Source of the DNA: Candidatus Woesearchaeota archaeon
GTDB lineage: Archaea > Nanobdellota > Nanobdellia > SCGC-AAA011-G17 > GW2011-AR18
NCBI GenBank assembly: GCA_016179945.1
Contig: JACPCE010000004.1
Span: 1-61,498 of the forward strand
DNA: 61,498 nt
Direction: 5' to 3'
Within the stretch, counting starts at the first letter, position 1. Each line of letters starts with the position of its first letter. The notes beneath the pieces are model-generated. The model was not told the DNA's origin, did no database searches, and was given only the letters and a program-made list of their open reading frames with translations. Positions 1 through 61,498 of this stretch are shown here, one piece after another. Position numbers and translations under genes: made by a program.

Positions 1-588
1 AAAAGAAAAAGTTTTGGTTATGGAATGAAAGCTGAAGCAATCAGGTTGGCTGCATTTGCTTCTCTGCCTTTACCTGGGAGTTATGAATTAACTACTACTG
101 GTTTAGCTTTATTAAAAAAGAAGATTGAAAAAGGAGAAGTTGATAATCTTACACTCAAAGCATTTAGAGATTTTACTCCTTTGAAAAATATTAAAATAGA
201 TAAAAACAAATTAACTGGAAGCCCTTATCTAAGAATTTATACCAAGAATAAAAAATTATTTTTTGATATAATTTATAGAAACAAATTAAATGAGAAGTTG
301 TTTCTTTATGGAAGTTTGATGGATCCGAAAGTTGAGTATTATATAACTGGAGAAATAGTTGAAGGTTATAAGGATATTTTAATAGGTTATAGAAAAAATA
401 ATATTTTAATTGAGAATAAATTTTATCCAATAGCTGTTAAATATATTAATGGAGAAATAGAGGGTAAAATTATTAATATAAATAAAAGGAAAATAAAGTT
501 AATAGATAAATATGAGGGAAGGAATTATAAAAGAAAAAAAGTAGTTCTAAAAAGCGGCATTAGTGCATGGGTTTATGTTAGAAAATAA
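1..588 (+). CDS. Partial protein with C-terminal GGCT/AIG2-like domain
   Basis: The frame is open to the left edge of the window; the first ATG is at 25, but the codons before it read through, so the gene probably starts upstream. Residues about 90-187 (counted from the ATG) look like a gamma-glutamylcyclotransferase/AIG2-like barrel: FLYGSLMDP near the domain start, a GYR step, and LIDKYEGRNYKRKKV followed by a terminal AWVYV strand. Such domains often act on gamma-glutamyl amines or peptides, but the substrate cannot be read here. The first 90 residues are not recognised. A second, more divergent GGCT-like gene lies at 6868. Confidence 0.6.
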   Translation, partial: KRKSFGYGMKAEAIRLAAFASLPLPGSYELTTTGLALLKKKIEKGEVDNLTLKAFRDFTPLKNIKIDKNKLTGSPYLRIYTKNKKLFFDIIYRNKLNEKLFLYGSLMDPKVEYYITGEIVEGYKDILIGYRKNNILIENKFYPIAVKYINGEIEGKIININKRKIKLIDKYEGRNYKRKKVVLKSGISAWVYVRK

Positions 589-701
589 TCATTTATATAC
601 TCAATTAATCTAACATAAGATACTTTAAAATTATCTGCAAAGACTGATTTCTTTGCCATGAACTAAATTAAAATAAGAAAAATTATAAAGATAGCTGATA
701 A

Positions 702-1100
702 TTAACGGTACGATTTTTGTCTACTTGCACGTGCCTTGGAATCATTTGGTTTTCTAGTTTCACGAACCCTTATATCCTGCACAAGAAGGTGTCTGTCATA
801 ATCTAAAAATGGTTTTTTTAGTTTTTTATTGAATTCAACTAAAGCTCTTGCAATTGCAATTCTTGCAGCTTCTGTTTGTCCTTGCATTCCACCACCTGAA
901 ACACTTACATTAATATTAACCTTCTGCCATGTATCATCTGAAAGTATTAAAGGTTCCATTAATCTTTGCCTTAGCAACTCAGGCTGTATTGTATCTAAAA
1001 GCTGATGATTGATTCTTATTGTTCCTTTACCAGCAGATAATGTAGCTTTAGCTAAAGCAGTTTTTCTCTTACCAATTGTCTGTATTGTTTTCTTTGCCAT
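702..1100 (-). CDS. rps9: 30S ribosomal protein uS9
   Basis: This 132-residue protein of the small ribosomal subunit starts with the IGKRKTALAKATL block and ends with the basic tail KARASRQKSYR, whose last Arg reaches the P-site tRNA in known ribosomes. The glycine-rich SVSGGGMQGQTEAARIAIARAL core is typical of uS9. It lies 2 nt downstream of uL13 in the same operon, the usual archaeal pairing. The length is normal for archaea. Confidence 0.97.
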   Translation of the reverse strand: MAKKTIQTIGKRKTALAKATLSAGKGTIRINHQLLDTIQPELLRQRLMEPLILSDDTWQKVNINVSVSGGGMQGQTEAARIAIARALVEFNKKLKKPFLDYDRHLLVQDIRVRETRKPNDSKARASRQKSYR

Positions 1101-1102
1101 AT

Positions 1103-1522
1103 TTATGCAACGCCCTTGCCAACTGATTTGGCTAAATCATTTACTGTTATAAAATTTAATGTTTTTAACTTACTATAATCTGCTCCTTTTATTGTCTCTA
1201 ATTTTTGATTTTTGTATGATTCAGGCAAACCCATAAAACATTTAATACGCTTAAAAGCTTTCATACCTCTTTCTTGTTTGTAAGGCAACATTCCCCTAAT
1301 TGTTCTTTTTACTATACGATCAGGCATCTTTGGATAGAAAGGGCCTTTGTAAGCATGACCCATATGCTGTTTTTCTATAAACCTTTTTAATAATGTTTTT
1401 TTTATTCCTGTAAGTACTATTTTTTCACTATTTACAATTATTACAAATTCTCCTTCTAATGCTGTTTTAGCTGCAAATGAAGCTAATCTTCCTAATATTA
1501 AGTTTGTACCATCTATTATCAT
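1103..1522 (-). CDS. rpl13: 50S ribosomal protein uL13
   Basis: Large-subunit protein of 139 residues, normal for archaea. It is identified by the N-terminal ILGRLASFAAKTALEG segment, the KMPDRIVKRTIRGMLPYK block and the GMKAFKRIKCFMGLPE segment. It is first in a two-gene operon with uS9, and the intergenic space is only 2 nt, so co-transcription and probably coupled translation are expected. The divergent small membrane protein at 1602 shares the upstream region. Confidence 0.96.
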   Translation of the reverse strand: MIIDGTNLILGRLASFAAKTALEGEFVIIVNSEKIVLTGIKKTLLKRFIEKQHMGHAYKGPFYPKMPDRIVKRTIRGMLPYKQERGMKAFKRIKCFMGLPESYKNQKLETIKGADYSKLKTLNFITVNDLAKSVGKGVA

Positions 1523-1572
1523 ATTTATTTGGAAAAGTATTGGGTTTTTAAATGTTTTTCTTTATAAAAAAT

Positions 1573-1580
1573 TTTAAATA
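1573..1580 (+). promoter_or_regulatory. TATA box for the 1602 gene
   Basis: TTTAAATA ends 21 nt before the ATG at 1602. With an archaeal start site about 23-25 nt after the box, the transcript would begin at or next to the start codon, so the gene is read as leaderless. Confidence 0.6.
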
Positions 1581-1601
1581 CACAACATACTATAAGATTT
1601 T

Positions 1602-1793
1602 ATGGGAAAATATACAAAACTTGCTTTAACAGTCAATGTTGTTGTTTTTAGTTTAATATTCTTATTACATTTATTTAGAATAATATCTGGTTTTGAAGTT
1701 AGATTTGGGAGTTTAATTATTCCTAATTGGATAAGTTACATAGCACTTGTTGTAGCTTTGGTTTTGATATATTTAAATTATAAAGGACTTTAG
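1602..1793 (+). CDS. Small two-helix membrane protein
   Basis: A 63-residue hydrophobic protein of unknown function. Residues about 8-28 (LTVNVVVFSLIFLLHLF) and 42-60 (WISYIALVVALVLIYL) form two membrane helices joined by a short loop with RFGSLIIPN. The start is supported by the TATA box about 22 nt upstream. It lies alone between the divergent uL13-uS9 operon and the receiver-like gene at 1828. No family was recognised. Confidence 0.65.
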   Translation: MGKYTKLALTVNVVVFSLIFLLHLFRIISGFEVRFGSLIIPNWISYIALVVALVLIYLNYKGL

Positions 1794-1827
1794 CAATATT
1801 ATTAAATTTTTCTGAGATTTTAATTTT

Positions 1828-2289
1828 ATGAAAATAGCTGTTATTGAAGATAGAATTGCTGATGTAAGAAGAAATTATTCTATGTTAGTTAGAAGTAGAC
1901 ATGATGTTTCTGTATTTTATTTACCACCAAATACATTTGTTGATGTTGGCAGTCTTCTTGAAGAGGCATTCTCATTAGAAATAGATAATTTAGTTTCATA
2001 TGGATTTAGAAGAGACAAAATAACATTTCCTATATTATCTAGGGAAAACCCTTATTATAGATTTGATCGTGAAAAATTAAGATCTGATAGATTTAATATA
2101 TTTTTTATTGATGGTTTAGACGGTGAATGTTTTAATATTATTAGAGACTATGGACTTCCAAAAGATAAAATATGTATTGCAAGCGATTATAGTGCAATAG
2201 TTGATCATGCCAGAGAATTAGGTTATTCAACTGTGGAAAAACAAAATGCTGATATTCATGAATTAGTTGACAGATTAAAAGCAGCTTAA
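1828..2289 (+). CDS. Receiver-like (CheY-fold) protein, degenerate
   Basis: A 153-residue soluble protein. It opens with MKIAVIEDRIAD, resembling strand 1 and the acidic pair (E7, D8) of response-regulator receivers. NIFFIDGLDGE at 90-100 resembles the strand with the phospho-acceptor Asp (D95), and ICIASD follows as the next strand. The stretch between is about 30 residues longer than in a normal receiver, and the conserved Lys after the third acidic site is not evident. It may be a signalling domain without an output module, or an unrelated Rossmann-like fold. No adjacent kinase is present. Confidence 0.5.
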   Translation: MKIAVIEDRIADVRRNYSMLVRSRHDVSVFYLPPNTFVDVGSLLEEAFSLEIDNLVSYGFRRDKITFPILSRENPYYRFDREKLRSDRFNIFFIDGLDGECFNIIRDYGLPKDKICIASDYSAIVDHARELGYSTVEKQNADIHELVDRLKAA

Positions 2290-2324
2290 GCAAAGTTTAT
2301 TAATATTATTTACTCTCATTTATT

Positions 2325-2885
2325 ATGGAAACTGAAAATTTTATTACAAAGGAAATGACTATTGGAGATGTAGTAAATAAATATCCAGAAACAACTTCAA
2401 TTATGCTAAATTATGGTTTACACTGTGTTGGCTGTGCTGTCAACCCTTATGAAACTATAGAAAATGGGTGCTTAGGCCATGGCATTGATGAAGAAACAAT
2501 TGATAAATTAATTAAGGACTTGAATCAAGAAATAGCAAAAAGAGATGAAAGATTTAAGAAAATTATTTCCATTACTGATAATGCTTCAAAGAAATTCAAG
2601 GAATTTATAAAAGGAGAAAATAAGAATTATTGTGGTATAAGGTTTGGTGTTGTTGATACAGGGAGTACTTTGCAGTATACATTAGATTTTGCAGATTCTG
2701 CTAATGAAAATGAAGAAGTTTTTGAGGATAATGGATTAAAAATATTTATTGAAAAAGAATCTGTTAATTTAATAAAAGGAACACAAATTGATTATATTGA
2801 AAACGAAAGAGGAAGTGGTTTTAAAATAGATAATCCAAGTGCTGAAAAATCTAGTGGATGCGGATCTGGCTGTGGCTGTCATTAA
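2325..2885 (+). CDS. DUF1858 domain fused to IscA/HesB-like domain
   Basis: A 186-residue, two-domain protein. Residues 8-60 match the DUF1858 hybrid-cluster-associated disulfide domain (MTIGDVVNKYPETTSIMLNYG then HCVGC at 33-37, with a further Cys at 49). Residues about 78-186 match the HesB/IscA Fe-S scaffold fold and end in a Cys-rich tail (Cys179, 183 and 185). The first cluster ligand of IscA, expected in the GGCSG-like turn, appears as DTGST (Ser114), so cluster binding may be altered or may use the N-terminal CxxC. Its redox neighbour is thioredoxin reductase at 3762. A role in Fe-S or thiol handling is inference. Confidence 0.8.
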   Translation: METENFITKEMTIGDVVNKYPETTSIMLNYGLHCVGCAVNPYETIENGCLGHGIDEETIDKLIKDLNQEIAKRDERFKKIISITDNASKKFKEFIKGENKNYCGIRFGVVDTGSTLQYTLDFADSANENEEVFEDNGLKIFIEKESVNLIKGTQIDYIENERGSGFKIDNPSAEKSSGCGSGCGCH

Positions 2886-2936
2886 GTATATTCTACTATA
2901 TAAAAATTTATATAATTCTATTTTAGATTAGAATTT

Positions 2937-3704
2937 ATGCCTGAAGTATCTGAAAGAATTCACAGGGTTAACAATCCAACTTTAACCGGGGTTCTTGATG
3001 TTGGAGATTTTGTTTTTACACATTGTGGTACAAAAGGAGATTTTCCTACTTATGGTGTTATTGTTTATTTGTGGTCTGGTAGACCAGAACATGTAAGTGT
3101 GTATCATTATGGTTTAGGTTTTCCAACATTAATTGCTAGAAAACCTTCTGAAAGGACTATTAAAAAAGTTTCTAGAGATGAAGCACTTGAAGATTTTAGA
3201 AGAACATATCAAGGCATTCAAGCTGAATCAGATAGAAGAAGTCTTCCTAATCTTCAACGTGCTTTAGTGTCAAGAAGAGCTGATTACTTAAGACAAATAG
3301 TAGAATATTTAGATAGTGGAGGAGATAGTTCTAGTCTTGGCTTGTATCCTTCTAATAGTTTTATACCAAAGCAACCAGAAAGCACTAGTTATATTGTTAG
3401 ACCTTTATATCGTGGTAAGGGACAATATTATGGCAGTCTAAGTCTTTTAGGAAATAATGAATATTTTTATGAAGACCAATTTGATGATCCGAAACTTGAA
3501 GAGTTGATAGGTGTTACTACTGAGGAACATTATGATGAAAGATTTTTATCAGATTTATTACATAATTTAAGACCTAGAGGAATAGGGAAATTTGCTGGTA
3601 CTAAAGTAAATCCAATAATTGGCTACAAAGCATATGCAGTTCCAGAAGATAGTGCTGGTTTAGTTAAAGGTTACAAAGTTGTTCTAAGATTATTAGGAGA
3701 ATAA
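2937..3704 (+). CDS. Hypothetical protein, 255 aa
   Basis: Not recognised. There is no signal peptide and no membrane helix. The N-terminal part (GDFVFTHCGT, TYGVIVYLWSG, HVSVYHYG) reads as a small beta barrel with His and Cys residues that loosely recalls NlpC/P60 or CHAP folds, but a convincing Cys-His catalytic pair was not found. A charged middle (RRSLPNLQRALVSRRADYL) separates it from a C-terminal beta-rich part. The gene is monocistronic, with a TATA-like TATATAA stretch shortly before the start. Confidence 0.55.
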   Translation: MPEVSERIHRVNNPTLTGVLDVGDFVFTHCGTKGDFPTYGVIVYLWSGRPEHVSVYHYGLGFPTLIARKPSERTIKKVSRDEALEDFRRTYQGIQAESDRRSLPNLQRALVSRRADYLRQIVEYLDSGGDSSSLGLYPSNSFIPKQPESTSYIVRPLYRGKGQYYGSLSLLGNNEYFYEDQFDDPKLEELIGVTTEEHYDERFLSDLLHNLRPRGIGKFAGTKVNPIIGYKAYAVPEDSAGLVKGYKVVLRLLGE

Positions 3705-3731
3705 ATATTAAAAAATTATTTAATCAATAAA

Positions 3732-3739
3732 TTTATATA
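3732..3739 (+). promoter_or_regulatory. TATA box for trxB
   Basis: TTTATATA ends 22 nt before the ATG at 3762, the spacing expected for a leaderless archaeal transcript. Confidence 0.65.
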
Positions 3740-3761
3740 CAAATCAATTTTTATTTTTCTT

Positions 3762-4697
3762 ATGAATAAAAAAGAGTATGATGTTATTATTATTGGTTCT
3801 GGACCTGGTGGTATAACTGCTTCTATTTATACTGTTAGAGCAAATCTAAAAACTTTAGTGATAGGTGGAAGTACTCCTGGTGGCCAATTAATGATAACTA
3901 CAGATGTAGATGACTTTCCTGGATTTCCTGGCGGAATTCAAGGCCCTGAATTAATGCAAAGAATGAGAAAGCAGGCAGAATTATTGGGTGTAGAATTTTT
4001 GGATGAGAATGTTACTAAAACTGATTTTAAAAAAAGACCTTTAAAATTATTTGCAGAAGAAAAAGAATTTTCTGCTCATGCAGTTATAGTTGCAACTGGA
4101 GCAAGCGCTAAATGGTTAGGAATACCTTCAGAGAAAAATTTAATTGGTAAAGGTGTTAGTGCATGCGCAACGTGTGATGGATTTTTTTTCAAAAATAAAA
4201 ATGTATTGGTAATTGGTGGCGGGGACACTGCAATGAGGGAAGCACTTTATTTAGCTAAAATATGCAAAACAGTTACTGTTATCCATAGAAGAGATAAATT
4301 AAAGGCACAAGCTGCTTTGGAACAAAAAGCAAAAAATACAAAAAATATAAGCTGGGTTTGGAATTCAGTTGTTGAGGAATTTTTAGGAACAAATAAATTA
4401 GAAGGTGTAAAATTAAAGAACATTGTTACTAATAAAATTAGTGAATTAAAGTGTGAAGGTGTGTTTGTTGCTATAGGTCATAAACCAAATACTGGATTTT
4501 TAAAAGGAAATATTGAATTAGATGATCACAATTATATTGTAGTTAATGATCAGGTTAAAACAAATGTTGAAGGTGTATTTGCAGCTGGTGATGTTCATGA
4601 CTACAGATATATGCAAGCTGTCACTGCAGCTGGTGCAGGGTGTATGGCTGCTTTAGAAGCTAGTGATTATATAGAAGAACTAAAACATAAAAAATAA
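3762..4697 (+). CDS. trxB: Thioredoxin reductase (thioredoxin-disulfide reductase)
   Basis: A cytoplasmic flavoprotein of 311 residues that passes electrons from NAD(P)H to thioredoxin or a glutaredoxin-like partner. The FAD-binding motif GSGPGG is at 12-17, the redox-active CATC at 135-138, the second nucleotide-binding motif GGGDTA near 150, and the C-terminal FAD contact AAGDVHD with the following AVTAAGAG. The length is normal for the low-Mr family. The HRRDKLKA stretch is typical of the NADPH-binding side. No thioredoxin is encoded in this window. Confidence 0.95.
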   Translation: MNKKEYDVIIIGSGPGGITASIYTVRANLKTLVIGGSTPGGQLMITTDVDDFPGFPGGIQGPELMQRMRKQAELLGVEFLDENVTKTDFKKRPLKLFAEEKEFSAHAVIVATGASAKWLGIPSEKNLIGKGVSACATCDGFFFKNKNVLVIGGGDTAMREALYLAKICKTVTVIHRRDKLKAQAALEQKAKNTKNISWVWNSVVEEFLGTNKLEGVKLKNIVTNKISELKCEGVFVAIGHKPNTGFLKGNIELDDHNYIVVNDQVKTNVEGVFAAGDVHDYRYMQAVTAAGAGCMAALEASDYIEELKHKK

Positions 4698-4698
4698 A

Positions 4699-4854
4699 AT
4701 GCCAAGACAAAACATAATAATATACAAGCAATCAAAAAAAGACATTAGAAAGCCAAAAGAAGTAAAGTTTCTTCACTGCCATAAAAATGTTAAATTCTTA
4801 AGTGCACATGTTAAGGCAAAACACATAGGTAAAAAACTAATTATTAAAAGATAA
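4699..4854 (+). CDS. Small basic protein, 51 aa
   Basis: This short ORF starts 1 nt after the trxB stop, so it is probably co-transcribed. The product is strongly basic, with a Cys/His-containing centre (FLHCHKNVKF, then SAHVKAKHIGKK). With only one Cys it is not a classic zinc ribbon; nucleic-acid binding is a guess from its charge. The codon pattern resembles its neighbours and the frame fills the gap to the next promoter. Confidence 0.5.
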   Translation: MPRQNIIIYKQSKKDIRKPKEVKFLHCHKNVKFLSAHVKAKHIGKKLIIKR

Positions 4855-4878
4855 TTATATTTACTTGTTAGTAGTAAA

Positions 4879-4886
4879 ATATATAA
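4879..4886 (+). promoter_or_regulatory. TATA box with upstream GTAGTAA motif (4871-4877)
   Basis: ATATATAA ends 22 nt before the ATG at 4909. Directly upstream is GTAGTAA, a motif that recurs at several promoters in this window. Confidence 0.55.
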
Positions 4887-4908
4887 ACTTTATATTAATA
4901 TTATTTCT

Positions 4909-5592
4909 ATGATAACAAATCCAGATTTAAAAGAATTACACAGACTTTTAGCTAGATCTGAAGAATTTATTGAAATTAATGATGCTAAAAATGTTAAATT
5001 AAATATACCTGACTTAGGATTTTCTACATTATATTGCAGAAAAAGAGATCATTTAGTTGGCAGTGGAAAAAAGAGGTATTTGGTTGTTTTGATAGACAAA
5101 GAATTTCCTAATTTTAAAAGTGAAAAACATGTTGAATCATTTCTAAATTATGCTAGAGAATTAAATGAGAAGGGATATTATTTTGCTCCAGTATTAAAAA
5201 GCCCACCCTATTTAAGACATGATGGAAGAAGCAAATCAAGAGTTGAAATAGGTGATAAAAGATCAAGACATGTCAGAACTAAAGACATAGAAAGATTATT
5301 GATTAGAACTACAGAAAACAACTTGACTTATTATGTTCCTAATAGTGAAGAAAGCAAATTAATTTTAGTTTCTTTTGCATCTGTTCAATCTAGTTATGAT
5401 CATTTACCAGATGATCATGGAGCTAGAGTATTTGCTCCTGATGGAAGAACTTTGGAAAGAAGCATGCGTTATGATATAAAAACAAAATTTTATGACAGAA
5501 TTACTTTTGTTCCTGTTAAATCTAGAGGAAATTTAGCTATTGCTGCTAATAAAACAACAACTATTGAAGAAAGTCAACGTAGATTAATTTAG
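4909..5592 (+). CDS. Hypothetical protein, 227 aa
   Basis: Not recognised. It is a soluble protein with an N-terminal helical part (NPDLKELHRLLARSEEFIEIN), a KRYLVVLIDKEFPNF strand-rich core, a basic middle (HDGRSKSRVEIGDKRSRHVRTKDIERLLIR) and a final half with aromatic and Asp residues (SSYDHLPDDHGARVFAPDG). It converges on the sigma-factor gene with a 4-nt 3' overlap. A leaderless start is supported by the TATA box. Confidence 0.55.
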   Translation: MITNPDLKELHRLLARSEEFIEINDAKNVKLNIPDLGFSTLYCRKRDHLVGSGKKRYLVVLIDKEFPNFKSEKHVESFLNYARELNEKGYYFAPVLKSPPYLRHDGRSKSRVEIGDKRSRHVRTKDIERLLIRTTENNLTYYVPNSEESKLILVSFASVQSSYDHLPDDHGARVFAPDGRTLERSMRYDIKTKFYDRITFVPVKSRGNLAIAANKTTTIEESQRRLI

Positions 5593-6134
5593 CAGTAATT
5601 TTGCTGGACAAAATAAGCAAGTTGTCTTTTACCTCTGTGAACCCTTGTTTTAACAGCACCAACACTGTCTATTTCTAATATTGTTTTTATTTCATCTATA
5701 TTATAACCAAGAAGTCTTAGTTCTAAAGCCCTACGATTTGTTCCATTTACTTCACTTAAACCATTTTCTAACAGTTCTTGTCTTTCTCTATCCTGTAAAT
5801 AGAATAATTGTGCTGGTTTTACTTTATCATATACTGCGCCTGGCAGATACCCTGTCCTTCCTCTAACATGTCTTCTCTCCTTTTTTAATTTCATTAATGC
5901 AGTATTTTTTGTTACTCTGTATATCCAAGTTTTAAATCTTGATTCTCCTTTAAAATTTCTTAGATTTTTATGTACTGCAAGAAAAACTTCGCTTGTTACA
6001 TCTTCTGCAAGTGTTGGATCTTTTACACAACCAACTGCAATACTATAAACATATCTATAATTATCTTTGTATAAATCTACAAAACTAGAATATTCTAAAC
6101 TTGGATGAATTCTTCTTCCTAATTGTTCTTTCAT
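5589..6134 (-). CDS. ECF-type sigma-70 family factor
   Basis: A 181-residue protein with both helical domains of extracytoplasmic-function sigma factors. Region 2 (about 18-88) contains FVDLYKDNYRYVYSIA, AEDVTSEVFLAVHKNL and FKTWIYRVTKNTAL followed by a basic KLKKERR segment. Region 4 (about 130-173) contains the helix-turn-helix ending in AVKTRVHRGKRQL, very close to the usual VKSRLHRARRKL. Regions 1 and 3 are absent, as in ECF factors. Archaeal RNA polymerase normally uses TBP and TFB, so the partner and target promoters are unclear. No anti-sigma gene is visible next to it. It could act as a DNA-binding regulator, or it could be a transferred gene. Confidence 0.9.
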   Translation of the reverse strand: MKEQLGRRIHPSLEYSSFVDLYKDNYRYVYSIAVGCVKDPTLAEDVTSEVFLAVHKNLRNFKGESRFKTWIYRVTKNTALMKLKKERRHVRGRTGYLPGAVYDKVKPAQLFYLQDRERQELLENGLSEVNGTNRRALELRLLGYNIDEIKTILEIDSVGAVKTRVHRGKRQLAYFVQQNYC

Positions 6135-6173
6135 AGTTAATTAATTGAATGATAAATTTTATAAAATTAATCT

Positions 6174-6836
6174 TTATCTGTGTTTTTTGATATTTATTTT
6201 ATGGCAATATTTTTTTACTGGGCATTTTGAGCAGAATGGACTAATTGGAACACAAATATTTTGTCCAAAAACCACAAACAAATCATTAATATCATGATAA
6301 TATTCTTTTGGTATTATTCTAAGCAATTGTTTTTCTGTTTCATCTGGTTTTTTAGTTTTTATCCATCCCAACCTATTTGGTATTCTATGAACGTGTGTAT
6401 CAACAGCAATATGATTTTTGCTGTGGAATCCATAAGTCATGACTATATTCATTGTTTTTCTGCCAACACCTTTTAATTTTAATAATTCTTCTTCATTATC
6501 AGGAACTTTTCCACTGTAATTTTTTATTAGAACTTTGCAAATTTCTTTTATTCTTCTGGCTTTAGTCTTATAAAAACCAACTGGATAAATTAATTTTTCA
6601 ATTTGTTTTGTATTAAGTCTTAGAATTTTTTCTGGAGTATCAGCTACCTTGAATAATTGGCGAGATGCGATAGCAGTAACTGCATCTTTTGTTCTCAAGC
6701 TTAATAAACAAGAAATTAGAACTTTAAAAGGATTTTTTGTTATATCTCCTATTTCTGTTACTATTGCATTATTATACTTTTCACATTCTTTTTTTATTAG
6801 ATTAATCACTGCTTCTATATTATTAGATTTCAGCAT
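6174..6836 (-). CDS. nth: Endonuclease III (Fe-S DNA glycosylase/AP lyase)
   Basis: A base-excision repair enzyme of 220 residues. The helix-hairpin-helix LLKLKGVGRKTMNIV holds the catalytic Lys (K127), and AVDTHVHRIPNRLGW holds the catalytic Asp (D146). The [4Fe-4S] motif C-x6-C-x2-C-x5-C is complete at Cys195, 202, 205 and 211. It would remove oxidised pyrimidines and nick the abasic site. The length is typical of archaeal Nth. It is transcribed divergently from the GGCT-like gene at 6868. Confidence 0.96.
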   Translation of the reverse strand: MLKSNNIEAVINLIKKECEKYNNAIVTEIGDITKNPFKVLISCLLSLRTKDAVTAIASRQLFKVADTPEKILRLNTKQIEKLIYPVGFYKTKARRIKEICKVLIKNYSGKVPDNEEELLKLKGVGRKTMNIVMTYGFHSKNHIAVDTHVHRIPNRLGWIKTKKPDETEKQLLRIIPKEYYHDINDLFVVFGQNICVPISPFCSKCPVKKYCHKINIKKHR

Positions 6837-6867
6837 TGGTTAAATAGCTATAAATTTTTATGAAATT

Positions 6868-7503
6868 ATGTCTGTATGCCTCATAACCTATGCTACATTT
6901 ATGAATCCCAGGTTATTTTCAGGATTGATTGGTCGTCTTGGTCATTCTACTAATATTTCTTATGATTTAGTATATGTCGCAGAACATCAGAGATTTTTTG
7001 GCTTTCCTGAAATAAGTGGTAAAATAATTTGTGATGTTTTTGATGATTCTGGTAAGGTAAAAATTCATGGACTTGGTGCTATGACTATTAGAGAATCTAG
7101 AAAAAATTGGTATAATGCAGTTTTGTATAAATATTTAGATGATGGACTTTTTGGAGAGTTAGATAGAATAGAAGGATCATCTTACTTAGTTAGAAAAAGA
7201 ATAGAAAAAGAACATATATTTAATTTTAGAGATAAATCTCCTTGGAACGAAACTACAGATGATATATATGTATATGAAGCATTAAAAGATATTCCATTAG
7301 AAGGTCGTAATTTACAATATGTTAGAAGAGGCATTGCTCCAAATAAAGATTATTTAGAAAAATGTAGAAATGGCCTTAGGCTTCATAGTTGTGCTTTTAG
7401 ACAAGAATTTGAGAGAACTACTTTTTTAATAGGGAAAGGTAATAACTCTAATGCTTTCTCTTTGGAAGATAGTGTGTTTTCAATAAATAATAGAATGTTT
7501 TAA
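6868..7503 (+). CDS. Divergent GGCT-like protein
   Basis: A 211-residue cytoplasmic protein. The start MSVCLITYATFMNPRLF resembles the YGTLM(N/D)P opening of gamma-glutamylcyclotransferase-like proteins, and YLDDGLFGELDRIEGSSYLVRKRIE resembles the conserved LDxxEG.YxR core. The tail of about 50 residues after the barrel is not explained. The start is supported by a TATA-like GCTATAAATT stretch about 20 nt upstream. The fold assignment is by eye and the substrate is unknown. Confidence 0.55.
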   Translation: MSVCLITYATFMNPRLFSGLIGRLGHSTNISYDLVYVAEHQRFFGFPEISGKIICDVFDDSGKVKIHGLGAMTIRESRKNWYNAVLYKYLDDGLFGELDRIEGSSYLVRKRIEKEHIFNFRDKSPWNETTDDIYVYEALKDIPLEGRNLQYVRRGIAPNKDYLEKCRNGLRLHSCAFRQEFERTTFLIGKGNNSNAFSLEDSVFSINNRMF

Positions 7504-7530
7504 ATAATCAATATTATTTTAGAAAATAAA

Positions 7531-7653
7531 GGGGATGTAGTATAACTTGGTTCAGTATAGGGGCCTCCAGTAATGGAAATATGAGCTGTAAAGCGATGAT
7601 ATTATTTTTTGAGAAGAAAGCCTCGGATCAGGGTTCAAATCCCTGCATCCCCA
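7531..7653 (+). tRNA. tRNA-Trp (CCA) with 48-nt intron
   Basis: The acceptor stem GGGGATG (7531-7537) pairs perfectly with CATCCCC (7646-7652), with discriminator A at 7653 and no encoded CCA. The D-stem is GTAT/GTAT, and the T-arm is CAGGG-TTCAAAT-CCCTG. The anticodon stem GGGGC (7560-7564) pairs with GCCTC (7620-7624), and anticodon CCA lies at 7567-7569. A 48-nt intron (7571-7618) interrupts the canonical 37/38 position. The central BHB helix (CTCC with GAAG) has one C-A mismatch, so the motif is relaxed. The intron is too short to be the box C/D guide known in some archaeal tRNA-Trp introns. Confidence 0.9.
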
Positions 7654-7705
7654 CTTAATAATAAAAAATTTAAACATGCGAATTTCTCTTTGATAATTTT
7701 TAAAA

Positions 7706-8752
7706 ATGAGATTAGAAAATCTAGTTAGGGGTATTGTGAGTTCATTTATATTAGCTATGCCATCAGCATGCACTCCAAGCAAAGGCTCTATTCAGGATAT
7801 TAAGGAACATCAAGTTGAAAGAAAACAAAAGGGCTTTAATTTTGTTTCGTGGAAATCTGAAGAATATGAAAATTTATACTCAGATAATTCCTTGGAAGAA
7901 ATAAAGTTCCTTGGTAGTAATTTTGTTGCTTTAACTCCTATTCATTTTCAGGATGGAATTAATTCAACATTAATTTATTCACTTCATGGAACTACTTCAA
8001 CTTACTCTGCTTTAAGACATGCTATTGAAAAAGCGCATAGACTTGGAATAAAAGTTATGTTAAAGCCGCATATAGAATTAAAAGATGGAAACTGGCGTGC
8101 TATGATAAATTTTTCAAGTGATTATGAATATAGAATGTGGTTTTATAATTATCAAAGGTTAATAGTAGAATATGCAAAATTTGCGCAAGATAATAGTGTT
8201 GAACAAATTTGTATTGGAACTGAACTTGATGGCTTAACTTCTAGAGATGGAGACTGGCGTAGATTAATAAAAGAGATAAGAAATGTATTCAAAAGTAACA
8301 TAACTTATGCTGCAACATATAGCAATGCAAGATTTGTAAATTGGTGGAATGATTTAGATTTTATAGGTATAAATGCTTATTTTGAATTAACAAATAAACA
8401 AGACCCAAGCCCTTTAGATTTGTACAATTCATGGGTTGTATATTTAGATGATATTAAATTACTCTCAGATAAATATAAAAAAGATATTATATTTACAGAA
8501 GTTGGCTATAGAAGCTTGAATGGCACAAACAAAGCACCATGGGATTTTCTTTCTCAAGGAACAACAGATCTTGATGAACAGAAGGATGCATATGGTTCAA
8601 TATTTTGGTCTTTTTGGGATAAATCTTGGTTTAGTGGTGTTTATTTCTGGGCATGGGAAGCAAATCCAAAAAACACCCATGTGCTTGATAATGGATATAG
8701 TCCTAAAGGAAAACCAGCTGAAATCCATTTAATGGATTGGTTTAATAGATAA
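7706..8752 (+). CDS. Secreted GH113-like glycoside hydrolase (lipoprotein)
   Basis: A 348-residue TIM-barrel enzyme resembling GH113 beta-mannanases. The likely catalytic pair is Glu173 in ICIGTELDG (acid/base) and Glu265 in IIFTEVGYRS (nucleophile). GINAYF and WAWEAN are further barrel-strand features. The N-terminus has a hydrophobic stretch ending ILAMPSAC, a lipobox-like site with Cys22, so the enzyme is probably anchored outside the cell. A TATA-like AATTTAAAC about 30 nt upstream supports the start. It would cleave beta-linked hexose polymers, and the substrate is inferred only from the family. Confidence 0.8.
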   Translation: MRLENLVRGIVSSFILAMPSACTPSKGSIQDIKEHQVERKQKGFNFVSWKSEEYENLYSDNSLEEIKFLGSNFVALTPIHFQDGINSTLIYSLHGTTSTYSALRHAIEKAHRLGIKVMLKPHIELKDGNWRAMINFSSDYEYRMWFYNYQRLIVEYAKFAQDNSVEQICIGTELDGLTSRDGDWRRLIKEIRNVFKSNITYAATYSNARFVNWWNDLDFIGINAYFELTNKQDPSPLDLYNSWVVYLDDIKLLSDKYKKDIIFTEVGYRSLNGTNKAPWDFLSQGTTDLDEQKDAYGSIFWSFWDKSWFSGVYFWAWEANPKNTHVLDNGYSPKGKPAEIHLMDWFNR

Positions 8753-8919
8753 ATTAGTAAGTGAACTAAATAATTGCTAAAGTAAAATATAAACAGATGT
8801 TGACAATTTATAGCTTGTATTAGTGTAAGATTTAAAAAAATTTACTCAATTCTATTAAAAACTTAATTCGCTAGCTAAATAGAAATGTTGTTACTTCAAA
8901 ATAGATACATACAGAAAAC

Positions 8920-8927
8920 TTTATATA
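8920..8927 (+). promoter_or_regulatory. TATA box for the PKD surface protein
   Basis: TTTATATA ends 23 nt before the ATG at 8951. This spacing argues for 8951 rather than the upstream in-frame ATG at 8885 as the true start. Confidence 0.65.
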
Positions 8928-8950
8928 ATAGTTCACATATCTTGAGACTT

Positions 8951-10762
8951 ATGAAATATTCAAAATTTTTAGTTGTGGTTTTAGCGATATTATTGTTATT
9001 TTCTTTTACTGTATCAGCAGCACAAGTTTCAATTACTCCGGGAAATCCAAATGACAATGATAATTTAACATGTAATATAGACGGAGTAGCACCTAATGAT
9101 TTAGCTAGATATAGTTTTCAATGGCATGTTAATGGTGCGCAAGATAAAACAATAGGAAATACTTGGGTTTATCCTTTTTCAAAAACAAAGACAAATGATT
9201 TTATAACTTGTGTTGTATTCGCACCTGGTGGATTTTTTGTAGGACTAGATAGTAAAACAATAGCAGCTATTCAGCAGCCAAAACAAAACAACCCACCAAG
9301 CGTAAATATTATTTCTCCAGCTAGCGGATCTAATTTCTTTAAAGGAAATAATATTAATTTTAATGCTTTAGCTAGTGATCTTGACAATGATCCTTTATTT
9401 TTTACGTGGGATTTTGGAGATGGTTTTATTTCACAAGGCATACTGAATCCTAATCATATTTATAATTTAGCTGGAAATTATTTAGTTAAATTAACTGTTA
9501 GTGATGGTAAGGTTGATGTTTCTGATAGCATAATTTTAAACATTGTAGATCCAATGGGCGGTCAAAAGAAAAATCCTTCTGCTGTTATTGATGCACAAGC
9601 AAATGCAAAGGTTGGTGATTTTGTATTATTTAGAGGAGATAGAAGTTTTGATCCTGATGGAAACATTGTAAATTATGAGTGGGATTTTGGAGATGGAATC
9701 AAAGCAAATGGACCTGTAGTTCAACATCAATATAATTTAGCTGGAAATTATGCTGTAAGTTTGACTGTTACTGATAATGATGGTTTGAAAAATGCAGTTG
9801 TGGTGTTTGTAAATGTTGTAAATCAAAATGTTTTAAATCAGGTACCTGTTGCTGTTATTGAATTAAGCGCTGCAAATTTAATTGCTGGTGAGCCTTTTGA
9901 TGCTAAAGGAATAAAAAGTTTTGATCCTGATGGAAACATTGTAAATTATGAGTGGGATTTTGGAGATGGGAGAACACACAATGGTGTAAATGCAAGATTA
10001 ATTTATCCAAATCCAGGAAATTATAAAATAACATTGACGGTTACTGATGACAAAGGTGCAAAAGGAACAACAAGCACAAATGTTGTAGTAAATCAAAATG
10101 TTTTAAATCAGGCACCTGTTGCTGTTATTGATGCAAGCAGTATTGAAGCGTTCTTAGGTTTTCCAATTAGATTAAGTGGTTCTAGAAGTTTTGATCCTGA
10201 TGGAAACATTGTAAATTACGAATGGAATTTTGATGATGGAACTATTGCTGACGGTGAATTTATTGAACACACATTTTTTAATCCTGGAATTTACAATGTT
10301 GTATTGACTGTTACTGATGACAAAGGTGCTACTGGCAGCAAAGTCTTATCTATAAATGCTGGCAATGTAAATAGAGGGCCTGATTTTGACAAGCTTAGAG
10401 TAGATCATAAGAAAAATAATGATTTAGATGATAACTATAGAGATACTAGAATAGCAAGATTAATGCCTTTAAATTTTAAGAATTTTTACAATAAAGGTGA
10501 AAACTTTGCACTTTTAGCTAAACTAGTAAATGAAGGAACAGCTAATGATGTTGTTGATGTAAAAGTAAGTGTTCCTGAATTTAATTATGTGCGTGTTGTG
10601 AAAAATGTTCATATTGAAGCAAATGAAGTAAAATGGGTAATGCTTAATGTTGAAATCCCGGTTTCTGCAGCTTCTGGTGTGTATGTTGTAAAGGTTGAAT
10701 TATTAGCAAATAAAGGGTTTATTGAAAATAATAAAGCGTTTTGGGATTTTGTAGTTGCTTAA
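8951..10762 (+). CDS. Secreted PKD-repeat surface protein
   Basis: A 603-residue secreted protein. The signal peptide is MKYSKFLVVVLAILLLFSFTVSAA. An Ig-like domain (about 25-105) is followed by four PKD domains, each with the WDFGDG or equivalent motif and an NYxVxLTVTD strand; the fourth has WNFDDG. A C-terminal CARDB-like beta domain (about 480-603) follows. PKD domains 2-4 share nearly identical DNA blocks (see the repeat entries), evidence of recent tandem duplication. No C-terminal membrane anchor is visible. It probably mediates adhesion or forms part of the envelope, together with the next two genes. Confidence 0.85.
   Translation: MKYSKFLVVVLAILLLFSFTVSAAQVSITPGNPNDNDNLTCNIDGVAPNDLARYSFQWHVNGAQDKTIGNTWVYPFSKTKTNDFITCVVFAPGGFFVGLDSKTIAAIQQPKQNNPPSVNIISPASGSNFFKGNNINFNALASDLDNDPLFFTWDFGDGFISQGILNPNHIYNLAGNYLVKLTVSDGKVDVSDSIILNIVDPMGGQKKNPSAVIDAQANAKVGDFVLFRGDRSFDPDGNIVNYEWDFGDGIKANGPVVQHQYNLAGNYAVSLTVTDNDGLKNAVVVFVNVVNQNVLNQVPVAVIELSAANLIAGEPFDAKGIKSFDPDGNIVNYEWDFGDGRTHNGVNARLIYPNPGNYKITLTVTDDKGAKGTTSTNVVVNQNVLNQAPVAVIDASSIEAFLGFPIRLSGSRSFDPDGNIVNYEWNFDDGTIADGEFIEHTFFNPGIYNVVLTVTDDKGATGSKVLSINAGNVNRGPDFDKLRVDHKKNNDLDDNYRDTRIARLMPLNFKNFYNKGENFALLAKLVNEGTANDVVDVKVSVPEFNYVRVVKNVHIEANEVKWVMLNVEIPVSAASGVYVVKVELLANKGFIENNKAFWDFVVA
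9644..9696 (+). repeat. PKD DNA repeat, copy 1 (53 nt)
   Basis: This block encodes SFDPDGNIVNYEWDFGDG and is almost identical at the DNA level to copies at 9917-9969 and 10187-10239. The spacing of 273 and 270 nt equals one domain. Confidence 0.85.
9917..9969 (+). repeat. PKD DNA repeat, copy 2 (53 nt)
   Basis: Second copy, identical to copy 1 across the block except near its end. A linker repeat encoding VNQNVLNQ(V/A)PVAVI also occurs twice, at 9818-9861 and 10088-10131. Confidence 0.85.
10187..10239 (+). repeat. PKD DNA repeat, copy 3 (53 nt, diverging)
   Basis: Third copy. It matches for about the first 40 nt and then diverges, changing the WDFGDG motif to WNFDDG. Confidence 0.75.
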
Positions 10763-10782
10763 ATTTCGTTACTACCAAAAGA

Positions 10783-10790
10783 TTTATAAA
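10783..10790 (+). promoter_or_regulatory. Promoter with ACTACC element and leader hairpin
   Basis: The TATA-like TTTATAAA is preceded by TTACTACCAAAAG (10769-10781). Transcription should start near 10812, giving a leader of about 40 nt that contains a hairpin (AACACT 10813-10818 with AGTGTT 10826-10831) and a strong Shine-Dalgarno GGAGG at 10838-10842, 9 nt before the ATG at 10852. This gene therefore differs from the leaderless majority. Confidence 0.6.
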
Positions 10791-10851
10791 TAAGTAGCAA
10801 CTACACAATGACAACACTTTTGAGTAGTGTTTTTGAAGGAGGAAAATTAAG

Positions 10852-12189
10852 ATGAAAAATTTCAGATTATTTGCATTGGTTATGTTGACTTTAGTTTTAT
10901 TTACAACTAGTGCAGTTACAAGTGTGTTTGCAATAAGCAGTGGATTTGTAAATTTCAATGATCCATTTGTTACAATAAACAGAATTGAAGTTAATGATCA
11001 AGTTGCTGATGAATTCTCACCAATTTATTTAGAAAGAGAGCAAGATGTTATAGTTGAAGTTTATTTTACAGGGAATCCATATGGAAAATGCAGATCAGGA
11101 AATAATAATAAATGCTATGATGTAAAGGTTGATGCTGAAATAAACGGCTATGAATACGGTGATATAAGGGATGTAGAAGGTCCTTTTGAAGTTGAACCTG
11201 GAGTTCAGTATAGAAAGGTTTTGAGATTTAAATTACCAGAAGACATGCCTGCAAGCGATGATTTAACTCTTAATGTTGATATTAAAGATGATGATGATTT
11301 AGTTATTATAAGATATCCTGTTAGAATACAGGAAATAAGACATAGATTGAATATTTTTGATGCAATATTTAATCCTACAAACAATGTACAGGCAGGACAG
11401 CCTTTGTTTGCTAATATAAGACTAGAAAACTTAGGAGATAATACTGAAAGCAGTGTTAAGGTTACTGTTGCTATTCCTGCTTTAGGATTACAAACTAGCG
11501 AATATGTTGACAGATTATCAACATTAGAATCTGATGATAGAGATGATGATGAAGATGTAAATGATGCTGCAACATCAAATGATTTAATGCTAATGATACC
11601 TCAAACTGTAAATGAGGGAGATTACAATGTACTTGTAACATTAGAATATAATAGAGGAAGAACATTAGAACAGAAAACTTACAAGATGCATATAAAAGGT
11701 GCACAACCTGTTATTCAAATTAAAGATTTGAAAGCTACTACAACAGTAAGTGTAGATTCACAAGCACAAGTTGTAGAGAAAGGAAATGGCGCAGTTTTCA
11801 AGTTTAGTGTAGGAAATCTTGGCCAGCAAGCAACATCTTATACATTTGAATTAGTTGGTGTATCTGACTGGGCAAACACAAGAGTTGAACCTCTTAATTT
11901 AGTAGTTCAACCTAACAGTGTATCTGATGCATATGTTTATGTTGCTCCTAAAGAAAATGTTAAGGGAATAAAAACATTTACTGTAAAAGTAATGTCTGGA
12001 ACTAGCTTAGTAGCAGAAAAGAACTTAAGCCTAGAAGTTAAAGAGGCTAAGGGAGCAGACTTAAAAACAGTATTTACTTGGATATTCATTGTATTGCTAG
12101 TTATATTGGCAATATTAGTAGTGGTTGTCTTGGCTAAGAAACTTGCTTCAAAAGAAGAGAAAGGAATTGAAGGACAAACTTACTACTAA
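10852..12189 (+). CDS. Membrane-anchored surface protein (COG1470-like/S-layer type)
   Basis: A 445-residue secreted protein anchored by its C-terminus. It has an N-terminal signal peptide (MKNFRLFALVMLTLVLF), several beta-sandwich domains including CARDB/NEW3-like repeats (NLGDNTESSVKVTVAIP, VGNLGQQATSYTFEL), and a C-terminal membrane helix at about 407-430 followed by a short basic tail. An acidic low-complexity patch (SDDRDDDEDVND) lies near 225-235. The strong Shine-Dalgarno and leader suggest high expression, as expected for an envelope component. It is followed by 12208 after 18 nt, probably in one operon. Confidence 0.8.
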   Translation: MKNFRLFALVMLTLVLFTTSAVTSVFAISSGFVNFNDPFVTINRIEVNDQVADEFSPIYLEREQDVIVEVYFTGNPYGKCRSGNNNKCYDVKVDAEINGYEYGDIRDVEGPFEVEPGVQYRKVLRFKLPEDMPASDDLTLNVDIKDDDDLVIIRYPVRIQEIRHRLNIFDAIFNPTNNVQAGQPLFANIRLENLGDNTESSVKVTVAIPALGLQTSEYVDRLSTLESDDRDDDEDVNDAATSNDLMLMIPQTVNEGDYNVLVTLEYNRGRTLEQKTYKMHIKGAQPVIQIKDLKATTTVSVDSQAQVVEKGNGAVFKFSVGNLGQQATSYTFELVGVSDWANTRVEPLNLVVQPNSVSDAYVYVAPKENVKGIKTFTVKVMSGTSLVAEKNLSLEVKEAKGADLKTVFTWIFIVLLVILAILVVVVLAKKLASKEEKGIEGQTYY

Positions 12190-12207
12190 AATTAGTAGGT
12201 GAATTTA

Positions 12208-14223
12208 ATGCAAAAAGAAAGGTTTTTTTTAGTTTTATTTATTAGTCTTCTTTTAATAATTTCTATAGTTAATGCTGTTGAAATTAATCCTTTAAGCTTA
12301 AGCGGAAGTTTATGTCCTAGAGAAACTGGATTATTTACGCATGTTGTCAAAAACAATAACAATGTTGTAAAAGATTATAGTTTGAACATTAAAGGAAGTG
12401 CTTCTGCATGGGCAACTGTTGTTCCAAGCGGATTTATTTTAGGGCCTGGAGAACAAAAGAATATTTTTACTTATATTACCCCATCACAATCAACAGAACC
12501 TGGAAATTATGACTTACAGATTGAGGCAAGCTCTCCAGGTGACAGCAAAAGTATATCTCATACTGTAACTGTCAAAAATTGTTATAGTGCAAATTTAGGT
12601 GTTAGTTCAAATTCTAAATCATCTTGTCCAAGCGATGCTATACAATATACAGTTAATTTGAAAAACAATGGTGAATATGCTGAAACATTTAGTTTAAGTG
12701 TTACTGGCAATTTAGCTTCAAGAACAAGTTTAAGTGATAACCTTGTAATTCTTGGCAAGGGAGAAACTAAAAATATTATAGTATTTGTCAACTCTCCTGC
12801 TGATTCAGGAAGCTACAGCCTTACATTAATAGCTGAATCTGAAAGCGGAAGAGTAAGAGAATCTGTGCCTTTATTATTGAATGTCAATCCTTGTTATGAT
12901 TTTAATTTAGCAATCAATGGAAATAATACTTACAATGTGTGCGATAGGAGCTATGTTGTTATTCCTTTAAATTTAAAAAATATTGGAACTACTGTTAATA
13001 GCTATAAAATTAATGTTGACGGACCTGTATGGGCAAAGGTAGAAAAAACAGATATTGTTTTAAAAGACAAGGAAGCTAAAACTTTTAATTTAATGTTTGC
13101 TCCAGATTATGGATCAGCAGGAGAATATGGTATTAGATTAACTGTGACTCCAGAAAGGGGAAGCATGAAATCTATAAGTGATTTTAGTGTAACTGTTAGA
13201 AAATGTCATTCTGTTGATGTTGAATTTTTAACTAAAAAATCTGATTCATGTAAGGGAACAATTGAAAGTTATGATGCTGTGATTAATAACAATGGTGAAG
13301 TAAGAAAGAGCTATAGAATAGAACTTGACGGCCCTCCATGGGCAAGTATTGATGATAAATATAAATTATTAATATTAGGCCCTAAGGAACAGAAGAAAGT
13401 AACTATAAGGGCAGCTCCGACAAGCGCTGTTAAGGAACAAAATTATGCTGTGAAACTAAAAGCAGTGGCAACTGATGAAAGCAGTGCTTCTGCTAAAGAT
13501 GTTGATGAATTAATATTAAATTTGAAAGATGCAAATGAATGCTATAAACCTGCAATAGAATCAAAATATATGGATGTAGTAGTTTATTATGATTCAAGTG
13601 TTGCATTTCCTATAGAAGTAAGAAATGATGGTGTTAGAAGGGCTGACTTTAGTTTATTTTTAAGCGGAAATGCTGCAAAATTTTCTACATTAAATCCTAG
13701 TGCAATTAGTTTAGATCCTGGAAAGAGCGATATTGTTTATTTGTATATTGCTCCTGATATAAATGTTAAGCTTGGAAGTTATGATGCAAATATTGCTTTG
13801 AATATAAAGGACGGTCCTTTACTAACAAATAAGAAATTTAACATTGAAATAACTAATGTAAAGGAAAGAGCTACAAATTTACAGTCAAATACTGAAGTTG
13901 TTAAAACACCTGTTACAAATGAAGTTTCATACTGGCAAAGATTAAAATCTTGGTTTGGCAGGAATTTTATTGGAAGTGAAGAAGAAAGAATATCTTTTTC
14001 AAATGTTACACCAATAATAAATGTTACAAATACAAATACTCCAAAATTTATTAAATATAAATATTATATTTTAGGAGTTCTTATAACTATACTTGTAATA
14101 ATACTTTTAATAATTATATTCTCTGGAAGAAAAGAAAGTATAAATAAGAAAAACAAAAAGAAATCTAAAAAAACTGATTACGAAGCCGAAGACATAAAAG
14201 GAAAAGTAGAAGAAGATAATTAA
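12208..14223 (+). CDS. Large membrane-anchored surface protein with NEW3-like repeats
   Basis: About 671 residues. It has a signal peptide (MQKERFFLVLFISLLLIISIVNA), then five or six repeated beta-sandwich units of about 110 residues, each beginning with a Cys-containing strand (SLCPRE, SSCPSD, YNVCDR, DSCKGT) and carrying an N-terminal V.NNG or NDG turn. A C-terminal membrane helix (YYILGVLITILVIILLIIIF) is followed by a Lys-rich, then acidic tail. The ATG at 12208 is preferred over the GTG at 12199 because AGGTGA (12197-12202) lies 5 nt upstream. Paired cysteines suggest disulfides outside the cell. The 3' end overlaps smc by 4 nt. Confidence 0.8.
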   Translation: MQKERFFLVLFISLLLIISIVNAVEINPLSLSGSLCPRETGLFTHVVKNNNNVVKDYSLNIKGSASAWATVVPSGFILGPGEQKNIFTYITPSQSTEPGNYDLQIEASSPGDSKSISHTVTVKNCYSANLGVSSNSKSSCPSDAIQYTVNLKNNGEYAETFSLSVTGNLASRTSLSDNLVILGKGETKNIIVFVNSPADSGSYSLTLIAESESGRVRESVPLLLNVNPCYDFNLAINGNNTYNVCDRSYVVIPLNLKNIGTTVNSYKINVDGPVWAKVEKTDIVLKDKEAKTFNLMFAPDYGSAGEYGIRLTVTPERGSMKSISDFSVTVRKCHSVDVEFLTKKSDSCKGTIESYDAVINNNGEVRKSYRIELDGPPWASIDDKYKLLILGPKEQKKVTIRAAPTSAVKEQNYAVKLKAVATDESSASAKDVDELILNLKDANECYKPAIESKYMDVVVYYDSSVAFPIEVRNDGVRRADFSLFLSGNAAKFSTLNPSAISLDPGKSDIVYLYIAPDINVKLGSYDANIALNIKDGPLLTNKKFNIEITNVKERATNLQSNTEVVKTPVTNEVSYWQRLKSWFGRNFIGSEEERISFSNVTPIINVTNTNTPKFIKYKYYILGVLITILVIILLIIIFSGRKESINKKNKKKSKKTDYEAEDIKGKVEEDN

Positions 14224-17200
14224 ACTTTTAAACTAACAATTTTACTTACATTATCCTGCATTGATACGCCGTAAATATAATTTGCTTCTGAAATAATATT
14301 ATCATTATGACTTATTACTATATATTGGGCTTTATCTGCATACTTTTGTATTAATTTTGATAATAATTCTGAATTCCTCTTGTCTAAAGCAGCATCAACC
14401 TCATCTAGTAAATAAAATGGAGAAGGATCATATTCTTGTATTGCAAAAATAAATGCTAATGCTGCCATTGTTTTTTCCCCGCCAGACAAGCTTCTTATAT
14501 CTAATAATTTATTTCCTGTTATCCTTACTTGTATATCCACTCCTGCTTCAAATGGATTTTCCTGATTTTCTAATTCTATGTGGGCTTCACCTTTTGTTGT
14601 TAACTGATTAAATATATCTTTGAAATTTTTCACTATAATATTGTATGTTTTCATGAATATATCTTTCTTTTTACTTTCTATCTCTGACATCATTTTTAGA
14701 ACGTCTTCCTTTTCAAGTTTTAACTTTTTAACTTTATCAATAACCTTTTCATATTCTTCTTGTATTTGCTCGTAAACTTCCAATGCTCTTAGATTTACAT
14801 TACCTATACTGTTTAGTTCTTTTTCATCTTCACGTATTTTAAGCTTTAATTCTTCTATTGACAATCCTCTTTTTATTTTTGCTTCTTTAAATGGCTCAAA
14901 TTCCTTTTGTAATGCTTCTAACTCTGCCACTGCTTTTGCCCTATCTATATTTACATTATTTAATCTCTGGTCATTGCCTTTTAGCTTTTCACTTTCCCTA
15001 GCAATATCTGTTTCTAGTGACTGAATTTTTTCTAATAATTTATTTCTTTTGTTAATAAGATCTTTAAAATTAGAATAAAATTTCTTTTCTTCCTGCTCTT
15101 TTGTTTTAAGCTCTTGTTCTCTTTTCTTTGTCAAATCTTTCACATTATTTAATTCTTTTATGAAATCATCATATTCTCTGTCTTGCTGCTTGATTATTTT
15201 CTCTGTTTTTTCTCTTTCTGGTGCAAGCATCGACTCTATCTGTGTATCTATATTTTTTATATTTCCAATAATCTCAAGTATTTTTTCTTTGATCTTAAGC
15301 TTGTTATCTTCTAGTTTTTCTAGATTATTTGAAAGATTTGGATCTGCAATTTTTTCTTTTAACTTTTGTTTTTTAACTTTTGAATTTTCAAGCTCTTTTG
15401 AAAATTGCTTTATTTTTGATTCTGTTTCAGATAATTCCTTATCTAATTTTTTTTGCTCATCAAGAAGATCTTTTTTATTTTCTATCAAATTGCTTGTATC
15501 TGTATCTATATTTAGTGATTTTTCCAGTTTTATTACATCTGCTTCTAAATTTGCTCTTTTCTCCCTTAACTTTCTTATTATATCTTCATTACTTAATTTT
15601 TTATTTTCAATATGATTAATTAGTGTTTTTTTCTTGTTAATTTCTTCTTCTAGATTTTCTACATTTTCATTTAACTCCTTTTCTTTAAATCCAAGGCCTG
15701 TTTTTTGCATACGGTAACCACCAATCATTGCACCTGATGGTTCTAATAAATCTCCTTCTGTAGTTACCATCCTAGCTCTTCCTATACCAATTCTTCTGCC
15801 TGTTTCTATATTGTCTATAACTAAAGTTGAACCAAGAGTGTATGAAAATACATCTTTGTATTTTTGATCATATTTTACTAGGTCAACAGCAAGTCCATGA
15901 ACTCCTTTCTGATTTAATATTTCTTTTATTCCTTGCTCCACAATCCTTGATTTAATTTTATTCAAAGGTAAAAATGTAGCTACGCCTAACCTATTTATTT
16001 TAAGATGTTCTATACATTTTTGTGCTGTTATTTCTGAATCAACAACAATACTGCTTAATCTTGAACCTGCTGCAACTTCCAGAGCTAATGCATATTTTGT
16101 TTCTATCTCGCCTAGGCTTGCTACTGTGCCATTTATTCCTTTTATTGTGCTTTTAAGCTCAAGGATTTTTCTTACAGCTGAATCATTCAAATTTCTTTCT
16201 TGTATACCTATCTGTCTAGATCTCTGCTTTGCAAGTTCTTCTGTACTATTAGAAAATTCCTGCCTTAATTTGTTTAATTGTAATGAATATGAAGAATCTT
16301 CGTTTACTGCTTTAGATAAATTTTCATTTATTTCTTTTAATTCTTTCTTGTTTCTCTTTAGGTCTTCTAATTCTTTTCCACTTCCCTTTAATGCATTTAA
16401 TCTTTCCTCTATTGAATTTAATTTGAATTGAATCTGATCCTTGGTTCTTATTACGTTCTGCTTTTCTTCATTTATTTTATTTAATTTACTAAGCAAGTTA
16501 TCAATATTTTCATCTATTTCTTCCAATGATTTATTTATGTCTGTATCTACACCATGTTTTTCTTTAAATAATTCCAACTGCTTTTGTAATTCTTTTTCTT
16601 CATTATTTATATCTTTGAGATTTTTTTCTTGTTCTTGTTTTTTTAATTTTAATTCTTTTATTTTGTCTTCAACTTCTTTTATATTATTATTTAATTGTTC
16701 TTTTCTTGATTTTATCTTTACTATTTCACTTTGACATACTTCTAATCTTGAATTTGCCTTTACTATTTCTGTTTTTAACTCTTCAATTTCTTTTCTTATT
16801 ATTAACTGGTCTTTTTCACCTTTAACTTCCACTTCATTATTTATGGTATTTATCTGTTCTTTGTTGTTTTGAATTAATTGTCTTACCGAGTCTATTTCCT
16901 TATTTATTTTCTCTGTTTTTTCTTCTGCTTCTTTTTTTCTCTTTTCTATTTCATTTAGTTTTTCTTCTTTTTCTTTTATCTGTAAGTGTACTAATGTCGC
17001 TTTATGATCCTTAACTGACTCCTGCAAATCCTTATATTTAATTGCCTGATCTCTTTCTTTTTTTAATTCTCTTAAATTTACTTCTCTTTCAGTCAAAATA
17101 ATTTCAGCCTCATTTAATTTAACATCAACTTTTTCCAGTTCGCTTAAACATTTATTCTTTTTATCTTCATACATAGAAATTCCTGAAATCTCCTCTATTA

Positions 17201-17681
17201 CCTGACGTCTTTCTATTGGCTTCATTTCTGCAAGTGAAACTATATCGCCTTGAAGAACTATGTTGTGACCATCTGGATCTAACTTTGCAGAATTTAAAAG
17301 TTCTAGAATTTGTTGCCTTGTTCTTGTTTCTTCATTTATTTTGTAAATACTTGTTCCATTTTGCTTAACTACTCTAGTTATTCTTACTTCTTTTTTGTTT
17401 ATTGGAAATTTTCCTGTAGAATTATCAAATTCTATTGTTACTTCAGCTTCTTTTGCAGGAGAACCTTTTTTTCCACCATTAAAAATTAAATTGGCTGATT
17501 TTTCTGCACGCATTTCATGCGCTGAAGATTTACCAAGAACAAAACATACTGCATCGCTAAGATTGGTTTTTCCAGAGCCATTTGCTCCTATTATACAATT
17601 AAAACCATTTCCAAAAACTAATTCTGTTCTGTTGGAAAATGACTTAAAACCCCTAGCAATTAACCTTTTAATAACCACCAT
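14220..17681 (-). CDS. smc: Chromosome segregation protein SMC
   Basis: A full-length (1153 residue) SMC ATPase. Walker A GANGSGKTNLSD lies near residue 35. Two long coiled coils flank a hinge (about 500-650, with GAMIGGYRMQ closing it). The C-terminal head carries the signature LSGGEKTMAALAF and Walker B FYLLDEVDAALD. Dimers loop and compact DNA. Partner kleisin genes (scpA/scpB) are not adjacent. The gene converges on the surface-protein operon with a 4-nt overlap and shares its upstream region with the HTH gene at 17997. Confidence 0.97.
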   Translation of the reverse strand: MVVIKRLIARGFKSFSNRTELVFGNGFNCIIGANGSGKTNLSDAVCFVLGKSSAHEMRAEKSANLIFNGGKKGSPAKEAEVTIEFDNSTGKFPINKKEVRITRVVKQNGTSIYKINEETRTRQQILELLNSAKLDPDGHNIVLQGDIVSLAEMKPIERRQVIEEISGISMYEDKKNKCLSELEKVDVKLNEAEIILTEREVNLRELKKERDQAIKYKDLQESVKDHKATLVHLQIKEKEEKLNEIEKRKKEAEEKTEKINKEIDSVRQLIQNNKEQINTINNEVEVKGEKDQLIIRKEIEELKTEIVKANSRLEVCQSEIVKIKSRKEQLNNNIKEVEDKIKELKLKKQEQEKNLKDINNEEKELQKQLELFKEKHGVDTDINKSLEEIDENIDNLLSKLNKINEEKQNVIRTKDQIQFKLNSIEERLNALKGSGKELEDLKRNKKELKEINENLSKAVNEDSSYSLQLNKLRQEFSNSTEELAKQRSRQIGIQERNLNDSAVRKILELKSTIKGINGTVASLGEIETKYALALEVAAGSRLSSIVVDSEITAQKCIEHLKINRLGVATFLPLNKIKSRIVEQGIKEILNQKGVHGLAVDLVKYDQKYKDVFSYTLGSTLVIDNIETGRRIGIGRARMVTTEGDLLEPSGAMIGGYRMQKTGLGFKEKELNENVENLEEEINKKKTLINHIENKKLSNEDIIRKLREKRANLEADVIKLEKSLNIDTDTSNLIENKKDLLDEQKKLDKELSETESKIKQFSKELENSKVKKQKLKEKIADPNLSNNLEKLEDNKLKIKEKILEIIGNIKNIDTQIESMLAPEREKTEKIIKQQDREYDDFIKELNNVKDLTKKREQELKTKEQEEKKFYSNFKDLINKRNKLLEKIQSLETDIARESEKLKGNDQRLNNVNIDRAKAVAELEALQKEFEPFKEAKIKRGLSIEELKLKIREDEKELNSIGNVNLRALEVYEQIQEEYEKVIDKVKKLKLEKEDVLKMMSEIESKKKDIFMKTYNIIVKNFKDIFNQLTTKGEAHIELENQENPFEAGVDIQVRITGNKLLDIRSLSGGEKTMAALAFIFAIQEYDPSPFYLLDEVDAALDKRNSELLSKLIQKYADKAQYIVISHNDNIISEANYIYGVSMQDNVSKIVSLKV

Positions 17682-17844
17682 CTTTAATGGAAATTAACTG
17701 CAGTGTATTTATAAAGTTTTTGCAAAATTTTCTGCAATTTATAAATAAAGAGAATTTTTATACACCTTATTACTGTATTTTAAAAGTGATTTTCAAGCCT
17801 ATAAAGCAGTATTATTAATATTATTGATTTTTGTTACCATTTTA

Positions 17845-17874
17845 TAGTAGATACTAACCAAAAGCTTTATATAT
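17845..17874 (+). promoter_or_regulatory. Operator-like palindrome and TATA box in smc/HTH intergenic region
   Basis: TAGTA-GA-TACTA (17845-17856) is a perfect short inverted repeat. It is followed by ACCAAAAGC and TTTATATA (17867-17874). Transcription rightward should begin near 17898, just before the hairpin at 17909. The preceding TTACCATTTTATAGT is also found near 57216. Confidence 0.5.
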
Positions 17875-17908
17875 TAGTGAATATACTATAATTATATCAC
17901 CTCTTTTT

Positions 17909-17944
17909 CCCAGGGAGAAGATTCTTCGGAGTCTTATCCTTGGG
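17909..17944 (+). promoter_or_regulatory. 16-bp hairpin with TTCG tetraloop in leader of HTH gene
   Basis: The arms 17909-17924 and 17929-17944 pair over 16 positions with one mismatch and two G-T wobbles, closed by TTCG, a very stable RNA loop. A short T-run follows at 17945-17948. It lies between the predicted transcription start and the ATG at 17997, so it would be part of the leader. It may act as an attenuator or as a binding site in the mRNA. Confidence 0.75.
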
Positions 17945-17996
17945 TTTTATTAAAAAATTATTTTCTATTACTCAAAGAAATTTTAGATTGAATAAA

Positions 17997-18422
17997 ATGG
18001 CAAGACGAATTTCTAAATTTGTTCAAGTATCAAATCTTGTTGCTCGGGGAAAAACCGAGAGAGAAATAGTTGATGCAACAGATATAAAATTAGGAACTGT
18101 CAAAGTATATTATCACGCTGCAATACAGGGATATACTTCTGTTGTCGGATATCTTTCTTATTTGGCGGGCAAAAGACAGAAAAAACCAAACTATAAATTT
18201 TTAAGTGAACTTATAAGGTACAAATTAAAAGAATTGGGAGAAAGGCAAAATTATCTTGTGAAATCAACAGGAATCGCTCGTCCTTATGTTCACTTCTATT
18301 TTTATGGTAAGAATATGCCTTGTAAACATAGGATTGAGAAGATTTTTCAAGCTTTAGAAGTTCATAATTCTTTAGAAGATTTAGTTGATAAAGAACAGTT
18401 ATATTTTTCTTTTAATAATTAA
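17997..18422 (+). CDS. Two-HTH DNA-binding regulator
   Basis: About 141 residues from the ATG at 17997; an in-frame TTG at 17940 would add 19 residues, but it lies inside the hairpin, so ATG is preferred. The first helix-turn-helix, near residues 5-40 (LVARGKTEREIVDATDIKLG), resembles LuxR or sigma-4 types. The second, near 65-115 (LKELGERQNYLVKSTGIARP), resembles XRE/Cro types. It is divergent from smc across a 250-nt region with an operator-like palindrome and a stable leader hairpin, which suggests autoregulation. The target is unknown. Confidence 0.7.
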   Translation: MARRISKFVQVSNLVARGKTEREIVDATDIKLGTVKVYYHAAIQGYTSVVGYLSYLAGKRQKKPNYKFLSELIRYKLKELGERQNYLVKSTGIARPYVHFYFYGKNMPCKHRIEKIFQALEVHNSLEDLVDKEQLYFSFNN

Positions 18423-18423
18423 T

Positions 18424-18606
18424 TTACTTCTTCAAGAATTCAGTGTATTTACAAGAACCACAATATAGTCTATCTTTATGAACACCTAAGAACATTCCAG
18501 GCCCACATTTAGGGCAAGTTTTAGCTTTTTCTAATTTATTTCCAGATAATTTATATTTTGTCCAACGCTGACTTGGTTTTTTATTTTTAGCTTTTTTCTT
18601 TACCAT
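18424..18606 (-). CDS. rps27ae: 30S ribosomal protein eS31 (S27ae)
   Basis: A 60-residue zinc-ribbon protein of the small subunit. Two CxxC pairs are present (CPKC and CGSC), with the GMFLGVHKDRLYCGSC segment typical of eS31. It is the last gene of a Rpo7-Spt4-eS24-eS31 cluster conserved in archaea, 9 nt after eS24. Confidence 0.95.
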   Translation of the reverse strand: MVKKKAKNKKPSQRWTKYKLSGNKLEKAKTCPKCGPGMFLGVHKDRLYCGSCKYTEFLKK

Positions 18607-18615
18607 ATTAACACC

Positions 18616-18903
18616 TTATTTAGCTGCCTTAGGCTCTGATTTTTTTCCTTTAGGAGTTTCAAGAAATTTTAATGTTCTCTCATCTTCATAAATATGCGCA
18701 ATAATTTTTGCTTTTTGAATTCCAAATTTTGTGTAAATATGTCTTACAGAAACCAATTCAGGCTTAGTATTATATTTTTTAGCTATTTCTTCTTTGATTG
18801 TTGCTTTTGTTGGTGTAGGAGCATTTGGATGCTCTAATTCAAATTTTATTCTTTTTCTTGCCAACAAAGGCATTTCTAATTCTTTTAAATTTTCAACTTT
18901 CAT
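18616..18903 (-). CDS. rps24e: 30S ribosomal protein eS24
   Basis: A 95-residue ribosomal protein with the family core LLARKRIKFELEHPNAPTP, KATIKEEIAKKYNT and VSVRHIYTKFG. The length is normal for archaea. Its start overlaps the spt4 stop by 4 nt, so translation is likely coupled. Confidence 0.96.
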   Translation of the reverse strand: MKVENLKELEMPLLARKRIKFELEHPNAPTPTKATIKEEIAKKYNTKPELVSVRHIYTKFGIQKAKIIAHIYEDERTLKFLETPKGKKSEPKAAK

Positions 18904-19088
18904 CTTGTTTTTATTGCATATTCTCCCTTAACATTTATATTCATCTTCTTAGCAATTTCAGATTTACTTGAATCAAATATAATTATACGCCCCTTCCATG
19001 ATGTTGTTAGATCTGTAGACTTACATAATGGACATTCATTTCCCTTTACAAATGCCTTACAAGATTTGCATGCTTTTTTCTTTACCAT
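18900..19088 (-). CDS. spt4: Transcription elongation factor Spt4 (RpoE2)
   Basis: A 62-residue zinc-binding partner of Spt5. It has CKSC and CPLC zinc ligands near the N-terminus, then the TTSWKGRIIIFDSSKSEIAKKM core. Spt4/5 clamps the RNA polymerase and raises processivity. It overlaps eS24 and follows rpo7 by about 40 nt, as in many archaea. Confidence 0.95.
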   Translation of the reverse strand: MVKKKACKSCKAFVKGNECPLCKSTDLTTSWKGRIIIFDSSKSEIAKKMNINVKGEYAIKTR

Positions 19089-19129
19089 TTAAAAACTTCT
19101 CCTGAATAATTTGTACATAATTTTCATTA

Positions 19130-19690
19130 TTATTTTTCTTTACCTTTCTTGCTTTTCTTTAAATCTTCTTCAATCCATTTGATATTTCCCAAAGCAGGCT
19201 GTCTCATTGTAAGACCTACTTTTGGATTTGTCAAATCTTTATAACTTACTGCAATGACTCTTGCCCGGCATTTATCACCTACTTTAAGAGATTTTTTGCT
19301 CTCTTTTCCTGTCAAAACTTTTGATTTGCTAAAACTTATAAAATCATCCATTGTTTGTGAGACGTGAATCATTCCATCTACAGTTCCGATATTTATGAAA
19401 GCACCAAAGTTTGTTATATCTGTTATTTTTCCAAGACAAACTTCTTGTAATTCTGGTAAAAATGTTAGCATTTTAAATTCTGTCTCATAATATGGTGCTC
19501 CATCTCCAGGTATAATTATTCCTTCGCCTATATTTAGGATTTCTGTGACATATATAACGAATCCAACATTATTGCTTATGTGACCTTCAAAAGTCTCATT
19601 AAGTCTTTGTAAAATTGCTTCTTTTGTGTTTTGCTTTAGCAATACGGGTGGAACCCTAACATGACTTTTAGCTTTTATCTCGTAGAACAT
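19130..19690 (-). CDS. rpo7: DNA-directed RNA polymerase subunit Rpo7 (RpoE1)
   Basis: A stalk subunit of 186 residues. It has the N-terminal tip domain (MFYEIKAKSHVRVPP) followed by an S1/OB domain (EVCLGKITDITNFGAFINIGTVDGMIHVSQ) that binds emerging RNA. The C-terminus is Lys-rich. It pairs with Rpo4, which is not encoded in this window, and leads the Spt4-eS24-eS31 cluster. Confidence 0.96.
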   Translation of the reverse strand: MFYEIKAKSHVRVPPVLLKQNTKEAILQRLNETFEGHISNNVGFVIYVTEILNIGEGIIIPGDGAPYYETEFKMLTFLPELQEVCLGKITDITNFGAFINIGTVDGMIHVSQTMDDFISFSKSKVLTGKESKKSLKVGDKCRARVIAVSYKDLTNPKVGLTMRQPALGNIKWIEEDLKKSKKGKEK

Positions 19691-19757
19691 TTTTAATTGG
19701 TATTTAGACTTGCTTTTTAAAGATTTTGGTTTAATAATGATCCCTAAAAATACTTTG

Positions 19758-20111
19758 TTAAGCTTTATTTCTCAATTCTAAGTATTTTTTCTGCCTTATC
19801 ACTATAACTGGACATTCTAATTTTTTTTTCAATTCCAAATCTTGTGTTGCTATGATAAAACCTTTTTTTGATAATGAAATTAACTCTTTATCCACATAAT
19901 TTTCATTTGATTTTATAACCTGTATTTTTTCTATAAATTTTTTGATTAAATTAAGTTCTTTTGGCTTTACTTTTTCTAATTCTGTTATTGTTTCATCTAC
20001 AACTGCTAATTTATATGGAAAAAAACATAATCTGTCTATTTCTGAAAAAAAATCTATTTTATATTTTGCACAATATATTAAGAAATTTGTATCTAATACT
20101 ATTGTTTTCAT
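19758..20111 (-). CDS. PIN-domain protein (Fcf1/VapC9-like)
   Basis: A 117-residue PIN nuclease-like protein. Conserved acidic residues fall in VLDTNFLIY, the TELEKVK helix and the late IIATQDLELKK segment. It is upstream of rpo7 on the same strand. A PIN gene of the COG1412 type commonly occurs at this position in archaeal RNA polymerase clusters, where a role in rRNA processing has been suggested. It is not a toxin-antitoxin gene by context. Confidence 0.85.
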   Translation of the reverse strand: MKTIVLDTNFLIYCAKYKIDFFSEIDRLCFFPYKLAVVDETITELEKVKPKELNLIKKFIEKIQVIKSNENYVDKELISLSKKGFIIATQDLELKKKLECPVIVIRQKKYLELRNKA

Positions 20112-20227
20112 TTTAAAATAGCATTTTTTGTGGTTTATAAGGGTTTTTAGAGTGGCATTTTACATATTTAAAATGGCTTTATACAGCTTATAAACCTAAT
20201 AGAATGCGTTTATAGGCTGAGAAAGCA

Positions 20228-20235
20228 TTATATAG
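20228..20235 (+). promoter_or_regulatory. TATA-like box for gyrB
   Basis: TTATATAG lies 61 nt before the ATG at 20297, implying a leader of about 35 nt. The preceding 110 nt contain no gene, only short T-rich repeats such as GCATTTT and GGCTTTATA. Confidence 0.45.
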
Positions 20236-20278
20236 TTTAATTACTTGTTTTTTTAATAATAAAAGTGCTTATTTTTAG

Positions 20279-22237
<1,959 letters not shown>

Positions 22238-22238
22238 A

Positions 22239-23108
22239 ATGAGAAATATAAAAAAACTTGATCCTAGAGAATATATTTTGAGACAATCCTCAATAGATAA
22301 AACTGCATTTAGAACTTTACTTGAGATACATTACTCTGATATGAGAAGAATAGGTTATAATCTTTCACAATTAGGTGCTTTACCATTAGCAGAGGAACCA
22401 AATGGTTCTGGTAATTTAGTTACAACTGGAAACTATAGTGTTAGAGTTCCCGAAGGTGGATTTTTAATAACAGGAAATAGTATTAATAAAATAAATTTAT
22501 CTATAGATGGAATATTATATATTGAAAATATAAATTTTAATGATGGAACTTACTTTGTAAGTGGCAAAGCAAAACCATCTAGGGAAACTTTAATTCACCA
22601 TCAAATTTATTCAAGGCGTTCTGATGTTAATGTTATTTTACATACACATGATAGACTAGCTTTAAAATATGCTAAAACTAGAAGTACACATAGGCCAATA
22701 TTCTTTGCTAATTTAGAGGATGCTGTAGATGTTGTTGATGCTTTGGGCGATGGAAATTATGTTTCTTTACCAACCCATGGGCAATTTGTTGTTGGAAGAG
22801 ATGTAAACGAAGCCTTACAAACTGCTGAATTTTATCACAATTATAGTTTTGATAGAAAACCTACATCAAGAATTGCTAAAGTTGGAATTGCAACTTCTTT
22901 AGCTGCTGGTTTTGCATTAATTTTAAGTTCAATTGGTGTTGATTACTTTAGATTTAGAGACTGTGATACTATAAACAATTTTGATGACACTTTTACTGTT
23001 GTCTGTTCTACTCAGAGGAATTGTGGGTATATAAAACCATGGGAAGGAGAATCTGCTAAAAATATTGATGGGCACACAGAATGTACTTATTGGGTTGGAG
23101 GAAATTAG
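22239..23108 (+). CDS. Class II aldolase/adducin-like protein with C-terminal membrane helix
   Basis: A 289-residue protein inserted between gyrB and gyrA. The region around residues 45-205 resembles the class II aldolase/adducin fold: LVTTGNYSVRVPEGGFLITG, then HHQIYSRRSDVNVILHTHD, where H-T-H resembles the metal-binding HxH, and LPTHGQFVVGRDVNEALQTAEF, the usual late GHG-type His and helix. A membrane helix follows (IATSLAAGFALILSSIGV), with a Cys-containing tail outside or inside the membrane. It lies 1 nt after gyrB and 3 nt before gyrA, so it must be co-transcribed with both. Its link to supercoiling is unknown. Confidence 0.75.
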   Translation: MRNIKKLDPREYILRQSSIDKTAFRTLLEIHYSDMRRIGYNLSQLGALPLAEEPNGSGNLVTTGNYSVRVPEGGFLITGNSINKINLSIDGILYIENINFNDGTYFVSGKAKPSRETLIHHQIYSRRSDVNVILHTHDRLALKYAKTRSTHRPIFFANLEDAVDVVDALGDGNYVSLPTHGQFVVGRDVNEALQTAEFYHNYSFDRKPTSRIAKVGIATSLAAGFALILSSIGVDYFRFRDCDTINNFDDTFTVVCSTQRNCGYIKPWEGESAKNIDGHTECTYWVGGN

Positions 23109-23111
23109 TAG

Positions 23112-25724
23112 ATGGCAGAAGAAAATATAAAAATTACAGTTATTGAAGATCAACTTAAGGAAGCTTACTTAGATTATTCTATGTCGGTTATAGTGGGAAG
23201 AGCACTACCTGATGTCAGAGATGGATTAAAACCAGTTCATAGAAGAGTTTTATTTTCCATGAATGAAATTGGATTACAGCACAACAAGCCTTTCAAGAAG
23301 TGTGCAAGAATAGTTGGTGATACTTTAGGAAAATATCATCCACATGGGGACATTTCTGTTTATGATGCTTTAATCAGAATGGCACAGGACTTTAGTTTGA
23401 GATACCCATTAGTTAAAGGTCAAGGCAATGTGGGCAGCGTTGACGGAGACAACCCAGCTGCAATGCGTTACGTAGAGGCAAAGTTAAGCAAACTAGCTGA
23501 AGAAATTCTCGCAGATATAGACAAAGAAACTGTTGACTTTGTTCCTAATTTTGATGGGAGTTTAAAAGAGCCTTTAGTATTGCCAAGTAAAATTCCAAAT
23601 TTACTAATTAATGGCAGTTCTGGTATTGCTGTTGGTATGGCCACAAATATTCCCCCACATAATATTTCAGAAGTATGTGATGCAATGATTTTTTTAATTG
23701 ATAATTTAGAAATCAACGATTCACAATTAATGAATTTTGTTAAGGGTCCGGATTTTCCTACTGGTGCTCAGATTTTAGGCACTACTGGAATTAAACAAGC
23801 TTACAAAACAGGCAGAGGCAAGATAATTATTAGGGCAAAATGTGAGTTAGAAAACGGAACTATAATAATTAAAGAAATTCCTTATCAGGCAAATAAATCT
23901 TTACTAATAGAACAGATAGCAGAACTAGTAAAAGATAAAATTGTAGAAGGAATTTCTGACATTAGAGATGAATCTGACAGAGAGGGAATGAGGATTGTAA
24001 TAGAAATTAAAAAAGGATTTGATAGTAATATTATTTTAAATCAGTTGTACAAACATTCTCAATTACAGACTACTTTTGGAATAATTAATTTAGCTTTAGT
24101 AAATGGAGAACCTAAAGTTCTAAGCTTAAAAGATATGTGTGTAGAATTTATCAAGCATAGAAAAGAAGTTGTTATAAGAAGAACTAAATATGAACTTAGA
24201 AAAGCAGAAGAAAGAGACCATATTTTGCAAGGTTTACTAATAGCTTTAAAATCTATTGATGAAATTGTGAAATTAATTAAAAACAGTAAAGACGTAGAAA
24301 ATGCAAGAAATGATTTAATTAAAAATTATATTCTAACAGAAATACAGGCTAATGCAATTTTAGATATGAAGTTAAGCAAATTAGCTGCATTAGAACAACA
24401 AAAAATATTAGATGAACATAATGAATTATTGAAATTTATTGCAGAAATGAAAGATATTTTAGCCTCTGAGATTAGAATATATTCTATAGTAAAAAATGAA
24501 TTAATAGAAATTAAAAATAATTATTCTGATAAAAGAAGAACTGAAATTATTGAATCTGGGGAAGAAAACATAGAAACTGAAGATTTAATTGAGAAACAAG
24601 AAGTTGTAGTTACTATTACACATTCTGGATATATAAAAAGAATATCTTTAGATAATTATAGGGCACAGCGCAGGGGTGGAAAAGGAGTAATTGGAGCTGA
24701 AACTAAAGGTGATGAAGACTTTGTGGAACATTTATTTGTTGCTAATACACATAGTTATATTTTATTTTTTACAGACAAAGGTGTTGTACATTGGCTTAAA
24801 ACTTATCAAATTCCTGAAGCTGGAAGATATGCTAGAGGAAATGCTTTAATTAATTTAGTTAAATTAAATCAAGGTGAAAAAATAACATCAATGGTTGCTG
24901 TTGATGAGTTTAAAGAAAATAATTACCTAGTTATGTCTACTAAAAAAGGAATAATTAAGAAAACCTCTCTTGTAGAATATTCAAGACCAAGACAGGGTGG
25001 AATTATTGGAATAAATTTAAGATATGATGATAAATTAATTGATGTAAAAATGACTGATGGAACAAAACAATTAATAATTGCTACAAAAGATGGAAGAGCT
25101 GTTAGGTTTAAAGAAAGTGATGTTAATGTTGTTGCTAGAAATAGTATTGGTGTAAGAGGAATTAATGTTAGAGGTTCTGAGGTTGTTGGAATGGAAATTG
25201 TTAATGTTCCCTATTTATTAACTGTTACTGAAAAAGGTTATGGAAAAAGAAGTGATGTTAATGATTATAGATTAATTAAGAGGGGTGGAAGCGGTGTAAC
25301 TAATATCAAGATTACTGAAAAAAATGGAAATGTTGCTGGAATTAAAGTTGTTGGTGAAAATGATGAAATTATGCTTATTAGTAAAAATGGCATAATAATT
25401 AGAACCCCTGTTTCTGGTATTTCTGTAATAGGAAGAAACACACAAGGCGTAAGGATAATTAATTTGGATGAAGGAGATAGTTTAGCTACTGTTGCTAGAA
25501 TCATTAATGAAGAAACTGACTTGGAGAAAAAAGAGGAATATAAACCTAGTGAAGAAACTATTGTGGATTCTAATGGAGAAGCATTAATAGAAAATAATAC
25601 TGAAATTCGTGATAATAATATAACTGAAGATGAAGTTAAAGAATTTATGGATAAAAATGAGGCAGACAGTGATGGAGAAAAACCCTCTAAGAAAGATTTT
25701 ACTTTAGATGGTTATGAAGAATAG
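23112..25724 (+). CDS. gyrA: DNA gyrase subunit A
   Basis: An 870-residue breakage-reunion subunit. The catalytic Tyr120 sits in AAMRYVEAKLSK, and the N-terminal block LPDVRDGLKPVHRRVLFSM is intact. The C-terminal domain is a beta-pinwheel with the GyrA box QRRGGKG near residue 517, which separates it from ParC. The last 60 residues are strongly acidic and probably disordered. It forms an operon with gyrB and the aldolase-like gene. Confidence 0.97.
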   Translation: MAEENIKITVIEDQLKEAYLDYSMSVIVGRALPDVRDGLKPVHRRVLFSMNEIGLQHNKPFKKCARIVGDTLGKYHPHGDISVYDALIRMAQDFSLRYPLVKGQGNVGSVDGDNPAAMRYVEAKLSKLAEEILADIDKETVDFVPNFDGSLKEPLVLPSKIPNLLINGSSGIAVGMATNIPPHNISEVCDAMIFLIDNLEINDSQLMNFVKGPDFPTGAQILGTTGIKQAYKTGRGKIIIRAKCELENGTIIIKEIPYQANKSLLIEQIAELVKDKIVEGISDIRDESDREGMRIVIEIKKGFDSNIILNQLYKHSQLQTTFGIINLALVNGEPKVLSLKDMCVEFIKHRKEVVIRRTKYELRKAEERDHILQGLLIALKSIDEIVKLIKNSKDVENARNDLIKNYILTEIQANAILDMKLSKLAALEQQKILDEHNELLKFIAEMKDILASEIRIYSIVKNELIEIKNNYSDKRRTEIIESGEENIETEDLIEKQEVVVTITHSGYIKRISLDNYRAQRRGGKGVIGAETKGDEDFVEHLFVANTHSYILFFTDKGVVHWLKTYQIPEAGRYARGNALINLVKLNQGEKITSMVAVDEFKENNYLVMSTKKGIIKKTSLVEYSRPRQGGIIGINLRYDDKLIDVKMTDGTKQLIIATKDGRAVRFKESDVNVVARNSIGVRGINVRGSEVVGMEIVNVPYLLTVTEKGYGKRSDVNDYRLIKRGGSGVTNIKITEKNGNVAGIKVVGENDEIMLISKNGIIIRTPVSGISVIGRNTQGVRIINLDEGDSLATVARIINEETDLEKKEEYKPSEETIVDSNGEALIENNTEIRDNNITEDEVKEFMDKNEADSDGEKPSKKDFTLDGYEE

Positions 25725-25835
25725 ATTTTAGTTTCTAATTTTATTAGATTTTAATTTCCGGTATACACATTGAATGAAGTGAAAGTTGAATTTTGGTACA
25801 ATGATACTGAAGGCAAAAATCTCGAGTTCTGAGCA

Positions 25836-26381
25836 TTAGGAAATAATTCTATTTTTAATTTCATTTAAAACTTCAAACCAATAATTTCCGTGAGGCACAT
25901 ATTTGCTAGGATTAATCTTTAATTCTTCTTCAATTTTATCAATCGGAATAAATTGTATTTTTTGAACTTCTTCTTTCTGTAATTTCAACTGATTAACATC
26001 TCCATCAAAATTAAAAAAGTAAATATAGTAAAATTCATTATTTTTAATTTCTCTAAAAATTGTTTTAACTTTTCTAATCATCCAAAAATTCAAATCTTCT
26101 TTTTTAAGTTTTAATCCGATTTCTTCCTCAACTTCTCTTAATCCAGATGTAAACGGATCTTCACCAGCACTAATATGTCCCGCAGCGGAAATATCCCACA
26201 TATCTGGATAAAGAAGTTTTTCTTTAGCTCTTAATTGAAGAAGAATTTCTCCTTTAGAATTATAAATCCAAATATGCGAAGCTCTATGCCATAAGCCGTT
26301 TTTATGTGCCTCACTTTTCATCTTTTTAACATTAAGGAAATTATTGTTTTCATCACAAATGTCGATTAATTCGTCTGCCAT
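25836..26381 (-). CDS. Nudix hydrolase (IDI-like)
   Basis: A 181-residue Nudix-fold protein. The Nudix box is GHISAGEDPFTSGLREVEEEIG (about 77-98), with the REVEEEIG core intact. LWHRASHIWIYNSKGEILLQLRAKEKLLYPDMWD matches the isopentenyl-diphosphate isomerase/YfcD-type subfamily. The start is placed at MADELID, because the upstream in-frame codons (to 26474) look non-coding. The function is either IDI-like or hydrolysis of a nucleotide derivative; the sequence does not decide. Confidence 0.85.
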   Translation of the reverse strand: MADELIDICDENNNFLNVKKMKSEAHKNGLWHRASHIWIYNSKGEILLQLRAKEKLLYPDMWDISAAGHISAGEDPFTSGLREVEEEIGLKLKKEDLNFWMIRKVKTIFREIKNNEFYYIYFFNFDGDVNQLKLQKEEVQKIQFIPIDKIEEELKINPSKYVPHGNYWFEVLNEIKNRIIS

Positions 26382-26449
26382 AATATTGGTTTGAAGTTTA
26401 TAATTTAAAATACTTTTCCTTGTTATCCCACAAATAAAATTGAATATAA

Positions 26450-26557
26450 TTCCTGTTATATGAACGTGGTGCAAGAAAGTATGCTGACTTGTATGAAAAA
26501 ACTTTTGGAAGAGAAGTTAAAATCCATGTTGTTCCATTGAAGAAATGTTTAATGTGA
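26450..26557 (+). pseudogene. Possible gene remnant (C-terminal fragment)
   Basis: Between the Nudix gene and eL41, one + strand frame reads as about 33 protein-like residues (YERGARKYADLYEKTFGREV then a strand-like IHVVPLKKCLM) and then stops. An in-frame TAA precedes it and there is no ATG. The composition is more protein-like than the surroundings, so it may be the tail of a decayed gene. The rest of 26382-26841 holds nothing convincing; an ORF at 26545-26772 is judged spurious. Confidence 0.3.
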
Positions 26558-26841
26558 GTGTTGTATCTGGAAGTTTTTTCCTAAAAATTTTGGTTTCATT
26601 CCATATGTTAGAAATTAGTGCATTATTATTTTTGACTTATTCTAAACTTAGTTCATATCCTATCTACCAAACTTCAAGTTTGTGGAAATTTCTTGCCATA
26701 AAAATACATATAGAAACTTTTCATTTACAGAAGGTGTGGAAACTTAGTTTCTATATAGAAATCTGCAAGTAATTTTGTTTAATTTAGATTTCTTAGAAAT
26801 AAAAACCTTTTTAAAGAATTCAAAAACTCTTAAAAGTTAGA

Positions 26842-26946
26842 ATGAAGAGAAGTTCAAGACGTTGGAAGAAGAAAAGACAGATGCGTTGGAAGTGGCAGCG
26901 TAAAAGAATGAGAAAAGAAAAACGCAGAAGAAAGGCAAATAGATAA
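26842..26946 (+). CDS. rpl41e: 50S ribosomal protein eL41
   Basis: A 34-residue, extremely basic peptide. Residues 14-34 (MRWKWQRKRMRKEKRRRKAN) match the Arg/Lys-Trp pattern of eL41, which is only about 25-35 residues long and easily missed by gene callers. A start at the second Met would give the classic short form. The gene stands alone upstream of a small hypothetical gene and the rRNA operon. Confidence 0.85.
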   Translation: MKRSSRRWKKKRQMRWKWQRKRMRKEKRRRKANR

Positions 26947-26976
26947 ATTGATTAAATTTTTCTAGAATGTTATTAT

Positions 26977-27303
26977 ATGTTTGATAAACCAAGATTGAAG
27001 AATTATTTAGAAGATAGAGTTGGAAAATCAGGTTACTCAGGGTTTAGTATTAGATCTGGCAAATTACCTCTTATTGCATATAGTGTTGTTTTAGTATTCA
27101 ATAGAAAATTGATTGAGGGTGCAATTTTTGGTTTAGTTAGAGATTATTTTGGTAATTTAAGTTATAAAGAAGTAAAAATTTATCGCTTTGGTGCAATTTT
27201 TGAGAGGAAGAATTTAAATTCTGTAGATATGGTCTTTGTTGAAACGAAAAATGATGAGAATATTTTATCTCTTGTTGCTTCTTATAATCGTGTTTATCTC
27301 TAA
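26977..27303 (+). CDS. Hypothetical protein, 108 aa
   Basis: Not recognised. It is a small soluble protein with alternating strands (LPLIAYSVVLVFNRKLIEGAIFGL, VKIYRFGAIFERK, DMVFVETKNDENILSLVASYN). The pattern suggests a compact alpha-beta fold of an RNA-binding or enzyme-accessory type, but no motif was identified. It ends about 25 nt before the rRNA promoter. Confidence 0.5.
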   Translation: MFDKPRLKNYLEDRVGKSGYSGFSIRSGKLPLIAYSVVLVFNRKLIEGAIFGLVRDYFGNLSYKEVKIYRFGAIFERKNLNSVDMVFVETKNDENILSLVASYNRVYL

Positions 27304-27328
27304 TTTTTTATCAATATTAACAACAACC

Positions 27329-27336
27329 TTTAAATA
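27329..27336 (+). promoter_or_regulatory. rRNA operon promoter (TATA box)
   Basis: TTTAAATA preceded by AACAACC. Transcription should begin near 27360, giving a 16S leader of about 130 nt. The leader contains an 8-bp hairpin (GTACTTAA 27408-27415 with TTAAGTAC 27427-27434) and the 5' arm of the pre-16S processing stem. Confidence 0.65.
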
Positions 27337-27438
27337 TGAATTCTATTTCCATCTAACTAGTTCATGCATGAAGAAGAGTTATTAGTACTTTTCTAATGTA
27401 ATTATGTGTACTTAATAATTTACATTTTAAGTACGAGA

Positions 27439-27465
27439 GAGCAAAACCAATAGAACGTAGTGATC
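27439..27465 (+). other. Pre-16S processing stem, 5' arm
   Basis: Four blocks here, GAGC, CCAATAGA (27447-27454), GTAGT (27457-27461) and GATC, are each complementary to blocks in reverse order at 29138-29164 downstream of 16S. The small internal bulges between blocks are as expected for the archaeal pre-rRNA stem cut by the tRNA splicing endonuclease. Confidence 0.8.
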
Positions 27466-27489
27466 TCTATATAAAATTGCGACAATATA

Positions 27490-29131
27490 AATCCCATTGA
27501 TCCTGTGGGAGATTGCTGCTATTGGGATCCGACTAAGCCATGCAAGTCATAGGGGTAGCAATACCACTGGCATAAGGCTCAGTAACACGTCGATAATTTG
27601 CCCTTAGGTCTGGGAAAACCTCGGGAAACTGAGGCTAAACCTAGATAAGAAAAAGATACTGGAATGTTTTTTTTCTAAAAGGCAACGCCTAAGGATAAGT
27701 CGGCGGCTGATTAGGTTGTTGGTGAGGTAATGGCTCACCAAGCCTAGGATCAGTAGGGGGGATGAGAGTCCTAGCCCCGAGAAGGGCACTGAGATACTGG
27801 CCCTAGCCCTAAGGGGTGCAGCAGGCGCGAAAACTCTGCAATGCACGAAAGTGTGACAGGGGGATCCCAAGTGCTTTGTCTTCGGATAAAGCTTTTATTA
27901 AGTCTAAATAGCTTGGTGAATAAGTGGTGGGTAAGACGGGTGCCAGCCGCCGCGGTAACACCCGCGCCACTAGTGGCAATCACTTTTATTGGGTCTAAAG
28001 CGTCCGTAGCCGGTTTAATAAGTCTCTTGTGAAATTGTTGGGCTTAACCTAACAACGTGCAAGAGAAACTATTAGACTTGAGACTGGGAGGAGGTAGAAG
28101 TATTCTAAGGGTAGCGGTAAAATGTTATAATCCTTGGAGGACTACCAGTGGCGGAGGCGTCTACCTAGAACAGGTCTGACGGTGAGGGACGAAGGCTAGG
28201 GGAGCAAAACGGATTAGATACAAGAAATTTTCTGAGAGTAAATTTCTGTACAGGCAAGTAAAATTGATCAATAAAAAACTACTTTATTTGTTAAGATGCA
28301 GAAATTAATATGGAAATTTGCTTGCTAAGTACCCGAGTAGTCCTAGCAGTAAACTCTGTGAGCTATGTGTTGCACAATCTTAGTGATTGTGCAGTGCCTA
28401 AGCGAAGGTGTTAAGCTCACCACCTGGGAAGTACAGTCGCAAGACCGAAACTTAAAGGAATTGGCGGGGGCTCACTACAAGGGGTGAAGAGTGCGGTTCA
28501 ATTGGATTCCACGCCGGAAATCTCACCAGGGGCGACGGCAATATGAAGGTCAGATTAAAGGTTTTACCTAATGCGCCGAGAGGTGGTGCATGGCCGACGC
28601 CAGCTCGTGCCGTGAAATTCCGTTGTAATATTCCAATGAATCGATCAATATAGTTACAACTTGATTCGGTAAAGGTGTCACGTTAAGTCGTGCAACGAGC
28701 AAGACCCATATCCGCTTTTACCAGCAGGTACTATGGTACGACTGGGTACAATGCGGAGACTGCCTCCGTAAGGAGGAGGAAGGCGTGGGCAACGTTAGGT
28801 CCGTATGCCCCGAATCTCCTGGGCTACACGCGCTCTGCAATGGTGGAGACAATGGGATGCAACTCCGAAAGGAGAAGCAAATCCTCGAAATTCCATCTTA
28901 GTCTGGATTGAGGGTTGTAATTCACCCTCATGAAACCGGAATCCCTAGTAATCGGGCTTCATTACGGCCCGGTGAATAACGTCCCTGAGCCTTGCACACA
29001 CTGCCCGTCAAACCAACCGAGCATGGCTTAGATGAGATATAGTTTTTTGATTATATCGAATCTGAGTTAAGTAAGGTGGGTTAAGTCGTCACAAGGTATC
29101 CGTAGGGGAACCTGCGGATGGATCACCTCCT
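27490..29131 (+). rRNA. rrs: 16S ribosomal RNA (with a 111-nt intron)
   Basis: The 5' end has TTGATCCTG at 27498, the 530 loop GTGCCAGCCGCCGCGGTAACACC lies near 27940, the archaeal signature AAACTTAAAGGAATTGGCGGGG near 28449, and the 3' end GGATCACCTCCT carries an anti-Shine-Dalgarno that matches the GGAGG sites seen in this window. The end coordinates are estimated from conserved sequence. Without the intron the length is about 1530 nt, slightly long for archaea. The gene is the first of a 16S-tRNA-Ala-23S operon; no 5S is linked. Confidence 0.97.
28220..28330 (+). other. Archaeal BHB intron in 16S rRNA (about position 793/794)
   Basis: The conserved GGATTAGAT stops at 28219 and ACCCGAGTAG resumes at 28331. 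The junction folds as a strict bulge-helix-bulge: TTAG (28214-28217) pairs with CTAA (28325-28328), the 3-nt bulges are AT^A (28218-28220) and GT^A (28329-28331), and the inner helix CAAG (28221-28224) pairs with CTTG (28321-28324). Cutting after the second bulge nucleotide on each side restores GGATTAGATACCC exactly. It is too short for a homing endonuclease gene. Confidence 0.92.
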
Positions 29132-29137
29132 TTTTAT

Positions 29138-29164
29138 GATCTTAAACTACTTCTATTGGTGCTC
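29138..29164 (+). other. Pre-16S processing stem, 3' arm
   Basis: GATC, ACTAC (29146-29150), TCTATTGG (29152-29159) and GCTC are complementary, in order, to the upstream arm at 27439-27465. Confidence 0.8.
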
Positions 29165-29219
29165 ATATTTTATATTCAAATGGGCTCGTAGCTCAGCCCG
29201 GTAGAGCATCTCCCTTGCA

Positions 29220-29262
29220 TAAAACTTTTTGGGAAAAAGTTTTTTCAAAATGTGATCAAGGT
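29220..29262 (+). other. tRNA-Ala intron 1 (37/38), contains repeat hairpin copy A
   Basis: A 43-nt intron with a strict BHB. Inside it AAAACTTTTT (29221-29230) and AAAAAGTTTT (29234-29243) form a perfect 10-bp hairpin with loop GGG, followed by TTCAAAA. This is the first of four related hairpins in the rRNA operon. Confidence 0.88.
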
Positions 29263-29284
29263 AGGAGGGGGCCGTGGGTTCGAA

Positions 29285-29323
29285 AATAACAATGGGTTTA
29301 TTACAAATCCTTGTATCGAAGAG
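29285..29323 (+). other. tRNA-Ala intron 2 (T-loop, 59/60)
   Basis: A 39-nt intron. The TTCG/CGAA central helix, an AA^A bulge and an inner helix (ACAA 29289-29292 with TTGT 29311-29314) support it. The 3' side between CGAA and CCCAC is GAGT, one nucleotide longer than a strict bulge, so the exact cut may shift by one. Confidence 0.8.
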
Positions 29324-29369
29324 TCCCACCGAGTCCATTCACACTTTTAAAAAAACTGTGATTAAAAAT

Positions 29370-29386
29370 AAACTTTGAAAAAGTTT
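29370..29386 (+). repeat. rRNA-operon hairpin repeat, copy B
   Basis: AAACTTT and AAAGTTT pair over 7 bp with loop GAA, followed by GAGCAAAAAA. It lies in the spacer between tRNA-Ala and 23S. Confidence 0.7.
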
Positions 29387-29431
29387 GAGCAAAAAAGAAA
29401 TTACACATCATATTAACCAATTCATAGGTTA

Positions 29432-29453
29432 CAAGTTTTTAGGAAAAAGCTTG
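29432..29453 (+). repeat. rRNA-operon hairpin repeat, copy C
   Basis: CAAGTTTTT and AAAAGCTTG pair over 9 bp (one T-G wobble) with loop AGGA, followed by AGTAAAAATAAG. It lies in the spacer, 45 nt after copy B. Confidence 0.7.
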
Positions 29454-29521
29454 AGTAAAAATAAGAAATGAGGCTCGTCAACAAAAGTTACGGGTTGATC
29501 GGATTAAACATCATGTTTAAC

Positions 29522-29545
29522 CGGTGCATAGATTCTTGTATATTC
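29522..29545 (+). other. Pre-23S processing stem, 5' arm (24 bp)
   Basis: These 24 nt pair without gaps with 32635-32658 downstream of 23S; the only non-Watson-Crick pair is one G-T. TTAA on the outer side extends the stem after one mismatch. Confidence 0.88.
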
Positions 29546-31219
29546 GGTCCTACTAAGCCATTAGACGGATGACTTGGCTCAGGTTAAGATGAAGAGCGTG
29601 GCAAGCAGCGATATGCTCTGGGTAGGCGCATGCAGCCATTGAACCAGAGATGCTTGAATGAGACTTCTTATCCTTCGGGATGATTAGTAATAATATATAA
29701 CGCAGGGAATTGAAGCGTCTTAGTACCTGCAGGAAAAGAAATCAATTGAGATGCCGTAAATTATCAGCGAGAGAAAGCGGTGTAGAGCAAACTGAATCCT
29801 CGTAGAAATACGTAAGGAGATGTGGGGTTATAGGACTTGTATTTAGTCTTCATTTTTATATGCCAAAACTTCTGGAAAGAAGTGCCATAGAGGGTGATAG
29901 CCCCGTAGGTGTGAAAAATAAGATGAACGAGTATCCTGAGTAGGGTTTGTTGGAAATCAAGCCTGAATTTGGGAGGCACTAACTTCCAACTCTAAATATA
30001 AACCTGAGTCCGATAGATTACGAGTACCGTGAGGGAAAGTTGAAAAGAACTCGTGGAAGAGAGTAAAAAGCTCCTGAAATCTAATGGTCATAGTATGTTA
30101 CTGCTCTAAGGAGTTGTAACGTACGTTTCGAATAACGGGCCGGGGAGTGCATTTCAGTGGCAAGGATAAGGCTATTAAGGCAATATCCGTAGGGAAACCA
30201 ATAGTTCGCAACTTGTGAGGAACAATGTATGAAAATGCTTTAAGTCACTGGAGTGTGACCCGAAACCGGGTGATCTAACCTTGGGCAAGGTGAAGCAGGG
30301 GTAAAACCTTGTGGAGGCCTGAAGAGGTTCTGTGTGCAAGCGTTCTTCTGACTTAAGGTTAGGGGTGAAAGGCCAATCGAACCCGGTGATAGCTGGTTCC
30401 TACCGAAATGGGCCGCAGTCCAGTCCTCGAGGAGATAGTTAAAGAGGTAGAGATACGGATTAGGGGTTTAGGCTTCGAAAGGAGTCGATCTCTTGTCCAA
30501 CTCCCAATGCTTTAACATCGTAGAATTGAGGAAACGGCGTTACTGGGGTAAACCTGTAATGCTAGAGGGGAACAACCCAAGACTGTAGTTAAGGTCCCTA
30601 AATATTGGTTAAGTGTTAAAGGGTGAAGGATGTTTATTACCGAATACAGTAGGGAGGTAGGCTTAGAAGCAGCCATCCTTTAAAGAAAGCGTAACAGCTC
30701 ACCCATCTAGGTGATATGCTCCTAAAATGGACGGGGCTAAACCAATTACCGATACTACAGATCGCCTTGTATAAGGTGTGTGGTAGGTAGGTATTCTATG
30801 TAGGCAGAAGCTTCTGCGTAAGCAGGAGTGGACTGCATAGAAATAAAAATCCCGGCAGTAGTAGGATCGATACAGAGTGAGACTCTCTGATACCGAAAGG
30901 GCAAGGGTTTCTTGGCCATGTAAGTCAGCCAAGAGTTAGTTGATCCTAACTTTAGAATTTTAATTGATTCAAGGGAAAGGGAAAACGGTTAATATTCCGT
31001 TACCATTCAAATACGTGCGGCAACGCAAGCTATAGGATAGACATTTCTGGCTAGGCTAGCACTTACTGTCGTGAGTGTTAATTAGGATAAATCTTGGGAG
31101 TAATGTAATGTTGAGAACAAGATTAAACTGAGAATAGCAGGCTTATGCTTGTCTAGTTTATGCCTGGAATCACTGAAAATGTCTTATAGAAGGATTTTGA
31201 ATGATCATACCCAGAACCA

Positions 31220-31250
<31 letters not shown>

Positions 31251-31522
31251 TAGGAGGGAGTAATCTAGCTAAGGGAACTCGGCAAATTAGCCCCGTGCCT
31301 TTGGTGTAAGGGGTCCCTGCGTTTGTGTACTTAAGTATGCAAATACAGGGTGCAATAACAAGGGCGGTCCGACTGTTTACCAAAAACACAACCTCTCGCA
31401 AGTCCGTAAGGATTAGTACGCGAGGTGACGTCTGCCCAGTACCAGTAATTCAAACCTCTTTTCAAGGAGGCTAAGATCTGGCAAACGGCGGGAATAACTA
31501 TGATTCTCTTAAGGTAGCGAAA

Positions 31523-31695
31523 AGACAGTTAGTTCGTGCAATTAAAATCTGCAATAAACTTTTATAAAAAGTTTGAACAAAATATACTGTATTTCATGCG
31601 CGCAAGAGTGGAGTTATTTCTAAAGTTGGGTTTATAAAATTAATTTGGTTTGCAAATTAGTTTAGTTCATAATCAAAGAACTAACTGTTGCGCAG
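31523..31695 (+). other. Insertion/intron in 23S rRNA domain IV (about 1927-1931)
   Basis: It separates AAGGTAGCGAA from TACCTTGTCG, which are contiguous in other 23S rRNAs. An 11-bp perfect stem (ACAGTTAGTTC 31525-31535 with GAACTAACTGT 31678-31688) closes it, and AAGGTA (31511-31516) pairs with TACCTT (31696-31701) outside. The central helix GCG/CGC with an adjacent A-G mismatch makes a relaxed BHB, so the cut sites are uncertain by 1-2 nt. There is no ORF inside. Archaeal 23S introns are known in this region. Confidence 0.8.
31556..31574 (+). repeat. rRNA-operon hairpin repeat, copy D (inside 23S insertion)
   Basis: AAACTTTT and AAAAGTTT pair over 8 bp with loop ATA, followed by GAACAAAA, matching the spacer copies. 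Confidence 0.7.
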
Positions 31696-32634
31696 TACCT
31701 TGTCGTTTTAATGACGACGCGCATGAATGACGTAACGAGACCGCTACTGTCCCTAGCTAGAATCCCCCGAATACACTCTTCCGGTGCAAAGGCCGGAGTC
31801 CTCTAGTGGGAAGTAAAGACCCCGTGAAGCTTTACTGCAGTTTATCGTTGTGATGTGGGATTAGCTGTGCAGCGTAGGTAGTAGTTGTTTGATGGTTCAG
31901 ATGCAAGTTTGAACCTAGACAAAGTTGAGACACTACCCTTTTAATTCTACGTCACTAACTTTCGAAAGAAAAAACAGCGGTAGATGGACAGTTTGGCTGG
32001 GGCGGCACCCTGCTGAAAATGTATCAGTAGGGCCCAAAGGTCAGCTCAGGAGGTTTAGAAATCCTCTGTGGAGCGCAAGAGCAAAAGCTGGCTTGACTGT
32101 GTTCTGAAAAGTAAAGAACGCAGGGTGGAAACACGGGTCTAGCGAACCCTTATGCCCTTCTTGGTGGGGGCTAAGGATGACAGAAAAGCTACTCCGGGGA
32201 TAACAGAGTTGTCGCGCCTAAGAGCTCAAATCGACGGCGCGGTTTGCTACATCGACGTCGGCTCTTCCTAACCTGGCCGTGCAGAAGCGGCCAAGGGTGG
32301 GGGTGTTCACCCATTAAAAGGGATCGTGAGCTGGGTTCAAAACGTCGCGAGACAGTTTGTTCAATATCTGCTAGAGGTGTTGGTGTCTGAGAGGAAGGAT
32401 CATCTAGTACGAAAGGAACGGTGATTCGGTGCCTCTGGTGTATCAGTTGTCTGACAAGGCAGGCTGAGCAGCTACGCACCAATGGATAACAGCTGAATGC
32501 ATCTAAGCTGGAAACCAACCTCAAAAAGAGACACCTTCCTAGAGCTCTTCTAAAAGAGAAGATTGATAGGATCGGGATGTAAGTACCAAGGCAACGAGGT
32601 ATTAAGTCTGCGATTACTAATCGCTCGAGGGATA

Positions 32635-32658
32635 GAATATACAAGAATCTGTGCACCG
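32635..32658 (+). other. Pre-23S processing stem, 3' arm (24 bp)
   Basis: Complementary to 29522-29545 over all 24 positions (one wobble). Confidence 0.88.
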
Positions 32659-32663
32659 ATTAA

Positions 32664-32682
32664 TTTTTTTCTTTTAATTTTT
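32664..32682 (+). terminator. T-rich terminator of the rRNA operon
   Basis: A run of seven T, then C, TTTT and TTTTT blocks immediately after the processing stem. Archaeal polymerases terminate at U-tracts without needing a hairpin. Confidence 0.55.
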
Positions 32683-32730
32683 ATATTTTAGAATTTTATT
32701 AGTGAGAACTATAACGAAAGCTTGTTTGAA

Positions 32731-33468
32731 TTATTTCTTAGCGAGATTCCAAATTAAATCAAAATAATTCCTGTAACTTTGAGCAATTTTTTCATTTACT
32801 ATGAAGAAAGCTAAAGGAATATCTTCAGATAAACCTATTAATAAACAGGGTCCATAAGTTGAAATCCATGACGGAGTAATAATATTTTCAGGCATATATT
32901 TAACTTGAGTTAATTTATAAAAAGCTTTTAATTTTCCATATTTTCTTGCATCTTTGTTGAAAACAAGTTTTGCTTTGATATTTAATTTACTTCTTCTATT
33001 ATGAAAATAATTAAAATATGCATCTAACTTTTTATGTAATGATGTAGAAGCCCCAAACATTAAATAATTATATTTATTTTTGAATTTTTCCATATAAATA
33101 AAATAGTTTTCTTGTGCTGACTTAATTCCTGAAAATCCTTCATATGCTAGAACACTCTGTTTTATATCTTCTTTTTTTGTAATAGTTTTAAATTTTAGTA
33201 TTAGGGATTGTGCTATTAATTCTTTTTCTTTTATTATTTCAACTATTTTTTCTGGTTTTTCAGCCACAAAATTTTTACGATTATTTTTTACGAAGAAACT
33301 TACTAAACCCTTAGATATCAATTTATATAATGTGTCATATAATATTACTCTATATATTCCTGTTTTTTTTATTAATGGCCCCGTTGTAGTTGGTCCCAAT
33401 TGTAATAAATTAATATATATTTTAGCTTCATTTTTGTTTAATCCCAAATCAATTAATTCTTTTTCCAT
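32731..33468 (-). CDS. TrmB-family transcriptional regulator
   Basis: A 245-residue protein. The N-terminal winged helix-turn-helix (LGLNKNEAKIYINLLQLGPTTTGPLIKKTGIYRVILYDTLYKLISKGLV) is typical of TrmB regulators. A helical linker and a C-terminal effector-type domain follow. The protein is close in architecture to the frameshifted regulator at 48609-49338, including a shared ending (AESYRNYF/AEAFRNYF-like). It is divergent from the tiny ORF and aminotransferase at 33570-34996, which it may control. Confidence 0.85.
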   Translation of the reverse strand: MEKELIDLGLNKNEAKIYINLLQLGPTTTGPLIKKTGIYRVILYDTLYKLISKGLVSFFVKNNRKNFVAEKPEKIVEIIKEKELIAQSLILKFKTITKKEDIKQSVLAYEGFSGIKSAQENYFIYMEKFKNKYNYLMFGASTSLHKKLDAYFNYFHNRRSKLNIKAKLVFNKDARKYGKLKAFYKLTQVKYMPENIITPSWISTYGPCLLIGLSEDIPLAFFIVNEKIAQSYRNYFDLIWNLAKK

Positions 33469-33526
33469 AAATTTACTAAATTTATTTAATATATAAATTT
33501 TATTATAAATTATTTTTTAACAGAAT

Positions 33527-33565
33527 TTTATATATAAGAATTACTTTCTAGTAGTAATTGGAGGA
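33527..33565 (+). promoter_or_regulatory. Promoter, GTAGTAA motif and Shine-Dalgarno for the 22-codon ORF
   Basis: TTTATATA (33527-33534) predicts a start near 33558. GTAGTAA lies at 33552-33558, and the Shine-Dalgarno GGAGG is at 33561-33565, 4 nt before the ATG at 33570. Confidence 0.55.
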
Positions 33566-33569
33566 ATCA

Positions 33570-33638
33570 TGAGAGCAATAGGAAAAATAGGACTTTACTT
33601 GAATTTAATATTTATAGGTGGCTTTGCTGGTTTTTAAA
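33570..33638 (+). CDS. Tiny hydrophobic peptide, 22 aa
   Basis: The short ORF (MRAIGKIGLYLNLIFIGGFA then GF, stop) has a clear TATA box, a strong GGAGG Shine-Dalgarno and a basic-then-hydrophobic sequence that could insert in a membrane. Most genes here are leaderless, so a Shine-Dalgarno in front of a 22-codon frame is unlikely to be an accident. It precedes the aminotransferase start by 41 nt and may be a leader peptide or a small membrane protein. Confidence 0.5.
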
Positions 33639-33679
33639 CTGCTAATTACAAAATTTCCTTGTGCTCTTGATAAAAATTT

Positions 33680-34996
33680 ATGCAAATAGAAGAAGCAAAA
33701 TACTTTTGGACTAAAGAAATTAGACCAAGATTTTCTAAAAGTGCATTAGAAGCCAAAGTAAGAGGCATTAGTAAATTTTATGTAAGGTATGTAAATCTTG
33801 ATAATGCTGCAACTACTAAACCATTTAGAAGTGTTGTTGACAAAGTTAAGGAATTTTTGGATGAATATGGAAGTGTACATAGGGGAGCAGGACAACATTC
33901 CATAATAACAACTGAGAGATATGAATCAGCAAGAGACAGAATTAGAAGATTTGTGGGTGCTTCAGATAATAATTATATTTTATTTACTAAAAACACTACA
34001 GAAGCTGTAAATAATTTATCTACTTTACTTAAATATGAACTAGGTAAAGTTTTGGTTTCAGAAATAGAACATTCTTCAAATTTATTGCCTTGGTTAAAAA
34101 ATGGAGAAATAAAACAATATAAAACAAATGAGAAAAATGAAATTGATTTAGATGATCTTGAAGCAAAATTAAAAAATAATGAAATTAAATTAGTAGTAGT
34201 AACGGGAGCATCAAACGTTACTGGTTACAAACCACCAGTATATGAGATAGCTAAATTAGCACACAAATATGGAACAAGAATATTTGTAGATTGTTGTCAA
34301 TTATTACAACATGAAAAAGTAGATGTTTTAGAAGATGATGATTTAAGACATTTAGATTTTATTGCATTTTCAGGACATAAAATGTATGCACCTTTTGGTT
34401 CTGGTTGTTTAGTAGGACCTAAGGATTTTTTTGATGAATCTTCACCATATCAAATAGGAGGAGGCAATCTACCTTATATAACACACAATTTAGAGATTAA
34501 AAGATTTAAAAATGTAAGAGCCCATGATCCTGGCTCTCCTAATGCTGTTGGAGCTATTGCAATTGAAGAAGCGATAAATAATTTAGAAGACATAGGCTTA
34601 AACAAAATAGCTGAATATGAAAACACACTTATGAAAGTTGCCATAGAAAAAATTAAACAAATACGCGGGGTTAATTTGTATATTGATCAAGAAAATATTC
34701 CTGGTACTGTTATACCTTTTGATATGGAAGGAATTAACCATAAAATAGTAGCTGAAAAACTTGCTGAATATCATGGAATTGGTTTAAGATCTGGTTCATT
34801 TTGTTGTTATGAACTTGTAAGAAGATTAAAAAATATTTCTCGTGAACAAGATCAAAAAATTGCTGATGAAGTAGAAAGTGGAATAACTACAAATATTCCT
34901 GGAATAGTAAGAGCAAGTATTGCCTTATGTAATAATTTAGAAGACATAGATACGTTTGTAGAAGGTCTAAGTTATCTAGTTACTTATAAAGGATAA
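33680..34996 (+). CDS. Class V aminotransferase (cysteine desulfurase/SufS-like)
   Basis: A 438-residue PLP enzyme. It has an N-terminal extension of about 37 residues, then VNLDNAATTKPF, the GSVHRGAGQHS loop, TKNTTEAVNNL, and IFVDCCQLLQHEKVDV. The Schiff-base Lys is in FSGHKMYAPFGSG (about residue 234). The late GLRSGSFCCYEL loop holds two Cys where group II desulfurases keep the catalytic Cys. It probably releases sulfur from cysteine for Fe-S or thio-modification, although an unusual substrate cannot be excluded. No SufBCD or IscU gene is in the window. Confidence 0.88.
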   Translation: MQIEEAKYFWTKEIRPRFSKSALEAKVRGISKFYVRYVNLDNAATTKPFRSVVDKVKEFLDEYGSVHRGAGQHSIITTERYESARDRIRRFVGASDNNYILFTKNTTEAVNNLSTLLKYELGKVLVSEIEHSSNLLPWLKNGEIKQYKTNEKNEIDLDDLEAKLKNNEIKLVVVTGASNVTGYKPPVYEIAKLAHKYGTRIFVDCCQLLQHEKVDVLEDDDLRHLDFIAFSGHKMYAPFGSGCLVGPKDFFDESSPYQIGGGNLPYITHNLEIKRFKNVRAHDPGSPNAVGAIAIEEAINNLEDIGLNKIAEYENTLMKVAIEKIKQIRGVNLYIDQENIPGTVIPFDMEGINHKIVAEKLAEYHGIGLRSGSFCCYELVRRLKNISREQDQKIADEVESGITTNIPGIVRASIALCNNLEDIDTFVEGLSYLVTYKG

Positions 34997-35111
34997 TAAT
35001 TCTACTTAATACTTAAATTATTGAAATATTAATGTATACTCAAAATCTATTTTGACAATAAATAAAATGCCTAAGAATTAATTAGATAACGCTAGAATTT
35101 ATTTTAAATTG

Positions 35112-35160
35112 TTACTACTATATTATAATATAATTATATTACTACCGTAAAGTATATAAA
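35112..35160 (+). promoter_or_regulatory. Promoter with paired TTACTAC motifs
   Basis: TTACTAC occurs at 35112-35118 and 35139-35145, 27 nt apart. It is followed by CGTAAAG and TATATAAA (35153-35160), which ends 24 nt before the ATG at 35185. The rest of the 188-nt gap is AT-rich without a gene. Confidence 0.55.
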
Positions 35161-35184
35161 CTTTTAATTTATTTTATATATAAA

Positions 35185-37089
35185 ATGAAAATTAGATTTA
35201 TTGTTGTGATATTGGGAATATTTTTAATGTTATCATTTCCTTTTTATGCTGAGGCTTATACTCAAGATTCTTCTAATCAAGAACCTGTTAATGATGTATC
35301 TAATGATTTTTCTGACAATCCTAACTTTGATCCTGTTCTTTGCAAAGAAAAAGGACCAAAAGAATTTTGGGTCAGTACAAGAGAAGATACAGTAGATGAT
35401 ATTCCTGGTGACTGCAAATGCAAAGATAAAAATGGCAATTGCAGTCTTAGAGCTGCTGTAATTGAAGCAAACGCTTATGAAGAAGGCAATGTAAAAATAA
35501 ATGTTCCAGCAGGAGTATATTCATTGACAATTTCAGGTCCTGATGAGGATAATTCATTTTCAGGTGATCTTGATATAACCCGTCCACTTACAATACAAGG
35601 CGCAGGAATAGGCAGAACAGTCATATTTGGAACAGGTCCTGATTTTGGCACTGATCCTTATGCTGTTTATGATTATTTTAATGGTGAAATTATGGATCGT
35701 ATTTTTCATATAAAAACTCATGAAGCATTATTTAATATTGTAAATATCAATGGTGTTGATATAAGAAATGGTTATGCATATAGTGGTGGTGGTGTATTTG
35801 TTGATCAATCAAATTTAAACCTAAATAATAGTCGTATATTTTTTAGTGCAGCATCATTTGAAGGCGGAGGCATCCATGTATTAAATGGTAAGTTAACATT
35901 AGGAAATAGTGAAATAAGGAATAATGTAGGTTTCTGGAGGGGTGGAGGGATAAGTTGTGATTCTCCTAACTATGCATATAACTCTTTAGATATTTTAAAT
36001 AGCAGTATAGGTTTGTCTTTAGATGCTGAAGTAGGCACAGGAAATAAGGCTCAATTAGGCTCTGGAGTTTATTCAGAAAATTGCAATATAAATATTAAAG
36101 AAAGTGTAATAAGAGCAAATACTGGTATTTCTAGATATGGAAGTGAGACATTTGGTGGAGGGATATTTATTGAAAGCGGACCTAAAATAAATATAATAAA
36201 AACAAAAATTTTCCAAAATGTAGCGAAATTTGGTGGTGGCTTATTTTTTAATTATAATTATCCTTATTCTGTTTATATGGAAAATAGTGATATATTCAAT
36301 AATGTTGCTCTAATGGCTGGTGGTGGAATTTACAATAATAATACAATATTAACTGTTAAATCAACTTCAATTAGAGATAATTCAGCTAGGCCTGTTTTTG
36401 AAGATAAGAAAACTAAAGAAGCAATGGGTGGCGGAATATTTAATAATATAAATGGTGTGCTTACCCTTTTATCAAGCACAATAAGCGGTAATGAAGCTTA
36501 CATTTTTGATGCACCATCACATGGCGGTGGAATTTACAGCTTAAGTTCAAAACCTATAACTATGAAAGATGTTACTGTAAGTGGTAATACTGCTAACTTT
36601 GGCGGTGGAATTTATTCAATATCCCCTGTTATTAATGGAATTCAATATACTGGTGGTTTTATTGCAAACAGTGTTACAATTACAGAAAATAAAGCAACTA
36701 AAAAAGATAATTTTCCAGAAACAGGAATTGGCGGTGGAATTCATGCACAAAGGTCTGAATTATCAAATACAATTTTAGCAGGTAATTTTGATGATAGTGG
36801 AAAAGGTCCTGATAATTTTGGCGGTACAATATGGTCTAATGGTTACAATCTAATAGGAATAGATCCTAAACTAGCACCTTTGGCAGATAATGGAGGACCA
36901 ACAAAGACTCATGGCCTTAAATATGGAAGCCCTGCTAAAGATACAGGAAGTCCAGAATCAGATCCAAGTAAATACGCATGCGAAAAAACAGATCAACGTG
37001 GTATTGCTCGTCCTCAAGGTCCAAGATGTGATATAGGGGCTTATGAAATAATGGTTAATTATAATAATAACGTTTTAATATTAGGTTAA
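35185..37089 (+). CDS. Secreted CSLREA-type parallel beta-helix protein
   Basis: A 634-residue secreted protein. The signal peptide is MKIRFIVVILGIFLMLSFPF with cleavage near AEA. CKCKDKNGNCSLRAAVIEAN (about 90-110) is a CSLREA domain, usual at the start of such proteins. It is followed by right-handed beta-helix turns with many GGGI and N-stacking repeats (GGGVFV, GGGIHV, GGGISC, GGGIYN). The end, RGIARPQGPRCDIGAYE, is the typical C-terminal cap of this bacterial-like family. There is no visible catalytic motif, and it is probably a surface or adhesion protein. Confidence 0.88.
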   Translation: MKIRFIVVILGIFLMLSFPFYAEAYTQDSSNQEPVNDVSNDFSDNPNFDPVLCKEKGPKEFWVSTREDTVDDIPGDCKCKDKNGNCSLRAAVIEANAYEEGNVKINVPAGVYSLTISGPDEDNSFSGDLDITRPLTIQGAGIGRTVIFGTGPDFGTDPYAVYDYFNGEIMDRIFHIKTHEALFNIVNINGVDIRNGYAYSGGGVFVDQSNLNLNNSRIFFSAASFEGGGIHVLNGKLTLGNSEIRNNVGFWRGGGISCDSPNYAYNSLDILNSSIGLSLDAEVGTGNKAQLGSGVYSENCNINIKESVIRANTGISRYGSETFGGGIFIESGPKINIIKTKIFQNVAKFGGGLFFNYNYPYSVYMENSDIFNNVALMAGGGIYNNNTILTVKSTSIRDNSARPVFEDKKTKEAMGGGIFNNINGVLTLLSSTISGNEAYIFDAPSHGGGIYSLSSKPITMKDVTVSGNTANFGGGIYSISPVINGIQYTGGFIANSVTITENKATKKDNFPETGIGGGIHAQRSELSNTILAGNFDDSGKGPDNFGGTIWSNGYNLIGIDPKLAPLADNGGPTKTHGLKYGSPAKDTGSPESDPSKYACEKTDQRGIARPQGPRCDIGAYEIMVNYNNNVLILG

Positions 37090-37119
37090 ATTTTTATACA
37101 AAGAATACTTTACAGAAAA

Positions 37120-37905
37120 ATGAGAACGAGAACAAAAGGAATTGGTTATCTTCTTATTTCTTCACTATTTGGCTGCAGTATAGAAAGGCCTTTGCCAATA
37201 CTTAGCGAAACACTTAGTGAAAAACCAGACTGTGGAAATTCAGTTGATTTAGGTAGAGAGAGAAAAAGATGTATGGTTAATTATGATTTTGATGATCAAT
37301 TCAATCCGCTTAAAGATTCATGCAATGGAAATGATGGTGATAATGTAAGTTCTATAGGAACAAAAGGTTATTCTAGATACGGAAGAAGTTTTAACAGCGA
37401 TGCTCATTTTACTGTAAGAAATAATGATTCTTTGGCATTAGAAAATAATTATTTGTTAGTGAAATTTTATGTTTTTTTAGCTTCTTATCCTAGAAATGGT
37501 AAATTTCACATATCTCATTCAGGAGATTTATCTGAAAAAACAACAGAAGGTGATCTTAGCTGGAAAGTTACAATAACTGATGGTCCAGGTTTTTTACGTT
37601 TTGATAAATCAGCTGATTGTTATAAAATGGATAGTGAATTTGGTAAAAATCCAATTAGCAATAAATTAATTCCAAATAGTGAATGGGTAGGAATAGAAGT
37701 TGTTTATGATGGAAAAGAAGTTGTTGGTACAATGTCGAGATCTTCAGGAGAAAAAGAAGAGATTTTAAGATATTATCCTGCGACTAGGGGCATATGCAGA
37801 CTACCAAAACAAACTGATTTATTTATAGGACATGATAGGGGTGCTGTAACATCAGATTTATCAACTTTTTTAGACAATGTTGAAATTAATAATTCGCCAG
37901 AATGA
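37120..37905 (+). CDS. Secreted lipoprotein, LamG/concanavalin-like
   Basis: A 261-residue protein. A short hydrophobic N-terminus ends in LLISSLFGCS, a lipobox with Cys19. The rest has beta-sandwich features of LamG-type domains: YDFDDQFNPLKDSCNGNDG, YGRSFNSDAHFTV, NSEWVGIEVVYDGKEVVGTM and a late FLDNVEI strand. It starts 30 nt after the beta-helix gene and is probably co-expressed. Carbohydrate binding is inferred from the fold only. Confidence 0.7.
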   Translation: MRTRTKGIGYLLISSLFGCSIERPLPILSETLSEKPDCGNSVDLGRERKRCMVNYDFDDQFNPLKDSCNGNDGDNVSSIGTKGYSRYGRSFNSDAHFTVRNNDSLALENNYLLVKFYVFLASYPRNGKFHISHSGDLSEKTTEGDLSWKVTITDGPGFLRFDKSADCYKMDSEFGKNPISNKLIPNSEWVGIEVVYDGKEVVGTMSRSSGEKEEILRYYPATRGICRLPKQTDLFIGHDRGAVTSDLSTFLDNVEINNSPE

Positions 37906-38029
37906 TTTTTCTACTTTCTTTATTATAACTAAATACAAATAATACATTTTTAATCCTTGGCAACAAGAAATAACTTTAGAATATTAAACTTAGGATATTC
38001 AAGTTTACTTTAAATAAGGTTTCTGAATG

Positions 38030-38308
38030 TTATTTTTCATCTACTTTCTTTATTATGTGATAGCCAAACTGAGTTTTTACAATGCCTAACTCCCCTTTTT
38101 TCAAATTAAAAGAAGCATTTTCAAACCCCCTAACCATTCTTCCCCTTCCAAACCATCCTAAATCTCCACCTTTTTTTCTGCTAGGACACTTTGATTCTTC
38201 CTGGGCAATTTTTTCAAAATTATAACCTGTATTAATTTTATTTAACAACTCATTTGCCTTTTCCTGAGATCCAACTAAAATATGTGAAACTTTTACTTCT
38301 TTTACCAT
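38030..38308 (-). CDS. Parvulin-type peptidyl-prolyl isomerase
   Basis: A 92-residue single-domain rotamase. It matches KVSHILVGSQEKANELL, FEKIAQEESKCPS, KKGGDLGWFGRGRMVRGFE and the final TQFGYHIIKK block. There is no signal peptide, so it is cytoplasmic. The length is exactly one catalytic domain, like bacterial PpiC and archaeal parvulins. It follows the ATPase gene by 11 nt on the same strand. Confidence 0.95.
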   Translation of the reverse strand: MVKEVKVSHILVGSQEKANELLNKINTGYNFEKIAQEESKCPSRKKGGDLGWFGRGRMVRGFENASFNLKKGELGIVKTQFGYHIIKKVDEK

Positions 38309-38319
38309 AGAAAAAGAAA

Positions 38320-39195
38320 TTAATTTTCTTTATTTAATTCTTTCTTTTTAAAATTTCCATAAGCCTTAGAGACTTTCTGAGACCAGAAACTAGGAAGCTC
38401 ATTAGAAATAAATCCCCTGTAATCATTTGAATAAATGTAAGCTAATCCTTTATTAGATTTTAAATCTTCAAATTCTTTTTTAACTTCTTCATAAATATCC
38501 TTAATCTTTTTTCTTTCAAAATCTCTCTGCAACAAAGAAGAAGGTTTTAAAATCATGTAATCTGTTTGTCTGATTGCATTTATTTCTATATTACTTGAAT
38601 TCTGAGAAATAAAAAGTAAAGACAAATCTTTATGCCTTGCTATCAACAATAAATTTGTCAAGAATTTATTCTTATCAGACATGCTTTCCCTTGAAGAAAA
38701 TTCAATCCCAGATTCATCTGCCAATAATACTGAACCATTTTCTATTTCGTCTACAGACTTAACTACATTAATCCAGTTTGGAAGATCATCTGCATTAAAT
38801 CCTAAGGCATAAATTTTCTTATTTGTCTTTGATTTAAATTGTTCCAGCAAAGCCATTCCTATTGCAGATTTTCCAGTTCCTCTTGCTCCTAAAATTATTC
38901 CTATAGTTGAATTAGAAGTAAATAACTTATTTAGAAATGAATTAAAGTTACCATTTAATGATTTTAATACCATAAATGGTCTTGGTCTGGGCTGGTTTTT
39001 TATTCTGCCTTTTTTTACTTTTTCATGAAATTTTTCAGTATTTTTCTTCTTTCTTTTATTCATCAAATATTTAATTCCCAGATAGATATATTTAAATAAA
39101 TAATAAATTCCTTTAAATAAATAATAGAATAGCTTACAAATCATTTTAAAAATGAACTTAATTCCTTTAAGATTTTTGGATTTTTTCCTTGACAT
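38320..39195 (-). CDS. Membrane-associated P-loop ATPase
   Basis: A 291-residue protein. The first 70 residues are basic with aromatic-rich hydrophobic segments (KLFYYLFKGIYYLFKYIYLGIKYLM), suggesting membrane contact. Walker A GARGTGKSAIGMALL lies near 105-119. VLLADESGIEF resembles Walker B with a following Glu, and LLFISQNS resembles a sensor Asn/Gln strand. The layout recalls Zot-like or HerA/FtsK-like translocating ATPases, but it is short. It is probably in one operon with the parvulin. Confidence 0.7.
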   Translation of the reverse strand: MSRKKSKNLKGIKFIFKMICKLFYYLFKGIYYLFKYIYLGIKYLMNKRKKKNTEKFHEKVKKGRIKNQPRPRPFMVLKSLNGNFNSFLNKLFTSNSTIGIILGARGTGKSAIGMALLEQFKSKTNKKIYALGFNADDLPNWINVVKSVDEIENGSVLLADESGIEFSSRESMSDKNKFLTNLLLIARHKDLSLLFISQNSSNIEINAIRQTDYMILKPSSLLQRDFERKKIKDIYEEVKKEFEDLKSNKGLAYIYSNDYRGFISNELPSFWSQKVSKAYGNFKKKELNKEN

Positions 39196-39280
39196 AGCTT
39201 TATTAAAACACCAAGTTATTTAAGATTTTTGGAATAATACTATGTTTTAGCAATATAGTATAAATTGGTGGAATTTGTGT

Positions 39281-40270
39281 TTAAATATTACTATTAATTA
39301 ATTCTTCAGACATTGGGAAATTATTTATTGATATATCTTCAAATATAGGGATAATTTCATAGTTTCCTATAATCGGATAATTATTCCTTAATTCTATTAT
39401 TAAATTTTGTAATTCTCTTTCATCTTTGATTCTTATATGCAATAATAAACTCCAAGAACCAAATAATTTTATTGATTGTGTTACAAATTTGTTATTTTTT
39501 GCATAGCTAAACAATTTCTTTTCTATTTCTCTTCCATAATTTTGAAATGAAATTAGAATTAAATATGCTTTATAATTAAGTTCATTAGATTTAATAAAAA
39601 TTCTATAACCACTAATAAGTTCTTTGTTCTCTAAATTTTTTATTCTATTCTGTATTGTTTTGTAATTGACTTTGCATTTCTTGCTTATTTCCAAGCTTGA
39701 CAATCTACAATTTGATTTTGTCTCATTTAATATTTGTAAGTCTATTTTGTCTAATTCAATTATTTTTTCTGGATTTTTAAAATCTAGTTTTATTGGTTCT
39801 AAAATTTTATTTTCATGCAAATATTTATGTTTATATAATTCATGATACAGTGCATAAACTGAATCATAATCTTTTAGTTTGTTTTGAAATTTATTAAATA
39901 ATTCATCTAGTAGTTTTTCAAATTCTTCATAATTATTTACAAATACAACTGCTAATAAATCCCATTTTCCTCCAACTATTGCCGCCCAATAGACCTTAGG
40001 GTGTTGTTTTAGATAATTAATTATTTCTTGTTTCTCCTGCTCTGAAATCTTATTCAACTGAAACAGAATTCTATATTGTTTGTATCCTATTTTTGATAGG
40101 TTTATTATTGTTCCAAATTGAGATATTATTTTATTTTCTATTAATTTATTTATTCTGTAATTTGTTACTTGGTGACTTAATCTTATGTTTTTAGCTAATT
40201 TTGATGTTGTTATTTTTGGATCTAAATCTAATTCTTGTAATATTTTCCTATCTTTAACATCTAGTTTCAT
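39281..40270 (-). CDS. Lrp/AsnC-type regulator with two HTH modules
   Basis: A 329-residue protein, about twice the usual Lrp length. Residues 1-60 (DVKDRKILQELDLDPKITTSKLAKNI) and about 172-230 (DKIDLQILNETKSNCRLSSLEISKKC) are each Lrp-type winged HTH domains, and each is followed by a ligand-binding-like alpha-beta region. It looks like an internal duplication or fusion of two Lrp proteins. It ends 7 nt from the RelE-like gene and lies on the same strand as the toxin-antitoxin pair upstream. Confidence 0.85.
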   Translation of the reverse strand: MKLDVKDRKILQELDLDPKITTSKLAKNIRLSHQVTNYRINKLIENKIISQFGTIINLSKIGYKQYRILFQLNKISEQEKQEIINYLKQHPKVYWAAIVGGKWDLLAVVFVNNYEEFEKLLDELFNKFQNKLKDYDSVYALYHELYKHKYLHENKILEPIKLDFKNPEKIIELDKIDLQILNETKSNCRLSSLEISKKCKVNYKTIQNRIKNLENKELISGYRIFIKSNELNYKAYLILISFQNYGREIEKKLFSYAKNNKFVTQSIKLFGSWSLLLHIRIKDERELQNLIIELRNNYPIIGNYEIIPIFEDISINNFPMSEELINSNI

Positions 40271-40277
40271 TTGTTAA

Positions 40278-40637
40278 TTATTTTTTCTTGTAACCAAAAA
40301 TTTTATTATATTTATCATGATTCATAATTTCTAAAATAAAACAAATTATTTCTATTTGATCTCCTTTTATTGTATATAACATTCTCCAGAAATTTGTAAG
40401 CTCAACTCTCCATAAGTTTTGCACACCATATTCTTTTGGGATTAAATTTTTACGTATATTTTCACCGTAGAACGGATTTGCTTTAATAAAATCTATTTTT
40501 TGTTTTATTGATTTTAATAATTGTATTTCTTCGCTATTTTCTTTTCCATTGCTAATTTGCCCACCAACTATTTCATTTAATTTTTTATATTCCTTATCTG
40601 CTTCATCTATAAGAATTACTCTAACTGATTTATTCAT
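40278..40637 (-). CDS. RelE/ParE-like toxin
   Basis: A 119-residue protein with the compact RelE-type pattern: N-terminal strand and helices, then NLWRVELTNFWRMLYTIKGDQIEIICFILEIMNHDKYNKIFGYKK, the typical strand-rich C-terminal half of mRNA interferases. It overlaps the upstream wHTH gene by 4 nt, as in type II toxin-antitoxin operons. Activity is inferred. Confidence 0.75.
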   Translation of the reverse strand: MNKSVRVILIDEADKEYKKLNEIVGGQISNGKENSEEIQLLKSIKQKIDFIKANPFYGENIRKNLIPKEYGVQNLWRVELTNFWRMLYTIKGDQIEIICFILEIMNHDKYNKIFGYKKK

Positions 40638-40918
40638 AATTCAGTTCCTCTTTTTATCATGCCCTCTAATTCCTTTCTTTCAGTAAATACCCAAAGAACA
40701 CCTTTTGTTCCAATTATTATTTTTCCACTAAGTTGCAAGTAGTCAAGTACTTGAATTAAAGTTCTATGCATTACCTTTTTTGGCAACCTTCTTTTTAATT
40801 CTGCTATAGTTATAACTTCTCCTATATTTTTTAGAACCTCTTCTATCATAAGAACTGTATTTAAAGTAGGAGAGTGAACTAATTTTTCTTTACTTTGTAT
40901 TTGGATTGCTTTTGACAT
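40634..40918 (-). CDS. Winged-helix antitoxin-like protein
   Basis: A 94-residue protein with a winged helix: TVLMIEEVLKNIGEVITIAELKRRLPKKVMHRTLIQVLDYLQLSGKIIIG. It precedes and overlaps the RelE-like gene, so it is the likely antitoxin and operon repressor. Such wHTH proteins are found with RelE toxins in archaea. Confidence 0.7.
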   Translation of the reverse strand: MSKAIQIQSKEKLVHSPTLNTVLMIEEVLKNIGEVITIAELKRRLPKKVMHRTLIQVLDYLQLSGKIIIGTKGVLWVFTERKELEGMIKRGTEL

Positions 40919-41097
40919 TTTTAATATTTAATTTATATAATTATATATCTAATTTAGATTAACTTATATATAAAACTATTGTTTTTTTGTATTTTATAAT
41001 ATAATAGTATAATTACTATATAAATATTACTAATTTACAAAAAATCTTAGGGAATATTTTAATTATAAGATTTACTTATTTATTTTTATGATAGAAA

Positions 41098-41448
41098 ATG
41101 GCTGAAAATAATTTAGAAACAAAATTAAAGTTAGTATTAATTAAAGAAATATCTAGATCACTTAAAATATTACGTGAATCTCAAATAAGACTTCTTGTAA
41201 AGGAAAAAAGGAAAAATTATACTGATGGTAACGGTTATTGGTCTGAAAAAAATATATTTACTTATATTGGTAAGGAGCAAGTATTAGTAACAAAAGAAGT
41301 AACTAGTCCGAGTTTTTATTATCGTGGAACTTATGCAAATTATGATACTCGTAGAGAAATTAGAGGAGTAATTGATATTAAAGATTTTTACAAAGAATTG
41401 AACTTAAATGAATTAAATTTAGTGCATAAAAAATTACATAGAGATTAA
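41098..41448 (+). CDS. Hypothetical protein, 116 aa
   Basis: Not recognised. It has a helical N-terminus (TKLKLVLIKEISRSLKILRESQIRLLVKEK) and an aromatic, strand-like second half (YWSEKNIFTYIGKEQVLVTKE, FYYRGTYANYDTRREI). It is the first of three closely packed genes (6 nt to the next). The leftward toxin-antitoxin pair shares its upstream region, which has several TATA-like stretches. Confidence 0.5.
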   Translation: MAENNLETKLKLVLIKEISRSLKILRESQIRLLVKEKRKNYTDGNGYWSEKNIFTYIGKEQVLVTKEVTSPSFYYRGTYANYDTRREIRGVIDIKDFYKELNLNELNLVHKKLHRD

Positions 41449-41454
41449 ATTAAA

Positions 41455-42072
41455 ATGACACAAAAGTTTTATCTTTCAAAAGGAATTATTCCTGTGTATT
41501 ATAACTCCATAAATGATGAAAAAATTGATTTTAGTAAGGACGATCCTATAACTATAATCAAAAAAACTTTGAAGAGTGATCCAAATAGAAGATTATATGA
41601 TGAAAGTACCTTTAATTCATTTAGAAAAGAAGAATGGTTTAAGGAAAATGGCTGGCTTGTATATGAATTACGACGTCATGAAATATCTGAAGAAATTCCT
41701 ACATATAAGGGTTGGACTCCTTCTTTTGACTTTATAAATTCTAGTTTTAAGTTTGAGGATGATGTTAGTTTAATAGAAGTTGGCAAACCAAGTTCTAAAA
41801 TTAATGAAGGAGCATATCAAGTAGGGGATGGTAAAGTTATAAAAGTGGATCCTTCGAAATTAAATTATGCAAGAGCAAATGTTGGAAGCATTGAACTAAT
41901 TGAAGCAAACAAAAATAGAATTGAAAAAACATTTGACAGGTTAAATGAAGCAAGAATAGATTTTATTTTATTTAGAACTTATAGGGCATGGCCTGCTGTT
42001 TGGGATAATATCTGCTTTTTTTCAATCGGGGATTTTGAAAATGAAAGGAAAGTTCGAATTAAATCATACTAA
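41455..42072 (+). CDS. Hypothetical protein, 205 aa
   Basis: Not recognised. Soluble and charged, with few Cys. Notable segments are FRKEEWFKENGWLVYELRRHE, VSLIEVGKPSSKINEGAY and FDRLNEARIDFILFRTYRAWPAVWDNICFFSIGDF. The 3' end overlaps the next gene by 38 nt in another frame. It probably works with its neighbours, but no function can be given. Confidence 0.5.
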   Translation: MTQKFYLSKGIIPVYYNSINDEKIDFSKDDPITIIKKTLKSDPNRRLYDESTFNSFRKEEWFKENGWLVYELRRHEISEEIPTYKGWTPSFDFINSSFKFEDDVSLIEVGKPSSKINEGAYQVGDGKVIKVDPSKLNYARANVGSIELIEANKNRIEKTFDRLNEARIDFILFRTYRAWPAVWDNICFFSIGDFENERKVRIKSY

Positions 42073-42319
42073 TAATGGAAGGCTTGAAACTTTGATAATA
42101 AATGAAATAAGTAAACAAGAAACAAAAAATAAAGTTTTACTTGGATCAGCTTATTGTGTAAACATAGGACATTGCGCTTACTTGGGAACTAGACACTGCA
42201 ATAATTTCTTGAGTAGGGTTAAATATTATTTTCTTGATGAAGAAGCTATTAATTTGAAAGATTATAGAAAAATGGAACCTAATGGGATTTGTGTGGAATT
42301 TTACAGTGATAAAAAATAG
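42035..42319 (+). CDS. Hypothetical Cys/His-containing protein, 94 aa
   Basis: Not recognised. It overlaps the previous gene by 38 nt; a second Met at 42041 would shorten the overlap slightly. The middle contains YCVNIGHCAYLGTRHCNNF, a Cys/His cluster that could bind metal. The overlap is long for this genome, so either this gene or the end of 41455 might be misread, though both frames look protein-like. Confidence 0.4.
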   Translation: MKMKGKFELNHTNNGRLETLIINEISKQETKNKVLLGSAYCVNIGHCAYLGTRHCNNFLSRVKYYFLDEEAINLKDYRKMEPNGICVEFYSDKK

Positions 42320-42365
42320 CAATATTAGAAGATATTGAAAATCTTACGGGATTTTCATAGAAAGA

Positions 42366-42373
42366 TATATAAA
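42366..42373 (+). promoter_or_regulatory. TATA box for the VapBC-like pair
   Basis: TATATAAA preceded by AGAAAGA. The ATG at 42410 lies 36 nt downstream, giving a short leader. Confidence 0.5.
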
Positions 42374-42409
42374 TAAGTATAACTTTAATTATACAATAAT
42401 ATAACTAAA

Positions 42410-42622
42410 ATGGGAATAGAAGTAACAGTAAAGAAATGGGGAAATTCTATGGGAATAATATTATCAAAACAAATTGTCGAAAAAGAAAAATTGAATGAAA
42501 ATGATAAAATATCGATACAAATCATTAAAGAAGCTAACTTTAAAAATGTTTTTGGATCTTTGAAAAGAAAGATGTCTGGTCAACAAATGAAGGATTTGGT
42601 GAGACAAGGATGGGAGAATTAA
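42410..42622 (+). CDS. AbrB/MazE-type antitoxin
   Basis: A 70-residue swapped-hairpin protein. VTVKKWGNSMGIILSKQIVEKEKLNENDKISI is the AbrB/SpoVT DNA-binding fold, and the tail would bind the toxin. It overlaps the PIN gene by 13 nt, the usual antitoxin-first order. Confidence 0.88.
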   Translation: MGIEVTVKKWGNSMGIILSKQIVEKEKLNENDKISIQIIKEANFKNVFGSLKRKMSGQQMKDLVRQGWEN

Positions 42623-42987
42623 TTGATTATTTTTTCGATACATATGCACTATACGAAATAATTATGGGCAATAAAGATTATAATAAATTTAGTGAAAAGA
42701 TAGGCATTATCACTACTAAACTTAATTTAATGGAACTACATTATACACTTTTATTGGACTTTGGTATTGATATAGCAAATAAATATTATAATAAATTTAT
42801 TGGATTTACTGTAGATATAGACGATGAAACTATAATTATTTCCAATCAATTCAGAGCGTCTATGAAAAAAAGAAAAATGTCTTATGTTGATTGTTTAGGT
42901 TATACAATTGCTAAAATTAGGGGAGTAAAATTTTTAACTGGTGATAAAGAATTTTTTGATTTAAATAATGTTGAATTTGTTAAATAA
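42610..42987 (+). CDS. PIN-domain toxin (VapC-like)
   Basis: A 125-residue PIN nuclease. The first acidic site is in YFFDTYALYEII, a Glu in NLMELHYTLLLD, and later Asp residues in SYVDCLGYTIAK and FLTGDKEFFDL. All four expected acidic positions are present. It pairs with the overlapping AbrB-type antitoxin in a VapBC-like system that would cut tRNA or rRNA when free. Confidence 0.88.
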   Translation: MGELIDYFFDTYALYEIIMGNKDYNKFSEKIGIITTKLNLMELHYTLLLDFGIDIANKYYNKFIGFTVDIDDETIIISNQFRASMKKRKMSYVDCLGYTIAKIRGVKFLTGDKEFFDLNNVEFVK

Positions 42988-43009
42988 TTATTTTAATATT
43001 TTATAATAA

Positions 43010-43477
43010 CTAATTACCAAACTTAATACTGTTAAATGTGTTACAACAGCTACAACACTTGCTTTTGGTTAAGGCAGCACCAACATTAGAAATAACACTA
43101 ATTATTACTGAACCAAATACTGCAATTATAACCCAAATATAACCTGGAATTAAAAATGAAGGTGTAATAAAAGCATAACCTAAGCCAATTAGTCCTTCTA
43201 CATATTTATCTAAACTAACATCAAAAATTACTCCAAATTTAGTTTCTTTATGGCTTAATCTAGCAACCCAACCATCACACAAATCACATAAACCACTTAA
43301 AATTAATGGAATAATAGCTAACAATAAAAAATGCTTGTAAATTAAATATGCAGCAATAATACCAAATATTAATCCAAGAAATGTAATTAAGTTTGGATTT
43401 ATTTTTAACATTACTAATTTGCTTATTGCTTTAGAAAACTTTGTATTATATAACCATTTTCTGTATCTATCAAGCAT
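43010..43477 (-). CDS. CDP-alcohol phosphatidyltransferase family protein
   Basis: A 155-residue membrane enzyme. The full signature DLCDGWVAR, then eight residues, FGVIFDVSLDK (D-x2-DG-x2-AR-x8-G-x3-D-x3-D) is present. The flanking hydrophobic segments give about four to five helices, fewer than the usual six. It would join a CDP-activated lipid to an alcohol such as inositol phosphate, serine or glycerol phosphate. A Cys-rich stretch (KSKCCSCCNTF) near the C-terminus is unusual. Confidence 0.88.
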   Translation of the reverse strand: MLDRYRKWLYNTKFSKAISKLVMLKINPNLITFLGLIFGIIAAYLIYKHFLLLAIIPLILSGLCDLCDGWVARLSHKETKFGVIFDVSLDKYVEGLIGLGYAFITPSFLIPGYIWVIIAVFGSVIISVISNVGAALTKSKCCSCCNTFNSIKFGN

Positions 43478-43685
43478 TATTTATTTTAGACTATTTTGCT
43501 TATATAATTATCGCTAAAATTTTTAATTCTCATATTGTTTATGCAAATACTTTTTTAGGCACGATCCATTAACTTATTAAGGTATTGAATTTAATTATAT
43601 TTGTCTTAAAAAATCTGAAAAACTTACAAAATTTATGGAAATTTTTTACCGTAATGTTTAATAATAATTATCTTATCGAATTTTC

Positions 43686-44450
43686 ATGGTTAATGTATTA
43701 TTTGAAGATGTTAAAAAGAGTAATAGGATAAATAAAGATATGGCTGTTGTGGACATGCACTGCCATACTAATCTTTCTGATGGTAGAGATGATCCAATAA
43801 CTATGATAAAACAAGCACAAAAATTGCAAATTGGCATTTCAATAACAGACCATAATAGAATTGCTGGATCATTAGAAGCATGCAAACGCACTTTTTCCAT
43901 ACCTGGAATAGAAATAACTTCTTCAGATGCAATAGACTTTTTAGTTTATTTTTATAAACCCAAAGATTTAGAGCATTTTTATAATAAATATATTAAAGAT
44001 AAACATCTTAGTTCTAGAATATTTAATTTATGGAAATTAAAGTGGAATACTGAAGAATTATTAGATCATGTTAAAAAATACAGCTGTGTAATAACTTTGC
44101 CGCATCCACTTGCTATGAGGCCAAAGAATAGCTATATATTTATGCATAAATATCCAAATTTTATGAAAAATATGCATGCTGTAGAGGCAATAAATTCTTT
44201 AATGCATGAAGAACACAACCAAATTGTAAGTGAATGGGCTAAAACATTAAAAAAAGGCGTTACTGGAGCAAGTGATTCCCATAGTTACGAGCATTTGGGA
44301 AAAGCCTTGACTGCAAGCTATGCTAATGATGTTGGAGAATTTTTAGATAATATAATTAAGGAGAAAAATATAGTTGTTGGTAATAGTCTAGACAGATTTT
44401 CTAAACTGCATACAAAATTTGGAATACTCAGAAGGAACTTAAAATGGTAA
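43686..44450 (+). CDS. PHP-domain metal-dependent phosphoesterase
   Basis: A 254-residue protein. The PHP metal motifs are DMHCHTNLSDG, SITDHNRIAG and the later PHPLAM and GASDSHSYEHLG. The catalytic site looks complete. Members hydrolyse phosphoesters such as histidinol phosphate, nucleotides or oligoribonucleotides; the sequence does not select one. ATG at 43686 or Met19 (43740) are possible starts. It overlaps the DUF1385 gene by 7 nt. Confidence 0.88.
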   Translation: MVNVLFEDVKKSNRINKDMAVVDMHCHTNLSDGRDDPITMIKQAQKLQIGISITDHNRIAGSLEACKRTFSIPGIEITSSDAIDFLVYFYKPKDLEHFYNKYIKDKHLSSRIFNLWKLKWNTEELLDHVKKYSCVITLPHPLAMRPKNSYIFMHKYPNFMKNMHAVEAINSLMHEEHNQIVSEWAKTLKKGVTGASDSHSYEHLGKALTASYANDVGEFLDNIIKEKNIVVGNSLDRFSKLHTKFGILRRNLKW

Positions 44451-45280
44451 AACATTATGTGGGCGGACAGGCTTTAGTAGAAGGTGTAATGATTAAATAT
44501 AAAAATAGAATTGCCATTGCAGTCAGGCAGCCAAATGGAAAAATAAATGTTAAGAAGGAAAAATTAAAGTATAAAGACAGCAATATTCCTTTTATAAGGG
44601 GTATAATAAATTTATTTATTATATTATATATAGGTGTTAAATCATTAAATTATTCTGCCAACGTAAGCACTGGAAATAAGGAAAAGGTAAGCACTTTAGG
44701 AATAATTTTCAGTTTTGTATTTGCTATTGTATTTGCAATAGTGTTGTTCAAACTTCTTCCACTTGGACTTGTTTATATCTTAGACAAAAATTTTGGATTA
44801 AATAATATTGTTTTTAATATTTTAGATGGTGTTTTTAAAGTTTTATTGTTTGTTTTATATGTTTATGCTATTTCTTTTATGAAAGATGTATATAGGGTAT
44901 TTCAGTATCATGGGGCAGAGCATAAGGCTGTTGCTTGCCATGAACACAGCAATAAATTAAATATAAAAGATGTACAGAAATTTAGCAAAGAGCATATCAG
45001 GTGCGGCACTAGTTTTATTTTTTTGGTTTTATTTATTAGTATTATTGTATATACTGTTATTCCTAAAGATTATGGATTTTGGCTGAAATTTAGTTTAAGG
45101 ATTTTGTTATTGCCTATTATCGCAAGTTTGAGTTATGAATCACTTAGATTAGGTGCTAAATATAAAGCATTTAGTTTTTTTTCTTATCCTGGGTTATGGA
45201 TTCAGAAAATTACTACTAAGGAACCTGATGAGAAACAAGTTGAGGTAGCTATAAAAGCCTTGAAAGCTGCTTTAGAATAA
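44444..45280 (+). CDS. DUF1385 (YqhQ-like) membrane protein
   Basis: A 278-residue protein of the DUF1385 family. It has the N-terminal GGQALVEGVMIKYKNRIAIAVRQPNGKI, four to five membrane helices, and the conserved YHGAEHKAVACHEH segment before HIRCGTSF. The His/Glu cluster may bind metal. The family is widespread in bacteria, and the function remains unknown. The start overlaps the PHP gene, implying coupled expression. Confidence 0.92.
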   Translation: MVKHYVGGQALVEGVMIKYKNRIAIAVRQPNGKINVKKEKLKYKDSNIPFIRGIINLFIILYIGVKSLNYSANVSTGNKEKVSTLGIIFSFVFAIVFAIVLFKLLPLGLVYILDKNFGLNNIVFNILDGVFKVLLFVLYVYAISFMKDVYRVFQYHGAEHKAVACHEHSNKLNIKDVQKFSKEHIRCGTSFIFLVLFISIIVYTVIPKDYGFWLKFSLRILLLPIIASLSYESLRLGAKYKAFSFFSYPGLWIQKITTKEPDEKQVEVAIKALKAALE

Positions 45281-45289
45281 TTCTCAAAA

Positions 45290-46189
45290 TTAATATGTTA
45301 AAATTTTCTCTGAATTCTTAATTTCAGAACCTGATAAACTAGGAATTTCAGGCAGATAACTGCTTATTAGGTCTGAAGGCAATATTTTTATTAATATATT
45401 TATAGATATTCTTTCCGGGTAAATTTTTATATTTCCATTTTTTAGTTCATCTATTAAGTATTTTGGGCCTTCTTTTTCTAAAGTTTTTTCAAGCAAAAGA
45501 AGAAAAGCCATTGTTTTAATTTGATCAGTATTCTGAAACTGTTGTTTTAATGCTTCCTGTGATAAACCTTGAGTAAGTTCTTTCGGTAGTTTATCTGTCA
45601 AAATTGGTATTGGATCATCTGATTTTAATAATTCAAATATATCTTCTTTGGTTGCAGTCAATTTTAGATCTTTAATATAAATTTCATTAACATTTCTAAA
45701 AACTTCTTTCTTTAATACAAATATTACCTTATCTTTGTTTTTCTGTATTATATCATTTTCAATTTCTATTAATTGTTTTGATGTTAATGTTGAAAATTGC
45801 TCACCTGAATCTTTGTTATTTATATTTAACTTTAAACCAAATATTAAATTATTATCTTCTAGCAGGATATATTTTGGATTATTTGAAAAGTCTTCAGAAA
45901 ATTGCATTAAGTCTAAGGCTAATATTCCACCCAATAACGGTATTATTAAAATTAAAATATTTAGCCATACTGAAAATGCAAAAAATACAGAAGCAAAACC
46001 CATCTTTATCCATTTGTAGATTAATATGTATAACATTGCTGGAAGATATACAGAAATAAATAAAATTCCAGAAATAAATAAAGGTGCTAAAATAAAAGTT
46101 AATATTGTTAATAGTAAAACAACAATAAATGTTATCCAAGCTATTCCTATTGATTTTATCTTAGATTGAACCTCTTTTGATTCTTCCAT
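45290..46189 (-). CDS. Membrane protein with C-terminal soluble domain
   Basis: A 299-residue protein. Three hydrophobic helices lie in residues about 13-90 (WITFIVVLLLTILTFILAPL, ISVYLPAMLYILIYKWI, FFAFSVWLNILILIIPLLGG). A soluble region of about 190 residues, rich in Lys, Asp and Leu, follows (IQKNKDKVIFVLKK, LTDKLPKELTQGLSQEALKQ). No family was recognised. It follows the 148-residue gene by 8 nt, so the two form an operon. Confidence 0.6.
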   Translation of the reverse strand: MEESKEVQSKIKSIGIAWITFIVVLLLTILTFILAPLFISGILFISVYLPAMLYILIYKWIKMGFASVFFAFSVWLNILILIIPLLGGILALDLMQFSEDFSNNPKYILLEDNNLIFGLKLNINNKDSGEQFSTLTSKQLIEIENDIIQKNKDKVIFVLKKEVFRNVNEIYIKDLKLTATKEDIFELLKSDDPIPILTDKLPKELTQGLSQEALKQQFQNTDQIKTMAFLLLLEKTLEKEGPKYLIDELKNGNIKIYPERISINILIKILPSDLISSYLPEIPSLSGSEIKNSEKILTY

Positions 46190-46197
46190 TTAATTCT

Positions 46198-46644
46198 TTA
46201 TTTTTTCTCTGTTTTAAAAGCTTTACTTTTTGGAATAAACTGGTATATTAGAAAAGCCAATAATATTATTATAACAATACCTAAAATTATTTTTGGAAAT
46301 GGGATTTGGCTTTTATCTTCTAAATTTTGTTCTGTTACATTTGCTCCATATTTTTTAAGGGTAATACAATCATAACACTTAGTCGGGCTTAAACTATATC
46401 TGCACATATCACTATAGGATTTAATCAATATATGTTTAACATGTGGTTTTTGCTCATTAAGTTCAGTTATGTTTGTCAATGGATTTCCATCGTTTAATAT
46501 AAATGAATAATTTTGGCTATTATCTGCATATTTTGTATAACACCCATGTTCTATTAAAGGAAGATTTAAAGACAATAAAGAATCAGCAAAAACTATGCTA
46601 ACTAATAACAAAAACATTATTAATAATATTTTTAGCAGTTTCAT
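46198..46644 (-). CDS. Small secreted/membrane-anchored protein
   Basis: A 148-residue protein with a signal peptide (MKLLKILLIMFLLLVSIVFA), an external part of about 90 residues with four Cys (GCYTKY, DMCRYSLSPTKCYDC) that could form disulfides, and a C-terminal membrane helix (IILGIVIIILLAFLIYQFI). It is divergent from elp3 and in one operon with 45290. Function unknown. Confidence 0.6.
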   Translation of the reverse strand: MKLLKILLIMFLLLVSIVFADSLLSLNLPLIEHGCYTKYADNSQNYSFILNDGNPLTNITELNEQKPHVKHILIKSYSDMCRYSLSPTKCYDCITLKKYGANVTEQNLEDKSQIPFPKIILGIVIIILLAFLIYQFIPKSKAFKTEKK

Positions 46645-46693
46645 TTTAATTAATGATAAATATACTATTTATAAAAATTACGCAAGACCAATA

Positions 46694-46701
46694 TTTAAAT
46701 A
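46694..46701 (+). promoter_or_regulatory. TATA box for elp3
   Basis: TTTAAATA ends 21 nt before the ATG at 46723, consistent with a leaderless mRNA. Confidence 0.6.
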
Positions 46702-46722
46702 AATTCCTATTTTCTTATTTAT

Positions 46723-48393
46723 ATGGAAAAAGTAATACAAGAATTATTGCAAAGGCTTGAGCCTGGAATTGATGTTGAGAAAGTAAAAAAAGAGCTATCA
46801 AAAAAATATAAGTTACCTAAACTACCTACAAATATAGAAATTCTAGAAGAATTAGATGATGAACAAAAAATACTATACAAAAATTTTTTAATAACCAAAC
46901 CTGTAAGAACATTATCTGGAGTTGCCCCATTAGCAATAATGACTAAACCAATTGCTTGTAGCCATGGCAAATGTATTTTTTGTCCTGGTGGACCAAAATC
47001 GATTTTTGGAGATGTCCCTCAAAGTTATACTGGAAATGAACCAAGCACTATGAGGGCAATTAGGGCAAATTATGATCCTTATTTAATTGTATTTAACAGA
47101 TTAGAGCAATATACTTTATTAAATCAGGTTCCTGATAAAACAGAAGTTATTATACAAGGGGGAACTTTTTGCAGCTTCCCAAAAGAATATCAGGAAGAAG
47201 TCATAAAATATACTTTAAAAGCCATGAATGATTTTTCAGAAATGTTCTTTGAAAATAATAAATTTAATTTTATAAAATTTAAAGAATTCTTTGAACTTCC
47301 AGGAACAATTAAGGATTCTTCAAGAACTTCTAGAATACATGAGAAATTGTTAAAACTAAAAGGAGAAACATATTTAGAGAAAGAACAATTGAGAAATGAA
47401 ACTGCAAGAATTAGAGCAGTTGCTTTGGTTATTGAAACCAAACCAGACTGGTCTAAAGAAGATGAAATAAATGAAATATTAAAGTTAGGAACAACAAGAG
47501 TAGAATTAGGGGTGCAGACTTTAAAGGAAAATATTTTAAAAATTACAAACAGAGGGCATACATTAGAAGACACTAAAGAAGCAACTAGGTTGTTAAAAGA
47601 TTCATTTTTAAAAACTACATTTCATATGATGCCTGGGCTTCCAGAATCTAATAAGGAAGAAGATATTTTAATGTTTAAAGAATTATTTGAAAATGAAGAT
47701 TATAAGCCTGATTCCTTGAAAATTTATCCTTGTCTAGTTATGCCTGGAACCCCTTTGTATTTGCAATATGAGAAAGGATTGTTTAAGCCATTAAATACTG
47801 AGGAAGCTGCTGAAATTATTTCTGATGCTGAGAAATATGTTCCTGAATATTGCAGGATTATGAGGATTAACAGAGATATACCATCAACTGTAATTAAAGA
47901 TGGAGTAATGAATACTAATTTAAGACAAATTGTTGACAAGAAAGTTTCTGATTCTGGTAGAAAATGTAGATGTATTAGGTGCAGAGAGCCCATGGGAAGA
48001 GAAGTAGATTATAATTCTATTGAAATTAAGAAATATTACTATAATTCAAGTGGTGGAAAAGAAGTATTTATTTCTATTGAAGACGTTAATAAGGATATTT
48101 TATTAGGATTTTGCAGATTAAGAAAACCTTGCAAACCATTTAGAAAGGAAATTACCGAAAGTTCTTGCGGTGTAAGAGAGTTGCATGTTTATGGAAGTTC
48201 TACAGCTCTTGATAAAGAAGGTGTTGTTCAACATAAGGGTTATGGAAAAAAATTAATGGAAGAAGCTGAGAAAATTGCAAAAGAAGAATGGAGTTGTGGC
48301 AAAATTTTAGTTATTTCTGGTATTGGAGTTAAAGAATATTATAGAAAACTTGGATACTCTAAAGATGGTGTTTATATAAGTAAAAATTTATGA
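46723..48393 (+). CDS. elp3: tRNA uridine(34) acetyltransferase Elp3
   Basis: A 556-residue radical-SAM/GNAT enzyme that starts wobble-uridine cm5 modification. The cluster-binding Cys are in CSHGKCIFCPGG (CxxxxCxxC spacing as in Elp3). TKPDWSKEDEINEILKLGTTRVELGVQ and the HMMPGLPES region belong to the SAM barrel. A Cys-rich zinc site (GRKCRCIRCRE) and a C-terminal acetyltransferase domain (ELHVYGSS, QHKGYGKKLMEEAEKIA, YYRKLGY) complete it. Single-subunit Elp3 is normal in archaea. Confidence 0.97.
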   Translation: MEKVIQELLQRLEPGIDVEKVKKELSKKYKLPKLPTNIEILEELDDEQKILYKNFLITKPVRTLSGVAPLAIMTKPIACSHGKCIFCPGGPKSIFGDVPQSYTGNEPSTMRAIRANYDPYLIVFNRLEQYTLLNQVPDKTEVIIQGGTFCSFPKEYQEEVIKYTLKAMNDFSEMFFENNKFNFIKFKEFFELPGTIKDSSRTSRIHEKLLKLKGETYLEKEQLRNETARIRAVALVIETKPDWSKEDEINEILKLGTTRVELGVQTLKENILKITNRGHTLEDTKEATRLLKDSFLKTTFHMMPGLPESNKEEDILMFKELFENEDYKPDSLKIYPCLVMPGTPLYLQYEKGLFKPLNTEEAAEIISDAEKYVPEYCRIMRINRDIPSTVIKDGVMNTNLRQIVDKKVSDSGRKCRCIRCREPMGREVDYNSIEIKKYYYNSSGGKEVFISIEDVNKDILLGFCRLRKPCKPFRKEITESSCGVRELHVYGSSTALDKEGVVQHKGYGKKLMEEAEKIAKEEWSCGKILVISGIGVKEYYRKLGYSKDGVYISKNL

Positions 48394-48543
48394 TTTATTA
48401 TATTTCATAAATTCTTCATAGTATTCAAGTTCGTCAAACTCTTGTAACTCCTCACTAGCCTTCTGATAAAGCAAATATTTAATCACGGCAATATCTCTCT
48501 TCAAGATTTTTATATATTCATTTAACTCTTTTATTTCTGTCAT
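48388..48543 (-). CDS. Small coiled-coil protein, 51 aa
   Basis: A short reverse-strand frame with a clear ATG at 48543, overlapping the elp3 stop by 6 nt. The product is a heptad-like charged helix (KELNEYIKILKRDIAVIKYLL, then an acidic EELQEFDELEYYEEF). The amphipathic pattern makes it more likely real than random. Function unknown. Confidence 0.45.
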   Translation of the reverse strand: MTEIKELNEYIKILKRDIAVIKYLLYQKASEELQEFDELEYYEEFMKYNKS

Positions 48544-48608
48544 TATTCATAATTTAATTATAAAGTTTATATTTGTTTATGTAAATTTATTGGAAATTTT
48601 TCAGAAAT

Positions 48609-49338
48609 TTATTTCACACCCATATTCCAAACAATATTGAAATAATTTCTAAATGCCTCTGCTGCTTCTTTACTTTCAATTAGAAAACCTATCGGCGTTT
48701 CAGTCCATACAATTATTGCTACGTTATCACCAAAAATTAAAGTAGCTGTCGGACTATCAAATTCTTTTGGTAGAAACCTGACATCTGAAATCTTAGTATC
48801 TCCCATTGGTGTTCCTTTCATTCTTTCAGAAACTATTAGCCTTGTTTTGATCTTCAATTTCTTTTTTCTTTTTTGAAACTGGTGAACCTAAAGTCTGTCT
48901 AAATCTTCCATGGCTTCCAAAAACCCAGTTTTCTTTATATCTTAACACCATTTCATAAATAGATTTAACAGCTTTCTTTCCTACAAAAATATGTGCTTCT
49001 TGTTTGCTCAAAGCTGATTCTTTTATCTTTTCCAGCTCTTTTACTAAATCTTCTGTACTTTGCTTTTTTTGTTTTAATTTTTGTTCTTCTTCAAATACGA
49101 AATCAAGAAATCTATTGGGATTTGTAGCTTGAAAATATCTAGTTTTTTGTTTTGTTATATAATTTACTAGGCCTTTTTCCATCAATCTTTTCAAAATATC
49201 ATATACAGTTGCTCTGTGTAGTTCAGATTTTTTAACTAATGGTCCTGTAGTTGTAGAACCTAATTTAAGAAGTTCTAAATATACTTTGGCTTCTGTTTCA
49301 GTAAGCCCTAGTTTCTGCATTATATTAATTCTATCCAT
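48609..49338 (-). pseudogene. TrmB-family regulator, frameshifted in an A-rich tract
   Basis: Two frames make up one TrmB protein. The upstream part (48826-49338) has the full winged HTH (LGLTETEAKVYLELLKLGSTTTGPLVKKSELHRATVYDILKRLMEKGLV) and linker. The frame is lost in the A-rich run near 48858-48868 (KKKKEIEDQNK instead of KKLKIKTRL). The downstream part (48609-48857) continues the effector domain to a normal end similar to the intact homologue at 32731. The cause could be a real mutation, assembly error, or slippage on the A-run. The gene is divergent from the ABC transporter it probably controls. Confidence 0.8.
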
Positions 49339-49425
49339 AAACAGAGTAATATCAAAATCTTTTTAAATGTTGTCATGTTATATGACTACACATTTTTAAA
49401 TACTTTCTTATTGTCTTCTTAAAAA

Positions 49426-50469
49426 ATGAAAAGTTATAAAATTATATTATGGTCATTGGTATTTTTATTAGTGATAACGGGCATTGTAATAGCTCTAATT
49501 CCTGGGGAAAACAATGAACAAATACAGGGCTTAGAAAAAATTAAAGTTGCGTATAAACCTACTTCACATTATTTATCTGTATTTATAGCTAAGGAAAATG
49601 GCTTCTTTTTAGAAGAAGGACTAGATGCTGAACTAATTAATTTTGACAGTTCAAATCAGGCAATGGATGCTTTACTAAATGGACAAGTTGATGTTTCTAG
49701 GGGTGGTTTATTTCTACAATTAAAAATTGAGGCTGAAAAACCAGGACAAATAAAAACCTTCTTGGTTAATAATCAATCTAAAGAAAATTTTGTTGATTAT
49801 ATTATTATTAATAAGGATTCTGGTATAAATTCCATTTATGACTTAAAAGGTAAAAAAATTGGTACTAATACTGGTTTAATTGAAGAGAGTTATATAAAAC
49901 AAATTTTAAAATATTTTAACTTAGAGAATGATGTACAAGTTATTGGAATTAAACCTGCTTTGGTACCTAATGCTTTAGAAACGAAACAAGTTGATGCAAT
50001 TTTTGTTTATGAACCAGAAGCAAATATTGCAATAAACAAAGGCTTTGGAAGGGTGTTGATTGGGCATCCTGTTGAAAATTACCTATTAAATCCTTGGATA
50101 GGTGGGGGGGTTTACATTAAAGCTTCTTTAATAAAAGAAAATCCTAAAAAAAAAAAAAAAATAATGAATGCTTTTTACAAAGCTGGACAATTTATAAAAC
50201 ATAATCCTGATGAATCTAAAATAATATTGGCTAAATATACAGGTCTTGATCAAACTATAAATTACATGTACTTCCGGAGTATTCATCTTCAGACCCAGGA
50301 ATTAAGGAAGCTGCACAACAACATTCAGATTTTTTGTATAATAACGGATTATTACCTAGAAAAGTTGATGTGGGTGATTTATTATATGCAATATGATAGA
50401 AATAAAGAATTTAGAGAAAAAATATGGGAATTTAGTAGTTTTGAAAGATATAAATCTAAAGATAAATAA
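49426..50469 (+). CDS. ABC transporter substrate-binding protein (NMT1/SsuA-like), C-terminus frameshifted
   Basis: The open frame has 347 residues. An N-terminal hydrophobic anchor (IILWSLVFLLVITGIVIALI) is followed by an NMT1/ThiY-type periplasmic fold (IKVAYKPTSHYLSVFIAKENGFFLEEGL, DLKGKKIGTNTG, AIFVYEPEANIA). Near 50275 the frame shifts. Another frame continues the protein naturally (PEYSSSDPGIKEAAQQHSDF then LYNNGLLPRKVDVGDLLYAI) and stops at 50396, overlapping the ATPase start by 4 nt as expected in an operon. One base is probably missing after TACTT. A 16-A run at 50146-50161 keeps the frame. Confidence 0.85.
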   Translation: MKSYKIILWSLVFLLVITGIVIALIPGENNEQIQGLEKIKVAYKPTSHYLSVFIAKENGFFLEEGLDAELINFDSSNQAMDALLNGQVDVSRGGLFLQLKIEAEKPGQIKTFLVNNQSKENFVDYIIINKDSGINSIYDLKGKKIGTNTGLIEESYIKQILKYFNLENDVQVIGIKPALVPNALETKQVDAIFVYEPEANIAINKGFGRVLIGHPVENYLLNPWIGGGVYIKASLIKENPKKKKKIMNAFYKAGQFIKHNPDESKIILAKYTGLDQTINYMYFRSIHLQTQELRKLHNNIQIFCIITDYYLEKLMWVIYYMQYDRNKEFREKIWEFSSFERYKSKDK

Positions 50470-51082
50470 AAATGAATTTATAACTATTTTTGGGCCCAAC
50501 GGTTGTGGAAAAAGCACATTGCTTAATATTATAAGTGGATTAGAAACTTACAATGGTCTAATTAAAAAAGATGAAAATTTGAAATTTAGTTTTGTATTTC
50601 AGAACTATTCTGAATCTTTATTGCCTTGGAAAAATGTATACGATAACATTAATTTAAACTGTGTTAATAATACTAAAGCATTGGATTTACTAAAAACTTT
50701 GGGATTGGTTGAGTATGAGAATTTTTATCCTTATCAGTTATCTGGCGGTTTACAGCAGAAAGTTGCTATTGCAAGAGCATTTCTTAATAATCCAAATATT
50801 ATTTTTTTAGATGAACCATTTTCTTCTTTGGATTACAGTACTTCTAGAACTTTAATGTTAGAATTAATGAATTTGTGGGAAAGAGAAAGAAAGACTGTTG
50901 TATTTGTATCACATGATATTGATGAAGCAATAATGTTGGCTGACAGAGTAATTATACTTAGCAATAAGCCCTCTAAAATAAAAGGAGAAATTAGAGTAAA
51001 TTTACCTAGACCAAGAAATTTGAAATTATTAAATGATAATAAATTTTTAAGGATAAAAAACAAAGTTTTAAAACTAATTTAA
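50393..51082 (+). CDS. ABC transporter ATP-binding protein (NitT/TauT type)
   Basis: A 229-residue ATPase. Walker A GPNGCGKST is followed by the Q-loop in FVFQNYSESLLPWKNV, the signature LSGGLQQKVAIARAFL, Walker B IIFLDEPFSSLD and the H-loop FVSHD. The SLLPWKNV stretch after the Q-loop is typical of the nitrate/taurine/thiamine-precursor subgroup. It energises uptake through the permease at 51084. Confidence 0.95.
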   Translation: MIEIKNLEKKYGNLVVLKDINLKINKNEFITIFGPNGCGKSTLLNIISGLETYNGLIKKDENLKFSFVFQNYSESLLPWKNVYDNINLNCVNNTKALDLLKTLGLVEYENFYPYQLSGGLQQKVAIARAFLNNPNIIFLDEPFSSLDYSTSRTLMLELMNLWERERKTVVFVSHDIDEAIMLADRVIILSNKPSKIKGEIRVNLPRPRNLKLLNDNKFLRIKNKVLKLI

Positions 51083-51083
51083 A

Positions 51084-51827
51084 ATGAGAAAATTATATAG
51101 AATTATATTTGGAATAATTATTTTAATTTTTATTTGGGAAATAATAGTTCTGTTATCTGGATCTATTTTTTTACCATCTTCATTTGAGATTGGTAAGGGC
51201 TTTGTTAAACTCTTGGACAATATTTATTTTTATTCTGACATTGGAGCTACATTAATAAGGATGTTTTTAGGTTTGATTATTTCAATATTAATTGGCATTC
51301 CATTGGGGTTATTTTTTGGTTACTATGGAAGAATTTATTTGTTATTTGAATTCATTATAGATTTTTTAAGAAGTATTCCCCCTCCTACTTTATTTCCCTT
51401 ATTTATGTTAATATTTGGAATAGGAAATGTTTCTAAAATAGCACCAGTTGTTTTTATGTGTACTTTTTTTATTTTAATCAATACTATGTATGGTGTAAAA
51501 AATGTAAAAGATATACGCTTAAAAACCGGCAAATTGTTTAGACTGTCTAAATTTTCTTTAGTAAAAAATATTATAATTCCTGAAGCCCTGCCTTATATAG
51601 CCGCTGGTTTGAGAATTTCCATATCTTTATCATTGATATTATCTATTGTGTTTGAGATGTTTGTTGGAACTAAATATGGTATTGGGCAAAGAATAATAAA
51701 TTTTCAATTATTATATGATATACCTGAAATGTATGCAATGATTATAGTTGCTGGATTATTTGGATATATTGTAAATAATGTTTTTGTATATTATGAAAAG
51801 AAAACAATACACTGGAGTGGAAAATAA
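51084..51827 (+). CDS. ABC transporter permease (NitT/TauT type)
   Basis: A 247-residue integral membrane protein of six helices. The cytoplasmic EAA-like loop lies near FSLVKNIIIPEALPYIAAGLRISISL, and FEFIIDFLRSIPPPTLFPLFMLIFGIGN is characteristic of the BPD_transp_1 fold. It starts 1 nt after the ATPase gene. The substrate is probably a small anion, sulfonate or pyrimidine precursor. Confidence 0.93.
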   Translation: MRKLYRIIFGIIILIFIWEIIVLLSGSIFLPSSFEIGKGFVKLLDNIYFYSDIGATLIRMFLGLIISILIGIPLGLFFGYYGRIYLLFEFIIDFLRSIPPPTLFPLFMLIFGIGNVSKIAPVVFMCTFFILINTMYGVKNVKDIRLKTGKLFRLSKFSLVKNIIIPEALPYIAAGLRISISLSLILSIVFEMFVGTKYGIGQRIINFQLLYDIPEMYAMIIVAGLFGYIVNNVFVYYEKKTIHWSGK

Positions 51828-51879
51828 ACTAAATTTCCTTAATCTCAAACTTAATAAATAATTGATTATTATTAATATT

Positions 51880-52527
51880 ATGATTAAAGCAGTAATTTTT
51901 GATATGGATGGTGTAATTTTTGACACAGAACCAATAGGATATGAAGCTACAAAAAAATTATTTAAATTATACAATAAAGATTTAAAATTTAAAGATGTAA
52001 TTCCTTATTTTGGAACTGGTGTAAAGAATTACGTTGGGAGTGTAGCTAAAAAATATAAAGTAAATGAAGATATGGAAACTTTAATGAAAAAAAGGAGAAA
52101 ATATTTTTTACAAATAGCAAAGAAAAGATTAATGGTCTTTCCAGGCGTAATTAATTTAATTAAAATTCTAAAGAATAATAAAATAAAAATAGCACTAGCA
52201 ACTGCATCTTCAATTAGATCTGTAAAATATAATTTTAAGATAACAAAACTAAATATTAAATTATTTGATGTTGTAATTACAAGAAATGATGTGAAAAAAT
52301 TGAAACCAAATCCTGAAATATTTATAGCTGCAATAGAAAAATTAAAAGTAAAGCATAACGAAACTGTTGTTGTAGAAGATGCTGTTTCTGGAATAATTGC
52401 TGCAAAAAGAGCCAAAACTAAGGTTATAGCTATAGCAAATTCTTCGCAAAAGAATAAATTAAAAATGGCTGATTTGGTTGTTAATTCATTTAAAGAAATA
52501 ACATTAAGAAAATTGGATAATTTGTAA
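51880..52527 (+). CDS. HAD-superfamily hydrolase (beta-phosphoglucomutase/phosphatase-like)
   Basis: A 215-residue enzyme starting at MIKAVIFDMDGVIFDTEP; the upstream in-frame ATG at 51862 adds only six residues and is less likely. HAD motif I is DMDGV, motif II Ser/Thr in ATASS, motif III Lys in RNDVKKLKPNPEIF, and motif IV VVEDAVSGIIAAKRA. The layout is the PGMB-like class with an alpha-helical cap. The substrate is unknown. Confidence 0.92.
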   Translation: MIKAVIFDMDGVIFDTEPIGYEATKKLFKLYNKDLKFKDVIPYFGTGVKNYVGSVAKKYKVNEDMETLMKKRRKYFLQIAKKRLMVFPGVINLIKILKNNKIKIALATASSIRSVKYNFKITKLNIKLFDVVITRNDVKKLKPNPEIFIAAIEKLKVKHNETVVVEDAVSGIIAAKRAKTKVIAIANSSQKNKLKMADLVVNSFKEITLRKLDNL

Positions 52528-53460
52528 TTATTTTCTTAAATATTTTTTATACATAGCTGCAATAAATTCAAAATCTTTATCATAATTTATTTCGTCAAAC
52601 AATATTTCTTCTTCAGGATTATTTTCCTTTACTTCTTCTATTATGTAATTAAAAGTTTCTATTTTCTCATTTTCAACTATTTCAGCATTAACATCTACAA
52701 GAACAAATGGAATTTCATTTTTTAATTCCATTCTTTCATTGTACTTGTATGCACTAAATCCTGTCAAGCACAGCATTGATGCTGCTGCAAGAAATTTAAG
52801 AAATGAGTTAAAATTTTTACTTCTTTTTACTGGGGGCCAAGTTATATCACAACAATTACTAAGATCTGGTGGTGTGTAATAATTATATCTTGTATTTTTA
52901 AATGCTTGTTTGTTGTTATTCCATCTTACCCTAAAAAAATTACAAAAGTCATGAACTTCCTTATCTGTGTATATTTTGTAAGTTGGGTGGTTAATTCCAA
53001 ATTTCTTATATGTTATATCTACTAAAGTTATATTTTGACTGTTTAAATAAATTCCTGCACAAACATGGGGTGTTTTTTGTCCTACATTATCTTCATATAC
53101 ATCAACAAATCTTGCATCTATTCCTGCTAGCCTGGCCATAACTACATAAAGGAAAGTAAAATCAACGCATACACCCATTCTATCTTTAAATGTTTGACTA
53201 GCACTTCTATAACTATAATAAGCCAGCTCTGTTTTATCATATCTTAAATTTTCTAAACACCATTCGTATAATCTTAATGCCTTATCAGTACTTTCTTCAG
53301 GACAATTTTTTATAATATCCCATGTGGTATCAAGAACTTCTCTTGTTGCATCATATGGCGGTGAATTTAATTTTAATTTTTTTGCCCTTCTATCAAACTC
53401 TTTTCTAGATTCTAACAAACTATCATAATTAACTATATCTTCTAGTCTAGATTCATTCAT
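52528..53460 (-). CDS. Transglutaminase-like cysteine protease with membrane helix
   Basis: A 310-residue protein. The triad of the transglutaminase-like fold can be read: Cys in DRMGVCVDFTFLYVVMARLAG, His in KTPHVCAGIYL, and Asp in ITLVDITYKKFG. A membrane helix (FLKFLAAASMLCLTGFSAY) follows at about 222-240, and the last 70 residues are acidic. It is probably a membrane-tethered peptidase or isopeptidase. The 140-residue gene upstream (53517) is on the same strand and may be co-expressed. Confidence 0.8.
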   Translation of the reverse strand: MNESRLEDIVNYDSLLESRKEFDRRAKKLKLNSPPYDATREVLDTTWDIIKNCPEESTDKALRLYEWCLENLRYDKTELAYYSYRSASQTFKDRMGVCVDFTFLYVVMARLAGIDARFVDVYEDNVGQKTPHVCAGIYLNSQNITLVDITYKKFGINHPTYKIYTDKEVHDFCNFFRVRWNNNKQAFKNTRYNYYTPPDLSNCCDITWPPVKRSKNFNSFLKFLAAASMLCLTGFSAYKYNERMELKNEIPFVLVDVNAEIVENEKIETFNYIIEEVKENNPEEEILFDEINYDKDFEFIAAMYKKYLRK

Positions 53461-53516
53461 AAATTGTATTTTATTTTAGAGTTTAAATTCTCAATTAAAG
53501 AATTTCTGAAAAATTT

Positions 53517-53939
53517 TCAATCTGTTAATAAGTCATACATTTCCGAGAATAAACTTTTAGATTTTTTATCTTTGGGAATTTTAGTATTTTTTGCTGTGTT
53601 TGAATCGTAACAGAAAAATGCTCTTTCCTTTGGTGTAAAATTACTAAAATTATATTGGGCTGAACCAACCATTATGCCGTATTTTCTTGAATATATTGGC
53701 AGGTTATTTTCATTAAGTTTCAAATAGGTTTCTAGGTTACCTTCATTGTTTTTACTATGTTTTACTTCTAATCTTAGTGATCTTCTTTTATCTACAAACC
53801 CTTCTTCAACATTAGAATCATAAAATCTAAGACCATGAACAACCTTTTCTACTCTATCATGGTTTGTGTATGTTAAACCAGCTACAGTCAAACCTACTAA
53901 AGGCCATTTGATTAATGATGCAATAAGTTTTAATACCAT
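53517..53939 (-). CDS. Hypothetical protein with N-terminal membrane helix, 140 aa
   Basis: Not recognised. The first 22 residues (MVLKLIASLIKWPLVGLTVA) are a likely membrane anchor or signal. The rest is charged, with beta-like stretches (RRSLRLEVKHSKNNEGNLETYLKLNENNLP) and FTPKERAFFCYDSN. It lies 56 nt upstream of the transglutaminase-like gene. Confidence 0.5.
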   Translation of the reverse strand: MVLKLIASLIKWPLVGLTVAGLTYTNHDRVEKVVHGLRFYDSNVEEGFVDKRRSLRLEVKHSKNNEGNLETYLKLNENNLPIYSRKYGIMVGSAQYNFSNFTPKERAFFCYDSNTAKNTKIPKDKKSKSLFSEMYDLLTD

Positions 53940-54069
53940 AAATATTACTTTGTTCTCAAACTTAAAATAGGTTTTGTAGAAATTTTTGAAAAATTTTCAG
54001 AAATAGTGAAAATTATATTATTATTTTAGACAACTAAACGTTTATAAATTCAATTTTATCTTTAATTCT

Positions 54070-54354
54070 ATGGAAATTAACAAAGAATTAATATTAAAAG
54101 TAGCTAAAAATTCCAGAATAAAATTGACAGATAAAGAAATCGAAGAATTTGTTCCGCAATTTAAGGAAATACTAAATTCTTTTTCTGAATTAGATAAAAT
54201 CAATACTGAAAATGTTAATCCAAGTTTTCACCCTGTAGATATAAGAAATGCTTTAAGAGAAGATAAACCTAAAGATTCTATCCCAACTGAAGAATTATTA
54301 AAGAATGCAAAACATAAAAAAGGAAATTACTTTTTAGGACCAAAAGCACTATGA
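54070..54354 (+). CDS. gatC: Aspartyl/glutamyl-tRNA amidotransferase subunit C
   Basis: A 94-residue GatC with the typical LILKVAKNSRIKLTDKEIEEF start, FKEILNSFSELDKINTENV core and the VNPSFHPV...LREDKP proline-rich end. It stabilises GatA/GatB in the transamidation of misacylated tRNA. The gene overlaps the ASCH gene by 4 nt (ATGA). No gatB is in the window. Confidence 0.93.
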   Translation: MEINKELILKVAKNSRIKLTDKEIEEFVPQFKEILNSFSELDKINTENVNPSFHPVDIRNALREDKPKDSIPTEELLKNAKHKKGNYFLGPKAL

Positions 54355-54728
54355 AAGCACTATCAATGATGCAACCAGTTCCAGAATTAATTTTACAGAA
54401 AAAAAAGACTATTGAAACAAGAACCTGGAAATCTAATTTTTTAGGTGAGTTTTATCTTCATGCTTCTAATGGTATTATTCAAGAAATGTTAGATAGATTT
54501 GAGTTTGATAAAGAAAGACTGATTAAAGGAGCAATTGTTGGAAAGGCAGAAATTACTGGTTTAAAAGTTTATAATAATTTAGAGGAATTTAATAAGGATT
54601 TTAGGAAACATTTAGTTGAAATTCCAAAAAAATTACCAAGTTATGGTTATGTTCTAGAAAATGTTCAAAGACTAGAAAAACCACTTAAATTAAAGGGAAA
54701 ATTAAATTTTTTTGATTTTAAAATATGA
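54351..54728 (+). CDS. ASCH-domain protein
   Basis: A 125-residue ASCH (ASC-1 homology) fold: MKALSMMQPVPELILQKKKTIETRTWKSNFLGEFYLHASN and later GAIVGKAEITGLK, SYGYVLENVQRLEKPLK. The conserved QP, K-x-E-x-R and G-x-Y features match ASCH proteins, which may bind RNA or modified nucleosides. It overlaps both gatC and gatA by 4 nt, so the three genes are translationally coupled. Confidence 0.85.
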   Translation: MKALSMMQPVPELILQKKKTIETRTWKSNFLGEFYLHASNGIIQEMLDRFEFDKERLIKGAIVGKAEITGLKVYNNLEEFNKDFRKHLVEIPKKLPSYGYVLENVQRLEKPLKLKGKLNFFDFKI

Positions 54729-56137
54729 AAGTCCAAGAATTTATTAAAAAAGTTCAAAATAAAGAAATTGATATAGTAGAACACACATACAAGGTTCTAG
54801 AAGAATGCAAAAAAATAAATAAAGAATATCATTATCTAAACACAATATCTGAAGAATTAGCTTTAAGGCAAGCTGAAGCTGTAAATAAAAATCCTAAAGG
54901 CAAGTTAGCTGGACTTCCAATATCAATCAAAGATTCAATTTGTGTTAAAGATGTAGAAAGCACTGCAGGATCTAAAATTCTTAGAGGATATAAACCTTAT
55001 TTTCATGCAACTGCTGTTGAGAAAGCAATAAAAGAGGGGGCAATTGTTATAGGAAAAACTTCTCAGGATGAATTTGGTTTTGGAGGATTTGCAACTAATG
55101 TTGGGATTGATTTAAAAATTCCTTTAAATCCATTTGATAAAAACAGAGCTACTGGCGGAAGTTCCGGGGGTGCTGGCGGGTTAACTCAAAAAGCAAGTTT
55201 TGCTCATATTGCACTTGGAGAATGCACTGGAGGGAGCATTGAAAGCCCTGCTAGTTTTTGCGGGGTTTTTGGTTTGGTTCCTACTTATGGAAGAGTTTCC
55301 AGATATGGCCTAATTGATTATGCAAATTCATTTGATAAAGTTGGACCTCTGGGGAAAAATATTTACGATTGTGCTTTGATGCTGGATGTTATTTCAGGCT
55401 ATGATGAAAAAGATTCAAGTTCTTTAAATGAAAAAAAAGACGATTTTTTTAATTTTTTGAAAAAAGATATAAAAGGATTGAAAGTTGGCGTTATAAAAGA
55501 ATCTTTTGGAGAAGGTGTTGATGAAAAAGTTTCTAAACATGTCTGGGATGGCATTAAAAGACTAGAAAAAAATGGGGCTTCTTACAAGGAAACCTCATTG
55601 CCAATTACAATGAAGCATGGTGTTCCTACTTATTATTTATTAGCCACAACTGAAGCATCTACTAATTTAGCGAAGTACTGCGGAATGAGGTATGGTGCGA
55701 GTGAAGAGTTAAAAGGAAATTTTGATGAATATTTTACAGATGTAAGAAGCAAAAACTTTGGCAAGGAAGCAAAAAGAAGATTAATGCTTGGAACCTTTGC
55801 AAGAATGAGTGGATTTAGAGATGCTTATTATATAAAAGCTGCTAAAGTAAGAACGCTAATTATTGAAGAATATAAAAAAGCTTTAAAAAATTTTGATGTT
55901 TTAATAACGCCTACAATGCCAATATTACCTCCAACATTTGATGAATTAAAAAAATTAACACCTTTGCAAGATTATATGATGGATATAATGACTGTTGGCC
56001 CTAATTTAGCTGGTTTACCACATATGGGTGTTCCTGTTGGTTTTGAAAAAAATTTACCTGTAGGAATGATGATTATTTCTGATCATTTAAATGAAGGGAA
56101 ATTATTGCAAGTTGGAAAAGAATTTGATAAGAATTAA
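54725..56137 (+). CDS. gatA: Aspartyl/glutamyl-tRNA amidotransferase subunit A
   Basis: A 470-residue amidase. The Ser-cisSer-Lys triad can be read: Lys69 in LPISIKDSIC, cis-Ser in ATGGSSGGAGG (about 146-147), and nucleophile Ser171 in CTGGSIESPASFCG. The usual SDTGGSIR is ECTGGSIE here, so the residues flanking the nucleophile differ but the GGS core holds. GLVPTYGRVSRYGLIDYANSFDKVGP is diagnostic. It releases ammonia from glutamine for GatB. Confidence 0.95.
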   Translation: MKVQEFIKKVQNKEIDIVEHTYKVLEECKKINKEYHYLNTISEELALRQAEAVNKNPKGKLAGLPISIKDSICVKDVESTAGSKILRGYKPYFHATAVEKAIKEGAIVIGKTSQDEFGFGGFATNVGIDLKIPLNPFDKNRATGGSSGGAGGLTQKASFAHIALGECTGGSIESPASFCGVFGLVPTYGRVSRYGLIDYANSFDKVGPLGKNIYDCALMLDVISGYDEKDSSSLNEKKDDFFNFLKKDIKGLKVGVIKESFGEGVDEKVSKHVWDGIKRLEKNGASYKETSLPITMKHGVPTYYLLATTEASTNLAKYCGMRYGASEELKGNFDEYFTDVRSKNFGKEAKRRLMLGTFARMSGFRDAYYIKAAKVRTLIIEEYKKALKNFDVLITPTMPILPPTFDELKKLTPLQDYMMDIMTVGPNLAGLPHMGVPVGFEKNLPVGMMIISDHLNEGKLLQVGKEFDKN

Positions 56138-56160
56138 AATAAAAAAATAATTTTTATCTT

Positions 56161-56394
56161 TTAATCATATCCACCATCAGAATCAAAACCTTCACTATCG
56201 TCCATATCGTCTTTTTCCATATCCTCATTATCGTCATCATCATCAAGTTTCCAATCTTCATTATCATCACTAACATCCTTACCTTCATCCTCATCTTCTA
56301 TCGGTTTTTTATGATGCTTGTGTTTTGCTGGAGCTCCAAAAAAATAATTACTTGTTTTAATAATTTCCCATTGACTTACTAATCCAATTTCCAT
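56161..56394 (-). CDS. Small acidic-tail protein, 77 aa
   Basis: Residues 1-22 look structured (MEIGLVSQWEIIKTSNYFFG), then come a His/Lys patch (PAKHKHHKKP) and a tail of over 40 mostly Asp/Glu residues. A strong Shine-Dalgarno GGAGG lies 8 nt upstream on the reverse strand (56403-56407 in window coordinates), which confirms the start and suggests strong translation. It may act as an ion buffer or bind basic proteins. Function unknown. Confidence 0.65.
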   Translation of the reverse strand: MEIGLVSQWEIIKTSNYFFGAPAKHKHHKKPIEDEDEGKDVSDDNEDWKLDDDDDNEDMEKDDMDDSEGFDSDGGYD

Positions 56395-56490
56395 TTATCT
56401 TCCCTCCTATTTATACAAACATTATTGGCATTATTTAGTTAATTTATTTATATATTTTTTGGTTCTAGGATTTTTATGTAGTATCCTATT

Positions 56491-57183
56491 TTAATGTATT
56501 AATAAGCCATATTTTCCATCTATAGTAGGACCCCTATTTACTCTATCAACCCCTGAATATATTATATGGATTACATTGCCTGGATTTTCATAAGAAACAA
56601 CAAAAACTTCTAATTGATCTGCCAACCTCATAGTTCTCATCTTACTGTTCTTTCTTTTACCTGCACCCCTTAACCATCCAATCATACCATTATAATTAAA
56701 GCCTTTACCATTATCTTCTATTGTTATTATATGGCCTTCATGTCCTTCGTCAATTATCAATCTTACTTCATCTTTACTTCCATATAAAAAAGCATTTTCT
56801 AACAAACCACTAATTAATGCTTTTAATACCGGGGGTGTTCTTTTTGGTCTCAACATCACATATCCAATATCATGCAATTTACTTTCTAATTCTCTTAATT
56901 TTCCTATACTTTGTGGATTTCCAAATCTCAGACTATGTAAGATTTGCTCTCTTCTACTAGCAAGCTCAATGCTTCTTTCCTCTAGAAGCCTACTTACACC
57001 TAATGTATATAGTGAAGGACTGTCATAATTAGCTTCTCTTTGTTCATAAAATCTTGATCTTCTTTCCACATTTGCAGGAAATAAAGATTTTTCTGAATAA
57101 GGTTTTATTACATCAAACAATATTCTATTATTTACACCAACTCTTGCATACATATCACTAAGATTAAGATTTTCAAATGTCAT
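56491..57183 (-). CDS. Orphan GHKL (histidine-kinase-type) ATPase
   Basis: A 230-residue protein. The C-terminal half is a HATPase_c domain: N-box SGLLENAFLYGSKDEV, G1 box EDNGKGF and a later R-x-G-x-G-like LRGAGKRKNSKMRTMRLADQL. The N-terminal helical part (RRSRFYEQRE, LEERSIELASRREQILHSL) could be a dimerisation region with a His, but no phosphotransfer H-box is clear. No receiver gene is adjacent. It could be an anti-sigma-type kinase (RsbW-like), which fits a genome with an ECF factor, or a one-piece sensor. Confidence 0.75.
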   Translation of the reverse strand: MTFENLNLSDMYARVGVNNRILFDVIKPYSEKSLFPANVERRSRFYEQREANYDSPSLYTLGVSRLLEERSIELASRREQILHSLRFGNPQSIGKLRELESKLHDIGYVMLRPKRTPPVLKALISGLLENAFLYGSKDEVRLIIDEGHEGHIITIEDNGKGFNYNGMIGWLRGAGKRKNSKMRTMRLADQLEVFVVSYENPGNVIHIIYSGVDRVNRGPTIDGKYGLLIH

Positions 57184-57215
57184 TTTTCAAATTGATGTTT
57201 TTATGTTTATATACT

Positions 57216-57258
57216 TTACCATTTTATAGTGGTGATAATTTAGAAAGATTTTTAAATA
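57216..57258 (+). promoter_or_regulatory. Divergent promoter region with palindrome
   Basis: ACCATT-TTAT-AGTGGT (57218-57233) is an inverted repeat with one G-T-type position. TTTAAATA (57251-57258) ends 22 nt before the ATG at 57281, and a TTTATATA-like stretch on the other side serves the GHKL gene. TTACCATTTTATAGT is shared with 17835-17849. Confidence 0.55.
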
Positions 57259-57280
57259 TTTTACTTATTATAAAAACATT

Positions 57281-57889
57281 ATGCCAGGAAAAAAAGAATC
57301 TTTAGAAATAGTACTAAGATATTTTGATGCTGTTTTTGTAGATTCTTCTTTCATGACATATTTAGGAAGAAGTGAAGGATTTTATAGTGTTGATAAAAGA
57401 CTTTTAGACAGAGCGTTAGAAGTATGGAGAGAAAATAGTGGGCTTTTTAGAAGATATAATGAAGAATTAAAAGTTTATACAACAAATGGTATCATACAAG
57501 AATTAAATGAATTTGCACTTGCTTTAGAGGAAGCTTCTTATAAGAAAAAGCAGACATTAAGAGCTAATAAACTAAAAAGTATGTCTGATTTAGTTAAGGA
57601 TACAGCTGATACATTAATAGTTTATCCCTTTAGAGCCTATATTCAAGTTGTCAGATATGATGGAGCTTCTGATAATGATATTTCTTTAATATCTGCTATG
57701 CTGCATTTTTTAGTTGATAACAATCGCAGCACCAGCACAATAATTACTAAAGACAGTGATATAAGCAAAAGTTATGGCCTTACAATATCGGGATTTGATG
57801 AAGGATTGAGAGCTAATATTTCAAGAAGAGGAAAAATTTATTGGTATGATTATAAGCAAAATTTACTAGAAAAAGTAGTTATAAATTAA
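57281..57889 (+). CDS. PIN-like nuclease-fold protein, divergent
   Basis: A 202-residue protein. The arrangement resembles a PIN domain: VFVDSSFMTYLG at the start, Glu in TTNGIIQELNEFALAL, Asp in SDNDISLISAMLHFLV, and Asp residues in TIITKDSDISKS. A coiled insertion (YKKKQTLRANKLKSMSDLV) separates the halves. It is not next to an antitoxin, so a toxin role is not supported. It is divergent from the GHKL ATPase. Confidence 0.6.
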   Translation: MPGKKESLEIVLRYFDAVFVDSSFMTYLGRSEGFYSVDKRLLDRALEVWRENSGLFRRYNEELKVYTTNGIIQELNEFALALEEASYKKKQTLRANKLKSMSDLVKDTADTLIVYPFRAYIQVVRYDGASDNDISLISAMLHFLVDNNRSTSTIITKDSDISKSYGLTISGFDEGLRANISRRGKIYWYDYKQNLLEKVVIN

Positions 57890-58005
57890 GTTTGAGTCTC
57901 ATACGTTCTTACTGTCTGCTATTAAATAGCAAAGGTTCTGTTCATATCATTGACCCAAACCATTATTGTGCATTAATAAGAAATCAAATAGGTATTTAAT
58001 GTTTA

Positions 58006-58818
58006 CTAAGTTTTAATTTCAAACCATATTAAATAATGATCACTATGCTCTTTATTTATAGATTTGTCTATTCCATAATTAGTAATTTGACTTTTTAAGT
58101 TATCACTAACTATAATTCTATCATAAGCACAGTTTGTTTCAGATACAGTTGTGTCTTCATTATCTTGAATTATCCAGTTCCAATTATCAAATTCATTTTC
58201 TTCTTTGTTATTATAATAAGAACAATCTGCATTCAAATCACCAATAACTGCAGTGTAATCATTATTTTTTACTATTTCATCTAAATAATATAATTCATTT
58301 TTTACATCATCTGGTTTTATATGAATATTAAACAAGGTTAAGTTATAATTATTTAAATTGAATTTTACTTCAATAGGTGGCCTTTCCCACCTATCTAATT
58401 TATCTGGATTGTAATCTTCTATTAATTCAATTTTAACTCCTTTCTTTACTAAAATTCCATATTGTTCTTTTGATATAGTTCTGCCAGCTCTTGTGGAGAT
58501 ATAGCAATTATATTTATCTAAATAAGAACAAAGCTTTGGAAATGCACCTTCTGAAGAATCTCTAATTTCTTGCAAAAATACAATATCATAATTTTTTATT
58601 TTATTAGCATAATAATTCATTAAATCTAAATTACTGGCTTTTGAATGTCCAAATACTTGTAGATTCCAATTTGCTATTTTTATTGTATCTTGATAATTAT
58701 TTATTTGAGGATTTATTTTAACTGCACTGGCTGTTATATTATCTTTTAAATTATCTTTGTAGTAATAAGTAATTAATACTAGAATTAATATTACAAATAA
58801 CACCTTTTTTTTCATCAA
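58006..58818 (-). CDS. Secreted endonuclease/exonuclease/phosphatase (DNase I-like)
   Basis: A 270-residue protein with an N-terminal signal anchor (KKKVLFVILILVLITYYY). The EEP motifs are complete: IKIANWNLQVFG, IVFLQEIRDS (metal Glu), FNIHIKPDDV, AVIGDLNADCSYY, CAYDRIIVS and the final SDHYLIWFEI (catalytic Asp-His). It is probably a membrane-tethered or released nuclease acting outside the cell, for example in DNA scavenging. The gap 57890-58005 holds no gene. Confidence 0.88.
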   Translation of the reverse strand: MMKKKVLFVILILVLITYYYKDNLKDNITASAVKINPQINNYQDTIKIANWNLQVFGHSKASNLDLMNYYANKIKNYDIVFLQEIRDSSEGAFPKLCSYLDKYNCYISTRAGRTISKEQYGILVKKGVKIELIEDYNPDKLDRWERPPIEVKFNLNNYNLTLFNIHIKPDDVKNELYYLDEIVKNNDYTAVIGDLNADCSYYNNKEENEFDNWNWIIQDNEDTTVSETNCAYDRIIVSDNLKSQITNYGIDKSINKEHSDHYLIWFEIKT

Positions 58819-58872
58819 TTTTACTATCTTTATTTAAATTTAATACTTGCCATATTTTGTTGTCTTTTTATA

Positions 58873-58898
58873 GTAGTAAATTTAGTAAGCTTTATAAA
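58873..58898 (+). promoter_or_regulatory. GTAGTAA motif and TATA box for 58920
   Basis: GTAGTAA at 58873-58879, preceded by TTTTTATA, and TTTATAAA at 58891-58898, which ends 21 nt before the ATG at 58920. Confidence 0.55.
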
Positions 58899-58919
58899 GG
58901 TTTAAAATAGACTTTTTTT

Positions 58920-59444
58920 ATGGATATTGGTGCTTATTTGAGGGCTTTGAAGGCATGTCCTGATCCTGATTTAACTGATAATCTAGGGATTTATGACAAT
59001 TGGCCAATATTATTAGATGTGGATACTAATATCTTTATAGATTATTTAAGGAACTGTGAAAAATATAGTGAAAAATCACAAAATGTAAGCAGAGAAATTG
59101 CTGAGGAAGTTGCTGCAAGTGGTAGATTAAGTGCTGCTAGAATATTAAGGAAAGGGAAGGGGGTTTATTTTGATTATGGCAAAAGACTAGCTAAATTTAG
59201 AGTTTCAAGGGGTTTAATACTTGAATTCTGTAGCAAAGATGAACCACATAGAACAAAACAGTTAGCTAAAGAATATAGAACTACAGTATTACTTCATCCT
59301 TATGCAATGAATGGAAACTGGACAAGAAATTTAGCAGATATTGTTGTTGACATTGGTGAGTATGCTCAAAGAAGCAAGGTTGGTCTTTGTTTTCCAAAAT
59401 CTATAGGTTCTAAAAATAAGGAGGTTGTTTATTACGAACCTTAA
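58920..59444 (+). CDS. Hypothetical protein, possibly PIN-like, 174 aa
   Basis: The segment WPILLDVDTNIFIDYLRNC looks like the first strand and helix of a PIN domain, and NWTRNLADIVVDIGEYAQRSKVGLCFPKS could supply later acidic positions. The centre is basic (RLSAARILRKGKG, DYGKRLAKFRVSRG). The assignment is weak. It begins the short operon that continues with the LysM-M15 gene 2 nt downstream. Confidence 0.45.
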   Translation: MDIGAYLRALKACPDPDLTDNLGIYDNWPILLDVDTNIFIDYLRNCEKYSEKSQNVSREIAEEVAASGRLSAARILRKGKGVYFDYGKRLAKFRVSRGLILEFCSKDEPHRTKQLAKEYRTTVLLHPYAMNGNWTRNLADIVVDIGEYAQRSKVGLCFPKSIGSKNKEVVYYEP

Positions 59445-59446
59445 AA

Positions 59447-60487
59447 ATGAGAAAACTAATTCCTTTTATTGTTGGATTGTGTACTGTTGTTGGATTAAGT
59501 TGTGGAAGGACAAGTATTACTAGAAAATCTACAGGAGATGGCGGAGGTTCACAAGCAGAAAAAAACTATTACATAGTAAAGAAAGGCGGCAGTATAGATG
59601 ATATTGCTAAAAAAACAGAAATTCCTGCATGGTCTATATTAAATTGCAATCCTGAATTAGATGAAAATACAAAATTCGGACCTGGAGAAAAAATTAAACT
59701 TTATGAAAAATATTATGAGATTCAACCTAATGATACATTATATGGAATTGCTTTACAAAATCATGCAAATTATGGCGCTTTAATAGATCTTAATAATATA
59801 GAAAATCCTGATTTAATATTAGCTGGCGATAAATTGAGAATTCCTTGTCCTGGAAAAAAATCAAAACATAAATTGGAAAGAGAGGAAAAAAATCATGCAT
59901 ATATAGAAAGAAAAGAACCAAGAAAAACTGGCTATGTTGTTTTTCCTAGCGGCTTAAAACTTCAAATTGTCAATGATCCTAAATTAACTAGGAAAGGAAA
60001 AGAATTTTATGATCCAAGAAGCTCTGGTAATCCATTATTTAAAGTTGAAGTTAAAGATTTAGGAAGGGCTGTTTCTAGACATTTTACTTTAGGTGACTTT
60101 CTTGAAATACATGTGCCTAGATTGGAATCACCCAATTATAAACTAAAACTTAATGGCGATGAGTATTTTGCTTATGGACGTTTAGATCCTGATTTTGTAG
60201 GAAGATTAGAAAAAACTAGGACTTGTGTAGGTGAACCTATAGAAGTAGACTCAGGTTATAGACCTTGGGGTTATCACAAAAGGATTTATCGAGATATATA
60301 TGGAAAAATGGAAACAAAGAAGAGTTTACACCCTTCAGGTATGGCAGCTGATATTTCTTCAAGAAGCACTAGAAGATTAAATAGATGTGTTGCTGATATA
60401 TTTAATAATAGTGGTATTGGCACTTATGATGATGAAGGTTTTGTGCATGTAGATAATAGGAAAGGAAAGGCTCGCTGGTCATTATGA
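59447..60487 (+). CDS. Lipoprotein with two LysM domains and M15A peptidase
   Basis: A 346-residue protein. A short signal ends at a lipobox (VVGLSC, Cys19). LysM repeat 1 is at about 41-86 (YYIVKKGGSIDDIAKKTEIP) and LysM 2 at about 90-133 (YEIQPNDTLYGIALQNH). The C-terminal domain (about 205-346) is a peptidase M15A fold with SGYR (269-272), the zinc ligands His295 and Asp302 in HPSGMAADI, and His334 in FVHVDNR. In bacteria these cut or bind peptidoglycan cross-links. Archaea lack murein, so a foreign or host wall is the likely target. Confidence 0.9.
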   Translation: MRKLIPFIVGLCTVVGLSCGRTSITRKSTGDGGGSQAEKNYYIVKKGGSIDDIAKKTEIPAWSILNCNPELDENTKFGPGEKIKLYEKYYEIQPNDTLYGIALQNHANYGALIDLNNIENPDLILAGDKLRIPCPGKKSKHKLEREEKNHAYIERKEPRKTGYVVFPSGLKLQIVNDPKLTRKGKEFYDPRSSGNPLFKVEVKDLGRAVSRHFTLGDFLEIHVPRLESPNYKLKLNGDEYFAYGRLDPDFVGRLEKTRTCVGEPIEVDSGYRPWGYHKRIYRDIYGKMETKKSLHPSGMAADISSRSTRRLNRCVADIFNNSGIGTYDDEGFVHVDNRKGKARWSL

Positions 60488-60527
60488 AAACAGAATTTAA
60501 ATATAATAAGATTAGGAGAAAGAAAAT

Positions 60528-61067
60528 ATGGTAAAAATAAAAATTAAAGGAAATGAAATTGATGTTATCTTTACTACTAATTCAGCTTCTAGGTATGCAA
60601 CACTTTTTAGAAATAAAATATTTTTCTCTTTGAAAAAAATTGGTGTTTCCCAGGATTATATTAAATTAAAGGAAGAAGTATTTCCTATAAGAAAATCAGG
60701 AGCTGAAGTTTACTGGTACTTAAATGGTTTTAATTGCTATTATAGTTATAATAGACAAGAAAAATATGTTGATAATTTGCAAATTATATCAAAACTTATT
60801 GATGCGGAAGTAAACAAAATATTGGAAGGAAGTAAGAATTTTGAGGAATTTCTAAATGATTTTATAGAAGATGATTATTTAATTGAAAAAAGAAAAGAAG
60901 CTAGGCAATTTTTGGGTTTAGAAGAAAACGAGAATAATATTGAAATTATAAATAAACAATATAAGAAAATGGCAAAAGAATTTCATCCAGATACGGAAAA
61001 TGGAAGCACTGAAAAATTTAAGAAATTAAATGAAGCTCATAAAATTCTAAGAAAGGAACTTGAATAA
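60528..61067 (+). CDS. Protein with C-terminal J-domain
   Basis: A 179-residue protein. The last 60 residues form a J-domain (ARQFLGLEENENNIEIINKQYKKMAKEFHPDTENGSTEKFKKLNEAHKIL) with the HPD motif. The N-terminal 110 residues are not recognised. J-domains stimulate Hsp70/DnaK. Having the domain at the C-terminus differs from classical DnaJ and resembles targeting co-chaperones. Confidence 0.85.
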   Translation: MVKIKIKGNEIDVIFTTNSASRYATLFRNKIFFSLKKIGVSQDYIKLKEEVFPIRKSGAEVYWYLNGFNCYYSYNRQEKYVDNLQIISKLIDAEVNKILEGSKNFEEFLNDFIEDDYLIEKRKEARQFLGLEENENNIEIINKQYKKMAKEFHPDTENGSTEKFKKLNEAHKILRKELE

Positions 61068-61068
61068 A

Positions 61069-61350
61069 ATGAAAGAACATCCAAGAATTTCTACTATGAT
61101 TAAATTTTATAGAGATGAACAAAAAGTTTGTCCTTTTATGAGTCCTTATATCACACAATTTGTTTTAGTTCAAGAAAATTATACTAGATCTTATATAGCT
61201 AATCCTTTATTATCTTGGGTGAAATTTAAAGATCTAAAAGTTTTAAGTTATGTTTGGGAAAAAGATCCTAGATTTGAAGATGAAAGAAAAACTGCAATTA
61301 AGATGTTTGGCGATCTTGCACATATTTTATATGAAGATCAAAACAATTAA
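61069..61350 (+). CDS. Hypothetical protein, 93 aa
   Basis: Not recognised. The start is placed at the ATG at 61069, one nucleotide after the J-domain gene stop, in preference to an in-frame TTG at 61060. It has MIKFYRDEQKVCPFMSPYI and aromatic segments (YIANPLLSWVKFKDLKVLSYVWEKD) with an amphipathic C-terminus. It is likely co-transcribed with the J-domain gene. Confidence 0.5.
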   Translation: MKEHPRISTMIKFYRDEQKVCPFMSPYITQFVLVQENYTRSYIANPLLSWVKFKDLKVLSYVWEKDPRFEDERKTAIKMFGDLAHILYEDQNN

Positions 61351-61411
61351 AGTTCTAACGGTTCAATATTTAGTCCAATTTTAATTCCACCGCATTAATT
61401 TATAGAATGTA

Positions 61412-61498
61412 TGCGCGAGCCGGGATTTGAACCCGGGTCGGAACGTGTTTGCTTATTAAAATGGCAACGTCCCATATAGGTCGGTTTTTTTGAACCTC
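61412..61498 (-). tRNA. tRNA-Gly (GCC), 3' part, with 15-nt intron
   Basis: On the reverse strand the T-arm is CCGGG-TTCAAAT-CCCGG and the 3' acceptor strand is CTCGCGC with discriminator A at 61412. The anticodon stem GGACG pairs with CGTTC (61441-61445), and anticodon GCC is at 61463-61465. A 15-nt intron (61447-61461) sits at 37/38 with a strict BHB: TTGC pairs with GCAA, and the bulges are CA^T and AC^A. The 5' part runs off the window; the D-arm region seen is over 20 nt long, which hints at a second intron. Confidence 0.88.

Follow-up and report, generated by a model that had tools for sequence, protein, structure and literature searches.

The 16S rRNA gene of Candidatus Woesearchaeota archaeon that lies in the window (the whole 61,498-nucleotide stretch of DNA analyzed here) is interrupted by a 111-nucleotide sequence that, judging from comparison with related genes, is almost certainly a BHB intron removed by EndA. 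Taking the evidence together, we consider it very probable that this sequence is an EndA/RtcB-spliced BHB intron of a family whose members carry a loop that pairs with both strands of helix 24 in the flanking exons. BHB introns in rRNA are a known class; what is unusual is the site of this one and its spread within the DPANN archaea.

The 793 site and its splice motif

The host gene extends from position 27490 to 29131 of the forward strand (RF01959, 1404.9 bits) and is the only 16S gene in the window, which also contains one 23S gene (29540-32640); both are archaeal according to Rfam. No second 16S copy was present in the assembly, which amounts to 782 kb in 27 contigs and is 74% complete. 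The intron (hereafter intron 1) occupies positions 28220 to 28330 of the same strand, between GGATTAGAT (28211-28219) and ACCCGAGTAGTCC, which starts at 28331. The rRNA is split at E. coli 793|794, a numbering that we obtained by counting along the conserved motif. In three relatives from the same family (G001, G002, and G008) the site is empty and GGATTAGATACCC is unbroken. Model R1 gave a score of 77 bits over the whole intron, the window's own sequence being one of the rows of the model.

The ends of intron 1 and the adjoining exons form a BHB motif. The 5′ exon end, GGATTAGAT, supplies the GG of the outer helix, the TTAG of the central helix (28214-28217), and the first two nucleotides of the 5′ bulge, A-T^A (28218-28220), whereas the 3′ half consists of the partner CTAA (28325-28328) and the bulge G-T^A (28329-28331). 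An inner helix pairs CAAG (28221-28224), at the start of the P1 helix described below, with CTTG (28321-28324). The outer helix has three pairs only (CGG/CCG) and a mismatch of A with C adjoining the bulge. Forcing the fold into the BHB configuration costs just 0.4 kcal/mol above the free minimum. Cutting after the second nucleotide of each bulge yields GGATTAGAT followed by ACCC, the same as the exon of the relatives. An earlier note, made from the sequence alone, had described a 111-nucleotide insertion at 28220-28330, a motif with TTAG/CTAA as the central helix, CAAG/CTTG as the inner helix and two three-nucleotide bulges (AT^A, GT^A), and restoration of the conserved sequence upon cutting by the splicing-endonuclease rule. 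The insertion is real, as judged by its coordinates and by the uninterrupted site in relatives; every element of the motif was found; and the restored sequence matches that of the uninterrupted relatives. The note's interpretation of the insertion as a BHB intron is likewise upheld by the empty sites, by covariation in the inner helix, and by the presence of EndA and RtcB in the genome.

Other archaea related to the host have insertions at this site as well. Among 57 genomes of the order that matched the query (nearly all of them over the 16S gene), insertions were found in G000, G005, G018, G054, and G068, the site being uninterrupted in most of the order; an intron of 107 nucleotides is present in G005, a member of the same family but of a different genus. 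We also scanned 84,980 species, each represented by one genome, for 55 to 115 nucleotides lying between GGATTAGAT and ACCCNNNTAGYCCNNGCNGTAAAC; the scan was unbiased, with no BHB motif being required. The scan yielded 51 other loci with an insertion at 793, nearly all from DPANN archaea and bearing titles that mostly refer to Woesearchaeota, Aenigmatarchaeota, Nanoarchaeota, Pacearchaeota, Micrarchaeota, and Diapherotrites; the DPANN affiliation of the host, also implied in the note, fits with its Woesearchaeota-type relatives. A tetramer able to pair with TTAG (YTRR) was found at exactly positions -6 to -3 in 50 of the 51 loci, as compared with a chance rate of 3.6% per position. Of 53 introns, 53, 53, 52, and 50 formed the first, second, third, and fourth pair of the inner helix, respectively; each of these positions showed several types of pair, and the mean contiguous run of pairs was 5.8, versus 1.4 when partners were shuffled among species (maximum of 2000 shuffles, 2.4). 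Finally, a sample of 371 genomes from the phylum contained insertions of 87 to 147 nucleotides in 30 genomes and of 21 to 81 nucleotides in three.

Three of the 51 loci carry a bacterial label (L083, L098, and L109) but have archaeal 16S genes; they are probably misbinned contigs and were rejected as bacterial BHB introns. The first of these contigs, which is labelled Aminicenantes and is archaeal by its rRNA, has a group I intron (75-355, 72.5 bits) at the edge of a 23S gene. Within the order of the window's host, the 16S genes of G095 (L038) and G056 (L040) carry insertions of approximately 750 to 880 nucleotides elsewhere, near E. coli positions 781 and 908, that of G056 being LAGLIDADG-like when read by eye.

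Probable pairing of the intron loop with helix 24

Most introns at this site belong to a single family, and intron 1 can be aligned with its counterparts in G005, in G018, and in most woesearchaeal genomes. A single MAFFT alignment of all 37 long introns gave no workable RNAalifold consensus, but a family subset of 13 rows aligned well and defines a core of three helices, P1, P2, and P3. In this 13-row alignment 93.5% of the cells are paired, changes on both sides are seen in 22 of the 24 pairs, and the covariation score is 0.678, versus 0.307 when shuffled (0/500) and at most 0.152 when slid. The P3 hairpin (28253-28292 in the window, with a stem formed by 28253-28262 and 28283-28292) kept 93% of its pairs in the same alignment and had changes on both sides at all nine of them. 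When a covariance model was run against the collected loci, it recognized the core in the majority of the long introns. In a search of 99 members of the order it matched at the 793 site only, in three of them, and found no copies elsewhere; the sequences thus give no sign that the family has spread to other sites.

The end loop of P3 contains two elements, E1 and E2, that are complementary to the exons. E1 sits a few nucleotides upstream of E2, a conserved ACTAC. The complement of E1 is the exon stretch immediately before GGATTAGAT, and that of E2 is the downstream AGTAGT. In most relatives E1 is the complement of four to seven nucleotides of the 5′ exon strand, and exon and E1 occur in matched types: GCAAAC with GTTTGC, GCAATC with GATTGC, GCGATC with GATCGC, and GCGAAC with GTTCG. 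We located E1 with a motif that put no constraint on two variable positions; at these, the intron agreed with the exon in 21 of 24 and 22 of 24 cases. Among 51 introns in which E1 was located without use of the exon, the association had Fisher p values of 1e-7 and 5.6e-7 (permutation, 0/20000), and 11 held-out introns from outside the discovery set, several of which are 118 to 144 nucleotides long with an extra hairpin, gave p = 8/20000 for E1-exon pairing on their own. Pairing is also sharply confined to one register: across the 51 introns it stood at 86.6% for E1 and 87.9% for E2 in register, as compared with 21-68% and 9-55%, respectively, when slid. E2 follows the exon even where the exon is unusual, as in L115 (exon GTTAGT with ACTAA) and L077 (exon ATTAGT with ATTAAT), and its changes are mostly compatible with G-U pairing or follow the exon.

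Relatedness as the source of the association between E1 and the exon is only partly excluded. On a 16S tree the exon type shows 18 or more changes, and independent pairs on well-supported branches gave 4.1 versus 0.4 of 6 and 3.5 versus 0.3 of 5; the direction agrees, with tree-aware pairs too few to reach significance. The letters that vary together are, however, complementary, and relatedness alone is inadequate to produce complementarity.

In the window the E1 target is GCAAAA (28204-28209, E. coli 778-783) and the E2 target is AGTAGT (28336-28341, E. coli 799-804); we take the two to be opposite strands in the middle of helix 24, in keeping with the established secondary structure of 16S rRNA. 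E2 (ACTACT, 28278-28283) matches its target perfectly. E1 (28264-28266) is degenerate: it consists of TTG and pairs only with the CAA at 28205-28207, a duplex of 3 bp and -0.5 kcal/mol. A clamp of the kind considered below may therefore rely here on E2 alone or be decaying. Tested in the window intron alone, E2 was not significant (mononucleotide-shuffle p, 0.59), and the case for pairing thus stands on the family and not on the window's copy.

Could these introns be ordinary BHB introns whose loop motifs are structural or protein binding and resemble helix 24 through coincidence and shared ancestry? The short introns of the Aenigmatarchaeota type manage at the 793 site without E1 or E2, which tells us that exon pairing is a trait of the long family and is dispensable for splicing at this site, and the weak E1 of the window and the small number of tree-aware pairs point in the same direction. 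Coincidence would nevertheless have to account for four exon types, each with a complementary E1, at variable positions that had played no part in finding E1, as well as for the agreement of the held-out introns, the sharpness of the register, and an E2 whose changes mostly tolerate G-U pairing or track the exon. We consider this explanation unlikely and regard it as probable, on the strength of these comparisons, that the loop does pair with the exons.

What might such pairing accomplish? The median duplex energies are -6.0 kcal/mol for E1 with the exon, -4.1 kcal/mol for E2 with the exon, and -1.9 kcal/mol for the two exon strands with each other, such that pairing with the intron could prevail over that of the mature helix. 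We propose that the end loop of P3 would fold back onto helix 24 to form what amounts to a pseudoknot, in which the 5′ exon strand is bound by E1 and the 3′ exon strand by E2. These two strands lie opposite one another in the mature 16S rRNA, and for that reason the intron would hold the helix in a non-native, clamped state. Such a clamp could stop the exons from parting after cleavage, and helix 24 would refold only upon excision of the intron. We put forward such a clamp-and-release role tentatively, as one that could well prove mistaken.

A different use for the same complementarity would be in trans: the excised, circular intron would serve as a small chaperone or guide RNA and pair with helix 24 in other molecules of pre-16S rRNA. 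BHB introns circularize, and a two-guide design is known among archaeal guide RNAs, which the arrangement of two short guides directed to one helix resembles. The guides would, however, be just 5 to 7 nucleotides long; intron 1 matched no Rfam family; unscored inspection of the introns showed no consistent C/D or H/ACA boxes; and a copy of the family was absent from the other members of the order that were searched. We therefore look upon action in trans as improbable.

Splicing enzymes and other introns of the window

The genome encodes both enzymes needed for BHB splicing. Its EndA is a protein of 207 residues with one match to PF01974 (1.4e-29) and a score of 121.6 bits, above the cut-off, for TIGR00324. 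Its nearest solved structure is that of M. jannaschii EndA (1A79, E 3e-33), and it is closest to that organism's alpha4 enzyme. The near-strict motif of intron 1 fits with an enzyme of the alpha4 type, with the proviso that a second subunit could be absent from the draft. The gene for EndA adjoins a divergent RNase Z-like gene, as read by eye (L001, 1474-2097 and 2142-3032), placing two tRNA-processing enzymes together. RtcB (PF01139, 6.5e-151; L152, 1498-4230, G000:C7) has an in-frame, intein-like interruption near its start, and a LAGLIDADG-like open reading frame adjoins the gene; the insertion looks like a mobile element inside the ligase that the introns need.

Splicing of intron 1 would begin with pairing in the precursor between the TTAG of the 790 loop and the CTAA at the 3′ end of the intron. 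EndA would then cut in each three-nucleotide bulge (AT^A on the 5′ side, GT^A on the 3′ side), after which RtcB would join the exons to give GGATTAGATACCC, releasing an intron that is probably circular. Intron 1 matched no known Rfam family, and an Rfam scan of 28180-28370 by E-value returned only the host 16S and chance matches and no group I core. Nor does the intron contain an open reading frame of at least 100 codons or a LAGLIDADG frame that would suggest a homing endonuclease.

Were the insertion instead retained in the ribosome, or the 16S rRNA left fragmented, as with an expansion segment or an intervening sequence that is cut without religation, there would be little reason for the BHB motif to be kept under strong covariation or for EndA and RtcB to be present. 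In addition, an insertion at 793 lies in the 790 loop, which we take to be at the P site, where it is probably incompatible with function. We judge retention or fragmentation to be very unlikely. As for an assembly artefact or a pseudogene copy, the draft is a MAG that is 74% complete, but insertions at the same nucleotide in dozens of independent assemblies from many sites exclude an artefact in practice, the remainder of the gene scores as an intact 16S, and we give the idea practically no credence.

Intron 1 is not the only intron in the window. The earlier note had overlooked a second 16S intron and a 23S intron, as well as the common core and its loop with the two exon complements. The second intron of the 16S gene (intron 2; 28615-28672, forward strand, 58 nucleotides) lies at about E. 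coli 1079|1080 and was found by aligning the 16S gene with intron-free relatives; its site is empty in G002 and G008, and its removal yields the relatives' GCCGTGAGGTGTC. Its free minimum fold is a BHB motif, with the central helix GCCG (28609-28612)/CGGT (28667-28670) and the bulges TG^A and AA^A. Introns are present at the same site in G005 (56 nucleotides), L021 (35 nucleotides), and L101 (52 nucleotides), with differing inner helices.

The 23S intron (31523-31695, forward strand, 173 nucleotides) lies at about E. coli 1938|1939, is absent in G001, G002, G005, and G008, and had no match in Rfam. Read by eye, its BHB motif is relaxed, with three central pairs and an A-G. The intron carries TTCATGCGCG, a 10-nucleotide complement of the 3′ exon (p 0.005-0.01 in mononucleotide shuffles). 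The same 23S site in G054 is occupied by a 120-nucleotide intron, in which nine-nucleotide complements of the 3′ exon (p 0.005-0.02) and the 5′ exon (p about 0.05-0.065) lie side by side, and the match in the window covers part of the 3′ exon that overlaps the target of the G054 element. Exon complementarity may thus extend as a principle to 23S introns, for which these two cases provide a lead.

Two tRNA genes of the window also appear to be interrupted. The spacer between the 16S and 23S genes holds a tRNA-Ala(TGC)-like gene (29182-29342) with, by eye, seemingly two introns, one in the anticodon loop and one in the T loop; it was missed by ARAGORN and fell below the Rfam threshold. A tRNA of 123 nucleotides identified by Rfam (7531-7653, 45.7 bits) probably bears an intron as well. 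ARAGORN finds no tRNA in the window.

Known systems and primer surveys

Intron 1 resembles the 16S introns of the Thermoproteales and Desulfurococcales (Jay and Inskeep 2015, PMC4496867) in having a BHB motif at its border, in lying at a conserved 16S site, and in interrupting universal primers. It differs in that the 13 loci of that study include neither 793 nor about 1079, in that the hosts there were mainly thermophilic Crenarchaeota rather than DPANN archaea, and in that intron 1, unlike those introns, has no homing endonuclease. Also, structures within a locus were generally not conserved in that study, whereas a covarying core and an exon-complementary loop are common to the family described here. 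Introns in the rRNA genes of DPANN archaea have been reported before, in the 16S gene of the ARMAN-like Mia14 (PMC5498576) and as BHB introns beside group I introns (PMC6125680); the accessible parts of these two papers describe no BHB intron at 793 and no pairing with exons. Full-text searches of the openly licensed literature turned up neither a DPANN intron at 793 nor a BHB intron that pairs with its exons, and the covarying, exon-pairing loop appears to be new, although an earlier description elsewhere is possible.

Group I introns, which in PMC6125680 are placed at SSU 1498 and LSU 1923, 1931, 2500, and 2593, likewise pair with their exons, doing so via an internal guide sequence. Intron 1 has no Rfam group I match, and its 111 nucleotides leave no room for a group I core; its pairing lies about 6 to 16 nucleotides from the junctions, and its cutting would be the work of a protein. 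A proposal cited in the same paper derives BHB introns from group I introns. The likeness to the BHB introns of archaeal pre-tRNAs, which are cut by EndA, lies in the same 3-4-3 motif and the same enzymes; the host of intron 1, however, is an rRNA, and its exons have no tRNA fold by which to stay together.

The earlier note had also pointed to a primer blind spot, and in the window the target of 806R and 785F (E. coli 787-806) is indeed destroyed, with no match at three or fewer mismatches; this holds for the one 16S copy known from a MAG that is 74% complete. The 515F site is intact (27940-27958). That introns can interrupt Arc806R in archaea was already known in principle from locus 803, and introns at loci 781 and 803 interrupt Ab779F, Ab789F, and Arc806R (Jay and Inskeep 2015, PMC4496867). 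Introns at 793 fall in the middle of the 806R/785F site in about 8% of the 371 sampled genomes of the phylum, a lower bound in that many MAGs are without a 16S gene, and 515F-806R surveys would therefore miss such archaea.

Archaeal BHB introns are usually viewed as inert RNA defined by the splice motif alone. The exon-pairing loop, for which the internal guide sequence of a group I intron offers a parallel, suggests instead an rRNA intron that acts on the fold of the very site in the ribosome that it interrupts, and if the pairing holds, the mechanism would be new. Whether or not it proves general, with a like principle perhaps extending to the 23S introns of these archaea, is to us an evenly balanced matter: rRNA BHB introns of DPANN archaea may carry a loop that resembles an internal guide, pairs with both exons, and switches helix 24 from a clamped precursor to its mature fold, and so couple splicing by EndA to assembly of the ribosome.

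Follow-up and report, generated by a model that had tools for sequence, protein, structure and literature searches.

A putative murein peptidase with LysM and M15 domains in a woesearchaeal genome that also encodes a class A PBP

The window, by which we mean the whole stretch of 61,498 nucleotides analysed here (Candidatus Woesearchaeota archaeon, assembly GCA_016179945.1, contig JACPCE010000004.1), contains an archaeal gene whose product combines a signal peptide, two LysM domains and an M15 peptidase domain with conserved zinc ligands. We consider it fairly likely that this LysM-M15 protein is exported, is probably tethered to the surface, and acts as a peptidase on murein made by another cell. 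Since no capacity of the archaeon to produce murein precursors is apparent, production of the substrate by another organism is the most likely reading. However, the archaeon's genome encodes a class A penicillin-binding protein (PBP), which counts against this reading, as the LysM-M15 protein might instead serve a murein-like layer on the archaeon's own surface.

Results

Domain organisation and catalytic site

The gene lies at positions 59447-60487 of the window, on the forward strand like all of its features described below, and is an uninterrupted ORF with an ATG start encoding 346 aa. As the original prediction had read from the letters of this region, Pfam detected both families: LysM in two stretches (E 1.3e-16 over the whole protein), and Peptidase_M15_3. 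Taken alone, LysM 1 (59570-59698) scores 20 bits, slightly below the 20.9 cut-off of PF01476, and LysM 2 (59714-59845) scores 48 bits. LysM 1 contains a C67-N-P motif whose cysteine is invariant in the LysM-bearing members of the family, and LysM 2 is followed by the equally invariant Cys134; with one such residue per LysM, Cys67 and Cys134 are likely to form a disulfide. A conserved segment 'FPSGLKLQIVNDP...SGNPLFKVEVKDLGRAVS' (59924-60064), specific to the archaeal LysM-M15 family, then precedes the catalytic domain (60077-60484).

The Pfam score of the catalytic domain, 24.3 bits, is marginally above the threshold of 23.2, and scores among relatives in the family reach 54.3 bits. The domain was aligned with 31 other M15 domains from archaea, bacteria and phages. 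The zinc-site pattern His-x6-Asp ... His-x-Asp is present (H295, D302, H334 and D336), and His295, Asp302, His334, Ser269, Arg272, Ser293 and Asp336 are invariant across the 32 sequences. The three zinc ligands, encoded at 60329-60331 (His295), 60350-60352 (Asp302) and 60446-60448 (His334), are therefore intact, as originally claimed.

The AlphaFold2 model of the full-length protein was poor (pLDDT 68.8), and its fold search was significant for LysM only. In contrast, residues 160-346, modelled with the 32 sequences, gave a pLDDT of 92.7 and a pTM of 0.88. The 19 best PDB matches of this second model in Foldseek were all M15 enzymes, followed by related hedgehog domains; 1LBU came first (E 1.9e-3, probability 1.00), and Ply500, LdcB, VanXY/VanY, LysB4 and ChiX were also among the top M15 matches; TM-scores were modest (0.28-0.37 by query). 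The model supports membership of the catalytic domain in the M15 family. We infer the metal geometry of the site from its residues, not from coordinates, and the predicted activity is a zinc-dependent cleavage of murein peptides, which could be of the D,D- or L,D-endopeptidase or the carboxypeptidase type.

Export and candidate lipid anchor

The protein starts with a signal peptide (59447-59503) that ends in a candidate lipobox, V-V-G-L-S-C, with Cys19 encoded at 59501-59503. This lipobox fits the relaxed pattern only, its Gly at -3 and Leu at -2 being atypical. All family members that were read have N-termini resembling signal peptides, and those of the relatives lack the Cys. The window's own genome has an Lgt (PF01790, 218.8 bits; G000:C11:9315-10025, ORF L065:6307-7083) among archaeal-looking genes, and a bacterial-type Lgt was found in all 10 of the related genomes tested; the archaeal genomes that served as controls in that search had none. 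The original description of the protein as secreted and lipid-anchored gains from the signal peptide and from the presence of Lgt in the genome, but its second part is only plausible, given the relaxed lipobox and the missing Cys in relatives. Lipid anchoring, if real, is specific to the member in the window, and the other members look freely secreted.

Genomic context

Complete archaeal 16S (27490-29131) and 23S (29540-32640) rRNA genes share the contig with the LysM-M15 gene (forward strand, 27490-32640 together), so the gene is archaeal and does not sit on a stray bacterial contig. Its base composition, GC3 and codon usage match those of the other window genes. A foreign codon usage was considered and rejected, as Arg codons and GC3 are the same as elsewhere in the window.

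An orphan ORF of 174 aa (58920-59444, forward strand) ends 2 bp before the start of the LysM-M15 gene and is probably co-transcribed with it. Further upstream, the DNase I-like ORF that had been put forward as a functional companion is present (58006-58818), but it is divergently transcribed relative to the LysM-M15 gene, and no relative of it adjoined an M15 gene in the regions compared. A common operon of nuclease and peptidase was therefore rejected, and the proposed partnership does not hold as a conserved arrangement.

Other features of the window were recorded independently. Arg-rich ORFs, mostly without a Pfam match, occur at 1828-2289, 2937-3704, 4909-5592, 6868-7503, 56491-57183, 57281-57889 and 58920-59444; their Arg/(Arg+Lys) ratio is about 0.5-0.7, compared with about 0.25 for typical genes, their codon usage is unchanged, and similar ORFs exist in other members of the class. 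The GH113 glycosidase encoded at 7706-8752 has a signal peptide and then a Cys (MPSAC), and is possibly another surface-anchored hydrolase. Rfam identifies a 123-base tRNA gene at 7531-7653 that was missed by ARAGORN and probably contains an intron, and two TrmB-like ORFs overlapping in different frames at 48609-49338 are possibly one frameshifted regulator gene.

Distribution and relationships of the family

Among 279 genomes of the phylum, a protein search found relatives, complete or partial, in ten, one of them the window's own genome. By profile search of 378 genomes of the class, the LysM-M15 family was clear in seven (G000, which is the window's own genome, G059, G339, G042, G081, G084 and G139), with many weaker LysM or M15 matches besides. 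The named relatives are Woesearchaeota, and proteins made of a signal peptide, two or three LysM domains and an M15 domain are patchily distributed within the class. Full-length members are about 31-39% identical and have in common the signal peptide, the two or three LysM domains, a charged linker, the 'FPSGLELxIVTDP...SGNPLLKV' segment and the M15 domain. No viral relative of the whole protein or of the family was found.

Two genomes of the same genus as the window, G339 and G059, hold shorter versions that lack LysM and adjoin ribosomal protein genes. The G339 copy is intact (207 aa) and occupies the same place as the G059 copy, which is frameshifted, as is the family member of G139; these frameshifts reflect either a gene that is dispensable in places or assembly errors. 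They could be taken, together with the 73.8% completeness at which the window's own genome (a MAG) is rated, to favour a decaying or misassigned gene without present function, arising from contamination or from recent unselected transfer. We regard this as very improbable, because the archaeal rRNA genes lie on the same contig, codon usage and GC3 match the window, and intact copies exist in several genera, including the one beside ribosomal protein genes in G339.

A tree of 38 M15 domains, with thin bacterial sampling, placed the eight sampled archaeal members of the family in one group (98/97 support), apart from the sampled domains of bacteria and phages. In another archaeal genome, G112, a protein (L023:6893-8503, reverse strand) joins a SleB-type Cell Wall Hydrolase domain (Hydrolase_2) to an M15_3 domain. 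The latter grouped among phage and bacterial domains in the same tree, which suggests a separate acquisition.

Murein-directed partners and the nature of the substrate

Two genomes with a homologue bear on what the family acts upon. In G084, a GH25 lysozyme gene (L021:1095-1889, reverse strand, Pfam E 6e-34) starts 7 bp downstream of the LysM-M15 homologue and encodes a protein with a twin-arginine-like signal, so that the two form a pair of muramidase and peptidase; the same region of this contig also holds a GatE-like gene (read by eye). This lysozyme is found only in G084 among the 10 genomes, the window's own genome having no match. In G042, which also has a LysM-M15 gene, the gene of a lytic transglycosylase (SLT) with a Tat/lipoprotein-like signal and that of a class A PBP are arranged head to head (L167:6184-9450). 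Because the GH25 of G084 and the SLT and PBP of G042 point to murein, murein is the substrate that we favour for the LysM-M15 protein.

The LysM part is consistent with this choice, as it matches bacterial murein-binding LysM structures such as that of the T. thermophilus NlpC/P60 endopeptidase. LysM is also able to bind pseudomurein and chitin (cited in PMC12352652), which would suit a protein directed at another GlcNAc polymer or wall, be it the pseudomurein of methanogens, chitin or the archaeon's own glycoprotein coat, with LysM serving for adhesion and M15 trimming other peptides. Matches of the LysM profile to chitin-binding LysM proteins of fungi and plants whose structures are solved agree with such a target. 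However, the matching M15 enzymes of solved structure are murein peptidases, and the lysozyme partner of G084 likewise argues for murein. Pseudomurein, moreover, has no D-amino acids. We consequently judge a target other than murein improbable.

An orphan class A PBP in genomes where no precursor genes were found

Searches of the window's own genome with Mur_ligase_M and EPSP/MurA gave no match at its 73.8% completeness, and no Mur ligase was found in the same-genus G059, which is rated 100% complete. This precursor search consisted of the Mur ligases and, in the own genome only, MurA. Mur-ligase matches in other genomes bearing the family or a PBP were all FolC and were rejected as signs of murein synthesis, so that no Mur ligase other than FolC was found in any PBP-bearing genome checked.

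In contrast, a transpeptidase search matched both the own genome and G059. The corresponding class A PBP is encoded by ORF L148:1723-4755 on contig C7 of the own genome, with its G059 counterpart at L149:2627-5131. The own protein scores 137.8 bits for GT51 and 37.4 bits for the transpeptidase, has PBP1a as its best PDB match, and retains the motifs EDRNYYSH, ITEQ, STVK, SNN and KTGT, that is, the catalytic Glu, SxxK, SxN and KTG. Contamination is unlikely for this PBP, since its gene, like that of G059, has archease-like genes on one side and archaeal EF-1alpha on the other. The original premise of an organism without murein was accordingly only partly borne out, in that Mur ligases and MurA were not found but a murein polymerase is present in the own genome and in G059.

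Of the 378 genomes of the class, 12 exceeded the GT51 cut-off, and five of these belong to the window's own family. No Mur ligase was found in G004, which consists of one contig, is rated 100% complete and encodes a full protein of the PBP1A family (582 bits, exceeding the curated cut-off). A PBP1A in G132 was discounted as a probable bacterial contaminant, being carried by a 7.3-kb contig (G132:C43, L163) with a bacterial-type EF-G. The M15 family and a PBP co-occur in G000, G059 and G042, an overlap of three genomes from two genera; the Fisher p is 0.0008 when genomes are counted and 0.017 when genera are, with small numbers and related genomes.

These data allow a reading in which the LysM-M15 protein remodels a murein or murein-like layer polymerised by the archaeon's class A PBP from the lipid II of a bacterial partner, or acts at the contact zone, the cutting of cross-links allowing growth, release or resealing of a breach. 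Intact PBPs in the same place in the own genome and G059, their recurrence in the class and in the window's family, the overlap with M15 and the head-to-head PBP and lytic transglycosylase of G042 all favour it. However, the lack of Mur ligase in the PBP-bearing genomes checked, G004 included, means that precursors would have to be imported, and most M15-family genomes have no PBP, the overlap itself resting on few and related genomes. We therefore hold such remodelling to be unlikely, and keep the cutting of another cell's murein as the preferred reading, simple predation being less certain because of the orphan PBP.

Discussion

The proposal originally made for this gene, a murein-directed secreted peptidase in a DPANN-like cell, accords with the LysM and M15 domains, with the GH25 partner in G084 and with the precursor pathway not being found, and its mechanism may be pictured from sequence as follows. 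The protein would first be exported by Sec, and the own member would then probably be lipidated by Lgt at Cys19. Its two LysM domains would bind the GlcNAc-containing glycan of murein, and the M15 zinc domain would cut D-amino-acid-containing stem peptides or cross-links. The wall of a bacterial partner or prey may be loosened in this way at the contact site, target organism and purpose being conjectural.

A broader scheme, which we advance only tentatively, would accommodate the PBP as well. Some DPANN archaea that do not make murein precursors would open the wall of a partner with LysM-M15 proteins, lysozymes and lytic transglycosylases, and also use class A PBPs to polymerise and cross-link the partner's lipid II, either resealing the breach or building a borrowed patch of murein. 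A strong link has been described between GT51 and the occurrence of murein, and a 2012 survey of 101 archaea found the minimal set of murein genes in none of them (PMC3541169). In the open-access literature, which was partially covered, we found no report of a class A PBP or GT51 in DPANN or Woesearchaeota.

By itself, the LysM-M15 gene is a further member of an emerging theme, that of archaeal murein hydrolases. The picture is changed by finding a murein peptidase together with a class A PBP in a single archaeal genome, with no precursor pathway detected. If these archaeal PBPs are functional, there are archaea that come into contact with bacterial murein or borrow it, and the question of which organisms DPANN archaea live on becomes testable, with bacterial partners expected and a response to beta-lactams or labelling by fluorescent D-amino acids possible.

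Among characterised enzymes, MepK / DUF882 and the Streptomyces Zn DD-peptidase (1LBU) share the catalytic domain and zinc-ligand pattern of the LysM-M15 protein, which in contrast to them adds LysM domains and the family-specific segment; its score against the MepK NCBIfam equivalog is 27.3 bits, far below the cut-off of 185. Closer in lineage are the woesearchaeal murein transglycosylases for which 'vampirism' was proposed in 2022 (PMC9723730). Insofar as the accessible part of that paper describes them, they belong to the same broad lineage and have the same proposed target, but they are GH23 glycosidases concerned with degradation only, whereas the LysM-M15 protein is a peptidase.

Finally, modular archaeal murein hydrolases, patchily distributed and prominent in Nanoarchaeota, were described in 2025, and some were shown to kill bacteria (PMC12352652). 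The LysM-M15 protein resembles these enzymes (e.g. Woldo) in being secreted, in joining a wall-binding to a murein-cleaving domain, in its patchy distribution and in belonging to an archaeon without known murein of its own. The main text of that study does not name M15. Woldo and its like combine PG_binding_1 with M23, whereas LysM and M15 are combined here, and the present case further differs by a candidate lipid anchor and by a genome that adds a class A PBP.
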